Shown here in pieces: positions 1-34,803 of a DNA stretch of 34,803 nucleotides; the first letter of the stretch is position 1, and every line of letters starts with the position of its first letter. Made by a program: the position numbers and the translations under genes. Source of the DNA: Verrucomicrobiia bacterium (GTDB taxonomy: Bacteria > Verrucomicrobiota > Verrucomicrobiia > Verrucomicrobiales > Akkermansiaceae); assembly GCA_947462875.1 (NCBI GenBank), contig CANHQJ010000032.1, forward strand, positions 1 to 34,803, given 5' to 3'. Below the pieces are notes generated by a model. It saw only the letters and a program-made list of their open reading frames with translations. It had not been told where the DNA came from and searched no databases.

Positions 1-80
1 ACTTCAGCGACTTTCATCCCCGTATCGGTTTCTTTGAGGATCGCAACAATTTGGCTCTCTGTGTATTGGCTCTTTTTCAT
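1..80 (-). CDS. IS3-family transposase OrfA, N-terminal part, cut by window edge
   Basis: Reading the minus strand from the ATG at 80 gives MKKSQYTESQIVAILKE followed by a few more residues before the window ends. This is the usual opening of IS3-family (IS407-like) OrfA proteins, whose N-terminal helix-turn-helix recognises the element's ends. Only about 26 codons are visible, so neither the frame-fusing OrfB nor the catalytic DDE domain can be judged. The gene is read away from the rest of the window. Family assignment rests on the N-terminal signature alone but that signature is characteristic. Confidence 0.7.
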   Translation of the reverse strand, partial: MKKSQYTESQIVAILKETDTGMKVAE

Positions 81-120
81 CGTTTCGTTTGCTTTCTAGA
101 CACCAAAACCTCTCATTTCA
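1..120 (-). mobile_element. End region of an IS3-type insertion sequence (boundary uncertain)
   Basis: The transposase start at 80 implies that the element's end lies a few tens of bases to the right. A CA dinucleotide at 119-120 would fit the TG...CA ends of IS3 elements, with the minus strand starting TGAAATGAGAGG. The opposite end and any target duplication are outside the window, so the boundary is only a suggestion. Confidence 0.3.
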
Positions 121-189
121 ATCTGTTTCACCTGCGGGGACTCTTACAACATAGCCATCCATTCTTCAGGAGTTTTTGTTATGAATTCT

Positions 190-486
190 TCAATATCTTT
201 TCCGAGTTTTTTTTCTCTTGAGCTTCTCGATCTCTTCCGCAGTGAAGACATGTCCCGTTGATTTCACATGCGCCTCTTCCGCTTCGCTGAGAACTGACAT
301 GTAGTCGAATTCTGGTTCATTGGCTTGGAACGTAGAATCTGAGATTGCCTTCTGTTGGCTCACTTGCTTTTGCTCTTTGTTTAGCGTGTTGCTCATACTG
401 TGTGTTTTTGGAGTATTATTCCATAATTTAAAGACTGCAACGCCTACGCCTAGTAAAATGATGCCTATTGAAATTTTGTATTTCAT
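190..486 (-). CDS. Small membrane-anchored protein, probably frameshifted near its C-terminus
   Basis: A 98-residue protein of unknown function. Residues 5-22 form one hydrophobic segment (an uncleaved anchor or signal peptide). The rest is polar and Glu/Gln/Lys-rich, so an anchored protein with a periplasmic helical part is likely. An AGGAG motif lies about 13 nt upstream of the ATG. It follows the 270-residue protein gene by 32 nt and is probably in the same transcript. The last residues (KRKKTRKRY) are read through a run of eight A on the coding strand (207-214). One base fewer would continue in another frame as KLGKDIEEFITKTPEEWMAML and stop at 144-146, which looks like natural protein. 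The gene may therefore be broken, or the run may be a slippage site or a sequencing error. Confidence 0.6.
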   Translation of the reverse strand: MKYKISIGIILLGVGVAVFKLWNNTPKTHSMSNTLNKEQKQVSQQKAISDSTFQANEPEFDYMSVLSEAEEAHVKSTGHVFTAEEIEKLKRKKTRKRY

Positions 487-518
487 GGTGCTTTTGCTCC
501 TGGTAAGTTAAGCTCCCA

Positions 519-1331
519 CTACTCACTAGTGTTTTTGTATTTTTTCAGCATTCTTGCGAGCACAATCAGTATACCGAATAACAGAAAAGATAAAATGACA
601 TTCTGCATACTAAATTTTTTCTCTCCAGCTATTTCATTTTCCTCCACATCACCTGTGAACGAGCCATCTGGGGAATTTCGTTGGCTAGTATTTCTATTGC
701 TGCTTCGCTTTTGATTTTCTGATTCTTTGGCGAGTCGGTCCTTGAGCTTGGTGAGGTTTTTTTGAGCGTTAAATTTGTTGGTCGGGTTTGCATCATTGAG
801 AAATGACTCAATAAGTGGTATATCTGTAGCATCCCCTTCTCTTGCTAATAGCTCCAAAGCATCACAGATGAAGCCAGTATGCGAATCGTTATTGGCAATT
901 TGACGTTCTAACCATGCTGGCAGTTGCCGCCGCACTTCTTCAAGAAATGGCTGAGCATCACCTGCGGGGAAATCTCTGATCCATAGTAGTGCCGCCGATT
1001 TGAATCTGAGACTAAACCAGATTTCACCACTATCTCCTGCATCGGGAGTAGGCTCTCTCTTGAGAACTTCCAGCATCAGTGGCAGCGCTTTAACACCCTG
1101 TTCACGACACCATTTAAATTCATCAAGGTTGAGTACGGCGTATGTCCCATCACCAGCATAAGATCGTATATCCAGCGTAACACTCAAAAACCTTTTATTA
1201 AAAGGATCGCCTAAAAGATCTTGGTAACGCTGTTCATTGTTGATTTGTGGCTTGAATCTTTCTAAATCACTAGGATTAGCTTCCAATACAATACAAGAAC
1301 AGGCAAATAAAATTAGTATATATCGAATCAT
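519..1331 (-). CDS. Secreted or anchored HEAT-like protein of unknown function
   Basis: A 270-residue protein with an N-terminal signal peptide (RYILILFACSCIVLEA; two Cys in a possible lipobox context), a mid-region of amphipathic helices with spacing reminiscent of HEAT repeats (for example LLWIRDFPAGDAQPFLEEV and LLAREGDATDIPLIESFL), a polar Ser/Asn-rich linker around 205-230, and a C-terminal hydrophobic helix (VILSFLLFGILIVLARML) followed by lysines. It would sit in the envelope facing the periplasm. The start lies 5 nt after the stop of the metzincin gene, so the two are cotranscribed. The coding DNA is AT-rich compared with the rest of the window. No enzymatic motif is visible. Confidence 0.65.
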   Translation of the reverse strand: MIRYILILFACSCIVLEANPSDLERFKPQINNEQRYQDLLGDPFNKRFLSVTLDIRSYAGDGTYAVLNLDEFKWCREQGVKALPLMLEVLKREPTPDAGDSGEIWFSLRFKSAALLWIRDFPAGDAQPFLEEVRRQLPAWLERQIANNDSHTGFICDALELLAREGDATDIPLIESFLNDANPTNKFNAQKNLTKLKDRLAKESENQKRSSNRNTSQRNSPDGSFTGDVEENEIAGEKKFSMQNVILSFLLFGILIVLARMLKKYKNTSE

Positions 1332-1336
1332 TGTAT

Positions 1337-4126
1337 TTAATTATTATTAGTGTTTTTGATAAATTGACTATTGTGCATCCTTTTTTCCTGAAAGAGCATC
1401 AACCTCTTCGTGTCATTACGGTATGAATCTTCATAACTGACTCCATCAGTAAGAAGATTGCGTTTCGCCTGGCGATACTCTGGCACCTTCTCATCATTAG
1501 GATGTAGAAGACCTAAAACATGACCTAATTCATGAGCTAGTACAGCTTTACTAAGTCGTGAAGTACTAATTAGAAAATTGCCTTTGTAAGTTGCCGAAAC
1601 AGTATCACTCCAATAACTATTAGGATAATCTGCATGTGGCATAACTTCTGCATTATCCCAGAAGGCCGTGCCTTGGACTTCGCCGCCGCGGCTACTAGCA
1701 GAATAAATTCTTCCATCAATATAAAGACCGATCACATCAGTTTGATTATTCGGAGTTCCAAATGCATTGAGGATAACTTCTCCTTCTGTATGCAAAACAC
1801 CTGGATTTTGTTCAGTGCTTAATGTCAATCCGTCGCTTAAATCTACACTCGAATTTACTTGATAAGCACCAGTTGTAAAATGCACATCAATTCCCACTTG
1901 AGCATATATCTCCCTGGTCACTTTTATGTCTTCCACCATCTTATCGAGTGCTAACTCAGACGGTCCATTTTCTCCCTGCCAAAGAAGAATCAAGTCAACA
2001 TGAACGTTTTTTTTCTTGTGAACTGGCAATCTGCCGACGAGATCACCATTCGCTTGCTTAATGCGAAATTCTGCATGACTTCCTAATGCTGCTATATGCG
2101 TTTGGTCGTTGAGCTGATTATCGTTTTTGAATTTGTTATCAACGGTGTCAGCTACAAGAATGATTGGCTTCGATATAAATCCATCTGATGGGCCATAGGG
2201 ATTAACATCTCGTTCTAGCCTCACCTCTGTCGCATTATCATTATATTCGGCCTCGCTAGCACCAATGGTCGAAACGAAAACTTTTCTTAACTCCTCAGGT
2301 AAGTTCTCTGTATTTATACGAATTCTGAAGCGATCTACATCTGTATAAATGCCACTCATACCTTCAGGGTGCTCATTTCTAAATTCGTTTTCTGAGAACG
2401 CATTTTCCCACTTGGCAACTTTCAGCTCGTTAGCGTTAACCCATACATCGTTTGGATCATCTTTTACCTGTATCTCAACCGGCACAAGTAACCCGATTCT
2501 CAAAGGTCCATTACCCTTTTTGATTTTTGCAACGGCCAAACCTTCATCATTGATACCTAAGAGTTCCGCTTCACTGTAATCTTCTCCGAGGATATAGAGC
2601 AGCGGTTCCCAGCGAAGACCATTCCAAACGTTAAAATTTTCGTCAAAAATCCACCCTTGGCGGGTAACGGCACGAAAGCTTTTTGTGCCAAAGCGTTTTG
2701 TGGCAGCGGCAAATGCTCCGCCGTCTTGAGATACGACCAAGCCGGCAATTCCTGGCCTTGAGACGAGCGTCCATTGCTTTTCTACTCCTCCCATAACTTG
2801 TTTGTGTACGGCAGTTGTGGCTGTGGTATATGTCTCTGCCGAATTGGGAAGCAGTTTTGCCATGTAGTTTCCATTCGATTCTTTTTTCCAGTAATGGCTA
2901 TTACTTACGATGTTTCCTTCCTTATCGATGGTGGCTCGCGCTGTGCTGGCTTGCGTATCCTGCCCAGGAAGTGCCGTGCCATTCGGGCTGATTCGCATTA
3001 GTTCGTCGATTGAGTGATTCAGCCAATTTATGCCCACAAGAAGTCCATCGCGCACATCGGAGATCATGTCTTCATAGTTGGTGGGGCATTCCCAAGGGTG
3101 GAAGGTATCAGTGAGGGGATCGTAAAGCGAACAGTCACTGGTGTCTGTGCTTTGTCTGAGTGGAACAAGATCACCGTGAAGATGCGTCACCCAGATGAAG
3201 TCTTTCTCGCGCACGTTTCTTTCTTTATCAATGATGACTGCGGAGTATTGAAAGTCAGGTGGCGTCCGTCTGAATAAAATGGTTCCGTTTGGACTGTGAT
3301 CGACGTAGTGGAGTTCCTCGGGCTTTGTTACGGGAATTTCGATGACGGCAAAAGTCGGGCGGCCTGTTTTTTGCCAGTTGACCACGTTGTCTGCCGGATC
3401 AGCATCAACACTGTTTTGTAAGCCGTCGGCATCCGAATCTTCTTCGTCATCAGTGACTCCGTTGTTGTCAGAATCAGAGTTGATCGGGGCTGTTCCAATT
3501 TCAATTTCAATGGAATCCGGTATGCCATCGCCATCTGTATCAGCGCTGAAAGGATCAGTACCGAGTGCGATTTCTTCGGAATTCGTGAGGCCATCGAGGT
3601 CGCTATCGAGATCGGTGACGGCGACTTGCCAAAAGACGTTTGTGGGAATGGAGTTATCGGGCTGGGTGGTGTTGAGGCCGATGGTGTGGGTGTTTTGGCT
3701 GGTGGTGATCGGGGTGCCTAGATTGGTCCACGTGACAAGATCGGTGCTGACTTTGAGTTGGTAGTTTTTTCCGATGAGGGTGGGCCATGTCAGGGTGAAG
3801 GCTCCGGGGACGAGGCTGGGGGTGATGGTGATGGCGACGATGCCATCGGGCGGGTTGGCTTGTAATGGGTCTGTGCCAGCGATGGCCTCTTGGGCGTTAG
3901 CCCAGCCGTCTTGGTCTTCGTCGTTTGTGGCGAGGAAGGTGTTAGGGAAGAGTGTGCCGTTGTTGTGTTGTTTTTCCCAGAGGTCGCTGAGGCCGTTGTT
4001 GTTGGTGTCGAGGATGGCGTGGGCGTGGAATGCGGATATGGCCGCAAGGATCGCGAAGACCCTACTTCGCCGAAAGGCTACGAAGGGCAAGCTGCTAAGG
4101 GCGCGAAGGTGGGAGGGAGTTTTCAT
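1337..4126 (-). CDS. Secreted metzincin-like zinc metalloprotease with aspartate-rich calcium repeats
   Basis: A 929-residue exported protein. A signal peptide ends near residue 37 (ILAAISAFHAHA). Residues about 40-80 and 170-245 carry thrombospondin-type-3-like calcium motifs (DTNNNGLSDLW, DTDGDGIPDSIE, DSDNNGVTDDEE). Between them lies a fibronectin-like stretch (YQLKVSTDLVTWTNLG). The centre resembles a beta-rich repeat region without a clear family. Near the C-terminus, residues 865-875 read HELGHVLGLLH, the HExxHxxGxxH zinc site of metzincins, with Glu as catalytic base; a Met at about 909 could serve as Met-turn. Its start overlaps the stop of the upstream secreted-protein gene by ATGA. 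The first 600 bases of the gene are GC-rich while the protease part is AT-rich, suggesting a mosaic gene. The substrate is unknown. Confidence 0.75.
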   Translation of the reverse strand: MKTPSHLRALSSLPFVAFRRSRVFAILAAISAFHAHAILDTNNNGLSDLWEKQHNNGTLFPNTFLATNDEDQDGWANAQEAIAGTDPLQANPPDGIVAITITPSLVPGAFTLTWPTLIGKNYQLKVSTDLVTWTNLGTPITTSQNTHTIGLNTTQPDNSIPTNVFWQVAVTDLDSDLDGLTNSEEIALGTDPFSADTDGDGIPDSIEIEIGTAPINSDSDNNGVTDDEEDSDADGLQNSVDADPADNVVNWQKTGRPTFAVIEIPVTKPEELHYVDHSPNGTILFRRTPPDFQYSAVIIDKERNVREKDFIWVTHLHGDLVPLRQSTDTSDCSLYDPLTDTFHPWECPTNYEDMISDVRDGLLVGINWLNHSIDELMRISPNGTALPGQDTQASTARATIDKEGNIVSNSHYWKKESNGNYMAKLLPNSAETYTTATTAVHKQVMGGVEKQWTLVSRPGIAGLVVSQDGGAFAAATKRFGTKSFRAVTRQGWIFDENFNVWNGLRWEPLLYILGEDYSEAELLGINDEGLAVAKIKKGNGPLRIGLLVPVEIQVKDDPNDVWVNANELKVAKWENAFSENEFRNEHPEGMSGIYTDVDRFRIRINTENLPEELRKVFVSTIGASEAEYNDNATEVRLERDVNPYGPSDGFISKPIILVADTVDNKFKNDNQLNDQTHIAALGSHAEFRIKQANGDLVGRLPVHKKKNVHVDLILLWQGENGPSELALDKMVEDIKVTREIYAQVGIDVHFTTGAYQVNSSVDLSDGLTLSTEQNPGVLHTEGEVILNAFGTPNNQTDVIGLYIDGRIYSASSRGGEVQGTAFWDNAEVMPHADYPNSYWSDTVSATYKGNFLISTSRLSKAVLAHELGHVLGLLHPNDEKVPEYRQAKRNLLTDGVSYEDSYRNDTKRLMLFQEKRMHNSQFIKNTNNN

Positions 4127-5001
4127 TTGCTTTCTCCTTCTTCGGTTTTGGTGGGGATGATTTCGAGTTTGGTGGGGGCGACTGGGGCATCGGGGGTGAC
4201 GGTCCAGTGTTGGATGACGATGTCGGGTTTGGGATCGGGTGGATTAGCGAGGCGTTCCGCTGCTTCTTTTTCTTGGAGGGCTTTGATGCGGATGTATTCG
4301 CTGATGAGGTCTTTGTGATGGTCTTGGTAGATTTCGTGGAGGCCGATGATGGGGGCGAGGTCTTCGGCGGTGGGGTTGCCTTTGGTGACGATGAACTGAG
4401 GTGATGTGGTGGGATCGGCGGGTAGCTCGGGAATGACGGGCGGAGTGTAGGTTTTTCCGGCACGGGCATAGCGGGCGGCGGTTCTGGCGGTGTTTTCCTC
4501 GCCGATGCCGAAGAGCAAGCTGTAGGTGATGCCTTTTTTTTGGAAGCTGCGGAAGGTGTTGAAATGACGGAAATTAACGTTGCTCCATACTTCCCAGGGG
4601 CGGGAAACGTTTTTCTCGCGGGTCATTCCGCGAATGAGGGTGTTGGTGCCGTCATAGACGGTGCAGGAAAGTAAGAGAGAACGGTGGAGTTGAGCTTTCG
4701 CAGCGAGTTCCGCGCGGCGGGCGAGTTGTTCCGGCGTCTGAGGTTTCTGTGGTAGCGGTTCCGGCAGCGGCGGTAGAGTGATGGGGGTGATTTCTTCCAG
4801 GGTGATCTTTTGGCCGTCGGCGGTGAAAGTTTTATTCTCGATGACGCTTTCGGGCGCGATGTCGAGCTGCAAGACGGGCTCGGGTGGTTGCTCTTTGATC
4901 GGCTCGCGAATGATGGGAGCGATGAGTGTGGCGCGTGAGTTTTCTTCTTCGGCAGTAATTGCGCCGATAAGCAGCATGGGGAGGATGAGGATGGTTTTCA
5001 T
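4123..5001 (-). CDS. Secreted proline-rich protein, partner gene of the metalloprotease
   Basis: A 292-residue protein with a clear signal peptide (KTILILPMLLIGAITAEE). A Pro/Glu-rich region covers residues 30-95. A more globular middle (LHRSLLLSCTVYDGTNTLIRG, then WSNVNFRHFNTFRSF) suggests a beta-rich domain, and the tail is again Pro/Lys/Glu-rich. No family is recognised. It is the first gene of the left operon and its stop overlaps the protease start by 4 nt, so translation is probably coupled. A role as an envelope partner or substrate-presenting factor for the protease is possible but is inference from the coupling only. Confidence 0.65.
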   Translation of the reverse strand: MKTILILPMLLIGAITAEEENSRATLIAPIIREPIKEQPPEPVLQLDIAPESVIENKTFTADGQKITLEEITPITLPPLPEPLPQKPQTPEQLARRAELAAKAQLHRSLLLSCTVYDGTNTLIRGMTREKNVSRPWEVWSNVNFRHFNTFRSFQKKGITYSLLFGIGEENTARTAARYARAGKTYTPPVIPELPADPTTSPQFIVTKGNPTAEDLAPIIGLHEIYQDHHKDLISEYIRIKALQEKEAAERLANPPDPKPDIVIQHWTVTPDAPVAPTKLEIIPTKTEEGESK

Positions 5002-5060
5002 CTGTGGCGTAGTGTATTAGAATGATTTCCTCACAGGTGGACGGGGAGTTGAGAAGCCGC

Positions 5061-5135
5061 ACTACGTCGGCCGCAACGGCCTTTGGCCACTCCCGAGGAA
5101 GCGGCTTGGATCCCGCTGAGCGGGACCGCTGCCTC
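5061..5135. repeat. Cluster of short palindromes in the 308-nt gap 5002-5309
   Basis: The gap holds no convincing gene. GGCC-GCAAC-GGCC is directly followed by a shared GGCC-TTT-GGCC (5069-5088). A nested hairpin follows at 5095-5135 with outer GAGG/CCTC, middle AGCGG/CCGCT and inner TCCCGC-TGA-GCGGGA. The outer pairs AGCCGC (5055-5060) and GCGGCT (5101-5106) also match. The layout resembles the modular hairpin string at 13923-14118. The remainder of the gap (5136-5309) shows nothing that can be assigned. Confidence 0.6.
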
Positions 5136-5309
5136 CCCGGCATTTCGGCAGGTTTGGCAGCAATGTTGCGGTCATTGCTAACTGCGTAGTGCGAGGGTGC
5201 TCAAGTCCTATTGCCCTTGCGCAGACGTACAGATACTGAGCGAAGATAGGTACGTTGCAAGTCGAAACACTATATTTCTACTGCCACGAGCGATAGCTTT
5301 GCTCTCTAA

Positions 5310-6143
5310 TCACTTCTTCTCCACCAGGCGGATCTGATAGATCTTCGGCCAGCATTTGCCGGTGACGAAGAGCTCGCGTTTGTCGGCATCGTAGGCGATG
5401 CCGTTGAGGACGAATTCGGGGTCGCGGCGGGGCGATGCGGCATCGATGCCGGTGAGGTCGATCACGCCAACGACAGTGCCGTCCGCGGGATTGATGCGCA
5501 GGATTTCCTCGCTGTGCCACACGTTGGCGAAGATCTCGCCCTCGATGAATTCGAGCTCGTTGAGCTGCGTCACGGGCTTGCCCTCGCGGCGCACCGTCAC
5601 CTCGCGTTGCACGCGGAAGGTGGTGGGGTCGAGGAAACGCAGGCGCTCGCTGCCATTGCTCATGATGAGCGACTTGCCATCGGTGGTGAGCCCCCAGCCT
5701 TCGCCCTGATAGGCGAAGTTTTTCTGCCACTGCAAGGTCTTCGCATCATAGACGAATCCCTGCTGGTTTTGCCAGGTGAGTTGATACAATTTGCCATTCA
5801 GCTCGGCGACGCCCTCGCCGAAAAAATCGTTCGCCAGATCTTTTTTCAGCAGAACGCGGCCGGTATCTTTTTCGACGCGGCGTATGCTGGTCGCGCCATT
5901 GCCGCCGGTGCTTTCCACCCACTGCCCTTGTGACATGAGCAGGCCCTGCGAGAAGGCCGTGGGATCGTGGGGAAATTCTTTGACGACTTCATAGGTGAGC
6001 AGCGCGTGCTTTCTCCAGTCCGGCTCGGCGCGCTGCTCGGTCACCACCGTCACGGGCGGCAAGGCCTGCGTTTTTTTCTGGCAGGATACCGCCAGCAAGA
6101 GGAACAAACAGGGCAGCACTTTCATGGCGGGAAAAAGGTTCAT
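5310..6143 (-). CDS. Glutaminyl-peptide cyclotransferase, lipoprotein-type
   Basis: The protein matches the bacterial/plant-type glutamine cyclotransferase family, a five-bladed beta-propeller that turns N-terminal glutamine into pyroglutamate and releases ammonia. Typical stretches are FPHDPTAFSQGLLM, ESTGGNGATSIRRV, WGLTTDGKSLIMSNGS, LNELEFIEGEIFANVW and DPEFVLNGIAYD. The N-terminus has a hydrophobic segment ending in LAVSCQK, a lipobox, so the mature enzyme should be a lipoprotein facing the periplasm. The ATG at 6143 overlaps the parB stop (ATGA); a second Met seven residues in (6125) gives a cleaner signal peptide and is the alternative start. Length is normal for the family. Confidence 0.9.
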   Translation of the reverse strand: MNLFPAMKVLPCLFLLLAVSCQKKTQALPPVTVVTEQRAEPDWRKHALLTYEVVKEFPHDPTAFSQGLLMSQGQWVESTGGNGATSIRRVEKDTGRVLLKKDLANDFFGEGVAELNGKLYQLTWQNQQGFVYDAKTLQWQKNFAYQGEGWGLTTDGKSLIMSNGSERLRFLDPTTFRVQREVTVRREGKPVTQLNELEFIEGEIFANVWHSEEILRINPADGTVVGVIDLTGIDAASPRRDPEFVLNGIAYDADKRELFVTGKCWPKIYQIRLVEKK

Positions 6144-7045
6144 TCATCCACGCCTAACAACTCGAGGATGCGCTGGAGGTCGTCGTTGCCGTAGTATTCG
6201 ATTTCGATGCGGCCTTTTTTCGGCGCGTGGGAGATGGAGACCTGGGTGGAGAAAAGCGTGCGCAGGCGGTTTTCCAAATCGCGCAGATGCGGTTCGAGAT
6301 CGCGCGGGGTTGTGGCGCTGGCGGTGCCGTTTTTCGATTTGACGGCGGGGGGATTCGAAATTTCCTGCACCAGCTTTTCGGTGGCGCGCACGGTGAGGGA
6401 TTTGCGCAGGACTTGATCGGCGGCCAACAATTGTGACGCCTGGTCTTTCAGCGAGAGCAGTGCCTTGGCGTGACCCACGCTGACGCGGCCCTGGGCGACT
6501 TGCAGTTGCACGTCTTCATGGAGATCGAGCAAGCGCATGGCATTGGCCACGCTGGCGCGGGACTTGCCGACGCGCGTGGCGATTTCCTCCTGCTTCAGCG
6601 CGTATTCTTTCGCGAGGCGCACGTAGCCGGCGGCCTCTTCCATCGGGTTGAGATCCTGGCGTTGCAGGTTCTCGATGAGTGCCATTTCCAACACGTCGCG
6701 ATCCGAGGCCTCGCGCTCGATCACGGGCACCGTCGCCAGGCCCAGCTTGCCGGAGGCGCGCCAACGCCGCTCTCCTGCGATCAACTCCAGAGTTTCCCCG
6801 ACGCGACGCACGATCAAGGGCTGGATGATGCCGTGCTGGCGGATGGACTCCATCAGTTCATCGAGCGGAGCTTCGACGAAATGCTTGCGTGGCTGCAGCG
6901 GGCTGGGCACCACTTGCGCGTGGGCGACATCGCGCACGAGCTTGCGTTCGTCCGGTGAAATCGTCGCCTCGGGAATCGAGTTCGCGCTCGCTTGCTTTTT
7001 GATCAGCGCGCCGAGTCCTTTTCCGAGTGCAGGTTTGGTAGCCAT
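6140..7045 (-). CDS. parB: Chromosome-partitioning protein ParB
   Basis: A 301-residue CTP-dependent DNA clamp that loads at parS sites for chromosome segregation. The N-terminus KPALGKGLGALI is the standard ParA-interacting start and fixes the ATG at 7045, although the frame is open further upstream. Residues 91-97 read GERRWRA, the CTP-binding and parS motif. ENLQRQDLNPMEEA follows at about 124-137, then a helix-turn-helix (QEEIATRVGKSRASVANAMRLL) around 150-172. The C-terminal 50 residues form the dimer domain and end IEIEYYGNDDLQRILELL. Downstream, its stop overlaps the cyclotransferase start. A promoter lies 9 nt before the ATG. No parA is present in the window, which is unusual since parA normally precedes parB. 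Confidence 0.95.
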   Translation of the reverse strand: MATKPALGKGLGALIKKQASANSIPEATISPDERKLVRDVAHAQVVPSPLQPRKHFVEAPLDELMESIRQHGIIQPLIVRRVGETLELIAGERRWRASGKLGLATVPVIEREASDRDVLEMALIENLQRQDLNPMEEAAGYVRLAKEYALKQEEIATRVGKSRASVANAMRLLDLHEDVQLQVAQGRVSVGHAKALLSLKDQASQLLAADQVLRKSLTVRATEKLVQEISNPPAVKSKNGTASATTPRDLEPHLRDLENRLRTLFSTQVSISHAPKKGRIEIEYYGNDDLQRILELLGVDE

Positions 7046-7054
7046 GGGGCGGTG

Positions 7055-7083
7055 AGTATGAAGAATTGCGGGAGAAAAATCAA
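7055..7083 (-). promoter_or_regulatory. Predicted sigma70-like promoter of parB, leaderless geometry
   Basis: On the minus strand, TTGATT (7083-7078) and CATACT (7060-7055) are 17 nt apart. Only 9 nt separate the -10 box from the parB ATG at 7045, so the transcript should start at or next to the start codon. Each box matches the consensus at four of six positions. Confidence 0.45.
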
Positions 7084-7170
7084 AGAGGATTTGCGATGGA
7101 ACGAGTGTTTGAGCCGCAATCCCTTGTCGGGCCTTGCTTTGCGCGCATAAAAAATTTCCTGCCGCTGCGC

Positions 7171-8265
7171 TCAGGGCTTGGCAAAGAGCAAACAAATCGG
7201 CGAGGGAACCGCGAGTGTGTGACCGGTCTTGCCGAGCTTGCCGGACTGCGGATCGATGGCGAGCACCTGCACGTTGTCGGAATCCTGTCCTGCGACGAGC
7301 AAGAAAGCTCCTCCTGGTGCGACGGCGAAATGGCGGGGTGTTTTCACATCCGTCACGAGGGCTCCCAGCTCGCTGAGGGCTCCCGTTTTCTGATCGATGG
7401 CAAAGGCCGCGATCGAGTGATGGCCGCGATTCGACGCATAGAGAAAGCGCCCGTTCGGATGGATCTCGATCTCCGCCGTGGTATTGACGCCGGTGAAATC
7501 CGCGGGCAACGTGGTGAGGGATTTTTGCGCGGTGAACGTTTGGCCCTCGCGCAGGAAATGCGTCACGGTATTGGTGAGCTCATTGACCACATAGACCCAG
7601 GGTTGCTGCGGATGGATCGCCAGGTGGCGCGGACCATCGCCCGCGGCGGAGGAGAAAAAGGGCAGTTGCGCGGCGGTGAGCACGGCGGTCGCGGGATCGA
7701 AACGATAGAGCAAGGTCTGGTCCAACCCCAAATCCGGCACCAACAGGCTCTCGCCGGAAAAATACACACCATGCGCGTGCGGGCCGGTCTGGCGCTGCGG
7801 GTGCACGCTTTTCCCCTCATGCTGGAGGAGCGTCACCGATTCGGAGGGGATGCCTTTTTTGTCTAACAAAAAGCTAGCCGTGCTACCGCTGCCATAATTC
7901 GCCACCGCGATCATGCGCGCGCTGGGATCGACCGCCAGGTGGCAGGGGCCCTTGCCACCGGAGGGAACATCGCCCACAAAAGTGAGCATGTGGTTTTTTT
8001 CGATCGCAAATGTCGCGAGCGTGCCCGTGCCGTCAGCGCGCGCGCCGATGGAATAGAGCAGTTTTTTCTGCGGATGCAGGCAGAGAAAGCCGGGGTCCTT
8101 GTAGGTCGCTGCCAGGCGCAGTTGGCTGAGCGCGCCCGTGCTGTCATCGAACTCCGCCAAATAAATCCCTTTGCTCTCGCGATCCGTGCGCGTGCCGATA
8201 TACAAGGGGTGAATCGCCGCCGTAGCGCAGTGCGTGAATCCGAGCAAGATCGTCAATAGTTTCAT
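7171..8265 (-). CDS. Secreted beta-propeller lactonase, 6-phosphogluconolactonase (YkgB/Pgl) family
   Basis: A 364-residue protein of the seven-bladed propeller lactonase family. Family motifs are YIGTRTDRESKGIYLAEFD near the start, GKGPCHLAVDPSARMIAVANYGSGS, QTGPHAHGVYFSG, GDGPRHLAIHPQQPWVYVVNEL, IEIHPNGRFLYASNRGHHSIAAF and TPRHFAVAPGGAFLLVAGQDSDNV. The His and Arg of the RH(L/F)A repeats are typical of the active channel. In E. coli the cytosolic homologue hydrolyses 6-phosphogluconolactone. Here the ATG at 8265 gives a Sec-type signal (LLTILLGFTHCATA), so this copy is probably periplasmic and its real substrate may be another lactone. The frame continues upstream to 8442 but that stretch does not look like protein. 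Confidence 0.85.
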   Translation of the reverse strand: MKLLTILLGFTHCATAAIHPLYIGTRTDRESKGIYLAEFDDSTGALSQLRLAATYKDPGFLCLHPQKKLLYSIGARADGTGTLATFAIEKNHMLTFVGDVPSGGKGPCHLAVDPSARMIAVANYGSGSTASFLLDKKGIPSESVTLLQHEGKSVHPQRQTGPHAHGVYFSGESLLVPDLGLDQTLLYRFDPATAVLTAAQLPFFSSAAGDGPRHLAIHPQQPWVYVVNELTNTVTHFLREGQTFTAQKSLTTLPADFTGVNTTAEIEIHPNGRFLYASNRGHHSIAAFAIDQKTGALSELGALVTDVKTPRHFAVAPGGAFLLVAGQDSDNVQVLAIDPQSGKLGKTGHTLAVPSPICLLFAKP

Positions 8266-8450
8266 AATTTGAGAGCCATAGGTAAAGGCGATACGCGGCC
8301 CATCGTCGAGAAAAATCGGCACTCGTGCACAGGAACCGCACTTTCGGGCGTACGATTTTCCACTGTCGGCAAAACTGTGTCTTGCGTTTCCCCGGCATCC
8401 ATGGCATGAATGTCTTCGACAAATCATAGCAACATCCCACACCTACGATC

Positions 8451-8882
8451 ATGAATGACCCCTATCCTACCAATGCCGGCAGCCTTGATCCACAGGCTGG
8501 ATTCGCCCCCGCACCCTCGGTCTCACAAGCCGCCCACGATCTGCGTGTGGCAGCCGAGGAAAAAATCAAAGATCTCGCCGGCCAAGCGGGCGCGCTGAAG
8601 GACAAAGCCTTCGAGACCGCCACCCAGTTCCGCGATCAAGCAACGGAAAAAGCCCGCGAGGCACGCACACTGGCCACCGAAAAAGCCATCGCTCTGAAAA
8701 CCAGCGCCACGGAAAAAGCCGCTCATTTCCGCGAAGTCGCCCAGGAACAGTGGACCGACACCCGCGAACGCGCGCGCGAAGTCCACACCACCGCGGAGGA
8801 CTACATCCGCGAGCATCCCACCAAGTGCGTGCTCGGCGCCCTCGGCATCGGATTCCTCATCGGTCTGATCGCCCGTCGCTAA
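8451..8882 (+). CDS. DUF883 / ElaB-YqjD-type membrane protein
   Basis: A 143-residue protein built of a long Ala/Glu/Lys-rich amphipathic helix with an imperfect 11-residue period (repeated ATEKA and ARE motifs, residues 30-115) and a C-terminal segment YIREHPTKCVLGALGIGFLIGLIARR, split here as YIREHPTKCVLGALG and GFLIGLIARR. That ending is diagnostic for the ElaB/YqjD/DUF883 family. In E. coli YqjD is an inner-membrane protein that binds ribosomes in stationary phase. It is the first gene of a three-gene set matching yqjD-yqjE-yqjK, with 13 nt to the next gene. The start ATG at 8451 lacks a clear ribosome-binding site. Confidence 0.85.
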   Translation: MNDPYPTNAGSLDPQAGFAPAPSVSQAAHDLRVAAEEKIKDLAGQAGALKDKAFETATQFRDQATEKAREARTLATEKAIALKTSATEKAAHFREVAQEQWTDTRERAREVHTTAEDYIREHPTKCVLGALGIGFLIGLIARR

Positions 8883-8895
8883 AACGCCACGTTTC

Positions 8896-9306
8896 ATGAG
8901 TGAGGCATCTCCAGAACCGGCTGCGGATCACCCCGCTGCCGTGCATGATTGGCAATCCGCCATCGCGGAGTTCGCCGCCTCGCGCATTGAGCTCATTCGC
9001 TTGGAATCACAGGATGCCGCCCAGCTCGCCGCGCAGAAAACCCGTGACGTCATTCTGCTGACCTGCACCGCGGTGCTCGGGTGGCTCTGTCTGCTCGCCG
9101 GACTCATCGGTGTGCTGCACCACTTCACCCAGTGGTCTTGGTGGTGCTGCGCGCTGCTGTTCGCTTTGGTCCACGCCGTCCTCGCCGGGATTTTTGCCGC
9201 GCGGCTCAAGCGCCCCGGCCCGCCCGTATTTCCCCTCACCCGCGCAGAATTTCATAAAGACAAACTATGGATGCAAAGCCTCAAAACGCCGCCCTCGAAG
9301 CACTGA
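8896..9306 (+). CDS. Phage-holin-superfamily protein, YqjE-like
   Basis: A 136-residue protein with a cytoplasmic helical start (IAEFAASRIELIRLESQDAA) followed by two membrane helices (VILLTCTAVLGWLCLLAGLIGVL and WCCALLFALVHAVLAGIFAARL). This is the pattern of the YqjE/holin-X family, which is usually found next to YqjD-type proteins. A real lysis function is not implied. Its 3' end overlaps the next gene by 40 nt. Confidence 0.8.
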   Translation: MSEASPEPAADHPAAVHDWQSAIAEFAASRIELIRLESQDAAQLAAQKTRDVILLTCTAVLGWLCLLAGLIGVLHHFTQWSWWCCALLFALVHAVLAGIFAARLKRPGPPVFPLTRAEFHKDKLWMQSLKTPPSKH

Positions 9307-9632
9307 TCCAGCGCAACGATGCCGCGCGTCAAGCACTCGCAGGCCATTTGCAAACGCTGCGCCATCGCATGGACTTGCCCGCGCGGCTGAATGAAAACAT
9401 TCGCAACAACCGCACGCTGTGGTTCGCCGGCTCCACGGCGTTCGGCTTGCTGGTCAGTTCCTTTTTCCGCAAAAAACCTCCCGCTCCCGCCGCGGTTCCG
9501 CGCCCGCGCAAGGGACTCATCGGCCTCGCACTCACCACGGCCATCACCCTCGCCAAACCCGCCATCAAAACCTGGCTCTGGAACGAAGCCCAAAAACGCA
9601 TTCTCCCGCGCGGCACCCAGCGCCCGCGCTAG
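9267..9632 (+). CDS. YqjK-like small membrane protein
   Basis: A 121-residue protein. The N-terminal part (QRNDAARQALAGHLQTLRHRMDL) is helical. One or two weak membrane helices follow (LWFAGSTAFGLLVSSFF and LIGLALTTAITLAKPAIKTWLW). The position as third gene after YqjD- and YqjE-like proteins suggests the YqjK role, although similarity to YqjK is only general. The ATG at 9267 lies inside the preceding gene (40-nt overlap); a later Met at 9369 would avoid the overlap but would remove the conserved-looking helical start. Confidence 0.7.
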   Translation: MDAKPQNAALEALIQRNDAARQALAGHLQTLRHRMDLPARLNENIRNNRTLWFAGSTAFGLLVSSFFRKKPPAPAAVPRPRKGLIGLALTTAITLAKPAIKTWLWNEAQKRILPRGTQRPR

Positions 9633-9689
9633 GCGCATTCACGCCATTTCTCTGATTGATTTTCTCTAACCATTCTCTAAAAAATCCTC

Positions 9690-10769
9690 ATGTCCCACAC
9701 CGTCCTCGATCACGTCGATCAATACCTTCGCCTCGGCCAGGAATACGGCGCCTCCGATGTCCACCTCGCCACCGCCTTTCCTCCCGCCTGGCGCCGCAAC
9801 GGGCAACTGCAGCCGATCTGGGATGATCACGCGCCGTTGACGGAAGAAGAGGCCCTCATGCTCGCCAAATCCTTCCTCGGAGAATCCGAATGGAAACGTC
9901 TTGAGGAAAAAGGCGACGTCGATTTCGCCTACGACAATGGCGAAGGCCGCTTCCGCGCCTCGGTGGTGCGCCAGCGTCTCGGGCTGGACATGGTCTTCCG
10001 CATCATCAGCACGCAAATCCGTTCGATCCAGGACATCGGCCTGCCCATCGACCACATCCTGCCGCTCACCCGCTACCACAACGGCCTCGTGCTCGTCACC
10101 GGTTCCGTGGGTTCCGGAAAATCCACCACTCTCGCCGCGCTCGTGGATTTCATCAATGGCGATCGCGAGGACCACATTCTCACTCTGGAGGACCCCATCG
10201 AATACGTCTTCGATTCCAAACAATGCCACGTCAATCAGCGCGAGGTCCACTCGCACACCGAGTCCTTTGCCAAGGCCCTGCGCGGTGCCCTGCGGGAAGA
10301 CCCCGATGTGATCATGGTCGGAGAAATGCGCGACCTGGAAACCATCCAGCTCGCCCTCACCGCTGCGGAAACCGGACACTTGGTGCTCGGCACGCTCCAC
10401 ACCGGCAATGCCCCGCGTACCCTGGACCGGATCCTCGATGTGTTCCCCACGGACCAGCGCGACCAGATCCGCATCATGGTCTCGGAGTCCCTGCGCGGCA
10501 TCCTTTCCCAACAACTCGTGCCGAAGGCCGATGGCTCAGGCCGCGTGCTCGCTCTCGAATTGTTGGTGAACACACCCGCCGTGGCAAACTGCATCCGCGA
10601 AGGAAAAACCTTCATGCTGCCCGGCGTCATGCAAACAGGTAAAAACGTCGGCATGATCACCATGGATGAATCATTGCGCCGCCTCTACATCCAGGGTGTC
10701 ATCACTCCCGAGGAATGCCTCTACCGCGCCGAAGACAAAATCCAAATGCGCGCGTTTTTCCAATCCTAA
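9690..10769 (+). CDS. PilT-type retraction ATPase, first of two
   Basis: A 359-residue hexameric secretion ATPase of the PilT/PilU branch, which powers retraction of type IV pili at the cytoplasmic side of the inner membrane. The N-terminal PAS-like domain has GASDVHLATAFPPAWRRNG. Walker A GSVGSGKSTT lies near residue 138. The Asp box follows (ILTLEDPIEYVF), then Walker B DVIMVGEMRD and the His box GHLVLGTLHTGNAPRTLDR. The C-terminus MQTGKNVGMITMDESLRRLYIQG is the usual PilT ending. No pilB, pilC or pilin gene is in the window. The next gene is a paralogue 30 nt downstream. Confidence 0.92.
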   Translation: MSHTVLDHVDQYLRLGQEYGASDVHLATAFPPAWRRNGQLQPIWDDHAPLTEEEALMLAKSFLGESEWKRLEEKGDVDFAYDNGEGRFRASVVRQRLGLDMVFRIISTQIRSIQDIGLPIDHILPLTRYHNGLVLVTGSVGSGKSTTLAALVDFINGDREDHILTLEDPIEYVFDSKQCHVNQREVHSHTESFAKALRGALREDPDVIMVGEMRDLETIQLALTAAETGHLVLGTLHTGNAPRTLDRILDVFPTDQRDQIRIMVSESLRGILSQQLVPKADGSGRVLALELLVNTPAVANCIREGKTFMLPGVMQTGKNVGMITMDESLRRLYIQGVITPEECLYRAEDKIQMRAFFQS

Positions 10770-10799
10770 CAGAATTTTCACTTCCCACCTCTCTCTCCT

Positions 10800-11909
10800 A
10801 TGGCCCGCATCGATGCCTACTTCCAATACCTTGTCGAATCCAAAGGCTCGGACCTTCACCTCTCGGAAGGACAACCGCCGAAAATCCGCGTCCACGGCGG
10901 CATCTCGCCCATTCCCGATCAGCCAATCCTCTCCGGCGAAGACTTCCGCTCCCTGCTCGCCGAAATTTGCGATCCCAAGGCATTTGAAAAATACCTGAAA
11001 TCCGGCGACCTCGACTTCGCCTACGCCATGGACGAGGCCTCGCGTTTCCGCTGCAACTACCTCAAGCAAAAGAACGGCCTCGCCGCCGTGTTCCGTTTGA
11101 TCCCCACGGAAATCATGTCGCTGGAGTCCCTGGGAGTCCCCGCGGTAGTAAAGGAATTCGGCCACATGCGCTCGGGTCTGGTGCTGGTCACCGGCCCCAC
11201 CGGCTCGGGGAAATCCACGACTCTCGCGGCACTGCTCGACTACATCAATACGAACTACGCCCGCCACATCATCACGATTGAGGAGCCCATCGAGTTCGTA
11301 CACCGCAACAAGCGCTCCATCCTGACCCAGCGCGAGGTTCCCATCCAGACGCCCTCGTTCGCCGATGGTCTCCGCGCCGCTTTGCGCGAGGATGCCGATA
11401 TCGTGCTCGTCGGTGAGATGCGCGACCTTGAAACCATCTCGCTCGCCCTCACCGCCGCGGAAACGGGGCTTCTTGTGTTCGGCACCCTGCACACCAACAA
11501 CGCCCGCAAAACCGTGGACCGGATCATCGACGTGTTCCCTGCCGATCAACAATCGCAGGTGCGCACCATGCTCGCCGCCTCCCTGCGCGGTGTGCTCGCC
11601 CAGCTTCTCTGCCGCCGCTGCGATAAACCGGGCCGCACCGCCGTGCACGAGATCATGTTCGCCACACCCGCTGTGGCCGCCATCATCCGCGAAGGTGCCA
11701 CGCAAAAGCTCAACGACGTCATCACCGGCGGCAAGGGTGAGGGCATGCAGTTCATGGACGAATCGATCTGGTCGAAGCTGCGCGAAGGCATCATTTCCCC
11801 TCAGGAAGCCTACATGAAAGCCATCGACAAAAATCGCTTCAAAAAATTCCTGCCCCCCGAACTCGCCGCCCTCGGCAATGCCTCCGGCGAATCGCAAGGA
11901 ACGCATTGA
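10800..11909 (+). CDS. PilT-type retraction ATPase, second of two
   Basis: A 369-residue paralogue of the preceding protein with the same domain order: KGSDLHLSEGQPPKIRVHGG at the N-terminus, Walker A GPTGSGKSTT near residue 131, Asp box IITIEEPIEFVH, Walker B DIVLVGEMRD, His box TGLLVFGTLHTNNARKTVDR. A Cys pair (LLCRRCDKPGR) occupies the place where the other copy has VPKADGSGR, so it differs in a potential metal-binding or redox feature. The tandem PilT plus PilT/PilU layout is common in twitching bacteria, where the second ATPase assists the first. Which of the two is PilT proper cannot be settled here. Confidence 0.9.
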   Translation: MARIDAYFQYLVESKGSDLHLSEGQPPKIRVHGGISPIPDQPILSGEDFRSLLAEICDPKAFEKYLKSGDLDFAYAMDEASRFRCNYLKQKNGLAAVFRLIPTEIMSLESLGVPAVVKEFGHMRSGLVLVTGPTGSGKSTTLAALLDYINTNYARHIITIEEPIEFVHRNKRSILTQREVPIQTPSFADGLRAALREDADIVLVGEMRDLETISLALTAAETGLLVFGTLHTNNARKTVDRIIDVFPADQQSQVRTMLAASLRGVLAQLLCRRCDKPGRTAVHEIMFATPAVAAIIREGATQKLNDVITGGKGEGMQFMDESIWSKLREGIISPQEAYMKAIDKNRFKKFLPPELAALGNASGESQGTH

Positions 11910-11915
11910 CGTGGC

Positions 11916-11932
11916 GGAGGCTTCGAGCCTCC
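11916..11932 (+). repeat. Perfect 7-bp hairpin after the second pilT gene
   Basis: GGAGGCT-TCG-AGCCTCC forms a perfect stem with a three-base loop 6 nt after the stop codon. There is no T tract after it, so it is either a weak terminator or mRNA stabiliser, or a member of the short hairpin repeats seen elsewhere in the window. Confidence 0.45.
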
Positions 11933-12019
11933 CGGCCGGACAGGAGTCAGGAGTCAGAAAAAAATCAGTGATTTCAGAGGTATCAGTGTCACAGTGGTTT
12001 TACCAAACGAACGTCATTC

Positions 12020-13009
12020 ATGCCGCCCACGATGAAACACCCCGCCCTCATTCCCTCGCTTTGCGCCGTATTCGGGTTCCTGCTGGCCTGGTTCGTAAAA
12101 CCGAATCCATCGTCGCCCGCAGGGGAAAATGTCGCCGCGTCCCACAAATCACCAACCGGCATTTCCACTTCCAGCGCCTCAGGCCGTGATCGCCCCGCTG
12201 CAGGCAGGGGCGGCTTCGATCCCACCACGCACACGGAGGAAGGCATCCCGCTCCCACCGGAATTGATCCAGGCCCGCGCCCAGCTCGCCGACACCGCCCG
12301 CAACAGCCTCGCTTTGAAAGACCAGGGCTACGTCCAGCGCCTCGCCGAATTGTTAGGCCTCACGCTGGAACAACAGCAGACGATGCAGTTGCTTTACCAA
12401 CAAAAACGTGACGCCCTCAACATCTACGCACCCGGCAAGGGCATCGATCCCCGCCGCATGCTGGAGGAAGCCGAGGTCGTCGAAAAACGCTTCAACGAAT
12501 CGTTGGCGCAGGTTCTCAGCAGCGAGCAAATCGCCAAGCTCAACGCCTACCGCCAGCAGCAAAACCAGAACCGCACCCTCGCCACCGCGCAAAAGGAATA
12601 CGCCGACGTGCTCGATAAAATCGACCTCAGCCCGGAACAACAAAACGGCGTGCTCCAGGCGCTCCAGCAAACAGCCACCACCACCCAGAGCGCGTTTCTC
12701 GATAAAACCGGACTCTATGCCGAGACCTTCGATGCCATGGGCTTCGGCTCGGTGGGCGATGCCATGAGCGTGGCCGCCACCGCCCAGGCAACCCTCTCGC
12801 AGGCCAGCGACCCCGCCACCACCATGCAGGCCCTCGTCCAGGCGCGCAAGCAGAGCAGCACGCAAAAAATCGAAGCACTGCGCACCCTTCTCTCGCCCGC
12901 CCAGTTGGCACAATACTCCGCTTTACTCGAGGCCCGCGATCAGGCCTACTATGCCGCGATGGCGCCCATGATTTCCTCGCCCGCGCCCATCGAACCGCCC
13001 GAAAAATAA
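12020..13009 (+). CDS. Membrane-anchored helical protein with LTxxQ-like motifs, function unknown
   Basis: A 329-residue protein. A hydrophobic segment near the start (ALIPSLCAVFGFLLAWFV) acts as anchor or signal. A Ser/Gly/Pro-rich linker follows (residues 35-75). The rest is nearly all helix and rich in Gln and Ala, with three stretches of the form L-T/S-x-E/A-Q-x (LGLTLEQQQTMQLL, IDLSPEQQNGVLQAL, LLSPAQLAQYSALL), which recall the LTxxQ motif of periplasmic Spy/CpxP chaperones, though overall length and order differ. It lies 9 nt upstream of a parvulin gene, so a role in envelope protein quality control is a possible inference. An alternative start is the ATG at 12032. Confidence 0.65.
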   Translation: MPPTMKHPALIPSLCAVFGFLLAWFVKPNPSSPAGENVAASHKSPTGISTSSASGRDRPAAGRGGFDPTTHTEEGIPLPPELIQARAQLADTARNSLALKDQGYVQRLAELLGLTLEQQQTMQLLYQQKRDALNIYAPGKGIDPRRMLEEAEVVEKRFNESLAQVLSSEQIAKLNAYRQQQNQNRTLATAQKEYADVLDKIDLSPEQQNGVLQALQQTATTTQSAFLDKTGLYAETFDAMGFGSVGDAMSVAATAQATLSQASDPATTMQALVQARKQSSTQKIEALRTLLSPAQLAQYSALLEARDQAYYAAMAPMISSPAPIEPPEK

Positions 13010-13018
13010 TCACCCGTC

Positions 13019-13867
13019 ATGCTAGTCATCAATCAGGAACCCATCGATCCATCCTTGATCGAAGATGCCTTCCAGCGCATCAAGACGACTGCCGAAATGC
13101 TCACCGAAGTCTCCTGCTGCGAGCGCGATGACGAATTTCTCGCCCAGGCCGAAGAAGAGGTGATCGATGGCATCCTGCTCGCGCAAGAAGCCGAAAAACG
13201 CTTTCCCAAACTCGATGAATCGCTGGTGAAATCCGCCATGGAAAAGTCCCTGCGGCAGTGGCGCGACAATGGCGCCTCGTGGGAACTCATCGAAAAACAC
13301 CACGCGCAGATCCACCAGGAAACCACCGCCTCGCTGCGCATGGAATGTTTCACCGATCAGCTCTTCGCCGATATCGCCGAGCCCAGCGATGAGGAAATTT
13401 CCGCCTACTACCAGAGTCACCAGCACGACTATTTCCAGCCGCCCGCCGTGCACGCCCTGCACCTGCTGCGTTTCGCCGATCATGCCCAACCATGGATCGA
13501 ATACTCCCATCTTCTCACCCTGCGCCAGCAGGTCATCGATGGCGCGGACTTCGCCGCGCTGGCAGCAGAACACACGCAAAAGCACAACAAGGAAATCGAT
13601 CTGGACTGGATCACCCTCGAGCGCGCGCTGCATCCCTTCGAAGCCATTTTGTTTTCGCTGCGGGAAAAGGAAGTGAGCCCCATCATCAGCCACGACAACG
13701 CCTTGCATCTCGTCTATCCCATCGAGGTCAGACCCGCCGTGCAAATTCCCCTGGAAGAAAAAGCCGGGGAAATCCGCCAGCACATCATCCGTCAAAAAAA
13801 ACAACAGATCCTGCGTGAACTCGCCGCCACACTGCGCGGCACCGCCGTCATCGAACGCACCGCGTAA
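13019..13867 (+). CDS. Parvulin-type peptidyl-prolyl isomerase, no signal peptide
   Basis: A 282-residue protein laid out like NifM/PrsA/SurA-type parvulins: an N-terminal helical chaperone part (residues 1-125), then EEISAYYQSHQHDYFQPPAVHALHLL, where the last stretch opens the PpiC rotamase domain, continuing DFAALAAEHTQKHNKEIDLDWITLERALHPF and FSLREKEVSPIISHDNALHLVY. This domain catalyses cis-trans isomerisation of prolyl bonds. The usual parvulin GGxLG segment appears as IDLDWI, so the active site deviates. No signal peptide or anchor is visible, which suggests a cytoplasmic helper, as for NifM. It is cotranscribed with the LTxxQ-like gene. Confidence 0.8.
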   Translation: MLVINQEPIDPSLIEDAFQRIKTTAEMLTEVSCCERDDEFLAQAEEEVIDGILLAQEAEKRFPKLDESLVKSAMEKSLRQWRDNGASWELIEKHHAQIHQETTASLRMECFTDQLFADIAEPSDEEISAYYQSHQHDYFQPPAVHALHLLRFADHAQPWIEYSHLLTLRQQVIDGADFAALAAEHTQKHNKEIDLDWITLERALHPFEAILFSLREKEVSPIISHDNALHLVYPIEVRPAVQIPLEEKAGEIRQHIIRQKKQQILRELAATLRGTAVIERTA

Positions 13868-13922
13868 GGAGCAGGGAGCGAGGACTTCAGTCCAACGCCT
13901 TAAGGGATTCTGGAGTTCCGCA

Positions 13923-14118
13923 GCACCAACGGTGCGCTACATGCCAGCCTAGGGCAACGCCCTAGGAACTGGCATGTAATGAATCCAGAACCCTATCAGG
14001 GTGACACAAATGGTGGATAGTCGCGCCGTGTTGTTACGCCCGTTTAGGGCTTTGAAATCTTGGGCCAACTTGTTCCTAGGGCGTTGCCCTAGGCTGGCTT
14101 GTGTTAGGCCTTTGGCCT
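13923..14118. repeat. String of six short perfect hairpins (REP-like interspersed element)
   Basis: The gap between the parvulin gene and tRNA-Asp holds a chain of separate palindromes: GCACC-AAC-GGTGC (13923-13935), a long stem from ACATGCCAG to CTGGCATGT enclosing CCTAGGGC-AAC-GCCCTAGG (13939-13977), ACCCT-ATC-AGGGT (13990-14002), GCCC-GTTTA-GGGC (14038-14050), CCTAGGGC-GTT-GCCCTAGG (14075-14093) and AGGCC-TTT-GGCCT (14106-14118). A 27-nt sequence at 13943-13969 recurs inverted at 14072-14098. No convincing gene overlaps. The style matches dispersed palindromic repeats often seen in Verrucomicrobiota and related phyla; copy number in this genome is not known. Confidence 0.75.
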
Positions 14119-14193
14119 TGAAGAGCTGATTGATCCGAACTCGGTCCCTTACAGGCATTGTACTTCCGTCCGCATGAGGTTGGACTCGAACCG

Positions 14194-14227
14194 TGAAACA
14201 AAACGGCTTCCTGTTGCCAGGAAGCCG
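14194..14227 (-). terminator. Intrinsic terminator of tRNA-Asp
   Basis: Read on the minus strand, CGGCTTCCTG and CAGGAAGCCG form a perfect 10-bp stem (14227-14218 with 14213-14204) with a four-base loop, followed by TTTTGTTTC. It lies about 50 nt beyond the 3' end of the tRNA in the correct orientation. Confidence 0.85.
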
Positions 14228-14278
14228 CTTGCAAAAACATTGAAAAACAAAAACAAATAATCTGAAAGCCTGAGTGAG

Positions 14279-14355
14279 TGGCGGAGCGGACGGGACTTGA
14301 ACCCGCGGCCTCCAACGTGACAGGCTGGCGCTCTAACCAACTGAGCTACCGCTCC
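14279..14355 (-). tRNA. tRNA-Asp, anticodon GTC
   Basis: The minus strand gives a complete 77-nt cloverleaf. The acceptor stem GGAGCGG pairs with CCGCTCC. The D arm is GCTC-AGTTGGTTA-GAGC. The anticodon stem CCAGC/GTTGG encloses loop CTGTCAC, so the anticodon is GTC (Asp). The T arm is GCGGG-TTCAAGT-CCCGT. Discriminator G and an encoded CCA end follow. An upstream promoter and a downstream terminator flank it, so it is a single-gene transcription unit. Confidence 0.96.
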
Positions 14356-14375
14356 CCGTTCACTCGGGCGCGCGG

Positions 14376-14404
14376 AAACTAGGTACAATCTCCGCGTTTG
14401 GCAA
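14376..14404 (-). promoter_or_regulatory. Predicted promoter of tRNA-Asp
   Basis: On the minus strand, TTGCCA (14404-14399) and TAGTTT (14381-14376) are 17 nt apart, with 20 nt between the -10 box and the mature tRNA 5' end. The -35 box overlaps the A/T hairpin that may end fabD transcription. Confidence 0.5.
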
Positions 14405-14439
14405 TAAGAAAATGAGAAAAAAGTGAAAATTTCTCATTT
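14403..14439 (-). terminator. Possible A/T-rich terminator after fabD
   Basis: On the minus strand, just after the fabD stop, AAATGAGAAA (14439-14430) pairs perfectly with TTTCTCATTT (14419-14410) around a ten-base loop and is followed by TCTTATT. The stem is 10 bp but A/T-rich, so termination strength is uncertain. Confidence 0.5.
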
Positions 14440-14447
14440 GTGACGAT

Positions 14448-15371
14448 TCAGCCCCAATTTTCCACCGCCGCCTCCAGCCCCGCAAGGTCTTCGATGCTGG
14501 TGATTTGCGCTTCTTTGTCGATCTTCGCCACCAAGCCGGCGATGACTTTACCGGGGCCGAATTCGATGAATTTCTGGTGACCCATGGCGCGCAATTGCTG
14601 GATGGACTCAGTCCAGCGCACGGATCCGGTCACTTGTTTTTCGAGCATGCCGCGGATTTGCTCCGGTTCACTGACGACGCAGGCGCCGAAGTTGCACACC
14701 ACCGGCACGCGCGGGGCCTGCATGGGCACGTCTTTCATGGCGATGGCGAGTTGATCCTGCGCGGATTGCATCAAACGCGAGTGATAGGCACCGGCAACGT
14801 TGAGGGGAATCGCACGACGCACCCCGAAGTCTTTGGCTTTTTCCACCACCGCCGCGATCCCCGCCACGGAGCCGGAGAGCACGATTTGTCCCGGGGCGTT
14901 GAAATTCGCAACATCCACATCGCAGTCCGCCGCGAGGGCGCGGATTTGTTCTTCCTCGCCGCCGAGCAAGGCCGCCATCGAGCCCTGCGTGTTCTGACAG
15001 GCTTCTTCCATCAAGGCACCGCGTTTCGCCACCAACCGCAGCCCATCGGCAAAGGAAAAGGTGCCCGCCGCCGAGTGGGCGGTGAATTCTCCCAACGAAA
15101 GACCCGCGGCGGCATCGATGCCGAATCCGGCGACGCGCTCGGCGAGCAGCGCCATCGCCACCAGACCATGCAGATAGAGCGCCGGTTGGCAGCGTGAGGT
15201 GCGGGTGAGCTCTTCCTCGGGGCCCTCGAACATGATTTTGGTGAGGGAATAGCCCAACACTTGATCCGCCTCATCCATCATCGCGCGCGCGGTGGCGGAT
15301 GATTCATAGAAATCCTTGCCCATGCCCACTTTTTGGGCGCCTTGTCCGGAAAATAGTGCGACGATACTCAT
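14448..15371 (-). CDS. fabD: Malonyl-CoA:ACP transacylase
   Basis: A 307-residue enzyme that moves malonyl from CoA to acyl carrier protein for fatty acid synthesis in the cytoplasm. The N-terminus SIVALFSGQGAQKVGMGKD is the family start and fixes the ATG at 15371. The nucleophile Ser is in GLSLGEF (about residue 91), the catalytic His in AGAYHSRLM (about residue 195), and FNAPGQIVLSG is the usual third motif; FIEFGPGKVIAGLV lies near the end. Length is normal. Other fab genes are not adjacent; the gene stands alone between mgtE (divergent) and tRNA-Asp. The -10 box of the predicted promoter lies 9 nt before the ATG. Confidence 0.95.
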   Translation of the reverse strand: MSIVALFSGQGAQKVGMGKDFYESSATARAMMDEADQVLGYSLTKIMFEGPEEELTRTSRCQPALYLHGLVAMALLAERVAGFGIDAAAGLSLGEFTAHSAAGTFSFADGLRLVAKRGALMEEACQNTQGSMAALLGGEEEQIRALAADCDVDVANFNAPGQIVLSGSVAGIAAVVEKAKDFGVRRAIPLNVAGAYHSRLMQSAQDQLAIAMKDVPMQAPRVPVVCNFGACVVSEPEQIRGMLEKQVTGSVRWTESIQQLRAMGHQKFIEFGPGKVIAGLVAKIDKEAQITSIEDLAGLEAAVENWG

Positions 15372-15380
15372 GTCGCCCGC

Positions 15381-15410
15381 ACTGTAGGCTGAGCGCCATT
15401 CCCGCGGCAA
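15381..15410 (-). promoter_or_regulatory. Predicted promoter of fabD, leaderless geometry
   Basis: Minus-strand TTGCCG (15410-15405) and TACAGT (15386-15381) are separated by 18 nt. Nine bases lie between the -10 box and the fabD ATG, which predicts a leaderless or nearly leaderless message. Confidence 0.45.
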
Positions 15411-15420
15411 TGCAAAAAAC

Positions 15421-16884
15421 GTGGTTCATGGCGCGCAAGGAAAATACAAGCATTTGCCCTTGCCGCAGTCTGTCCGGAAGAGCATGCTCTGCGCCGTGGC
15501 GGAGGAAATGGAACTGGAGGATCTCGACAAGCTGCGGCTCGCGATCGATGCGCGCGATGCCTCCGCCTTGCTTGCCGTTGCCGGTGAAATCCACTACGCC
15601 GACCTCGCCCACGCCTATGAGAACTTCGATGACGAGGACAGGGATTTTTTGCTACAGACGATAGGCCCGGAGCTGGCCACCGATCTGATCGGCGAACTAC
15701 CCTGGACGCTGATCGAGGACGCGCTCTCGCACTTCAAGCCCGCGCAGCTTCGCATCATTCTCGGCAACCTGTCGGATGACGACCGGGTGGACATTTTCCA
15801 GATCGTTTCACCGGAAAATCAGCGCCGCTTTTTTTCCCTGCTGGGCCCGGCGGATGAACAGCTCACGCGCAATCTTCTCAAGTACGAGGAAGACACCGCC
15901 GGCGGACGCATGACCACCGCCATCGGCCGCATCACCGCCGATATGACGGTGAAACAGGCGATCACCGTGCTGCGCCGTCACCAGGATTCGGCGGAGACGC
16001 TTTCGCGGATCTTTGTGGTGGATGAAGAAGGTCGCCTCGTCGGCAAGGTGCGTCTGCGCGATCTCGCGTTTCATCCGTGGGCAACGCCGATCCACGACAT
16101 CATGGAGGATGCCGATGAGCGGGTCCTCGCCACGATCGACCAGGAAGCGGCGGCTCGCATGCTGTCGAAGTACGACTTGATCGTGCTGCCCGTGGTCGAT
16201 GAGTTCGATCATCTGTTAGGCGTCATCACCTACGACGACGCCATGGAGATTCTCCAGGAAGAGTCCACGGAGGACATCGAAAAACTCGCGGCCATCGGTG
16301 GTGAGCAATCGGAGCTGAGTTACCTCAACACCTCGGCGCAGAACCACTTCCGCCGCCGCGTGATCTGGTTGGTGGCACTGGCCTTTGTGTCGATTTTTTC
16401 CGGCTATGTGATGTATCGTTTCAGTGCCGTGCTGAATCAGGCCTATGTGCTGAGTTTGTTTTTGCCGATGGTGGTCGCCGCAGGCGGAAATTCCGGCGGA
16501 CAAGCGGCGACGATGGTGATCCGCGCCATGTCCCTGGGCGAGGTCAGTGCCGGCACGGCCTTGCGCATTGCCTGGAAGGAAATGCATACCGGACTGCTGC
16601 TCGGCGCCACCCTGGGCGTCGCGATGGGAGCGTTCATTTATTTTCTCCTGCCGCTCATGCAGGTGCAGCACGACATCACCTACACCCGTCTCGCCGCGAC
16701 AGTGAGCGGCGCCCTGTTGATCCAGGTCTTCTCCTCCACCCTGTTGGGCGCGCTGCTACCCCTGGGTGCCAGAGCCATCCGTCTCGACCCGGCGGTGGTC
16801 TCCTCGCCCTCGCTCGCTTCCACGGTGGACGTCACCGGGATGTTGATCTATTTTACCGCCGCCCGTTTGATTCTTTCCCTCTAA
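15421..16884 (+). CDS. mgtE: Magnesium transporter MgtE
   Basis: A protein of up to 487 residues with the MgtE layout: N-terminal MgtE-N superhelical domain (about 25-165; LIGELPWTLIEDALSHFKPAQL, NLSDDDRVDIFQ), two CBS domains (about 175-290; YEEDTAGGRMTTAIGRITAD and HDIMEDADERVLATID), then five membrane helices from about residue 310 (VIWLVALAFVSIFSGYVM to VDVTGMLIYFTAARLIL). LPMVVAAGGNSGGQAATMVIRA carries the pore and Mg-binding signature. The homodimer is a Mg2+ channel gated by cytosolic Mg2+ on the CBS/N domains. The start is unsure: GTG 15421 has no ribosome-binding site, TTG 15454 has AAGGAA 11 nt before it, ATG 15484 is the next choice. The tiny kinase-like gene follows 12 nt later. 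Confidence 0.92.
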   Translation: MVHGAQGKYKHLPLPQSVRKSMLCAVAEEMELEDLDKLRLAIDARDASALLAVAGEIHYADLAHAYENFDDEDRDFLLQTIGPELATDLIGELPWTLIEDALSHFKPAQLRIILGNLSDDDRVDIFQIVSPENQRRFFSLLGPADEQLTRNLLKYEEDTAGGRMTTAIGRITADMTVKQAITVLRRHQDSAETLSRIFVVDEEGRLVGKVRLRDLAFHPWATPIHDIMEDADERVLATIDQEAAARMLSKYDLIVLPVVDEFDHLLGVITYDDAMEILQEESTEDIEKLAAIGGEQSELSYLNTSAQNHFRRRVIWLVALAFVSIFSGYVMYRFSAVLNQAYVLSLFLPMVVAAGGNSGGQAATMVIRAMSLGEVSAGTALRIAWKEMHTGLLLGATLGVAMGAFIYFLLPLMQVQHDITYTRLAATVSGALLIQVFSSTLLGALLPLGARAIRLDPAVVSSPSLASTVDVTGMLIYFTAARLILSL

Positions 16885-16896
16885 CCACTTTTACCC

Positions 16897-17292
16897 ATGC
16901 GCAATCTCAAGGACGGCATCCGTGCCCATGTTCGCATCGACTGGAATGGTCTGGTGCACAAGAGATTCCGTGGCACGGATGCGGACAAACGCTACGCCAA
17001 CGAGGTCGCGGTGCTGAAGGTGCTGGACGAACGCGGCTGCCCCTACACACCGCATCTGGTGGAAGAACACCCGGAGGAATTGTATTTTGTCAGCACGAAC
17101 TGCGGCAGTCCGGTGCCGGACCTATCGCGCGAGCGGGCCGCGGCACTGTTCGCCGAGCTGGAGCGCGATTACGGCGTGCGCCACGGCGATGCGGAAGCCC
17201 GTAACATCACCTACTCACCGCAGCTGGGCCGCTTCTGCATCATCGATTTTGAAATCGCCGAAATCCTGCCCATGCCGGAGAAGGAAGTGTGA
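16897..17292 (+). CDS. Minimal kinase-fold protein (RIO/Bud32/APH-like), 131 residues
   Basis: The protein shows the core of a small-molecule or protein kinase fold. VHKRFRGTDADKRYANEVAVLKVL resembles the N-lobe beta strands with a Lys and a helix Glu, ERDYGVRHGDAEARNITY carries the HGD-x4-N catalytic loop, and FCIIDFEIAEIL gives the metal-binding DFE in place of DFG. At 131 residues it is shorter than Bud32 (around 200) and much shorter than APH enzymes; the C-lobe after DFE is almost absent. It lies 12 nt after mgtE and is probably cotranscribed. The substrate is unknown. Activity is plausible because the key Lys, His, Asp, Asn and second Asp are all present. Confidence 0.7.
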   Translation: MRNLKDGIRAHVRIDWNGLVHKRFRGTDADKRYANEVAVLKVLDERGCPYTPHLVEEHPEELYFVSTNCGSPVPDLSRERAAALFAELERDYGVRHGDAEARNITYSPQLGRFCIIDFEIAEILPMPEKEV

Positions 17293-17314
17293 TGGCGCAT
17301 GATTGCCTTTTCCA

Positions 17315-17343
17315 TTGAAGTGCGCGCGTTCTGTCGTTACAAT
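17315..17343 (+). promoter_or_regulatory. Predicted promoter of the GH75-like/SLOG operon, leaderless geometry
   Basis: TTGAAG (17315-17320) and TACAAT (17338-17343) are exactly 17 nt apart; the -10 box matches the consensus at five of six positions. Eight bases separate it from the ATG at 17352, so the message would begin at or one or two bases before the start codon. Confidence 0.55.
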
Positions 17344-17351
17344 CCGCTTCA

Positions 17352-18770
17352 ATGAAGGACGAAGCAGAGGTGTTTGCCGGTGTCAGGGCGAGGCAGTCGC
17401 GCAGCAAGGTGCCATGGGGTTGGCTAACCTTGATCGTGGCGATGCTCTCCGCCACGGCCATTTTGTTTTCTCCGCTGGCGGGGAAAATCAAGCGCGGCTT
17501 GCTGAGCTTGCGCGCGGAGAAAGGGAGCAGCGTCGTGGAAGAGGCGGACCTGGAACGGCAGATCGAGGACAGGCTGCGTGCGGAATTCGAGCAGGAACTC
17601 GCGGCCAAGATGCGCGAGATCAAGAAACAACAACGCCCGCCTGCTCCCGCACCGACTCCCGTCGCCGAGCCGCCTCCCGCAGCACCCGCGCCGTCTCCGG
17701 CCGGAGTGGATGTCACCACGCTGCGCAGCGGCATTCCGTTTCACTCGGAAGTGGTCGTCGCCAGCGGCCAGCTCGCCTCGCTGGAGCGCAACGATAAGAA
17801 CAGCTACAAAGCGGAATACAAACTCACCGTCAAGGTCCCTCAACCCGCGAAGACTCTGGCGGAATTGCAGAAGGTCAGCCCGAAGATCGAGAAGTTGCTG
17901 CCGAAACTGCCGCAGTTGTTAGAGAAAAGCCTGGTCTCGCCGAACTACCAGACTCTCTACAACAACAAAATCGCCCGCATCAAGAAGGATGCGAACGAAT
18001 TGCAAGAGCTGATCAGCAAACACAATTTTTACGATCTGGAAACCATGCTGCACCTGCGCGATCCGGCCACGAACCGGCGGGTGTTTCTGATACAATCGGA
18101 AATGGATGTGGTATCGGACGGCTCCGACGGGGATCGGTTGGCGACGATGCCCGCCGAGATCGTGGAGTCCACCAACTACCAGCCCTTCACCAGCTACGGC
18201 TGGAAAAAAACCGGCACCACGGCGAATCCGATGATCGCGGGTTGGGAAAAACGCATCGCCACGGCCGAGCAGGAACTGGCCCTGCCCGCCACCGCCGCGG
18301 CGAGAAAAACCTGGCTGAAAGAGCGCATCAGCTACCTGAAGCGCGGCATCGAGGACATGAAAGCGCGGAGTTTTCTCATCGCGGAATACGATCCCTTCAT
18401 CGTCATCCCCGTGCACATCCTGACCGCTGAGAACGACCCGTACGCGCCGCGCATCGGCGATTACGCCGTGGTGATTCACAATGAAAAACTCTATCCGGCG
18501 ATTGTCGGCGATGGCGGGCCGACGTATAAGGCGGGCGAAGCCTCGCTGCGCCTGGCCAAGGAAATCAATCCACGCTCCTCACCCTACAGCAGACCGGTAT
18601 CGGACCTGAAAGTCACCTATCTCGTCTTCCCTAACAGCCGCGAGGAAGCGCGCAGCGCGCCGGACTATGAAAAGTGGAAAAAGCGCTGTGAGGAGCTTTT
18701 GTTGGAAATCGGCGGCCTCGGCGAGGGCTACACGCTGCACACCTGGACAAACACCTTTCCCACCCCATGA
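17352..18770 (+). CDS. Membrane-anchored GH75-type (chitosanase family) protein
   Basis: A 472-residue protein. Residues 20-44 are one membrane helix ([18 protein letters not shown]), so the bulk is probably periplasmic. A charged coiled-coil (45-92) and a Pro/Ala linker (94-119) follow. The C-terminal domain has the signatures of glycoside hydrolase family 75: [12 protein letters not shown] (251-262, the family's DxD/DG site), [20 protein letters not shown] and [23 protein letters not shown], where Asp387 and Glu396 would match the catalytic Asp/Glu of fungal chitosanases. The family hydrolyses beta-1,4-glucosamine polymers. A long helical insert (about 155-235) is unusual. The stop overlaps the start of the SLOG gene as ATGA, so the two are translationally coupled. 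Family call is from memory of motifs; substrate is not known. Confidence 0.7.
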
Positions 18771-20353
18771 AACCAGCGTGGATCATCGGCTTTTCCGGCC
18801 ATCGGAACCTGGCGCACCCCGAGCTGGTGCGACAGTCATTGCACACGGCACTGAGCACATCGATGGCTGCGGTGAGCGAGGCGGGCGGACAGGCGCACTT
18901 GTATGTGAGTGCGGCGTATGGCGCCGACCTGCTGAGCATCGAGGTCGCGGAATCGTTAGGCATCCCCGTGCATCTTGTCCTGCCCAAACCGGTGATCACC
19001 GATGAGCAGGGCGGGGTATCCTTTGTCGAAGGGTTTGCCAGTGATTTCATCAATGCGGCGTGCGAGCCGATGCGGCGCGAGTGGGAGCAGGCGCTGGCCT
19101 ACATCCGCAAGGCCGAGCGCGGTGAGGATGGCTGGACGTTTCGGCTCGTCAACGGAACGCAAGTGGATCCCGAATGTTACTACGATGCCGGCATCCAGAT
19201 CATGGAGGCGGCGGATCTGTTTCTAACAGTATGGGACCGACAACCGGCCCGGGGACTGGGCGGCACCGCCGAAATGGTGGAGCAGGCCGACAAGCTCGGG
19301 CTGCCGATGCAATGCATCGATCCGGAAACGGGCGCGATCGAGGCGGTGCGTTACGAGAGCTTCGCGCCGCGGCTGGATGAGGGGCAGCGCTTGATGCAGT
19401 CACTCAAGCTCGATCCATCGCTGAACAGCAAGCAGCTGTTCGATGCGTTAGATACCCATGCGAACCATCACTCGCGGGAATTTCGCAATGCCGTCGTCAA
19501 GGGCATCTGGTTGCATGCGCTCGCGACCATCACCGCTGCCATCGCGGCCCTGCTGCACGGCACATCCCTGGCTGCCGCGCAAATCGTCGCCTCCCTGGCG
19601 CTATTCGAATGGGTGCTGGTGGTGCTTGCCTGGATGAAAACGAAACGCATGTCGCGCGGCGATTGCCACACGCAATGGATGCGCTCGCGTTTCGCGGTGG
19701 AGCTGATGCGCGCGATGTTCGGTTCGATCACTTTGGTCGATCCGCTCAATCCTCCCATCGCCCGGCACAAAAAGGAATGGCTGCGTTTCGCCGTGTCCGC
19801 CGGATTGAAAATCGCCGCCGAGAACAAAGAGCAGCGCACGTGGCAGCAGGAGCGCGATGCCTATGTGGCCTCCCGCCTCGATAACCCGCGCACAGGACAG
19901 ATCCCGCATTTTGTCGAAAAACAAGCCGCCGCCGCGCCGTTGTTCGATCGCCTGAGCCGCGTGCAAAAAATGGCATCCTCCTCCGCGGTGATATTCGTGT
20001 TCGGCGCGTTTCTCTACAAAGGCTCGCATGCCATGCACGGCACCATCACCGGTGACAAAATCGACGTTCCTCAAGGTATGGCCAATGTGGCCGTGGTGTT
20101 CTTCTTCAAATTCCTGCCCATCGCCCTTCCCTTGATCGCGGGAGTGGCCTCGGCGCTGCGCAGTGCGAAAGATTGCGGCCGCCGCAAATTCCGCTACCTC
20201 GAGCTCGCCAACCGGCTCCGCATCGCCCGCGAACAATTGGTGCATCTCAAGACCGAATCCTCGTGCCGTCGCTGTGTCGGCTTGATCGAGGAAATTCTGC
20301 TCGATGAATTGATCGAGTGGCATCTCTCCGAAAAACAAAACGGCGCTCATTGA
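18767..20353 (+). CDS. SLOG-domain protein fused to a four-helix SLATT-like membrane region
   Basis: A 528-residue protein. Residues 5-180 resemble a SLOG (SMF/DprA/LOG Rossmann) nucleotide-sensing domain: [13 protein letters not shown], then [29 protein letters not shown], and a third strand with [26 protein letters not shown]. Helix pairs in the membrane are at about 246-290 ([37 protein letters not shown]) and 402-465 ([34 protein letters not shown]), each followed by soluble helices. The end [17 protein letters not shown] is like SLATT/DUF4231 tails. In the SLOG-SLATT systems described by comparative genomics, the soluble part is thought to bind a nucleotide signal and the helices to form a membrane-disrupting effector. 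Translation is coupled to the GH75-like gene upstream. Confidence 0.7.
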
Positions 20354-20401
20354 GAGAACGCCAACCGGCACGAATCGCAAAACAGCGCGCGCGGGAAAAC
20401 G

Positions 20402-21703
20402 TCATCGCGGTGGCAAGGCGGATTCCTCCTCCCCCAGCTCCCGGCGGAAATCATCTTCCAGCCACTCGCAGAACTCCGGCTCCATGTCCTCCAGGCCGCG
20501 CTTGTCAGACTTCACCGCCTGCACCGCTGCGGCGCACATCATCGTGGGAGTCGGCTGAATGTAATGCATGGGCACGCAGTTGATCCGGCCATCGAAGTTC
20601 ACGGGAAATCCTCCGTTCACGAAAGTCGCCTCCTGCCCGATGAAATGAAATTTCAGATCGCTGTGCAGTTGCCGCTCATCCAGTCCCTCCCGCACAATCC
20701 AGATATCGTCCTCATCATTCGCATCCGCCAGCTCCACAAACTGCTCGCGCGAAAGCTCCACCGTGCCGGAAGTGGCGCTGGCGAGATAGGCCCCGTCCTC
20801 CAGGAGCACGTGATCGCCCACACGGAACGACGCCCGACCCGAACAACCGAGCACGAGACGGAACCGGTAGCCTCGCTCGCCGCGGTTCCATGCCCGAAAG
20901 CCCGCCGCTACGGCGCGACGCATTTTCCCCTCATCGACATCATGGACATGCACCCGGTCCGAGGCAAAACCCAGCACGGTTCGCGCGAACTCGGCGACCT
21001 GTTCCCCGATCGCGCCATAGCCTAACACCAGGCAACGGTCCTTGGGGCTCACCGTGAGTTTGTGCGCGAATTTGCGCTGCAGGGCATCGCACACGGCCAG
21101 GCCTATGAATGGCGGTTCCAGCACCGTCTTCGGGCGGGACTTTGCCACATTCACGATGGGAAACTCCCGCGCGCAGGCCTCCAGCGAGGCGTCCTCTTCC
21201 ATCTTGATGATGCCGCGCGTGGTTTGCTCCACGATCGAAATGCGCGGCAGGCGCAACTTCATCGACGCCAATGCTTCGATCAGATAGGAGCCGTCATCCA
21301 GCACCAGCAAATGCTCCGGCGGGTTCTTGGCAAGCTCGCGCAGGTAACGCTGCACACGCAAGCGTTGGTACGGCGCGTAATTGTCCAGCAACCGAAAATC
21401 CCCGGGCACCATGTTTTCCGCGGGCACTCCCATCTTGCGGAACTCATCGCGCACCCGTTCCGTGGAGGTGTAGGGGATATCGATCCAATGCAGTTGTTTC
21501 GGATCGAGCCCCAGATCCAGCAACGCGCGTGTTTGCGGCACCTGATTGCCGAGCTGGTGTTGCAGCATCAACGCCGTCACCCCCGCCAGCGGTTGCTCTT
21601 GCGCGGCGCGTTCCATCCAGCGGCGCAGCACGGGCAAGTGATGCACGATGTCATCCGTATCCCGCCATTCACGAAACCGCTGCATACCCGTCATGCTGTC
21701 CAT
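20402..21703 (-). CDS. Divergent S-adenosylhomocysteine-hydrolase-like NAD-binding protein
   Basis: A 433-residue protein that follows the SAH hydrolase fold but is not a standard AhcY. Shared signatures are LLVLDDGSYLIEAL (SAHH DDGGDL), ISIVEQTTRGIIKME (SAHH EETTTGV.R), FPIVNVAKSRPKTVLE (P..NVNDS..K) and the NAD-binding Rossmann loop CLVLGYGAIGEQVAEFAR. The C-terminus ends without the SAHH signature for tetramer NAD binding (K-x3-Y). The N-terminal substrate domain is reordered and short. It probably binds NAD and may act on a different thioether or serve as a regulatory protein; the substrate is unknown. Promoter boxes end 7 nt before the ATG. It is convergent with the SLOG gene, 48 nt away. 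Confidence 0.65.
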   Translation of the reverse strand: MDSMTGMQRFREWRDTDDIVHHLPVLRRWMERAAQEQPLAGVTALMLQHQLGNQVPQTRALLDLGLDPKQLHWIDIPYTSTERVRDEFRKMGVPAENMVPGDFRLLDNYAPYQRLRVQRYLRELAKNPPEHLLVLDDGSYLIEALASMKLRLPRISIVEQTTRGIIKMEEDASLEACAREFPIVNVAKSRPKTVLEPPFIGLAVCDALQRKFAHKLTVSPKDRCLVLGYGAIGEQVAEFARTVLGFASDRVHVHDVDEGKMRRAVAAGFRAWNRGERGYRFRLVLGCSGRASFRVGDHVLLEDGAYLASATSGTVELSREQFVELADANDEDDIWIVREGLDERQLHSDLKFHFIGQEATFVNGGFPVNFDGRINCVPMHYIQPTPTMMCAAAVQAVKSDKRGLEDMEPEFCEWLEDDFRRELGEEESALPPR

Positions 21704-21710
21704 CGTGGTG

Positions 21711-21738
21711 ATACTAAAGTGTCGGCCCGGATTGCCAA
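21711..21738 (-). promoter_or_regulatory. Predicted promoter of the SAHH-like gene, leaderless geometry
   Basis: On the minus strand TTGGCA (21738-21733) and TAGTAT (21716-21711) are 16 nt apart; both match the consensus at five of six positions. Seven bases separate the -10 box from the ATG at 21703. Confidence 0.55.
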
Positions 21739-21804
21739 GAAACTTTTTGCCGTCCCGTCTTCCTCTCTCCCCCGCTCATGCGAGAGATTTTGTTTCACTT
21801 GTGA

Positions 21805-21833
21805 TTGCCACAGGGCGGGAACTTTGCTAGTGT
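21805..21833 (+). promoter_or_regulatory. Predicted promoter of the small membrane protein/RmlD-like operon, leaderless geometry
   Basis: TTGCCA (21805-21810) and TAGTGT (21828-21833) are 17 nt apart. Six bases lie between the -10 box and the ATG at 21840, so transcription should begin at the start codon itself. The same TTGCCA box is used before tRNA-Asp. Confidence 0.5.
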
Positions 21834-21839
21834 GATCCC

Positions 21840-22151
21840 ATGACTGACGAACAGGACACACGCGACTGGACTGACAACACGGCCTTGGTATCGCCCGCTT
21901 TGATTGGCACCGCCGCCGGATTGTTGTTAGGAGAGCTGATGCATCGCGGCGCTCGTCGCGGCATCGCTTTCGGTTTGCTGGCGCTCGGCATCGCCGCGCT
22001 GGCTCCCTACACGGTTGGCGAAATCAAGCAGCGCATCAATTCACCCAGCACCAAACGCGGGGCCCAACGCCGCCTGCGCACGATCCGCGAGGCGGGGGCA
22101 TTCGGCTTCGACGATGTGGATGAGGAACTGCGCGAGCAAGGCCTGCTGTGA
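21840..22151 (+). CDS. Small two-helix membrane protein, function unknown
   Basis: A 103-residue protein. Two hydrophobic segments (ALIGTAAGLLLGELMH and IAFGLLALGIAALAPYTVG) are separated by a basic loop (HRGARRG), so a membrane hairpin is likely. The C-terminal 40 residues are charged and basic (KRGAQRRLRTIRE). The stop codon overlaps the GTG start of the RmlD-like gene (GTGA), so the two are coupled. No family is recognised. Confidence 0.7.
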   Translation: MTDEQDTRDWTDNTALVSPALIGTAAGLLLGELMHRGARRGIAFGLLALGIAALAPYTVGEIKQRINSPSTKRGAQRRLRTIREAGAFGFDDVDEELREQGLL

Positions 22152-23020
22152 ACATTGTCGTCACGGGCAGCAACGGACGCGTCGGCGGCGCGCTCGTGGA
22201 TCACTTGCGCGGTGCCGGCCACAAGGTGATACCCCTGTGCCGTCAGGATCTTGATCTCGCACACTTGCCCGCGCTGCGTGAGGCGCTGGAATCACTTGAA
22301 TACGATGCGTGGATCAATCCCGCCGCCATGAGTTCGCCGGATCAGTGCGAGCGCGATCCCGCCCTCTGCCATACCGTCAATGCCACCGCGCCCGCGCTGA
22401 TGGCGTATGTGTGCCGCAAGCGCGATACCTATTTTCTCCATTTCAGCACGGACTATGTTTTCGGCGGCGAGGAAACGGGGAAGCGCGGTGAGGAGGATGA
22501 GGCTCATCCGCTCAATTTCTATGGCAAGAGCAAGCGCGCGGGAGAACTCGCGCTGCTGAGCAGTGGCGCGCGTGCGGCGGTGCTGCGCGTCTCCTGGGTG
22601 TACGGCGCGCGGGTGCCGGCTTTTGTCGAACAATGCATGGCCCGCCTGCAAAACGGCGAGCGCGTGGAAGCCATTGCCGACAAGTGGTCCATCCCCACGG
22701 CGATGCCGGATCTCTGCCGCTGGGTCGAGCATCTGCTCATCACGCAACCAAGCGGCATACTGCACGCTTGCCCTAGCGGCGAGCCGGTGAGTTGGCACGG
22801 CATCGCGGTCGCAGTGCATGAGATCATGCGGAAAAACGGACTGCTCGATGGCGATGCGGAAATCGTGCCCACGGCTTTGGCGGATGCCGGTCATTTCCTC
22901 GCGCGCCGTCCCATTCATACCGCGATGGAAAACCAACGTCTTTCCTCACTTCTGCCGCATCCCATCGCCGACTGGCGCGAGGCACTGGAACGCGTGATCG
23001 GGGCGAACAAGCGCGGTTAG
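22148..23020 (+). CDS. RmlD-type sugar nucleotide reductase (extended SDR)
   Basis: A 290-residue NAD(P)-dependent reductase of the dTDP-4-dehydrorhamnose reductase family. The start is NIVVTGSNGRVGGALVDHL, carrying the glycine-rich cofactor site TGxxGxxG. INPAAMSSPDQCERDPALCHTVNATA corresponds to the family's INAAAYTxVD segment, LHFSTDYVFGG holds the STDYVFDG motif, and YGKSKRAGE has the catalytic Tyr-x3-Lys. The protein thus reduces a 4-keto sugar nucleotide or acts on a related substrate; no rml genes surround it, so the rhamnose pathway is not assured. The GTG at 22148 is the start because it overlaps the upstream stop. Its TAG stop shares bases with the ftsW stop on the other strand. Confidence 0.85.
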   Translation: MNIVVTGSNGRVGGALVDHLRGAGHKVIPLCRQDLDLAHLPALREALESLEYDAWINPAAMSSPDQCERDPALCHTVNATAPALMAYVCRKRDTYFLHFSTDYVFGGEETGKRGEEDEAHPLNFYGKSKRAGELALLSSGARAAVLRVSWVYGARVPAFVEQCMARLQNGERVEAIADKWSIPTAMPDLCRWVEHLLITQPSGILHACPSGEPVSWHGIAVAVHEIMRKNGLLDGDAEIVPTALADAGHFLARRPIHTAMENQRLSSLLPHPIADWREALERVIGANKRG

Positions 23021-24168
23021 AGTTTCATCGGCACCGGTGTGGGAATGCAGGCCTCGGATTCATCGCGGGCGCGGAGCTGAGTCGAGCGATTCACGCACAG
23101 CAACAAGGCCACCGACCAGAGGGAGAACATCAGGTTGGTGCCGCCGTAGCTCACAAAGGGCAGCGGCAGACCGGCGTTGGGAAATTTCCCGACCGTGACG
23201 CTGATATTGATCATGGCGGGGAGCAACAGCATCATCGTCACGCCGATCGCCAGGGCCCGGCCGAAGACATCCGGCGCATTCAAGGCCACAAGAAACCCAC
23301 CGATGCCCAGCGCCACGTAGCACAACACCACGCCCAGCGTGCAGTAGAGCCCGCATTCCTCGCCGATGACAGGAAAGATGAAGTCGGTATGCGCTTCGGG
23401 GAGATAGCCGTGTTTTTCCACGCCATTGCCCAGGCCCACGCCCTCCGGTCCGCCATTGCCAAAGGCCAGCAACGAGCGCCATTGCTGGCGATTGGTGTCC
23501 TGGTATTCCTTGAGATTTTCTTCCAGGTGCATCCAGGCGTCGATCCGCTCGCGGCGGGTCTCATCCTTCATCACCAGGGTGTAGCCGAGGAATCCCGCCA
23601 GACCGATGACAGGAAACAGAAACCGCGCTCTCACGCCCACACAGAAAAACAATGCCGCGCACGCCAGGCCCAGCGCGAATGCCGTATCCACATCCTTCTC
23701 ACACAAAATCAGCAACACCGGCACACCCGCGACAATGCCGGGATAGGCAAAGCCCTTGAACAAAGTCCGCACCTCCGTGGCATAGCGGGCATACCATGCC
23801 GCGAGACCGAGCAAAGTCGTGATCTTGCCGATTTCCGATGCCTGGAACTGCGGCAGTCCGGGAAATTTCACCCATCGTTTCGCGCCATTCACCTCGATGC
23901 CGAAAGGCGGGATGTAGCATAATGCCAATAAAACGACTCCTCCTAAAAAGACCCATGGTGCGAACTTGCGCAAGAGTTCCGGCTTCAGCAGATAAACGAC
24001 CACGCCGCCCACCAGGGCCATCACCAGAATCTTCGCCTGCTTGCTCACCAGCAAATGCGGTTGCTCCATGCCATTCGCCCAGTAGCTCGTGCTCGCGAGC
24101 ATGATCATCCCCAGAGCTACGAGGAGCCCCACGGAAATCAGGATCAAATTGGCGGCGAGTCGCGGCAT
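23017..24168 (-). CDS. ftsW: SEDS-family lipid II glycan polymerase/division protein FtsW
   Basis: A 383-residue membrane protein with about ten helices, the SEDS peptidoglycan glycosyltransferase that works with the division PBP. Signatures are VNGAKRWVKFPGLPQFQASEIGK, CEKDVDTAFALGLA (the conserved Asp region, with VDT in place of the usual LGT), PEAHTDFIFPVIGEECGL and NAGLPLPFVSYGGTNLMFSL. It is last in the dcw run, with its start overlapping the LysM stop by one base (TGATG); a TTG one codon earlier (24171) is open but the ATG is preferred. FtsW rather than RodA is chosen because of the cluster. murG and murC do not follow; instead the gene meets a convergent reductase gene. Confidence 0.92.
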   Translation of the reverse strand: MPRLAANLILISVGLLVALGMIMLASTSYWANGMEQPHLLVSKQAKILVMALVGGVVVYLLKPELLRKFAPWVFLGGVVLLALCYIPPFGIEVNGAKRWVKFPGLPQFQASEIGKITTLLGLAAWYARYATEVRTLFKGFAYPGIVAGVPVLLILCEKDVDTAFALGLACAALFFCVGVRARFLFPVIGLAGFLGYTLVMKDETRRERIDAWMHLEENLKEYQDTNRQQWRSLLAFGNGGPEGVGLGNGVEKHGYLPEAHTDFIFPVIGEECGLYCTLGVVLCYVALGIGGFLVALNAPDVFGRALAIGVTMMLLLPAMINISVTVGKFPNAGLPLPFVSYGGTNLMFSLWSVALLLCVNRSTQLRARDESEACIPTPVPMKL

Positions 24169-24980
24169 CAATGCTGTTGATTGGGAATACGGAGAACCTG
24201 GCCGATTTTAAGCGACTTGTCATTTTTGATGCCATTGCTGCTCATCAGCAGGTCCACGGAAATTTTGTGCGCGCGGGCGATCTGATAGAACGTGTCACCC
24301 TTGCGCACCTTGTAGGTTTTGCCGGAAGCACCGTTTTCCTCGATCACAGGTGTCGCACGCGGTGCCGTTTCCAGATCGAAATTCGGCCGCACGAGAAGCG
24401 CGCGCGGGGATGGCCCATCGGGCTTGCCGCCATCGCGCAGGCGCCGCATTTCCTCCGGCTCCAGCGCCACGATCTCGCGCGGCGGCACACGCAGCACCAG
24501 ACCAGAGCATAAATTCACGTTGTTGTTCGCCGTTCGAAGAGCCTGCTCGCTGATGTTCCATTTGCGTGCGATCGAGAGATACGTATCACCCGCGAGCACC
24601 ATGTGCCTGTCATCGCCGCGCTGGATTTGCGGCAGATCGGTCATGCTGGCCAGTGCCGTGGAACCGAGATTCGGGCGTTCGGTGCTCACCGCCGCCGCCG
24701 CGGCGGCCAATGGTTTCTGCGAGGGAGCTGGTCCGCCGGGATCCTGCGTCAGATTGCGATTTTCAAAATAGCGCTGCGCAAAAAAGCCGGCGATGCCGAT
24801 GACGTGGACCAGGGCGATCACGATCAAAACGCGCCCGACGTTCATGCGCGGAATATCGCCATCGAGGTCAGCGGGATTCGCGGCTGCCGTCGCGGCGGGC
24901 CGCTTGATCTTCGCATGCAGGGTGCGGAACAAGCCCCTTTTCAGAGGTTGGCGTTTCACGGGTAATTCTCGAGGTTTCAT
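24168..24980 (-). CDS. Membrane-anchored protein with two LysM domains
   Basis: A 270-residue protein. A basic cytoplasmic tail (residues 1-45) is followed by one membrane helix (VLIVIALVHVIGIAGFFAQRYF, about 50-71). The first LysM domain covers about 125-170 (HMVLAGDTYLSIARKWNISEQAL, then NLCSGLVLRVP) and the second 223-270 (TYKVRKGDTFYQIARAHKI, SLKIGQVLRIP). LysM binds the N-acetylglucosamine part of peptidoglycan. The gene lies between murD (11 nt upstream) and ftsW (1-nt overlap), where other phyla carry no LysM gene, so it may tether or time the septal synthase. No catalytic domain is seen. Confidence 0.85.
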   Translation of the reverse strand: MKPRELPVKRQPLKRGLFRTLHAKIKRPAATAAANPADLDGDIPRMNVGRVLIVIALVHVIGIAGFFAQRYFENRNLTQDPGGPAPSQKPLAAAAAAVSTERPNLGSTALASMTDLPQIQRGDDRHMVLAGDTYLSIARKWNISEQALRTANNNVNLCSGLVLRVPPREIVALEPEEMRRLRDGGKPDGPSPRALLVRPNFDLETAPRATPVIEENGASGKTYKVRKGDTFYQIARAHKISVDLLMSSNGIKNDKSLKIGQVLRIPNQQH

Positions 24981-24991
24981 ATAGAGTGTTG

Positions 24992-26293
24992 TTAGTGGAG
25001 TTGTTGGACAAGCTGACGGAAGGTATCGCCGCGGTGTTCGTAACCGCGGAATTGATCAAAGGAAGACGTGCCGGGAGAAAAGAGAATCGTGGAGCCACGC
25101 GGGGCAAGCTTGCGTGCGGTGGCGATGGCTTCCTCCAGCGACGCGACGACGGTGGTGGGCACACCTTGCGCCAACACCTTGCCCAGCGGCCCGGCGATTT
25201 GGCCGAAGGTCACCGCGGCGATGGCTTTTTGCTGAAGCAGCGGCACGACGGGGGTGTAGTCGAGGCCTTTTTCCTTGCCGCCGGCGATCAGCACGACGGG
25301 ACGCGTTTGGGAACGCAGGGCGCTTTCCAGCGCATGCAGGTTGGTGGCTTTCGAGTCATTGAGATACTCCACGCCATCGAGCGTGCGCACCAGTTCGCAG
25401 CGGTGCGGCGGCGGCACGTAATCGGCAAAGGCTGCCTTCCAATCGAGCGGTCTCCCGAATTCCGAACACGCCGCCATGGCGGCCATGATGTTTTCGGCAT
25501 TGTGCAGCCCGCGCAGGCAGGTGTCGTGCTCCACGTGCAGCATGGTTTGCCCCGCGTGCTCGATGGTGATGCCATTCGATGTCCAGTCGCTCTCCTCGCT
25601 CTCGGTGGAAAAAGTCACCACCTTTCCCGATAGAGTCGGCAAATTTTCGCCACGGCGCACCACCGCCACAGAATCCGCATCCTGGTTTTCAAAGATACGC
25701 AATTTCGCGTTGTGATAGCTTTCGACAGTTGGGTAGCGATCCATGTGATCCGGCGCGAAGTTCAGCCACACCGCGACGTGAGGCTTGAAGCGATCGATCG
25801 TCTCCAACTGAAAGGAACTCGCTTCTAACGAAATCACTTCCGGCATCGGTTCCTCCATCACCACCTCGGCGAGCGGTTTGCCATAATTGCCGCAGGGCAC
25901 GCAGGAGATGCCATTGACCGTAAAGATGTGGCTGATGATCTCGGTGGTCGTCGTTTTTCCGTTCGTCCCCGTGATGGCAATGGTGAATCCCGGATAATAA
26001 TTCCAAGCGAATTCCATCTCGCCAACGACCTTGCCCGCCTGTTGCGAAAAGGCTCGCACCAGCGGACCGTAGGTGTCGATCCCCGGACTCACGATCAACA
26101 GATCGCAGCGCACCGATGCACCCGTCTCCACGGTGGCACGGGGATGAGTGCTCACGGCATCGGAAAATCCCGTGATCGTTTCCGCCTCATCATACACCGA
26201 TACCGACGCGCCTTCACGCAAGGCCAAGGCCGCGGCCGCGCGACCGCTGCGTCCCGCGCCGAGAATTACGACTGATTTTCCTGTGAGTGTCAT
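24992..26293 (-). CDS. murD: UDP-N-acetylmuramoylalanine--D-glutamate ligase
   Basis: A 433-residue cytoplasmic ligase that adds D-glutamate to UDP-MurNAc-L-Ala with ATP. VVILGAGRSGRAAA opens the UDP-binding domain, GFTIAITGTNGKTTTTEII is the ATP P-loop, ISLEASSFQLETI and WLNFAPDHMDRY hold the metal and carbamylated region, HRCELVRTLDGVEYLNDSKATN is the C-terminal domain start, and AGGKEKGLDYTPV closes the motif set. Length is typical. The ATG overlaps the mraY stop by ATGA. Confidence 0.96.
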   Translation of the reverse strand: MTLTGKSVVILGAGRSGRAAAALALREGASVSVYDEAETITGFSDAVSTHPRATVETGASVRCDLLIVSPGIDTYGPLVRAFSQQAGKVVGEMEFAWNYYPGFTIAITGTNGKTTTTEIISHIFTVNGISCVPCGNYGKPLAEVVMEEPMPEVISLEASSFQLETIDRFKPHVAVWLNFAPDHMDRYPTVESYHNAKLRIFENQDADSVAVVRRGENLPTLSGKVVTFSTESEESDWTSNGITIEHAGQTMLHVEHDTCLRGLHNAENIMAAMAACSEFGRPLDWKAAFADYVPPPHRCELVRTLDGVEYLNDSKATNLHALESALRSQTRPVVLIAGGKEKGLDYTPVVPLLQQKAIAAVTFGQIAGPLGKVLAQGVPTTVVASLEEAIATARKLAPRGSTILFSPGTSSFDQFRGYEHRGDTFRQLVQQLH

Positions 26294-27483
26294 CGGATTT
26301 TCAAAAGGGCTAAACCAAACAAAGCGAGCATCAGCGAGAGCAACCAGAAGCGGATGATCACCTGGCTCTCATGCCAACCGCCCAGCTCGAAGTGATGGTG
26401 GATCGGCGACATGCGGAAGATGCGTTTTTTTCTCGTCTTGAAACTCGCCACTTGCAGGATCACGGACATCGCCTCCATCACAAAAACCCCGCCGATGATG
26501 ACCAGCAGCAGCTCCTGCTTCGTCGCGATCGCCGCCGAGCCGAGCGCGCCACCGATCGCCAGAGATCCGGTATCGCCCATGAAGACTTTCGCCGGGTGGC
26601 AGTTGAACCACAGGAAACCCAGCCCCGCGCCGACCAGCGCCATGAGAAACACCGCGAGCTCGCCGATGTACTGGTTGTGCGGAATCACCAGATAATCCGT
26701 GGCGAGGAAAAAATGCCCCGCCAGGTACGCCAGCATCGAGTAGGCCAGCGCCGTGGTGATGGTGCAGCCGGTGGCGAGCCCATCGAGACCATCCGTCAGG
26801 TTCACGGCATTCGAGCAGCCGATGATGATCAGCGCGAAAAACGGGATGATCAACCAACCGAGATGGAAAAGAGGCGTTTTGAAAAGCGGGAAACAAATGG
26901 CGTCAATGCCGATCATTTCCTTGCCTAACTGAAATCCGTGCGACGCATCGCCGAAGCCGGAAATTTCCTTTTTGAAATAAAGGAAGCAGGCGGCGATCAG
27001 GGCGATGATCAATTGCCAGAACAGTTTTTGCCGGCTGCTGAGACCATCGGATTTTTTCTCCTTCACCTTCTTGTAGTCATCGCAGAAACCTAACAACCCG
27101 CAGGCGCCCATGGTGCAGGCGCAAACCGCGACAAACGGGTTGAGCGGATTGGCGCAGAGCAGAGTCGCCAGCAGCACCGAACCCAGGATCATCACGCCGC
27201 CCATCGTGGGAGTGCCGATTTTTCCGCCGTGCAGCTCTGCCAGCTTGTGCACCTCCGCCGCCGTGCGGATCGGTTGGCCGAGCTTCAACGAGATCAATTT
27301 CCGGATCACGCGCGGTCCTATCATCAGGCTGATGCTGAACGCCAGCAAGCAGGCCACGGCCGCGCGGAAGGTGATGTAGCGGAACAAATTCAGCGCGTCG
27401 AAGGTATGCGCCCAGCCAAGATCACCGCTGGCTTTTTCCGCCTCGTGCGCCTCTTTCCAAAATTGATAGATCCAGTATAACAT
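26290..27483 (-). CDS. mraY: Phospho-N-acetylmuramoyl-pentapeptide transferase
   Basis: A 397-residue integral membrane enzyme of about ten helices that joins UDP-MurNAc-pentapeptide to undecaprenyl phosphate, forming lipid I. Diagnostic motifs are GTPTMGGVMIL, GFCDDYKKVKEKKSDGLS (catalytic Asp pair), NAVNLTDGLDGLATG, FMGDTGSLAIGGALG and SPIHHHFELGGWHE. The length slightly exceeds the 360 residues of E. coli MraY because of a longer N-terminal part. The start shares one base with the murF stop (TGATG); its stop overlaps murD. Confidence 0.97.
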   Translation of the reverse strand: MLYWIYQFWKEAHEAEKASGDLGWAHTFDALNLFRYITFRAAVACLLAFSISLMIGPRVIRKLISLKLGQPIRTAAEVHKLAELHGGKIGTPTMGGVMILGSVLLATLLCANPLNPFVAVCACTMGACGLLGFCDDYKKVKEKKSDGLSSRQKLFWQLIIALIAACFLYFKKEISGFGDASHGFQLGKEMIGIDAICFPLFKTPLFHLGWLIIPFFALIIIGCSNAVNLTDGLDGLATGCTITTALAYSMLAYLAGHFFLATDYLVIPHNQYIGELAVFLMALVGAGLGFLWFNCHPAKVFMGDTGSLAIGGALGSAAIATKQELLLVIIGGVFVMEAMSVILQVASFKTRKKRIFRMSPIHHHFELGGWHESQVIIRFWLLSLMLALFGLALLKIR

Positions 27484-28841
27484 CAGTCGTTGGGGAAAAC
27501 TTGTTTCATCACGCGCTCCATCGCGGCGGTTCGGCTGCCTTTGAAAAACACCACATCGCCTGCCTGCAACCGCGCGGTGAGGAAGGCGGCCGCTTCTTCC
27601 TGTGTGGCGAAATGCAGGGCTGTGGGTCCCGCGTGCCGCGAGATGAGATCGGCATCCTCACCCACGGTGATCGTTTGCAAGGACAAGCGCGCCGCGCACT
27701 CGCCGACCCGCTGTCCGCCTTCCGCGGCGTGTTCACCGAGCTCGCCCATGCGGCCGAGCACGGCGTAGCGTTTGCCGCTCGCTGCCTCGCGGGCGAGGGT
27801 TTCCAGGCCGGCGATCATCGACTCGGGATTCGCATTGTAGGTGTCGTCAAAAACGGTGATGCCGCGACTGACAAAACGGCGCAAGCGTCCGGTGGTCAGG
27901 CTGGCCTGGCCGAGACCGCGCGCGATTTGATCGACGGAGAGTCCGCACAAGTATCCTGCCGCCGCCGCCAGCAGCGCGTTCGCCACCATGTGCCGTCCGG
28001 CGACGGGCAGATCGACTTTCGCCGAGGCCTTGCCGCAGACCAACAGGAATTTCATGTGCCCCGCTTCCTCGCGCACATCCGTGGCGCGCACGACATCGTT
28101 TTCGCCACCGGTGCTCATGAAGCGCGCGCGCGTGAGGCTGCGGATCAGGGGCAGAAAGTCACAATCGTGAGGCACGATGAGCGTCTCGTTTTCCGTGAGC
28201 CTGGCCGCGATGGAGGCTTTTTCCCGCGCGATGTTTTCGCGTGTGCCGAGAAACTCGATGTGACTGGAGCCGATGTTGGTGATGATGCAGATTTGCGGCC
28301 TGGCGATGGCGGCGAGTGGTGCGATTTCGCCGGCATGGTTCATGCCCATCTCGTAGACGGCGGCCTGATGCGACTCGCGCGTTTCCAGCACCGTGAGCGG
28401 CAGGCCGATGTGATTGTTCAGGTTCCCGCGCGTGGCACAGGTGGAAAATTTCTGCGAAAGCACCGCGGCGGTGAAATCCTTGGTGCTGGTTTTTCCGTTA
28501 GATCCTGTCAGGCCAATCACATGCAAGTCGAGCTGCGCGCGCCACCAGGCGGCGAGCTGTTGCAGTGCGGCGAGGGTGTCATCGACCAACAACACCGCGC
28601 CGCCGTGGATCATCGCGCCCGACCACTGCGAAACCACGACAACGGCGGCACCTTGTTGCAGAGCTTGTTCGGCAAAGGCATTGGCATCGAAATTTTCTCC
28701 CTTGAGCGCGAAGAACACACACCCTGCCACCAGCTTGCGCGTGTCCGTGCAAACGCCCGCATGCGCCCAAGCGGCCGCGTCACCGGCGACCAATGTCGCG
28801 CCGATGAGGGCCGTGAGTTCTTGTGCGGTGAGGGCTTTCAT
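27483..28841 (-). CDS. murF: UDP-N-acetylmuramoyl-tripeptide--D-alanyl-D-alanine ligase
   Basis: A 452-residue cytoplasmic ligase that completes the pentapeptide by adding D-Ala-D-Ala. The N-terminal domain has DTRKLVAGCVFFALKGENFD, the P-loop is VIGLTGSNGKTSTKDF, and YEMGMNHAGEIAPLAAIARP, NIGSSHIEFLGTRENIA and FDDTYNANPESMIAGLETL are MurF-specific. The C-terminus ends VFFKGSRTAAMERV, the usual MurF finish. Three bases separate it from murE. ddl, which makes the D-Ala-D-Ala substrate, is not in the window. Confidence 0.96.
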   Translation of the reverse strand: MKALTAQELTALIGATLVAGDAAAWAHAGVCTDTRKLVAGCVFFALKGENFDANAFAEQALQQGAAVVVVSQWSGAMIHGGAVLLVDDTLAALQQLAAWWRAQLDLHVIGLTGSNGKTSTKDFTAAVLSQKFSTCATRGNLNNHIGLPLTVLETRESHQAAVYEMGMNHAGEIAPLAAIARPQICIITNIGSSHIEFLGTRENIAREKASIAARLTENETLIVPHDCDFLPLIRSLTRARFMSTGGENDVVRATDVREEAGHMKFLLVCGKASAKVDLPVAGRHMVANALLAAAAGYLCGLSVDQIARGLGQASLTTGRLRRFVSRGITVFDDTYNANPESMIAGLETLAREAASGKRYAVLGRMGELGEHAAEGGQRVGECAARLSLQTITVGEDADLISRHAGPTALHFATQEEAAAFLTARLQAGDVVFFKGSRTAAMERVMKQVFPND

Positions 28842-28844
28842 GGC

Positions 28845-30392
28845 TTAGGGATCTTTGCGGCGGGGCTTGTGCGTTTTGCGCGGCGGCAGGGATTCGCGGA
28901 ATTTCGCGGCGGCCACCACGCGATCGCGCAGGGCGATGGTGGCTTCTTTTTTGTCGTCGAAGTCGATCGTGCGATCGGCGAATTGCTGATACGTCTCGTG
29001 CCCTTTGCCCGCGATGAGCACGATGTCTCCCGCACGCGTGGCGGCGATGGTATCGTGAATCGCTTTGGCGCGATCGACAATCGTGACGTGGTGCGTGCCT
29101 CCCATGCCGGAAACGATTTCGCGGATGATGGTTTCGGGATTTTCACTGCGCGGATTGTCGGAGGTGACAACGCAGAAATCGCTGAGCCGGGCGGCGACCT
29201 CGCCCATGAGCGGGCGTTTGCGTTTGTCGCGATCACCGCCGCAGCCGAAGATGGTGAGCAGACGCCCCGGCTCCAACTCACGGAGCGTGCGGCAGGCATT
29301 TTCCAGCGCATCGGGCGTGTGTGCGTAATCGACAAACACCGTCGCGCCGCCGGCATTGCCGACATTTTCCATGCGTCCCGGCACCTGAGTCGCGTTGGCC
29401 ATGAGCGGCACGGAATCGCGCAGGGGAATGTCGCAAGCCGCCGCCGCCGCCAGCACGCCGGCGATATTATAGGCATTGAAGCGTCCGATCAATGGCGCAC
29501 GCACCAGGAACTGGCGGCCTTTGTGATTGAGCTCGAACTCCATGCCGCGCGCCGTTTGCCGCATGTTGTTCATGCGATAGTCACAGTGCACGCCGAAGCC
29601 GAAGGTCCACACCGGCAGCTTGCCCTTGAGCGAGTCCGCCAACTCCGCGCCGTAGGGATCATCGAGATTGATGATGGCGACCGGTTTTTTCCCTAACGGA
29701 TTCGCCGCCACGGCATCGAACCACGCTTTTTTCGCGGCGAAATAATTTTCCATGGTGCCATGGTAATCGAGGTGATCCTGCGTGAGGTTCGTAAAAATAC
29801 ACGCATCGAAGGGAATGCCGGTGACGCGGTGCTGATGGATACCGTGCGAGGAAACTTCCATCGCCACGCCACGGCAGGCGTGATCCGCCATGCGGCGCAG
29901 GATGCCTTGCAGTTCGATGGGTCCGGGCGTGGTGCTGGAGGCGGTCTCCACCGTTTCCCCGTCATCGATGCGCACCGTGCCGAGCATGCCGGCGCGGTGC
30001 CAGATCTGCTTCATCAGGTAGTGTATCAGAAACGCGGTGGTGGTCTTGCCATTGGTGCCGGTGACGCCGCAGAGTTTCATTCCCGCCGCAGGATTTCCGG
30101 CAAGGGCCACGGCGCATTGGGCGAGTGCGTGGCGGGCATCGGACACATGGATCCAGGTCATCGCGTTGCCGAGATCGGCGGGCGGTGCTTTTTCCGAAAC
30201 CACGGCCGCCGCTCCTGCCGCGAGGGCTTTCATCGCGTAGTCATTGCCATCGGCGCTGCTGCCTTTCAATGCCACGAACACGACGCCCGCCTTCGCCTGA
30301 CGCGAGTCATCCGTGACCGCGGCAATGTCGAGATCCGTGGGGCCGGAGACCACGGGGCGTAGGAAGAGGGAGATGAGATCGGAAAGTTTCAT
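28845..30392 (-). CDS. murE: UDP-MurNAc-L-alanyl-D-glutamate--meso-diaminopimelate ligase
   Basis: A 515-residue cytoplasmic ligase that adds the third residue of the stem peptide. The N-terminal domain has TDDSRQAKAGVVFVALKGSSADG, the P-loop is KLCGVTGTNGKTTTAFLI, and METSSHGI-type residues appear as MEVSSHGIHQHRV, followed by FTNLTQDHLDYHGTMENYFAAK. TSDNPRSENPE, near residue 412, holds the DNPR motif found in meso-diaminopimelate-adding enzymes, in contrast to Lys-adding ones. The peptidoglycan of this organism is therefore predicted to contain meso-DAP. Its start overlaps the PBP stop (ATGA). Confidence 0.96.
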   Translation of the reverse strand: MKLSDLISLFLRPVVSGPTDLDIAAVTDDSRQAKAGVVFVALKGSSADGNDYAMKALAAGAAAVVSEKAPPADLGNAMTWIHVSDARHALAQCAVALAGNPAAGMKLCGVTGTNGKTTTAFLIHYLMKQIWHRAGMLGTVRIDDGETVETASSTTPGPIELQGILRRMADHACRGVAMEVSSHGIHQHRVTGIPFDACIFTNLTQDHLDYHGTMENYFAAKKAWFDAVAANPLGKKPVAIINLDDPYGAELADSLKGKLPVWTFGFGVHCDYRMNNMRQTARGMEFELNHKGRQFLVRAPLIGRFNAYNIAGVLAAAAACDIPLRDSVPLMANATQVPGRMENVGNAGGATVFVDYAHTPDALENACRTLRELEPGRLLTIFGCGGDRDKRKRPLMGEVAARLSDFCVVTSDNPRSENPETIIREIVSGMGGTHHVTIVDRAKAIHDTIAATRAGDIVLIAGKGHETYQQFADRTIDFDDKKEATIALRDRVVAAAKFRESLPPRKTHKPRRKDP

Positions 30393-32305
30393 TGATTGGC
30401 AACGGAAGTGGGAATCGGCTCGGTGGGCGTGAGGTGCATGTGCTGGGCGATGCGTGCGGACGCTTTCGCGAAAATCGGTGCGGCGATGGTGCCGCCGTAA
30501 CGCGAGACCTTGGTGGTTTGCGGGTCATCGATGACCACCACGCAGACGAAAGCGGGATCCTTCGCGGGCATCATGCCGGCGAAGGAAACGGTGTAGCGGG
30601 TCTTGAAGTATTTTTTCGTTTCGACGTTGTATTTCTGCGCCGTTCCCGTCTTGCCCGCCACCTCGTATCCGGGCACGGCGGCCTGGAGCGCGGTGCCTTC
30701 CTTGGTGACCACGGAAGTCAGGCACTGGCGCAGCTTTGCGGCGGCATCCGCGCTGATGACCTGGCGCACGACCTCCGGCTGCATCCTTTCGATCGGCGTG
30801 CCGTCGTTGGCGATCACGGCTTGCAAGAGTTGTGGCTTGAGCAGCTTGCCGCCATTGGCAACCGCCGAATAGGCACAGGCCACTTGCAGGGGCGTGACGT
30901 TGACCGCGTAGCCGAAGGTCATGCTGGAGAAAGTGGTCGGGTTGTCCGTTTCGCGGAAATAGCCCTTGACCTCGCCACTGAGCGGCACATCCGTTTTCGC
31001 ACCGAAACCAAAGGCGCGCACGTAATCATAAAACCGCTGCATGCCGAGCTGCGAGGCGATTTTGTAAATGCCGATGTTGCTCGATTTCCCCATCACCCAT
31101 TCCGCAGACAGCGTGCCGTACGGGTGATGATCCTTCAGTTCCAGAGTGCCTTGTTTGTAAAAACCGTTGTGACAATAAATCGACGTGTTAGGCGTGATGA
31201 GTTTCTCATTCAAGGCACCAGCGGCGGCAATCATCTTGAACGTGGAGCCGGGCTCATAGACCATTTGCGTCGCGAAATTGATACCGTTCGTCGCGATGTT
31301 ATCGAGCGTGTTGAGATGGAACGAAGGATAATTCGCCATGCCGAGAATGCCGCCGGTATGAGGGTCCATCACGATCACGCAACCGCGTGGCGCCTCATGC
31401 TCGCGAATGCCGGCGATGAGTTCCTCCTGGATGATGTTCTGGATTTCCATGTCCAGGGTGAGCTGCACGTTCATGCCGGAGCGCGGCGGCAGTGTCACGC
31501 TCGGTTCCGGGGTGATGAGCAAGCCGCGCGCATTGGTGACGCTGGTGCGGTGGCCGTCTTTCCCCGCGAGAATCGGCTCAAGGGCTTTTTCCACACCGAA
31601 GGCACCCACTTCCTTGTCGTAACTGTAGTTGCCCTTGGTGATTTCCTTGATGATGGTATAGCCGACCACATGACTGGCCAGCTCCGGGGAAGCGTAGCGG
31701 CGGCGCGCGGATTTCTCGATGCTGAATCCCTGGATCTTATGGTCATCGATCACGCTCTGCACGCGATCGAAGGTTTCCTCTTCCATGTTGCGCTCGATGA
31801 CGAACCACATGCTCTTGGGATTGTTATCGATGCGCTCGCGCAACTCCTCGCGCTTCAGGCGCAGCGCGGGAGCGAGGTGGCCGATGGCGTAGGCGATATG
31901 TTTCTGCACGAGAAGTTTTTCATCCTGCGTGCGCAGGATTTTTTTCACCAAAGGCCGGAGCTTGTGGCGCTTCGCTTGCTCGGTGAGATTGGTCCAGCCG
32001 GGCTCCACGCTCAGTTCATCCCAGGCGAGAGCGTAGGCGGCGAGCTCGGGATTGTTCAGGGCGTAGCGATCCACGCGGAGCTTGGCCAGTGTGACACTGC
32101 GCGCGATCAGCTCGTCATTGCGATCGAGTATGTGCCCGCGCCCGCCGGGCAGGTACGTCATGGTCGTGTTGAAATTCTGCTCGGCTTCCTGGTAGCGTTT
32201 GCGATTGAAGTACTGGATATCCATCAAGCGCAAGGCAAGCGCACTGAAGCCTGCAACGATGAGCAGGAACAGCAGGGTGCAGCGGCTGTGAAAGGAACGA
32301 ATCAT
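30389..32305 (-). CDS. ftsI: Division-type class B penicillin-binding protein (FtsI/PBP3-like)
   Basis: A 638-residue transpeptidase that cross-links septal peptidoglycan and pairs with FtsW. One membrane helix near the start (LLFLLIVAGFSALALRLM) anchors it. GGRGHILDRNDELIA is the class B opening, HVVGYTIIKE and GAFGVEKALEPIL the pedestal region. The catalytic SxxK is in EPGSTFKMIAAAG (about residue 350), SxN in GKSSNIGIYK (about 408) and KTG in VAGKTGTAQKY (about 551). No C-terminal PASTA domain is present. It starts 3 nt after the FtsL-like stop. Somewhat longer than E. coli FtsI because of an insert around 100-150. Confidence 0.94.
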   Translation of the reverse strand: MIRSFHSRCTLLFLLIVAGFSALALRLMDIQYFNRKRYQEAEQNFNTTMTYLPGGRGHILDRNDELIARSVTLAKLRVDRYALNNPELAAYALAWDELSVEPGWTNLTEQAKRHKLRPLVKKILRTQDEKLLVQKHIAYAIGHLAPALRLKREELRERIDNNPKSMWFVIERNMEEETFDRVQSVIDDHKIQGFSIEKSARRRYASPELASHVVGYTIIKEITKGNYSYDKEVGAFGVEKALEPILAGKDGHRTSVTNARGLLITPEPSVTLPPRSGMNVQLTLDMEIQNIIQEELIAGIREHEAPRGCVIVMDPHTGGILGMANYPSFHLNTLDNIATNGINFATQMVYEPGSTFKMIAAAGALNEKLITPNTSIYCHNGFYKQGTLELKDHHPYGTLSAEWVMGKSSNIGIYKIASQLGMQRFYDYVRAFGFGAKTDVPLSGEVKGYFRETDNPTTFSSMTFGYAVNVTPLQVACAYSAVANGGKLLKPQLLQAVIANDGTPIERMQPEVVRQVISADAAAKLRQCLTSVVTKEGTALQAAVPGYEVAGKTGTAQKYNVETKKYFKTRYTVSFAGMMPAKDPAFVCVVVIDDPQTTKVSRYGGTIAAPIFAKASARIAQHMHLTPTEPIPTSVANQ

Positions 32306-32308
32306 CAG

Positions 32309-32650
32309 TTAGGGACGCAGGGCTTGCTGCGAGACGGCGGGGTTTTTGGCGCGGATCACCTGGATGCGGTTGGAAGGCGTGGAAATCAGATCGCTGCCAT
32401 TGCGCTCCAGTTTTTCGCGCAAGTCATAGCGGGCGAGCTGGCGATCGATTTCGGCCTGGATGCTGGGAATGTCATCCTGCACCAGCGAGGCGATGCGTTT
32501 TTCCGTGGCCTCGATCTCGCGGGCGGTCTGGATTTGCAAATTCCGATAGGTCACATAGGTCACGGCGCCGGTGGTCACGATGGCCACGGCGATGAAAAAA
32601 CTGATCCAGAAAAATGTGTTCGATCGGTGCGTGGTGCGGGTCTGGTTCAT
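32309..32650 (-). CDS. FtsL-like bitopic division protein
   Basis: A 113-residue protein with a short cytoplasmic N-terminus (RTTHRSNTFFW), one membrane helix (ISFFIAVAIVTTGAVTYVTY, about 15-35) and a coiled-coil (LQIQTAREIEATEKRIASLVQDDIPSIQAEIDRQ region, about 38-75). Size, topology and place between rsmH and the PBP gene are those of ftsL, whose sequence is poorly conserved. FtsL would activate FtsW-PBP in the divisome. The start overlaps the rsmH stop by ATGA. Assigned by position and topology more than by sequence. Confidence 0.8.
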   Translation of the reverse strand: MNQTRTTHRSNTFFWISFFIAVAIVTTGAVTYVTYRNLQIQTAREIEATEKRIASLVQDDIPSIQAEIDRQLARYDLREKLERNGSDLISTPSNRIQVIRAKNPAVSQQALRP

Positions 32651-33621
32651 GGGGCGATGAGGTTGCGGTTATTACGCAGGGCGACCCGTAGCTTCGCGCT
32701 ACGGGCCCGGGGGTTCGAGGTGAGTTCGGCTTGCCCTGCGCTTATGGACTTTCGCACCGGCAGGGTGAGGTGGTGCTCCGGGTTATCGCGCGGCGCGGGC
32801 CAGGTGGGGTCATCGATGTAGGGCTTCGCACGATGTTGCAAAAACTGTTTCACCATCCGGTCTTCCAGGCTATGGAAGGTGATCACCAACAATCGGCCAC
32901 CGGGGGCGAGGCATCGCACGGCGGCTTCCAGCGCATCGTGCAGCAGCGACAGCTCCTCGTTGATGCGCATGCGGATCGCCTGAAACGTGCGGGTCGCGGG
33001 ATGGGTGCGGCCATGCCTGCCGAGAGCGGACTCGATGCACGATGCGAGATCTCCCGTGCGGGTGAATGGTGTTTTGCGGCGGCGCTCGGTGATCAAGCTC
33101 GCGATGCGGCGGGCCTGCGGCTCTTCGCCGAACTCGCGCAAGACCTGCACCATTTCCGCCTCGCTGGCGGCGTTGACAAAATCAGCGGCGGTCATCACCG
33201 CGTTCGGCCCCATGCGCATGTCGAGCGGACCGTCTTTCTGAAACGAAAAGCCGCGCTCGGCGCAATCGAGCTGATGCGAGGACACGCCGAGATCCAACAA
33301 AATCCCCTGCACCTGACCCGAGGCGGGCAGGCCGGGATGCTCGGCCATCTGCGAATAGTTCGCCTGAAAAACGTTGAGCTTGTCCGCATAAGCCGAGAGC
33401 CTGCGGGTGGCATACGCGATCGCTTCAGGATCGCGATCGATGCCGAGAACCGTGGCACCTTTTTGCAAAAACAAGGAAGTGTGGCCACCGCCACCGAGGG
33501 TGCCATCGATGATCACATCGCCGGGTTTCGCGTCCATCCATTGATCGACCTCGGCGGGCAAGACAGGAAGATGATATGGCGGGAGAGGAGCCGTCCCTTG
33601 CTCCTCATCCCGCCCAGCCAT
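32647..33621 (-). CDS. rsmH: 16S rRNA (cytosine1402-N4)-methyltransferase RsmH
   Basis: From the ATG at 33621 the protein has 324 residues, the usual RsmH size. YHLPVLPAEVDQWM is the family start, DGTLGGGGHTSLFL is SAM motif I, GILLDLGVSSHQLDCAERGFSF and DGPLDMRMGPNA follow, and RMRINEELSLLHDAL and VITFHSLEDRMVKQF are strongly conserved. The enzyme methylates C1402 of 16S rRNA. The frame is open upstream to 33912, just after the mraZ stop, and beyond. Other starts are ATG 33777 and 33912, the latter giving 421 residues. The upstream stretch and the first 15 residues (MAGRDEEQGTAPLPP) derive from a palindromic repeat present twice in frame, so the original start region has been altered. Confidence 0.93.
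   Translation of the reverse strand: MAGRDEEQGTAPLPPYHLPVLPAEVDQWMDAKPGDVIIDGTLGGGGHTSLFLQKGATVLGIDRDPEAIAYATRRLSAYADKLNVFQANYSQMAEHPGLPASGQVQGILLDLGVSSHQLDCAERGFSFQKDGPLDMRMGPNAVMTAADFVNAASEAEMVQVLREFGEEPQARRIASLITERRRKTPFTRTGDLASCIESALGRHGRTHPATRTFQAIRMRINEELSLLHDALEAAVRCLAPGGRLLVITFHSLEDRMVKQFLQHRAKPYIDDPTWPAPRDNPEHHLTLPVRKSISAGQAELTSNPRARSAKLRVALRNNRNLIAP
33578..33614. repeat. Palindromic repeat, copy 1, inside the 5' end of rsmH
   Basis: GGCGGGAGAGGAGC and GCTCCTCATCCCGCC form a 14-bp stem with a single bulged A around an eight-base loop (CGTCCCTT). With the following CAGCCATAAGAAA the unit is nearly identical to copy 2, with one difference in about 50 bases. Read in the rsmH frame it encodes FLMAGRDEEQGTAPLPP. 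Confidence 0.85.
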
Positions 33622-33733
33622 AAGAAAAGTGGTTGGCTTGCGATCGGTGATGCGCTGATCCAGCGCCACATCAGGCATCGCGGGTGCCGCAGCCATGGCC
33701 CAGGCCCGGGCTGGCATCACGGCGGAAAAAATT

Positions 33734-33770
33734 GGCGGGAGAGGAGCCGTCCCTTGCTCCTCGTCCCGCC
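33734..33770. repeat. Palindromic repeat, copy 2, between mraZ and rsmH
   Basis: The same stem as copy 1, 156 bases (52 codons) away, thus in the same reading frame. Position 33763 has G where copy 1 has A. A short unrelated palindrome, CCTGC-GTCC-GCAGG, lies further upstream at 33864-33877. Confidence 0.85.
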
Positions 33771-33920
33771 CAGCCATAAGAAAGTTCACCCATGCGAGAG
33801 GCTTTTTTTTTGCCATGCCCGCACCATTCGCTTCCCCCACCAAACGAGCTAAGGCACCACGCACCTGCGTCCGCAGGGTGGTCAAGCTCGTGAATGTGAG
33901 AGGAAATGTCATAAAAAATG

Positions 33921-34382
33921 TTAGAAAATACCCAGATCGCCAAAGGCCTCGTTGACATTGGATGTCTGCTGCTCGAGCACTTTGCCGTAGTCCGCGCTGT
34001 TGAAGATATCGAAATACTTGCCGCGCCCGACCATCGTCACCGTGGACTCCGCCTCTAGATTGGCGCGCAGGCTCCATTCTTTAGGAATGAGCAGCTTGCC
34101 CTGATTGTTCACGCTCACGGGCAGAATCCCGGCATGCAGCAATTCCAAAGCCTCGCGGATCTGACCCATGCTGCGATTCGGATACTCGCGAATGTCGCGC
34201 TCCATGTCCGCAAAGGCCTCCAAGGTCAGCACCCGCACGCAGGGAATGCCATAGCGCTTGGATTGCTGCAAAATCAACTGCGCCCCTTCTTCCGGACGCC
34301 AGTGCGCAGGGATGGCCACCCGATATTTCGGGTCCATCTTGTGCTCCTGGAAGCCGTTGAATTGGGAAAGGACGATGCTCAT
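33921..34382 (-). CDS. mraZ: Transcriptional regulator MraZ
   Basis: A 153-residue protein with two SpoVT/AbrB-like swapped-hairpin DNA-binding halves: FNGFQEHKMDPKYRVAIPAHWR at the start and LPVSVNNQGKLLIPKEWSLRANL in the second half; the D-x-K-x-R-V-x-I-P and N-x-x-G-K-L-x-I-P motifs are the family signatures. MraZ forms a ring, binds direct repeats at its own promoter and represses the dcw operon. It heads the cluster here, as in most bacteria. Two heptamers ATACGCT spaced by 10 bp overlap its start codon. No Shine-Dalgarno sequence is visible before the ATG at 34382. Confidence 0.93.
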   Translation of the reverse strand: MSIVLSQFNGFQEHKMDPKYRVAIPAHWRPEEGAQLILQQSKRYGIPCVRVLTLEAFADMERDIREYPNRSMGQIREALELLHAGILPVSVNNQGKLLIPKEWSLRANLEAESTVTMVGRGKYFDIFNSADYGKVLEQQTSNVNEAFGDLGIF

Positions 34383-34397
34383 ACGCTATAATACGCT
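34381..34397 (-). promoter_or_regulatory. Tandem heptamers at the mraZ start, possible MraZ operator
   Basis: On the minus strand AGCGTAT occurs twice with exactly one 10-bp helical turn between the copies (34397-34391 and 34387-34381), the second running into the ATG. MraZ is known to bind short direct repeats with about 10-bp period near its promoter. The known E. coli box is TGGGN, so this assignment is by layout only. TATTAT (34393-34388) between them could also act as a -10 box. Confidence 0.35.
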
Positions 34398-34409
34398 TGC
34401 GTGCATTTC

Positions 34410-34438
34410 AGTACACCTGAAAAACTTTTCGAGGTCAA
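34410..34438 (-). promoter_or_regulatory. Predicted promoter of the dcw cluster
   Basis: On the minus strand TTGACC (34438-34433) and TGTACT (34415-34410) are 17 nt apart; 27 nt lie between the -10 box and the mraZ ATG. The -35 box matches at five of six positions, the -10 box at four. Confidence 0.45.
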
Positions 34439-34597
34439 ACATTTTTTACGGGTACACTTCATTTTTTTTAGCCTTTTCCCGCGGGCATCGATTCCGACAA
34501 AAAATCATTGAAAATCAACGACTTACAGAAATTATTTTGCCGGATAATTCAATCAATTTTTCCCGATATTTAAGGTTTCCGAAAAATTTAGCTTGCC

Positions 34598-34626
34598 TTT
34601 GGAGCAAAAGTCTCCGGAATTTTTTT
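34598..34626 (+). terminator. Hairpin plus T tract in AT-rich non-coding DNA
   Basis: TTTGGAG pairs with CTCCGGA (with two G-T pairs) around a seven-base loop and is followed by ATTTTTTT, the form of an intrinsic terminator read on the plus strand. No plus-strand gene is seen upstream, so it may end antisense transcription or be a remnant. Confidence 0.4.
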
Positions 34627-34658
34627 AGGAAAACGTTTCCGCCCATCGGCTACCGCCT

Positions 34659-34729
34659 GTTGCCTCATAATTCGAGCACACCCAAAGGTTCCTGAATGAT
34701 CGGGATCGTTGCCTCATAATTGAGACACC
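34659..34729. repeat. Two direct repeats, possible terminal repeats of an insertion sequence
   Basis: GTTGCCTCATAATTCGAGCAC (34659-34679) recurs as GTTGCCTCATAATTGAGACAC at 34708-34728, 49 bases apart. Multiple short repeats at an end are a feature of IS21-type and some other insertion sequences. No transposase is visible and the window ends 74 bases later. Confidence 0.45.
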
Positions 34730-34803
34730 ATAGCGGCTTTGTTTTTGGTGGTTGGTTTGGTTGCCCCTGCGGGCGCTTCGGAGCGTAGCGGAGGAGCGCC
34801 CGC

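Follow-up and report, generated by a model that had tools for sequence, protein, structure and literature searches.

A conserved in-frame array of hairpins in the 5' end of rsmH looks like a built-in control element in three verrucomicrobial genera

The stretch of DNA analysed here, called the window, is 34,803 nt long and carries rsmH (mraW) between mraZ and a series of downstream genes which we take to be dcw genes (Table 1). The rsmH start codon, an ATG at position 33912, lies 8 nt after the mraZ stop, while the RsmH domain as recognised by Pfam begins only at residue 114. From this ATG to the conserved YHLPVLP the frame is open for 336 nt (112 codons). The initial annotation of this DNA had also described the stretch between the mraZ stop and the RsmH start as open, which is correct, and had given its length as 290 nt, which is not.

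Table 1. Features of the rsmH region and of the genes downstream, in window coordinates.
Feature	Coordinates	Strand	Evidence or detail
mraZ, 153 aa	33921-34382	minus	Pfam MraZ, 1.9e-07; directly upstream of rsmH
rsmH (mraW), 421 aa with N-terminal extension	32647-33912	minus	Pfam Methyltransf_5, 5e-96, residues 114-411
N-terminal extension of rsmH, 112 codons, open, carries the hairpin array	33577-33912	minus	Pfam: no family
Copy 1, 51-nt type A unit	33733-33783	minus	Stem 33734-33770, loop AAGGGACG 33748-33755, bulged base 33763
Copy 2, 51-nt type A unit	33577-33627	minus	Stem 33578-33614, loop 33592-33599, bulged base 33607
Six-U run, terminator-like, directly 3' of hairpin 1	33726-33731	minus	
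ATG in the rsmH frame at the base of hairpin 2, possible second start in the window's genus	33619-33621	minus	
dcw-type genes downstream of rsmH, same strand	23017-32305	minus	Pfam
PBP transpeptidase	30389-32305	minus	Pfam
MraY-type transferase	26290-27483	minus	Pfam
FtsW-type protein	23017-24171	minus	Pfam
Three Mur ligases		minus	Pfam

Within this extension are two direct repeats of 51 nt, 98% identical and spaced 156 nt apart, and on the minus (gene) strand both encode the peptide FLMAGRDEEQGTAPLPP in the rsmH frame. Each unit folds into a 14-bp stem with one bulged base and an 8-nt loop. The predicted stabilities are -29.4 and -30.8 kcal/mol (z of -3.6 and -3.8), and 0 of 200 shuffles were as stable. 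The near-identical in-frame pair, the shared peptide and the strong hairpins had all been noted in the initial annotation, and all of them hold. Upstream of hairpin 1 there is a run of nine A (window 33803-33811, minus strand; codons GCA AAA AAA AAG), which contains A AAA AAG, a slippery heptamer. By eye, a KKK stretch of A runs is present in 5/9 genomes of the genus, and the run is a possible site of frameshifting or transcription slippage. Elsewhere in the window, a tRNA gene at 14282-14355 on the minus strand is the sole Rfam match at gathering score.

A search of the window's own genus (g1) for the palindrome gave a match in 10/10 genomes. In nine of them the match is the 5' end of rsmH with two hairpins; the tenth, G009, was excluded, as its rsmH contig begins inside the gene and its weak match lies elsewhere. 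Paired in-frame hairpins are thus found in 9/9 genus genomes whose rsmH start is present. The spacing between the two hairpins ranges from 81 to 165 nt and is always a multiple of 3, and both hairpins lie in the rsmH frame. The GGCTGGG of copy 2 starts 43 nt ahead of the conserved core in 8/9 genomes and 55 nt ahead of it in G001. In an alignment of 17 type A units from the nine genomes, 7 of 12 stem pairs have changed on both sides while 99% of cells remain paired, and the covariation is 0.281, compared with 0.156 in shuffles. When partner columns of this alignment were slid by 1-3 positions, pairing fell to 52-65%. Copy 2 of G001 was left out of both this alignment and the covariance model because of poly-G: a run of 17 G replaces its 5' arm (L029/L082). 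The unit may have decayed, or the run may be an error of sequencing or assembly.

The near-identity of the two units in the window seems to be secondary. Copies 1 and 2 are 98-100% alike in the four genomes of the window's sub-clade and 71-79% alike in the five other members of the genus. In the sub-clade a variable bulge codon tracks the genome rather than the copy, and in the five other members the bulge of copy 1 is at a different position. Copy 1 of the sub-clade appears to have been overwritten recently by a unit of the copy-2 type, which would be why the window's units are so alike. As an aside, the 11-mer AAGGGACGGCT, made of the genus loop and its closing bases (window 33589-33599), also occurs in the 16S rRNA of L199 and L202. 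It has no counterpart in the loops of related genera, and the match is probably chance.

Two related genera, g7 and g13, with members named Luteolibacter and Haloferula, carry longer arrays at rsmH, in which type A hairpins alternate with a second kind, type B. The type A loop in g7 and g13 is UCGGGACA, with a closing pair that is mostly C-G, where the window has AAGGGACG. The type B loop is GGCUGGUUG, with GGCUGGUUU in 14/86 cases, and the window's own genome has no type B match. Across the three genera the array has from 2 to about 10 hairpins, and one genome has 10 by a local folding count. In the type B alignment, which used 37/37 units, 10 of 12 pairs have changed on both sides, 89% are paired, and the covariation is 0.560 versus 0.192 when shuffled. 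The g7/g13 type A alignment used 52 of 70 de-duplicated units, 8 units of the window's genus and 10 doubtful ones having been taken out by hand. The loops are near-invariant while the arms diverge.

Records at the array loci are titled Luteolibacter pohnpeiensis, Luteolibacter marinus, Haloferula sp., Akkermansiaceae and other verrucomicrobial MAGs. From these titles we take the three array-bearing genera to be Akkermansiaceae. In a midpoint-rooted tree of 44 RsmH cores, the 26 array-bearing cores make up one side of a 100/100 branch; the array-bearing genera group together by RsmH core. At nine loci (L169, L172, L179, L188, L193, L194, L148, L171 and L196) RsmH is of the array type, as in g1 or g13. 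The MAG records behind them are titled Akkermansia muciniphila or Prosthecobacter debontii, names that look wrong.

The array seems to belong to one locus only. The initial annotation had likened the units to Rickettsia palindromes inserted in genes and had proposed a genome search for further copies, yet with up to 3 mismatches the 37-base palindrome was found only at its two places in rsmH in the 3.95-Mb genome, and across the three genera confident matches were found only at rsmH, where the array is conserved. A looser half-palindrome pattern with 1 mismatch hit 18 places in the window's own genome, two of which are these units, versus 19 for the reversed control. Covariance models were then scored in seven genomes (six single-contig g7 or g13 members and the window's own) on 150 first-look candidates per genome. 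All 26 type B matches at E of 4.3e-7 or below and all 23 type A matches at E of 2.1e-4 or below lie directly upstream of the RsmH core. Four type B and two type A matches elsewhere in these seven genomes are weaker (E 0.004 to 0.29).

The type A model built from the genus units matched in 21 of 195 family genomes; 12 of these are outside the genus, and 10 of the 12 matches adjoin RsmH while two (G044 and G163) do not. In the order, 288 genomes were searched with the type B model; it matched in 42, and a count by genus places 39 of these in g7 and g13. The remaining three (G180, G255 and G291) are weak, with no RsmH core at their loci. A pattern scan of a wider contig collection found 51 stretches, 26 of which are rsmH loci; 24 of these were assigned by script, and two (L152 and L193) were added on grounds that include the hairpin sequence. 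At the 24 script-assigned loci all matches are in the rsmH frame. The other 25 stretches are mostly from unrelated taxa and, judged by eye only, have no complementary arm. With blastn, no match to the element was found in plasmid and phage collections, so a plasmid or phage origin was rejected, and the idea of a mobile palindrome was rejected because confident matches lie at a single locus, in the seven genomes among 150 first-look candidates each.

Relatives outside the three genera have short or unrelated RsmH extensions without the array. In this survey 15 of 70 loci (in g3, g8, g10, g15 and g16) went unused, as the search pattern found no RsmH core in them. Two of 11 array-less relatives (G020 and G019) also fold better than synonymous shuffles, with z of about -3. 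In g3 (L111:955-1497 and others) RsmH is extended at its N terminus by some 180 unrelated residues, which look like a real protein domain; they had no Pfam match in the one member scanned.

The initial annotation had left open whether RsmH has an N-terminal extension made from repeats, and the comparison supports one. The extension is open in all 32 genomes read (9 g1, 10 g7 and 13 g13; 30 of these loci are the ones closest to the window's RsmH, and two more were added), with openness measured back from the core. Frame 0 is free of stops over 5,146 codons; the two alternative frames have 92 and 81. In each of the 32 genomes the open frame reaches an ATG near the upstream ORF. This ATG lies 4 to 55 nt after the upstream stop in the 31 genomes with a recognised mraZ-length ORF, which was taken as mraZ by length and not by Pfam. 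Judging from these frames, the extension is probably translated. AlphaFold, run on the window's protein with an 11-row alignment, predicts a confident RsmH fold after residue 113 and gives a pLDDT below 50 for residues 26-113, which points to a tail that is probably disordered.

Codon use in the extension suggests that nucleotides rather than amino acids are being kept. The Gly of Gly-Thr is encoded by GGG in 109/114 cases in the extensions, whereas GGG makes up 124 of the 713 Gly codons of the RsmH cores, and the Gly of the type B loop is GGC in 85/86. Folding was compared with synonymous-codon shuffles in 18 of the 32 open-frame genomes. In 16 of the 18 the extension was more stable than 60/60 shuffles (z -2.6 to -8.8). 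The exceptions are G001 (12/60 shuffles as stable, z -1.1) and G157 (1/60, z -1.8), in which the core scored lower than the extension. The z of the core was between -0.9 and +1.0 in 12 of the 18 and between -1.7 and -3.1 in the other six, including all four g7 cores. Synonymous divergence points the same way: among the 25 most similar pairs, five of which repeat a genome under two names, dS of the extension was lower than dS of the first 90 core codons in 20/20 distinct pairs. In the same 25 pairs dN/dS was 0.26-1.05 in the extension versus 0.04-0.18 in the core.

A change of frame separates the hairpin from its peptide. A total of 153 type A-like loops were found in 49 distinct loci, 145 of them in frame 0. 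Six type A hairpins, with 13-19 pairs and in four loci, lie in another frame and encode SGQ instead of LGT; two further frame-2 matches, judged by eye, were not counted as type A hairpins. Since these six hairpins are kept in another frame, the peptide is not what is kept, and the hairpin outlived the peptide change. Taken together, the covarying stems, the near-invariant loops, the low dS and the survival of a frame change show, by comparison of sequences, that the hairpins are selected as nucleic acid. As in cis-regulatory RNAs, the covarying structure is found at a fixed position relative to one gene.

Some of the hairpins are followed by runs of T. Runs of at least four T follow 49% of 84 type B hairpins and 10% of 72 type A hairpins, against a background of 9%. 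By reading of the tails, the type A hairpins with T-runs are all in the window's genus, where a run of 4-6 T lies within 12 nt of copy 1 in 9/9 genomes and at most 2 T follow copy 2 in 9/9. The T-runs are short and often read TTTC. A terminator scan did not list the window's hairpins; its rule calls for a stem without a bulge beside the tail.

Candidate ligands and known RNA families were searched as well. CsrA (PF02599) was found in 0/7 genomes, with 3/14 control genomes positive, and docking of CsrA was therefore rejected. Mimicry of 16S rRNA had been considered from a likeness, seen by eye, to the 3' strand of helix 44, and a profile scan did not support it. The scan covered 16S only, taken from G130 and G053, as the window's own genome assembly has no 16S; of 100 shuffles, 41-96 reached the best type A scores and 4-78 the best type B scores. 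In the G130 16S, with two type A sets, the helix 44 3' strand came out as the 2nd and 4th site, below typical shuffle maxima. No Rfam family was over threshold at the array, and the mraW RNA motif (RF01746) was not matched by cmscan of the window at gathering score or of 33500-34500 at E up to 5. In 33500-34500 there are three sub-threshold Rfam matches (E 0.8 to 2.6), all of which we take to be chance; they include RsmW over copy 2, with 17.3 bits versus a gathering score of 52. An Acido-Lenti-1 RNA just over gathering score was seen at L069:4063-4107, upstream of the rsmH region of G067.

The explanation we favour, to which we give an even chance, is that the array is a cis-acting structured mRNA element in the translated 5' end of rsmH which tunes expression of rsmH and the downstream dcw genes. 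The structure and its constraint can be read from the alignments, while the effect on expression and a ligand are inferred. A ribosome would initiate just after mraZ and translate through the hairpins. The hairpins would form when translation lags behind RNA polymerase, or when some factor binds the fixed loops, and those with U-runs (copy 1 in the window, type B hairpins in g7 and g13) may then serve as weak terminators or pause sites. Termination or pausing would lower expression of rsmH and of the dcw genes downstream. Through the array, expression of the wall and division operon would be coupled to translation, and the loops would offer specific docking sites. The array may best be described as translation-dependent attenuation or pausing within rsmH. 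In a region that is often translated, hairpins would be melted by ribosomes, and a stable ligand-binding role is not obvious. A bolder form of the idea, for which our confidence is tentative, is that the array, with its two alternating hairpin types, is a co-translational RNA sensor of a new class, in which factor-binding loops and folding that depends on ribosome traffic gate rsmH together with the division and wall operon.

Several other explanations were weighed. The palindromes may act as DNA, as hairpins, cruciforms or protein-binding sites for replication, segregation or recombination which happen to lie in rsmH. They are near-perfect and sit at one fixed place in the division gene cluster, and the changes in copy number and the homogenised copies suggest recombination at the array. 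On the sense strand, however, the stems have 105 G-U versus 59 A-C pairs (pooled over five groups, one-sided p 2e-4), an excess that favours sense RNA over DNA and that is seen only weakly when the type A groups are taken one by one (p 0.08-0.12). The loops are also fixed on one strand with a constant orientation relative to the gene, and the T-runs after type B stems are on the sense strand, so we regard a DNA-level element as fairly unlikely. It is unlikely, too, that the repetitive RsmH tail with its LGT and GWLSAR motifs is itself what is selected. The frame that is open in every genome read and the recurring peptides, with nearly all loops in frame 0, speak for such a tail; the synonymous sites that are tighter than in the core, the dN/dS near neutral in many pairs, the near-fixed Gly codons of the motifs, the six hairpins kept in another frame and the low pLDDT speak against it.

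For the window's genus there is the question of which ATG is used. If the true RsmH start were the ATG at the foot of hairpin 2 (33621-33619), the hairpins would be a leader which controls access to it, much as the initial annotation had suggested with hairpins that mask the start. This ATG is kept in 9/9 genus genomes, 15 codons ahead of the conserved core. The frame is nevertheless open further upstream, to an ATG 4-12 nt past the mraZ stop in all nine, and this ATG, which fits every one of them, precedes both hairpins, so that masking of the start as first suggested is not supported. Among 19 de-duplicated type A units of the related genera that have this flank, only two have ATG at the codon matching the hairpin-2 start, and the protein begins MLF after mraZ in 16 of 23 g7 and g13 genomes. 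We consider the downstream start quite improbable. Least probable, and largely contradicted already, is a selfish palindromic repeat that entered rsmH once and then spread locally. It would account for palindromes in frame in a conserved gene, for local multiplication to about 10 hairpins and for homogenisation within genomes, but no confident copies were found elsewhere in the genomes searched, and nearly invariant loops with diverging arms would not be given by homogenisation alone. For Rickettsia-type palindromic elements, presence or absence differs between relatives. The array shares with these elements a palindrome in frame in a host gene; it is not dispersed in many copies, and it is present in every member read of three genera (9/9 genus genomes and 23 g7 and g13 genomes).

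The cis-acting mRNA array can be set beside several known systems. The mraW RNA motif RF01746 is listed for Actinomycetales (PMC2864571) and has been reported at mraW in Corynebacterium glutamicum (PMC3890552). Like the array, it is described as a structured RNA tied to mraW/rsmH and presumed to be a cis regulator (PMC2864571, PMC3890552), but it is an Actinomycetales motif from an intergenic survey (PMC2864571), whereas here there is a translated array of two hairpin types. The Rickettsia palindromic elements (RPEs) are repeats of 105-146 bp that lie in intergenic regions and, joined in frame, within 19 reading frames (PMC2229807). They too are palindromes in frame within conserved genes, but they are dispersed (PMC2229807), and the array is confined to one locus per genome with loops conserved across genera. 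The UpsM 5' leader of Rhodobacter sphaeroides also combines RNA structure with termination at the head of the dcw cluster (PMC5089854). That leader is 268 nt long, is not translated, lies upstream of mraZ and has a Rho-independent terminator (PMC5089854), whereas the array lies inside the open rsmH, downstream of mraZ. In Nematomorpha mitochondria, coding palindromes are likewise inverted repeats in translated sequence whose arms evolve in concert (PMC6649704); those palindromes are in many genes and are long perfect repeats, and the excerpt mentions no fixed loop motif (PMC6649704). Peptide-leader attenuators, mentioned in the same source (PMC6649704), resemble the array in that the position of the ribosome over translated hairpins could control termination. 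The array differs from them in that its hairpins are repeated and lie in the structural gene itself. In peptide-leader attenuators the leader ORF is separate and short.

In a literature search limited to open-licence papers, no report of such an array was found, and it looks like an undescribed control element built into the cell-wall and division operon. Searches for bacterial RNA motifs commonly begin from intergenic regions, as in the survey of 104 RNAs (PMC2864571), and a conserved array that lies in frame is therefore the sort of element that they would miss. The group with the array includes cultured Luteolibacter and Haloferula, and an mraW knockout of Verrucomicrobium spinosum is described as viable (PMC12283558), so mutation tests in the phylum should be feasible. 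How RNA structure and protein coding can share one sequence could be tested cleanly with the array. If it is regulatory, the expression of wall and division genes would be connected through it with ribosome maturation or translation status.
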